From Demequinaceae bacterium UBA4004 (lineage in GTDB: Bacteria > Actinomycetota > Actinomycetes > Actinomycetales > Demequinaceae): DNA of 6,341 nucleotides. The first letter of the stretch is position 1. Each line of letters begins with the position of its first letter. Below are positions 1 through 6,341 of the stretch, piece after piece. The notes under the pieces were generated by a model, which was not told the origin of the DNA, ran no database searches, and saw only the letters and a list, made by a program, of their open reading frames with translations. The DNA is taken from positions 1-6,341 of the forward strand of contig DGBM01000288.1 of the NCBI GenBank assembly GCA_002384765.1, written 5' to 3'. A program made the translations under genes and the position numbers.

Positions 1-467
1 CCCAGGTACATCCAGGACAAGCCACTCCCCGGGACAGCGGTGGCACGAGTCAGGGGTCGGTGGAGCAGGTGTGGCGCGCCCACCACGACGCCGACCTCAT
101 GAAGCGATGGCTGCTCGGCCCCGACGGGTGGACCATGACGGTGTGCGAGATTGCCACCAAGGTGGGCGACACGTACCGGTACTGCTGGGAACCGGAGGGC
201 GAAGGCGAGGGCTTTGGCTTCGACGGCGTGCTACTCGAATCCGTCCCGCCCCGTCGCGCCGTCACCACCGAGCACATGACCGGCACCGACTATCCCAGCA
301 CCACCAACCAGATGACGCTGACCCCGGTGATCGGTGGAACCCTACTCAGCATCGTGATCACCTACCCGAGCGCCGAGGTGAGGGACATGGTGCTCGCGAC
401 GGGCATGACCGACGGCATGGAGACCTCGTACGCGCGACTCGAGAGGGACGTGCTTGTGGGCTCATAG
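1..467 (+). CDS. SRPBCC / AHSA1-like protein, 5' partial and apparently frameshifted
   Basis: This is the C-terminal three-quarters of a START/Bet v1-like (SRPBCC) protein of the AHSA1 (Hsp90 ATPase activator homologue) type. It is a soluble cytoplasmic hydrophobic-pocket fold; its ligand is unknown. The continuous reading frame runs from a GTG at 60 to the TAG at 465-467. It begins VEQVWRAHHDADLMKRWLLG, the usual first helix of the family, and continues with WTMTVCEIA, GDTYRYCWEPEGEG, PPRRAVTTEHM, the beta strands around NQMTLTPVIGGTLL, and the C-terminal helix TGMTDGMETSYARLE. The family normally has an N-terminal beta strand before this helix. Translation of positions 1-54 in another frame gives PRYIQDKPLPGTAVARV, a plausible version of that missing strand, whereas the 60-467 frame upstream of 60 looks like non-protein. 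The two parts are therefore probably one gene broken by an indel at about 50-60, either a pseudogene or a sequencing error. The true start lies left of the window. The family call is firm; the intactness is not. Confidence 0.75.
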   Translation, partial: QVHPGQATPRDSGGTSQGSVEQVWRAHHDADLMKRWLLGPDGWTMTVCEIATKVGDTYRYCWEPEGEGEGFGFDGVLLESVPPRRAVTTEHMTGTDYPSTTNQMTLTPVIGGTLLSIVITYPSAEVRDMVLATGMTDGMETSYARLERDVLVGS

Positions 468-474
468 AGGCGAT

Positions 475-491
475 CCCGCGCGGAAGGCGGG
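475..491. terminator. Weak hairpin between convergent genes
   Basis: CCCGC (475-479) can pair with GCGGG (487-491) around a 7-base loop, in the 64-bp gap between the SRPBCC stop and the stop of the convergent DUF336-like gene. Only TT follows on the plus strand, so there is no real U-tract. The position suits a short bidirectional terminator, but the stem is only 5 bp and could occur by chance in DNA this GC-rich. Confidence 0.2.
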
Positions 492-531
492 TTGTGTGGC
501 TCCGGCTTCGCCCCTGCCGAGGCGCCCGGGC

Positions 532-1002
532 CTATGCCTCGCGACCCAAGTACGGCGTCGGCTGCGTCTGCTCCCCCTCGGGGCCGAAGAACTCGATCCG
601 GCACATCGCTCGCACGGCGGCCACGAACCACTCGCCGATCATCTCGTCGTATTCGCCCTGCACGCCCGAAAAGCCCACGGTGAGCCCGTCGCGGATGATG
701 CCGCCGGGCCACTTGACGTCGCCCGGCTGGTACAGGTGCGACATGTCGGTGCGCAGGCGCGTGGTGTCCACGCCGGTGCGCTGCGCGAGCCGCGCCTTGG
801 CGAGCGCGTATTCGCTCCACTCGCCAGGGTCCGCATCCAGGTTCGCCGTGAACAGTGGCTCGCCGTCGGGGTTGGCGGGGTTGAGGAGCACGATCGTGCC
901 GGTGTAGCCGCGCAAGATGCCCTGCTCGTACGCGTAACGAATGGACGGCACGAGGGCGTCCCATGCACGGGCGCAGATCTCGGGGGTGATTCCTGTGAAC
1001 AT
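532..1002 (-). CDS. GlcG/HbpS-like (DUF336-type) small protein
   Basis: This encodes a 156-residue soluble protein with no signal peptide or membrane segment. It resembles the GlcG/HbpS (DUF336) superfamily, whose characterised members bind or degrade haem or sit beside glycolate and diol metabolism genes. Visible traits are an N-terminal helix (AWDALVPSIRYAYEQG, about 13-28), a strand TGTIVLLNPA (34-43), the helix YALAKARLAQRTG (65-77), HLYQPGDVKWPGG (89-101), the glycine-rich strand DGLTVGFSGVQG (105-116), and a C-terminal amphipathic helix (about 117-134). No catalytic residues can be assigned. The ATG at 1002 is preferred because AAGGAA (minus strand, 1013-1008) lies 6 nt upstream. A longer version from 1089 would lack a ribosome site and add a cysteine-rich, non-conserved tail. 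The gene is convergent with the SRPBCC gene and divergent from the cupin gene. The family assignment is moderate and the role in the cell is unknown. Confidence 0.6.
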   Translation of the reverse strand: MFTGITPEICARAWDALVPSIRYAYEQGILRGYTGTIVLLNPANPDGEPLFTANLDADPGEWSEYALAKARLAQRTGVDTTRLRTDMSHLYQPGDVKWPGGIIRDGLTVGFSGVQGEYDEMIGEWFVAAVRAMCRIEFFGPEGEQTQPTPYLGREA

Positions 1003-1096
1003 CGTCGTTCCTTCTTCCGGCTTGGCTTGTTCTTGTGACCATTGTGGCGCCTCACGCCGGAGGGCTGGCGCGCAGCACGCCTGGCACACTGAGGTG
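1003..1096. promoter_or_regulatory. Divergent intergenic region (DUF336-like / cupin)
   Basis: This 94-bp gap must hold promoters for both outward-facing genes. Leftward, a purine-rich ribosome site is clear at 1008-1013. Rightward, the cupin ATG has no properly spaced Shine-Dalgarno; GAGG at 1091-1094 is only 2 nt away. CACACT at 1085-1090 would place a transcription start exactly on the cupin ATG at 1097, as in the leaderless mRNAs common in actinobacteria. It matches the TAnnnT -10 form only at A2 and T6, and no -35 box is evident. I see no strong operator palindrome. Confidence 0.35.
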
Positions 1097-1525
1097 ATGA
1101 GCGACTTTCAGAGAATCGACATGGGTGGCCTCGACGAGTGGCGCGCCTTCTACGGCGGCTTTGTCCCCGAACGATCGCGCGAGGGCCGTCGCGTGCTGGA
1201 TCATGAGTTGCCGATGCAGTTCATCGGCGTGACCGCCAACAGCCTGGAGCCGGGCGAGGAGGCGGGCTACTGGCACACGCACTCCTCCGACGAGGAGCTC
1301 TACATCTTCCTCGCCGGCACAGGGCAGATGGGCCTGGACAGCGAGGTGATCGATGTGGGCCCCGGCACGGCCATCCGCGTCGGTCAGGGCGTGATGCGCA
1401 CGTGGCGCGCGGCCCCTGACAGCGACGGCAACGTGCGGTGGCTGTGCATCCGCGGCGACGGCGGCGACCTGCCGCACCTCCCTGACGATGCCACTCGTGA
1501 CGACTCGCGGCCGATGCCCTGGTAG
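1097..1525 (+). CDS. Cupin-domain protein
   Basis: This encodes a 142-residue single-domain cupin, a cytoplasmic beta barrel that usually holds one divalent metal. Cupin motif 1 is clear at residues 57-76 (GYWHTHSSDEELYIFLAGTG), with H60, H62 and E66 or E67 as likely metal ligands. Motif 2 is at about 88-105 (GPGTAIRVGQGVMRTWRA). The histidine normally found there, in a PxGxxH context, is replaced by R101, so the standard 3-His/1-Glu site is incomplete. Function cannot be told from the sequence: such proteins include isomerases, dioxygenases and non-catalytic sensors. A GTG at 1094 immediately precedes the ATG and is an alternative start. The open frame extends back to 941, but that part overlaps the opposing gene and looks non-coding. 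The gene is followed 72 bp later by the GNAT-AAA+ gene, which appears to have its own promoter. Confidence 0.8.
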   Translation: MSDFQRIDMGGLDEWRAFYGGFVPERSREGRRVLDHELPMQFIGVTANSLEPGEEAGYWHTHSSDEELYIFLAGTGQMGLDSEVIDVGPGTAIRVGQGVMRTWRAAPDSDGNVRWLCIRGDGGDLPHLPDDATRDDSRPMPW

Positions 1526-1540
1526 GTGCCTCCTATGGCC

Positions 1541-1569
1541 TAGCCAAGATGCACCCCAGGGCGTACGCT
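1541..1569 (+). promoter_or_regulatory. Candidate sigma-70-type promoter for the GNAT-AAA+ gene
   Basis: TAGCCA at 1541-1546 (4 of 6 matches to TTGACA) and TACGCT at 1564-1569 (fits the actinobacterial -10 form TAnnnT) are separated by 17 nt. The start codon lies 28 nt beyond the -10 box, leaving a short leader that contains the AGGAGAG ribosome site at 1586-1592. The spacing and -10 are good, but this is still a pattern match. Confidence 0.4.
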
Positions 1570-1597
1570 CTGGCGGCACAACCTGAGGAGAGCACCG

Positions 1598-2893
1598 ATG
1601 ACGGCCTGGCGCATCCGCGATATCCACACCGACGACCTGGATGGCATTCTTCACCTGTACGAACAGTTGCGCGCCTCGGGCATTGCACCCGTCTACGCGC
1701 TCGCCGAGGTTCTCACCTCCGCCAGCGAAGACGTCGCCGTGGTGGCCACGTCCCAGGACGGCCAGATCATCGGCGCGTGTGTGGCGCGGGTGGCGCACAA
1801 CCAGGCGTGGGTGATCTTTCACGCGGTGGTGGGGGAGCGACGCTCTCAGGGAATCGGCAGCCAGATGCTGCGCGCGGTCGAGCAGCGCCTCGCGGCGTAC
1901 GGACCGAACGTGCTGTCCGCGTTGGTCCCAGCCGAGGAGATCCCCACCAAGGCCTTCCAGAACGCCGGGTACACCGAGAAGAAGCAGTTGCGCTACTTCG
2001 AGCGCCGCGTGCCCGTCCAGCGTGCCGAGGCCACTCACCTCGCTGAGCTTGGCGGTCGCATCCTGCCCCGCGACCTGTGGGACGCGGTGGGCGGCATGCG
2101 CCGCGAGAAGGAGATTCTGGAGAAGCGGCTCGTGATGCCGCTCGCCGAACCCGAACTCGCGGAGCAGTACGGCGTCGCACCGCCGCGCGCCGTGGTGCTG
2201 TTCGGCCCGCCCGGAACGGGCAAGACGACGTTTGCGAAGGCGATCGCGTCGCGCCTGGAGTGGGCCTTTGTCGAGGTCTTCCCGTCGCGCCTGGCCGCCG
2301 ACCCCAAGGGTCTCGCGGGGGCGCTGCGCGACACGTTCCAGGAGATCGACAAGCTGGAACATGCCGTGGTGCTGATCGACGAGGTGGAGGAGATCGCGTC
2401 CCACCGACGTGGCGACCCGCCGTCCCCGCTACAGGGTGTCACCAATGAGTTGTTGAAGATCATCCCGGCCTTCAGGGACCGGCCCGACCGACTGCTGGTG
2501 TGCGCGACCAACTTCATCCGCTCGCTCGACAGCGCGTTCCTGCGCCACGGGCGCTTCGACTACGTGATCCCCATCGGCCTGCCCGACGCCGACGCCCGGG
2601 CCGCGATCTGGGAGCGGTTCGTTCCCGCGGCGTCGGCCCGGCAGGTGGATGTGGACGCGCTGGTGGAGGCATCCGAGGGGTTCACCCCTGCCGACATCGA
2701 GTTCGCCGCGCGGCGGGCGTCGCAGGCCGCGCTTGAGGCTGCCATGGATCGCGGCACACCAGCGGAGGGCGCCGCCCCGGGCGGGCCCACGACGAGCGAT
2801 TACCTGGAGGCGATCGGCTCCACCCGCGCGACAGTTTCCCCTGCGGTGGTGGCGGAGTTCCTCGAGGACATTGAGTCAATCGCGCGGCTGTAA
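1598..2893 (+). CDS. GNAT acetyltransferase - AAA+ ATPase fusion protein
   Basis: This encodes a 431-residue soluble two-domain protein. Residues about 1-137 form a GNAT N-acetyltransferase fold: strands DVAVVATSQDGQIIGACVARV and WVIFHAVVGE, acetyl-CoA loop R82-x-x-G85-x-G87 (RRSQGIGSQM) followed by its helix, and the closing segment AFQNAGYTEKKQLRYFERR. After a short link, WDAVGGMRREKEILEKRLVMPL (161-182) opens a classical AAA module like those of Cdc48/p97 and proteasomal ATPases. It has Walker A GPPGTGKT (203-210), Walker B VVLIDE (257-262), sensor 1 at N305 (ATN), second-region-of-homology arginines R316 and R319 (RHGRFD), and the GFTPADIE segment (361-368). The catalytic lysine, Walker B acid and arginine fingers are all present, so it should hexamerise and hydrolyse ATP. 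It lacks the coiled-coil and OB domains and the C-terminal GQYL of the proteasomal ATPase Mpa/ARC. The ATG at 1598 is supported by AGGAGAG 5 nt upstream. The substrate is unknown; I infer that the GNAT domain acts on, or recognises, a client that the ATPase remodels. Confidence 0.92.
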   Translation: MTAWRIRDIHTDDLDGILHLYEQLRASGIAPVYALAEVLTSASEDVAVVATSQDGQIIGACVARVAHNQAWVIFHAVVGERRSQGIGSQMLRAVEQRLAAYGPNVLSALVPAEEIPTKAFQNAGYTEKKQLRYFERRVPVQRAEATHLAELGGRILPRDLWDAVGGMRREKEILEKRLVMPLAEPELAEQYGVAPPRAVVLFGPPGTGKTTFAKAIASRLEWAFVEVFPSRLAADPKGLAGALRDTFQEIDKLEHAVVLIDEVEEIASHRRGDPPSPLQGVTNELLKIIPAFRDRPDRLLVCATNFIRSLDSAFLRHGRFDYVIPIGLPDADARAAIWERFVPAASARQVDVDALVEASEGFTPADIEFAARRASQAALEAAMDRGTPAEGAAPGGPTTSDYLEAIGSTRATVSPAVVAEFLEDIESIARL

Positions 2894-2928
2894 ACACCTA
2901 GACGACTCACTATGTAGGACAACGGAGC

Positions 2929-2955
2929 GCAGACCCCGCGGTTCTGCAGGCGGGG
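2929..2955. terminator. GC-rich hairpin between convergent genes
   Basis: The gap between the stops of the AAA+ gene and tetR can fold in two competing ways. CCCCGC (2934-2939) pairs with GCGGGG (2950-2955), or GCAGA (2929-2933) pairs with TCTGC (2943-2947), extended by CC/GG with a one-base bulge. There is no clear U-tract on either strand. A bidirectional terminator here is plausible by position. Confidence 0.35.
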
Positions 2956-2989
2956 GCCACTCACCGCCAGGCAGGGGCTACTCGCCGCT
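2948..2989. repeat. 21-bp tandem duplication across the tetR 3' end
   Basis: Two adjacent 21-bp units, 2948-2968 and 2969-2989, match at 17 of 21 positions, and all four differences are transitions. The right unit holds the last codons and TAG stop of tetR (CTA at 2978-2980 on the plus strand). In the left unit the equivalent triplet reads TGG on the coding strand. Because 21 is a multiple of 3, the two copies are in the same frame (SGE-stop-PLP against GGEWPPP). Confidence 0.6.
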
Positions 2990-3550
2990 GCGCCGCACCC
3001 AGCGCTCCAGGTGGGCGGCCTCGCGCTGCAGCGGATCCGGGTCGTCGAGCGCATGGCTCAAAGCCGCGGCACCTTCCATGACGGCGATCAGGTGAGTGGC
3101 TCGCGCCCGCGCCGCCGCGTCTGAGAAACCCAGCTCGACAAACTCGCCGGCGGCCCAATCGATCAACGCGGAGAACACCGCGCCGGCGGCGGAGCCGAGC
3201 TCCGGCGAGTGGGTGGCCAGTTGCGCGGCGATGGAGCCCAGCGCGCTGGCGTACGCGCGTACGTAGTCGATGTCATCACGGTAGAGGTCCAGGAAGGACA
3301 CCAAGCGGTCCTCAGGCGTGGGGAGTTCTCGCCACGTCTCGATCGCGGACTGGTAGCGCTCGGCGAGCCGATCCACCACGGCCAGTCCCACGTCGTCCTT
3401 GGTCTTGAAGTAGTAGTACACCGAACCGGAGGCGACGCCCGCGTGTTCGGCGATGTCGGCGATGGACGTGCTCGCGAAGCCGTGTCGGTACGCAAGGTGG
3501 AGAGCGGCATCGGCAAGCCGCTCGCGCTTGTCAGTTGCGGGGCGTGGCAT
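2978..3550 (-). CDS. TetR/AcrR-family transcriptional regulator
   Basis: This encodes a 190-residue, all-helical one-component repressor of typical TetR length. The N-terminal DNA-binding domain covers about residues 8-55: a first helix RERLADAALHLAYRHGF, then the helix-turn-helix TSIADIAEHAGVASGSVYYYF, ending in KTKDDVGLAVVD. The recognition-helix pattern GxxxGSVYYYFxxK is diagnostic. The C-terminal ligand-binding and dimer domain (about 60-185) is divergent, as usual, so the effector cannot be named. The ATG at 3550 follows a perfect AGGAGG (3560-3555) with a 4-nt spacer. The gene is divergent from the hydrolase gene across 152 bp, the standard arrangement for a TetR protein that represses itself and its neighbour, so that hydrolase is the most likely target. 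Its 3' end lies in a 21-bp tandem repeat, and a TAG/TGG difference between the repeat copies suggests the reading frame may once have been longer. Confidence 0.93.
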   Translation of the reverse strand: MPRPATDKRERLADAALHLAYRHGFASTSIADIAEHAGVASGSVYYYFKTKDDVGLAVVDRLAERYQSAIETWRELPTPEDRLVSFLDLYRDDIDYVRAYASALGSIAAQLATHSPELGSAAGAVFSALIDWAAGEFVELGFSDAAARARATHLIAVMEGAAALSHALDDPDPLQREAAHLERWVRRSGE

Positions 3551-3560
3551 GGAACCTCCT

Positions 3561-3604
3561 GCGAAAAAAGCGAATCAACTCAGTATCCACCCTCCGCGAA
3601 CAAA
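3561..3604. promoter_or_regulatory. tetR promoter region with GCGAAnnAA direct repeats
   Basis: A GATACT on the minus strand (plus-strand 3582-3587) is a reasonable -10 box for tetR and would give a leader of about 25 nt. No good -35 box stands at the right distance. Around it, nonamers fitting GCGAAnnAA occur at 3561-3569 and 3570-3578, directly adjacent, and at 3596-3604. They could be regulator half-sites in direct orientation or chance. Confidence 0.25.
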
Positions 3605-3621
3605 CGGCCGTGCAAGGCCCG

Positions 3622-3636
3622 ATCCGGCCCGCGGAT
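3622..3636. promoter_or_regulatory. Candidate TetR operator palindrome
   Basis: ATCCG (3622-3626) and CGGAT (3632-3636) form a perfect inverted repeat with a 5-bp centre (GCCCG), 15 bp in all. It lies between the divergent tetR and hydrolase starts. TetR-family dimers bind short inverted repeats of this size, usually over the shared promoters. The placement fits; the length leaves room for coincidence. Confidence 0.35.
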
Positions 3637-3702
3637 GGATGACGCGTGCGACACTGATGGAGGGGTGTTTTGTCTACACGCACTCCCGCGGGAGGTCCCA
3701 CC

Positions 3703-4290
3703 ATGGTCAATGTGGTTCTTACACACTCGGCTCTGGGCCTGGACTCCAACCTTGAATCGTGGGCGGAGTGGCTGAGGGGCGAGGGTCACGAAGTCATCGC
3801 GCCAGATCTCTATGGCGGCGACACCTTTGACACCCTCGAAGCCGGCCTGCAGCGCCTCGAATCGATCGAGATGAACAAGGTGGTGCAGGCTCTCCAGGCG
3901 ATCGCGAGTGAACTTGATGAGCCCGTGGTGCTGATGGGCTTTGCCCTGGGCGCCGCCGCCAGTGAAATCGCCGCACTCACAGAGAAGGGCGTCGCGGGGC
4001 TCATCCTGGTGGGCGCCGCGAGCTCCCCCGAATGGTTCGGCAACCCGCCGTGGCCCAAGGGCCTGAAGGCTCAGGTGCACTATGCGGCCGAGGATCCGAC
4101 CGTGGAACCGGCCGAGGTTGAAGCGCTCGTCGAGAGCGCACCCCCCGGCGCGCTCGAGGTGTTCAAGTACCCCGGCGGCGCCCACCTGTTCGCCTTCCCC
4201 AATTACGTGGACTACGACCCCCTTGCCGCAGATCGTCTGCGGACCGCGGTGCGCGCCTTCCTGATCGAGGTCGCCGAGGCGGCGCACTAG
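3703..4290 (+). CDS. Dienelactone hydrolase-like alpha/beta hydrolase lacking the nucleophile
   Basis: This encodes a 195-residue cytoplasmic protein of the dienelactone hydrolase family, which hydrolyses ester or lactone bonds through a Cys or Ser/Asp/His triad. The family traits are visible: first strand VVLTHSALGLDSNLESWAEW, APDLYGGDTFDTLEAG (33-48), nucleophile-elbow strand VVLMGFALGAAAS (75-87), HYAAEDPTV with the expected acid D131, and YPGGAHLF with the expected histidine H161. The elbow residue that should be Ser or Cys (GF-S/C-xG) is A81, codon GCC at 3943-3945. This is one base from TCC serine, so ordinary triad chemistry seems impossible. The protein may be a non-catalytic binder, or the base may be an error. 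The start at ATG 3703 has GGAGG at 3691-3695, 7 nt away; an upstream in-frame TTG at 3670 lacks such a site. It faces away from tetR, which probably controls it. Confidence 0.85.
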   Translation: MVNVVLTHSALGLDSNLESWAEWLRGEGHEVIAPDLYGGDTFDTLEAGLQRLESIEMNKVVQALQAIASELDEPVVLMGFALGAAASEIAALTEKGVAGLILVGAASSPEWFGNPPWPKGLKAQVHYAAEDPTVEPAEVEALVESAPPGALEVFKYPGGAHLFAFPNYVDYDPLAADRLRTAVRAFLIEVAEAAH

Positions 4291-4310
4291 GACTCGCCCC
4301 CGCCCGCCCC

Positions 4311-4337
4311 GACGCGTGCCACGCGTGCGACGCGCCG
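4311..4337. repeat. ACGCGTGC tandem repeat / 15-bp palindrome upstream of the response regulator
   Basis: Three 9-bp units stand head to tail: GACGCGTGC, CACGCGTGC and the degenerate GACGCGCCG. The first two together create ACGCGTG-C-CACGCGT (4312-4326), a perfect inverted repeat with 7-bp arms and a single central base. It lies about 80-95 bp before the response-regulator start and just after the hydrolase stop, so it could be an operator, for example for autoregulation, or a stem in the hydrolase transcript's 3' end. Confidence 0.5.
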
Positions 4338-4372
4338 AACCACGCTCGGCTACATCGCGGCGGATTCTGAGC

Positions 4373-4380
4373 CACATGTG
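4373..4380. promoter_or_regulatory. CACATGTG palindrome near the response-regulator start
   Basis: This is an 8-bp perfect palindrome 25 bp upstream of the response-regulator ATG, in the probable promoter area. No convincing -10/-35 pair can be set around it. It is recorded as a possible half of a regulatory site only. Confidence 0.2.
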
Positions 4381-4405
4381 AGCATCGAGTGCTTGACTGT
4401 GGGAC

Positions 4406-5092
4406 ATGATTCAGCGACGCATCCTTGTGGTGGACGACGAGGACAACCTCCGCACCATGCTGGTGGCGGCGCTCAAATTCGAGGGCTACCAGGTACAACA
4501 GGCCGTAGACGGCCGTGCTGGTCTGCGCGCCGCGAAGGAATCGCGCCCCGATCTGATCGTGCTGGACGTGATGATGCCCGAACTTGACGGCTTTGGCATG
4601 CTCAAGCGGCTTCGCGAGTCGGGCGATCGCACGCCCGTCATCTTCCTCACCGCCAAGGACACCTCGGCCGATGCCGTCGAGGGCCTGGTCCTTGGCGCCG
4701 ACGACTACCTGGCCAAGCCGTTCTCGCTCGAGGAGCTGGTGGCCCGGGTCGAGTCCGTGATGCGTCGCGTGGACGCCTCGCCCAGCGCATCGTCCGTGAT
4801 GAAGCTCGCCGACCTGACGTTGGATGACGTGGCCCACGAGGTCACGCGCAACGGCGAAGAGATCCACCTGTCGCCCACCGAGTACAAGTTGGTGGCGTAC
4901 CTCATGGCGAATACGGGGCGCGTGATGTCGCGCGGTCAGCTGCTGAGCAACGTGTGGGGCTACTCGCCCGACGACGACCCCTCGGTGGTGGAGACGTACA
5001 TCGGCTATGTGCGCAAGAAGGTGGACGCGTTCGAGCCCAAGCTGATCCACACGGTGCGCGGCGTGGGCTACACCATGAAAGTGCCGCAATGA
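4406..5092 (+). CDS. OmpR-family two-component response regulator
   Basis: This encodes a 228-residue cytoplasmic transcription factor, full length for the OmpR/PhoB class. The receiver domain (about 4-118) has the acidic pocket D10-D11, phosphoacceptor D54 (LIVLDVMMPELDG), switch threonine T82 (FLTAKD) and conserved lysine K104 (DYLAKPF), so phosphorylation from a kinase is expected. The winged-helix DNA-binding domain (about 130-226) shows LTLDDVAHEV, the transactivation-loop region LSPTEYKLVAYLMAN, the recognition helix VVETYIGYVRKKV and the wing IHTVRGVGYTM. The first 120 residues are of the type seen in mycobacterial MprA/TrcR/PrrA-like regulators, but I cannot name an orthologue. The ATG at 4406 is the earliest sensible start because a stop lies in frame at 4394-4396; no good Shine-Dalgarno precedes it, so a leaderless message is possible. 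It overlaps the kinase by ATGA, implying translational coupling and a shared operon. Confidence 0.95.
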   Translation: MIQRRILVVDDEDNLRTMLVAALKFEGYQVQQAVDGRAGLRAAKESRPDLIVLDVMMPELDGFGMLKRLRESGDRTPVIFLTAKDTSADAVEGLVLGADDYLAKPFSLEELVARVESVMRRVDASPSASSVMKLADLTLDDVAHEVTRNGEEIHLSPTEYKLVAYLMANTGRVMSRGQLLSNVWGYSPDDDPSVVETYIGYVRKKVDAFEPKLIHTVRGVGYTMKVPQ

Positions 5093-6341
5093 CCGCTGGC
5101 GAGCCGTCGGCCCGCACGCGTGCGTTGTCGTTGCGGACGCGGGTGCTCGTGGGCCTGGCGGCTATCGCTCTGGTGGCGATCATGGCCGCCGTCGCGGTGA
5201 CGGTGACCACGCAGCATTACCTGGTGAGCCAAGTCGACGACCGACTGCTCGCCTTCTCGGGGCCGTCCCACGGGACCGGGTTGGGAGACGCGGACGACTA
5301 TGTGGTGTCGGGAGGCGACGCGGACGATGACGAGACCAGCGGTTCCTCGACGTCGACCACCACGGATTGGTGGAACGAGCGGCCCTCCGACGCGGTGCGC
5401 GGGCTACTCACCGAAACGGGAACGCTGGTGGTGCAATTCCAGCCGAACGTGTACGGCGAAGAGCGGTTCGACGCTCCCGTGATCAACCCGGCGGACCTGA
5501 GCCGCACGTCCTTGACCTACCTCACGTCGCGGGCCCCCGGCGACCACGAGTACCGCGTGCTCGCCAAGCCCCTGTCCAGCGGCTGGGAGATCACGGCCGT
5601 GTCGCTCGAGGGCGTCCGGTCCGCGACTCAACGGCTCGTCATGATCGAAGCCTTGGGCATCGGAGCACTGCTTGCGGGACTTGGACTGGTGGCGTGGTGG
5701 GTGATCCGCTTGGGGATCAGCCCCATGGGTCGCATGGTCGACGCCTCGACCCGGATCGCCAATGGCGACTTTGATGTGCGGCTTGACGCCGCGACGAGCG
5801 GGACCGAGTCGGCCGCGCTCGCGACGTCGCTGAACACCATGATCGGCCGTCTCACCGACGCCCTGTCCGAGCGGGAGCGTTCGGAGGCGCGGTTGCGCGA
5901 GTTTGTCGCCGATGCCTCCCACGAGCTCCGCACACCGCTGACCACGGTGCTGGGCTACGCGCAGCTGTTTCGCAGGGGAGCGCTGACCCGCAAGGCGGAG
6001 CAAGCCGACGCGTGGAGCCGCACCGAGGCGGAGGCGACGCGCATGAAGCGCCTGGTCGAGGACATGCTGGAGTTGGCTCGTTACGACGCGGAGCCCGAGA
6101 TGCACCTCGCACCCACGGACCTGGCGCGCGTGGTGTCCGAAGTCTTGAATGATGCCGCACGGGTCCACCCGGAGGTGTCGTTCGCGATGGGAGGGCCGGG
6201 CCCGCTGGTGCCCGACGTGGCGGGCGCGATCACGGCGCAGGTGGACGGCGACCGGCTGCGCCAGGCCATCATCAACGTCGTGGGCAATGCCGCCCAGCAT
6301 GGCGCGACTCACGTGGTGGTGACTGTGACTCAGGAGTCTCG
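5089..6341 (+). CDS. Sensor histidine kinase, 3' truncated by window edge
   Basis: This encodes a membrane-bound sensor kinase, the partner of the preceding regulator. 417 codons are visible and no stop is reached. The order is: short cytoplasmic tail; transmembrane helix 1 (about 19-41); an extracytoplasmic sensor region (about 44-183); transmembrane helix 2 (about 185-207); HAMP linker (about 208-262, with ISPMGRMVDASTRIANGDFD); the dimerisation helix with the H-box SHELRTPL, H278 being the phosphorylated histidine; and the start of the ATPase domain with the N-box NVVGNAAQHG (N396, N400). The G-boxes fall beyond the window. The sensor region carries an acidic, then Ser/Thr-rich low-complexity stretch (about 66-92) containing GDADD twice. 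The ATG at 5089 overlaps the regulator's TGA. The domain order is that of mycobacterial MprB/TrcS-like kinases; the signal sensed is unknown. Confidence 0.93.
   Translation, partial: MTAGEPSARTRALSLRTRVLVGLAAIALVAIMAAVAVTVTTQHYLVSQVDDRLLAFSGPSHGTGLGDADDYVVSGGDADDDETSGSSTSTTTDWWNERPSDAVRGLLTETGTLVVQFQPNVYGEERFDAPVINPADLSRTSLTYLTSRAPGDHEYRVLAKPLSSGWEITAVSLEGVRSATQRLVMIEALGIGALLAGLGLVAWWVIRLGISPMGRMVDASTRIANGDFDVRLDAATSGTESAALATSLNTMIGRLTDALSERERSEARLREFVADASHELRTPLTTVLGYAQLFRRGALTRKAEQADAWSRTEAEATRMKRLVEDMLELARYDAEPEMHLAPTDLARVVSEVLNDAARVHPEVSFAMGGPGPLVPDVAGAITAQVDGDRLRQAIINVVGNAAQHGATHVVVTVTQES
5113..5124. repeat. 12-bp palindrome containing ACGCGTGC, inside the kinase start
   Basis: CGCACGCGTGCG is a perfect palindrome at codons 9-12 of the kinase gene. 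It contains the same ACGCGTGC core seen upstream of the response regulator and upstream of the hydrolase (3642-3649). It could simply reflect Ala/Arg/Thr codons. Confidence 0.35.

Follow-up and report, generated by a model that had tools for sequence, protein, structure and literature searches.

A GNAT-fold head joined to a classical AAA ATPase that lacks the pore-loop aromatic in Demequina and other Actinomycetota

In a 6,341-nucleotide stretch of DNA from Demequinaceae bacterium UBA4004 (the whole of which is termed the window here), we identified a single intact frame of 431 codons plus TAA (1598..2893, + strand, as are all gene features below) that encodes a GNAT domain and an AAA module in one protein. 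In this fusion a classical AAA ATPase bears an unusual head and has an unusual pore loop, and features of both halves suggest something other than a plain acetyltransferase or an ordinary unfolding motor. The reading we favour, tentatively and with slightly less than even confidence, is that its single classical AAA module, of the Cdc48 D2, Vps4 or FIGL-1 type, forms a remodelling ring and that the GNAT-fold head serves in recognition or regulation. No paper on a GNAT–AAA fusion was found in the open-licence literature; database records already name some members 'bifunctional GNAT family N-acetyltransferase/ATP-binding protein'.

A first-pass annotation of the window had called the gene a GNAT–AAA fusion, and this proved to be genuine. 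A scan of GTDB r220 contigs returned 414 relatives among 494 pattern-matching stretches, and at each of the best 80 of these 414, which were fetched, both domains lie in one frame, with none split by a frameshift. The nine best fetched loci all belong to Demequina, and the closest organism-named relative is a Demequina lutea protein (P0008, 87 % identity). A search for the same architecture across actinobacterial genomes, which the annotation had proposed, recovered the fusion in 29 of 396 evenly sampled genomes of the phylum, where carriers were defined by a match of at least 40 % identity extending into both domains (of the other 301 genomes with a match, most were matched in generic AAA parts), and in 41 of 297 genomes sampled from the order, at 42 places. 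For residue-level comparisons we used a family alignment of 243 rows, which are not independent of one another and of which 242 are distinct (L094 is a copy of L095). Left out of this count were identical rows (252 reduced to 238), database proteins outside 390–470 residues, L110 (AAA part only) and L111–L130 (wider stretches of loci already counted), whilst L096, L103, L108 and L109 were included despite the coverage filter.

The gene is preceded by a likely ribosome-binding site (gaggag, 1585..1590), so assigned from its position and sequence; promoter and terminator scans (1500–3000) and Rfam gave no match. Residues 1–138 (1598..2011) adopt a GNAT fold, as indicated by PF00583, by a model of this part alone and by structural matches; it was modelled separately because the top 50 Foldseek matches to the whole-protein model were all AAA proteins. 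Nor did the predicted structure refute the annotation: the domain models as a GNAT with its acetyl-CoA loop in place, and the pyrophosphate loop R82-S-Q-G-I-G87 (1841..1858) fits the pattern (R/Q)xxGx(G/A). Allowing R, Q, K or H at the first place, the loop is kept in 228 of the 242 distinct rows, from which acetyl-CoA binding, and perhaps catalysis, would be the majority state, and the GNAT head probably binds acetyl-CoA in most members. The 14 altered rows are spread over several lineages, and in one loop-altered clade the GNAT domain is still under selection. In four of them (L085, L107, P0146 and P0238) the only change is at a single key glycine, and these could still bind acetyl-CoA. Where GNATs usually carry their general acid, a tyrosine according to the account in PMC4964394, the window protein has F120 (1955..1957); this position, which was located through a weak alignment with the YpeA sequence (E 0.06), is F in 201, L in 33, Y in eight and M in one of the 243 rows. 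The head is joined to the ATPase by a linker (residues 139–159, 2012..2074) with a mean pairwise identity of 0.32 over 30 diverse rows, compared with 0.59 for the AAA large subdomain. The head, too, is less conserved than the AAA module, as could also be expected if the domain mattered little.

Given this head, the protein could instead be primarily an acetyltransferase acting on protein N-termini or lysines, with the AAA ring controlling its activity or its access to buried sites; we regard this as a real possibility, to be held with clearly less than even confidence. The kept loop is consistent with it, but the loop is altered in several lineages, including the clade in which the domain is under selection, and the tyrosine position holds F or L in 234 of the 243 rows. 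In AANAT, as described in PMC4964394, changing the tyrosine to phenylalanine lowered Vmax about 30-fold, although the same source reports GNATs from which the general-acid residue is absent. Nor do the structural matches single out an acetyltransferase function: differences in Z of less than 1 amount to ties (HPA2, a histone acetyltransferase, reaches 16.0), YpeA comes first in Foldseek, and a common fold proves no function. The earlier suggestion that the head marks clients by acetylation is weakened, rather than refuted, by the altered loops and the replaced tyrosine. The N-terminal acetyltransferases Ard1, Naa10, NatC and RimI, YpeA and other GNATs share the fold and the loop with the fusion, which differs in its attached AAA module, in the usual catalytic tyrosine being mostly replaced and in the loop being altered in some lineages. 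The RNA acetyltransferase TmcA/NAT10 also combines a GNAT domain with an ATPase in one protein, but that ATPase is a RecD-like helicase, and no such family was seen for the fusion among 25 of 34 Pfam families listed. The bacterial lysine acetyltransferases of types I–V, like the fusion, join a GNAT to another domain, and as described in PMC11254643 none of the five carries an AAA module. Eis, in the account given in PMC4964394, retains an inactive GNAT domain without the loop Gln/Arg, and in this resembles the loop-altered fusions; that domain, however, adjoins an active GNAT, whereas the fusion has one GNAT only.

The AAA module, with its lid and C-terminal helix, occupies residues 160–431, and the folds of all three parts were found. 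It comprises the large subdomain (residues 160–345, 2075..2632; PF00004), the lid (residues 346–385, 2633..2752; PF17862, AAA_lid_3) and C-terminal helices (residues 396–431, 2783..2890; helices 399–408 and 415–430 in the model). Each of the acetyl-CoA-loop and AAA residues named in the first-pass annotation is present in the sequence, and its assignment to a classical Cdc48/Vps4-type module was borne out: Walker A, GPPGTGKT (2204..2227), has K209 in 243/243 rows; Walker B, VVLIDE (2366..2383), provides D261/E262, as identified from the sequence and the family rows; sensor 1 is N305 (2510..2512; 241/243 rows); and the arginine fingers R316 and R319 (2543..2554) are each found in 243/243 rows. 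Pfam recognizes one AAA module in the window protein, compared with two in Cdc48. The pore-loop-1 segment (residues 231–242, 2288..2323), however, lacks the aromatic-hydrophobic-Gly motif of classical AAA threading unfoldases: 242 of the 243 rows have no F, W or Y there, whereas an aromatic was present in 8/8 control modules (located in seven stretches and hand-chosen among AAA matches). The earlier proposal that the ring unfolds clients is thus not supported in so far as the usual threading grip would be used. Nevertheless, in our alignment the D1 module of Cdc48 is likewise without the aromatic although it is part of an unfoldase, and therefore the missing residue does not exclude threading. 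Cdc48/p97 D2, Vps4, FIGL-1 and spastin are classical AAA proteins with the pore-loop-1 aromatic; the fusion is without it and adds a GNAT N-domain. Torsin, as presented in PMC5425593, is nearer to Clp/Hsp100 and works with AAA-fold cofactors, and it differs from the fusion in both respects.

In the remodelling-ring reading, the invariant arginine fingers would bring subunits together in a ring that hydrolyses ATP, with the GNAT heads on one face, where they would recognize or gate a presumed client. Most members may use bound acetyl-CoA as a ligand, cofactor or metabolic signal, and lineages that have lost the loop would use a changed GNAT surface instead. ATP-driven movement would then remodel the client or complex without the canonical aromatic grip and independently of a 20S proteasome. 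What the computation shows is the fusion itself, ATPase motifs that are intact, a pore loop without its aromatic, an acetyl-CoA loop altered repeatedly while selection on the domain continues in one such clade, and carriers without detectable 20S subunits. A more specific and rather doubtful version of this reading is that these are acetyl-CoA-gated rings, in which six GNAT heads would sense or present acetyl-CoA or an acetylatable N-terminus and so switch a motor that works without aromatic threading, the heads of some lineages being pseudo-acetyltransferase docking domains; to our knowledge, a direct connection with acetyl-CoA is not known for any other AAA motor. More broadly, the stable union of an acetyl-CoA-binding fold with a remodelling ATPase in many actinobacterial genera suggests that central metabolism or protein acetylation is linked directly to the remodelling of proteins. 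If this is correct, that link could be tested in a system of one gene, and the fusion would be an example of an AAA ring that does without the standard pore grip. The fusion also cautions that the names 'GNAT acetyltransferase' or 'proteasome ATPase' alone are a poor basis for classing such genes.

A different role, as a Pup- or proteasome-linked unfoldase or degradation adaptor, is improbable in our assessment. In its favour, the Mpa/ARC family TIGR03689 occurs in 24 of 29 carriers and in 134 of 367 other genomes of the phylum sample (Fisher p 1.4e-6), although this association test ignores kinship; within the order, by contrast, where a different family, the 20S beta subunit, was compared and kinship was again ignored, its frequency was 25/41 among carriers and 141/256 among the remaining genomes (p 0.50). 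Neither 20S beta nor alpha was found in any of 11 Demequina assemblies that carry the gene (G001, G002, G424, G493, G507, G622, G633 and G687–G690, with fusion loci L001–L009, L012 and L075; drafts, one a MAG), whilst the same searches recovered both subunits in Paenarthrobacter (L013) and Arthrobacter (L029). Across 30 carriers tested, 20S beta was present in six, and TIGR03689 was missing in five of 20 carriers checked, 16 of which had been picked for lacking 20S beta. The fusion itself ends in -ARL and has neither a GQYL nor a HbYX tail, in agreement with the earlier observation that a GQYL tail is absent; it is also without the pore-loop aromatic. Thus, a general role as a proteasome partner is unlikely, because there are carriers without detectable 20S and some carriers also lack Mpa/ARC, and the proposal of a degradation adaptor found no support. 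The prediction that the organism would have Pup-pathway genes, on the other hand, held in its close relatives: PafA is present in all 11 Demequina assemblies, together with a second, weaker PafA-family match nearby that is probably Dop, and an Mpa/ARC homologue in all seven that were checked. In D. phytophila (L140) the C-terminus of this homologue is not GQYL. This looks like a case of pupylation without a proteasome, as in Corynebacterium; the top results of a literature search on pupylation and the proteasome contained no mention of Demequina. Mpa/ARC is, like the fusion, a classical AAA ATPase of this phylum, but the window protein scores far below the TIGR03689 cut-off (64.6 versus 504.75 bits) and has no GQYL tail. 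Cpa is a closer parallel in one respect, being an actinobacterial Cdc48-type ATPase that has no HbYX tail and binds 20S nevertheless (PMC6017811), which speaks for a Pup link. According to that source, a small N-domain is followed in Cpa by two AAA modules, and the protein occurs only with 20S genes, whereas the fusion has one AAA module and is present in assemblies without detectable 20S.

The surroundings of the gene pointed to no operon partner. Pfam and NCBIfam assign its neighbours in the window as an AHSA1-like gene, an unassigned gene, a cupin, a TetR regulator, a dienelactone-hydrolase-like gene and a two-component pair resembling CopR/MtrA and MtrB but below their cut-offs. In one other Demequina locus (L001) the cupin gene likewise lies directly next to the fusion and points the same way; in most others the neighbours of the window have moved or are missing. 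One 185-codon gene of the window (535–1089, − strand) had no Pfam or NCBIfam match at E 0.1 and has an 82 % relative in L001. When neighbours were checked for conservation, as had been proposed, with genes at these loci called by a simple longest-frame rule, the most frequent ones, which lie within Micrococcaceae, occurred in at most 18 of 111 loci. At 20 more distant loci a histidine kinase and a permease-like gene were the top neighbours, with five occurrences each, and little was common beyond the synteny of one clade; five annotated plasmid regions had no obvious common partner. An operon partner was rejected on the basis of these three sets, and the fusion gene appears to be a stand-alone unit. 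In five loci of the loop-lost clade (L120, L121, L123, L125 and L128), the fusion faces a convergent histidine kinase gene at a distance of at most about 40 bases, with a response regulator behind it in four of these five loci; this probably reflects clade synteny.

That the protein might be a defence or conflict ATPase of the IetA type with a GNAT effector is very improbable. The PADLOC IetA model does match the AAA part (5.3e-27), but the generic model PAN NF003069 scores better on it (6.1e-39, versus 1.3e-25 for IetA NF042959), and the window protein reaches 90.4 of the 510 bits set for that equivalog. Some copies are plasmid-borne: among 72,556 plasmid records, 23 contain a relative at E ≤ 1e-40, and in 22 of these the match spans at least 80 % of the protein. 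The 23 come from Rhodococcus (10), Streptomyces (five), Arthrobacter (two), Embleya (two) and four others (one each). A subtilisin-type protease is annotated in none of the five plasmid regions, however, neighbours recur as rarely as noted above, and no relative at E ≤ 1e-20 was present among 50,697 phage records. The five regions (L147–L151), in which the neighbours are unlike, come from large Rhodococcus, Saccharopolyspora, Tsukamurella and Paenarthrobacter plasmids.

Finally, an artefact, in the form of a frameshift that joins two genes or a chance fusion, has next to no probability for the window and its near relatives and was rejected: some database entries do carry a single domain, P0121 and P0124 share the start of the fusion and not its final residues, which is what truncation or a frameshift would produce, and P0201, P0227 and P0240, all on long contigs, consist of the AAA part only, but the near homologues are in one frame and internal stops were absent from all 29 phylum and 42 order places matching both domains. 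Searching with the GNAT part alone gave five proteins at E ≤ 1e-3 from 181 candidates, of which P0121, P0122 and P0124 carry the N-domain (P0122 also matches the AAA part) and P0123 and P0125 extend over 72 % and 44 % of that domain. When the AAA part was the query, the 120 matches listed of 1513 included many short pieces on short contigs as well as truncated fusions. One genome of the order sample (G641) holds two copies of the fusion, G641:C18 and G641:C3, with 68 % and 60 % identity to the window. A record named Sporosarcina beigongshangi (L044/G005) has 67 % GC, is nearest to Arthrobacter among the loci compared and contains bacterial 20S beta and Mpa/ARC; its name or assembly is probably wrong.
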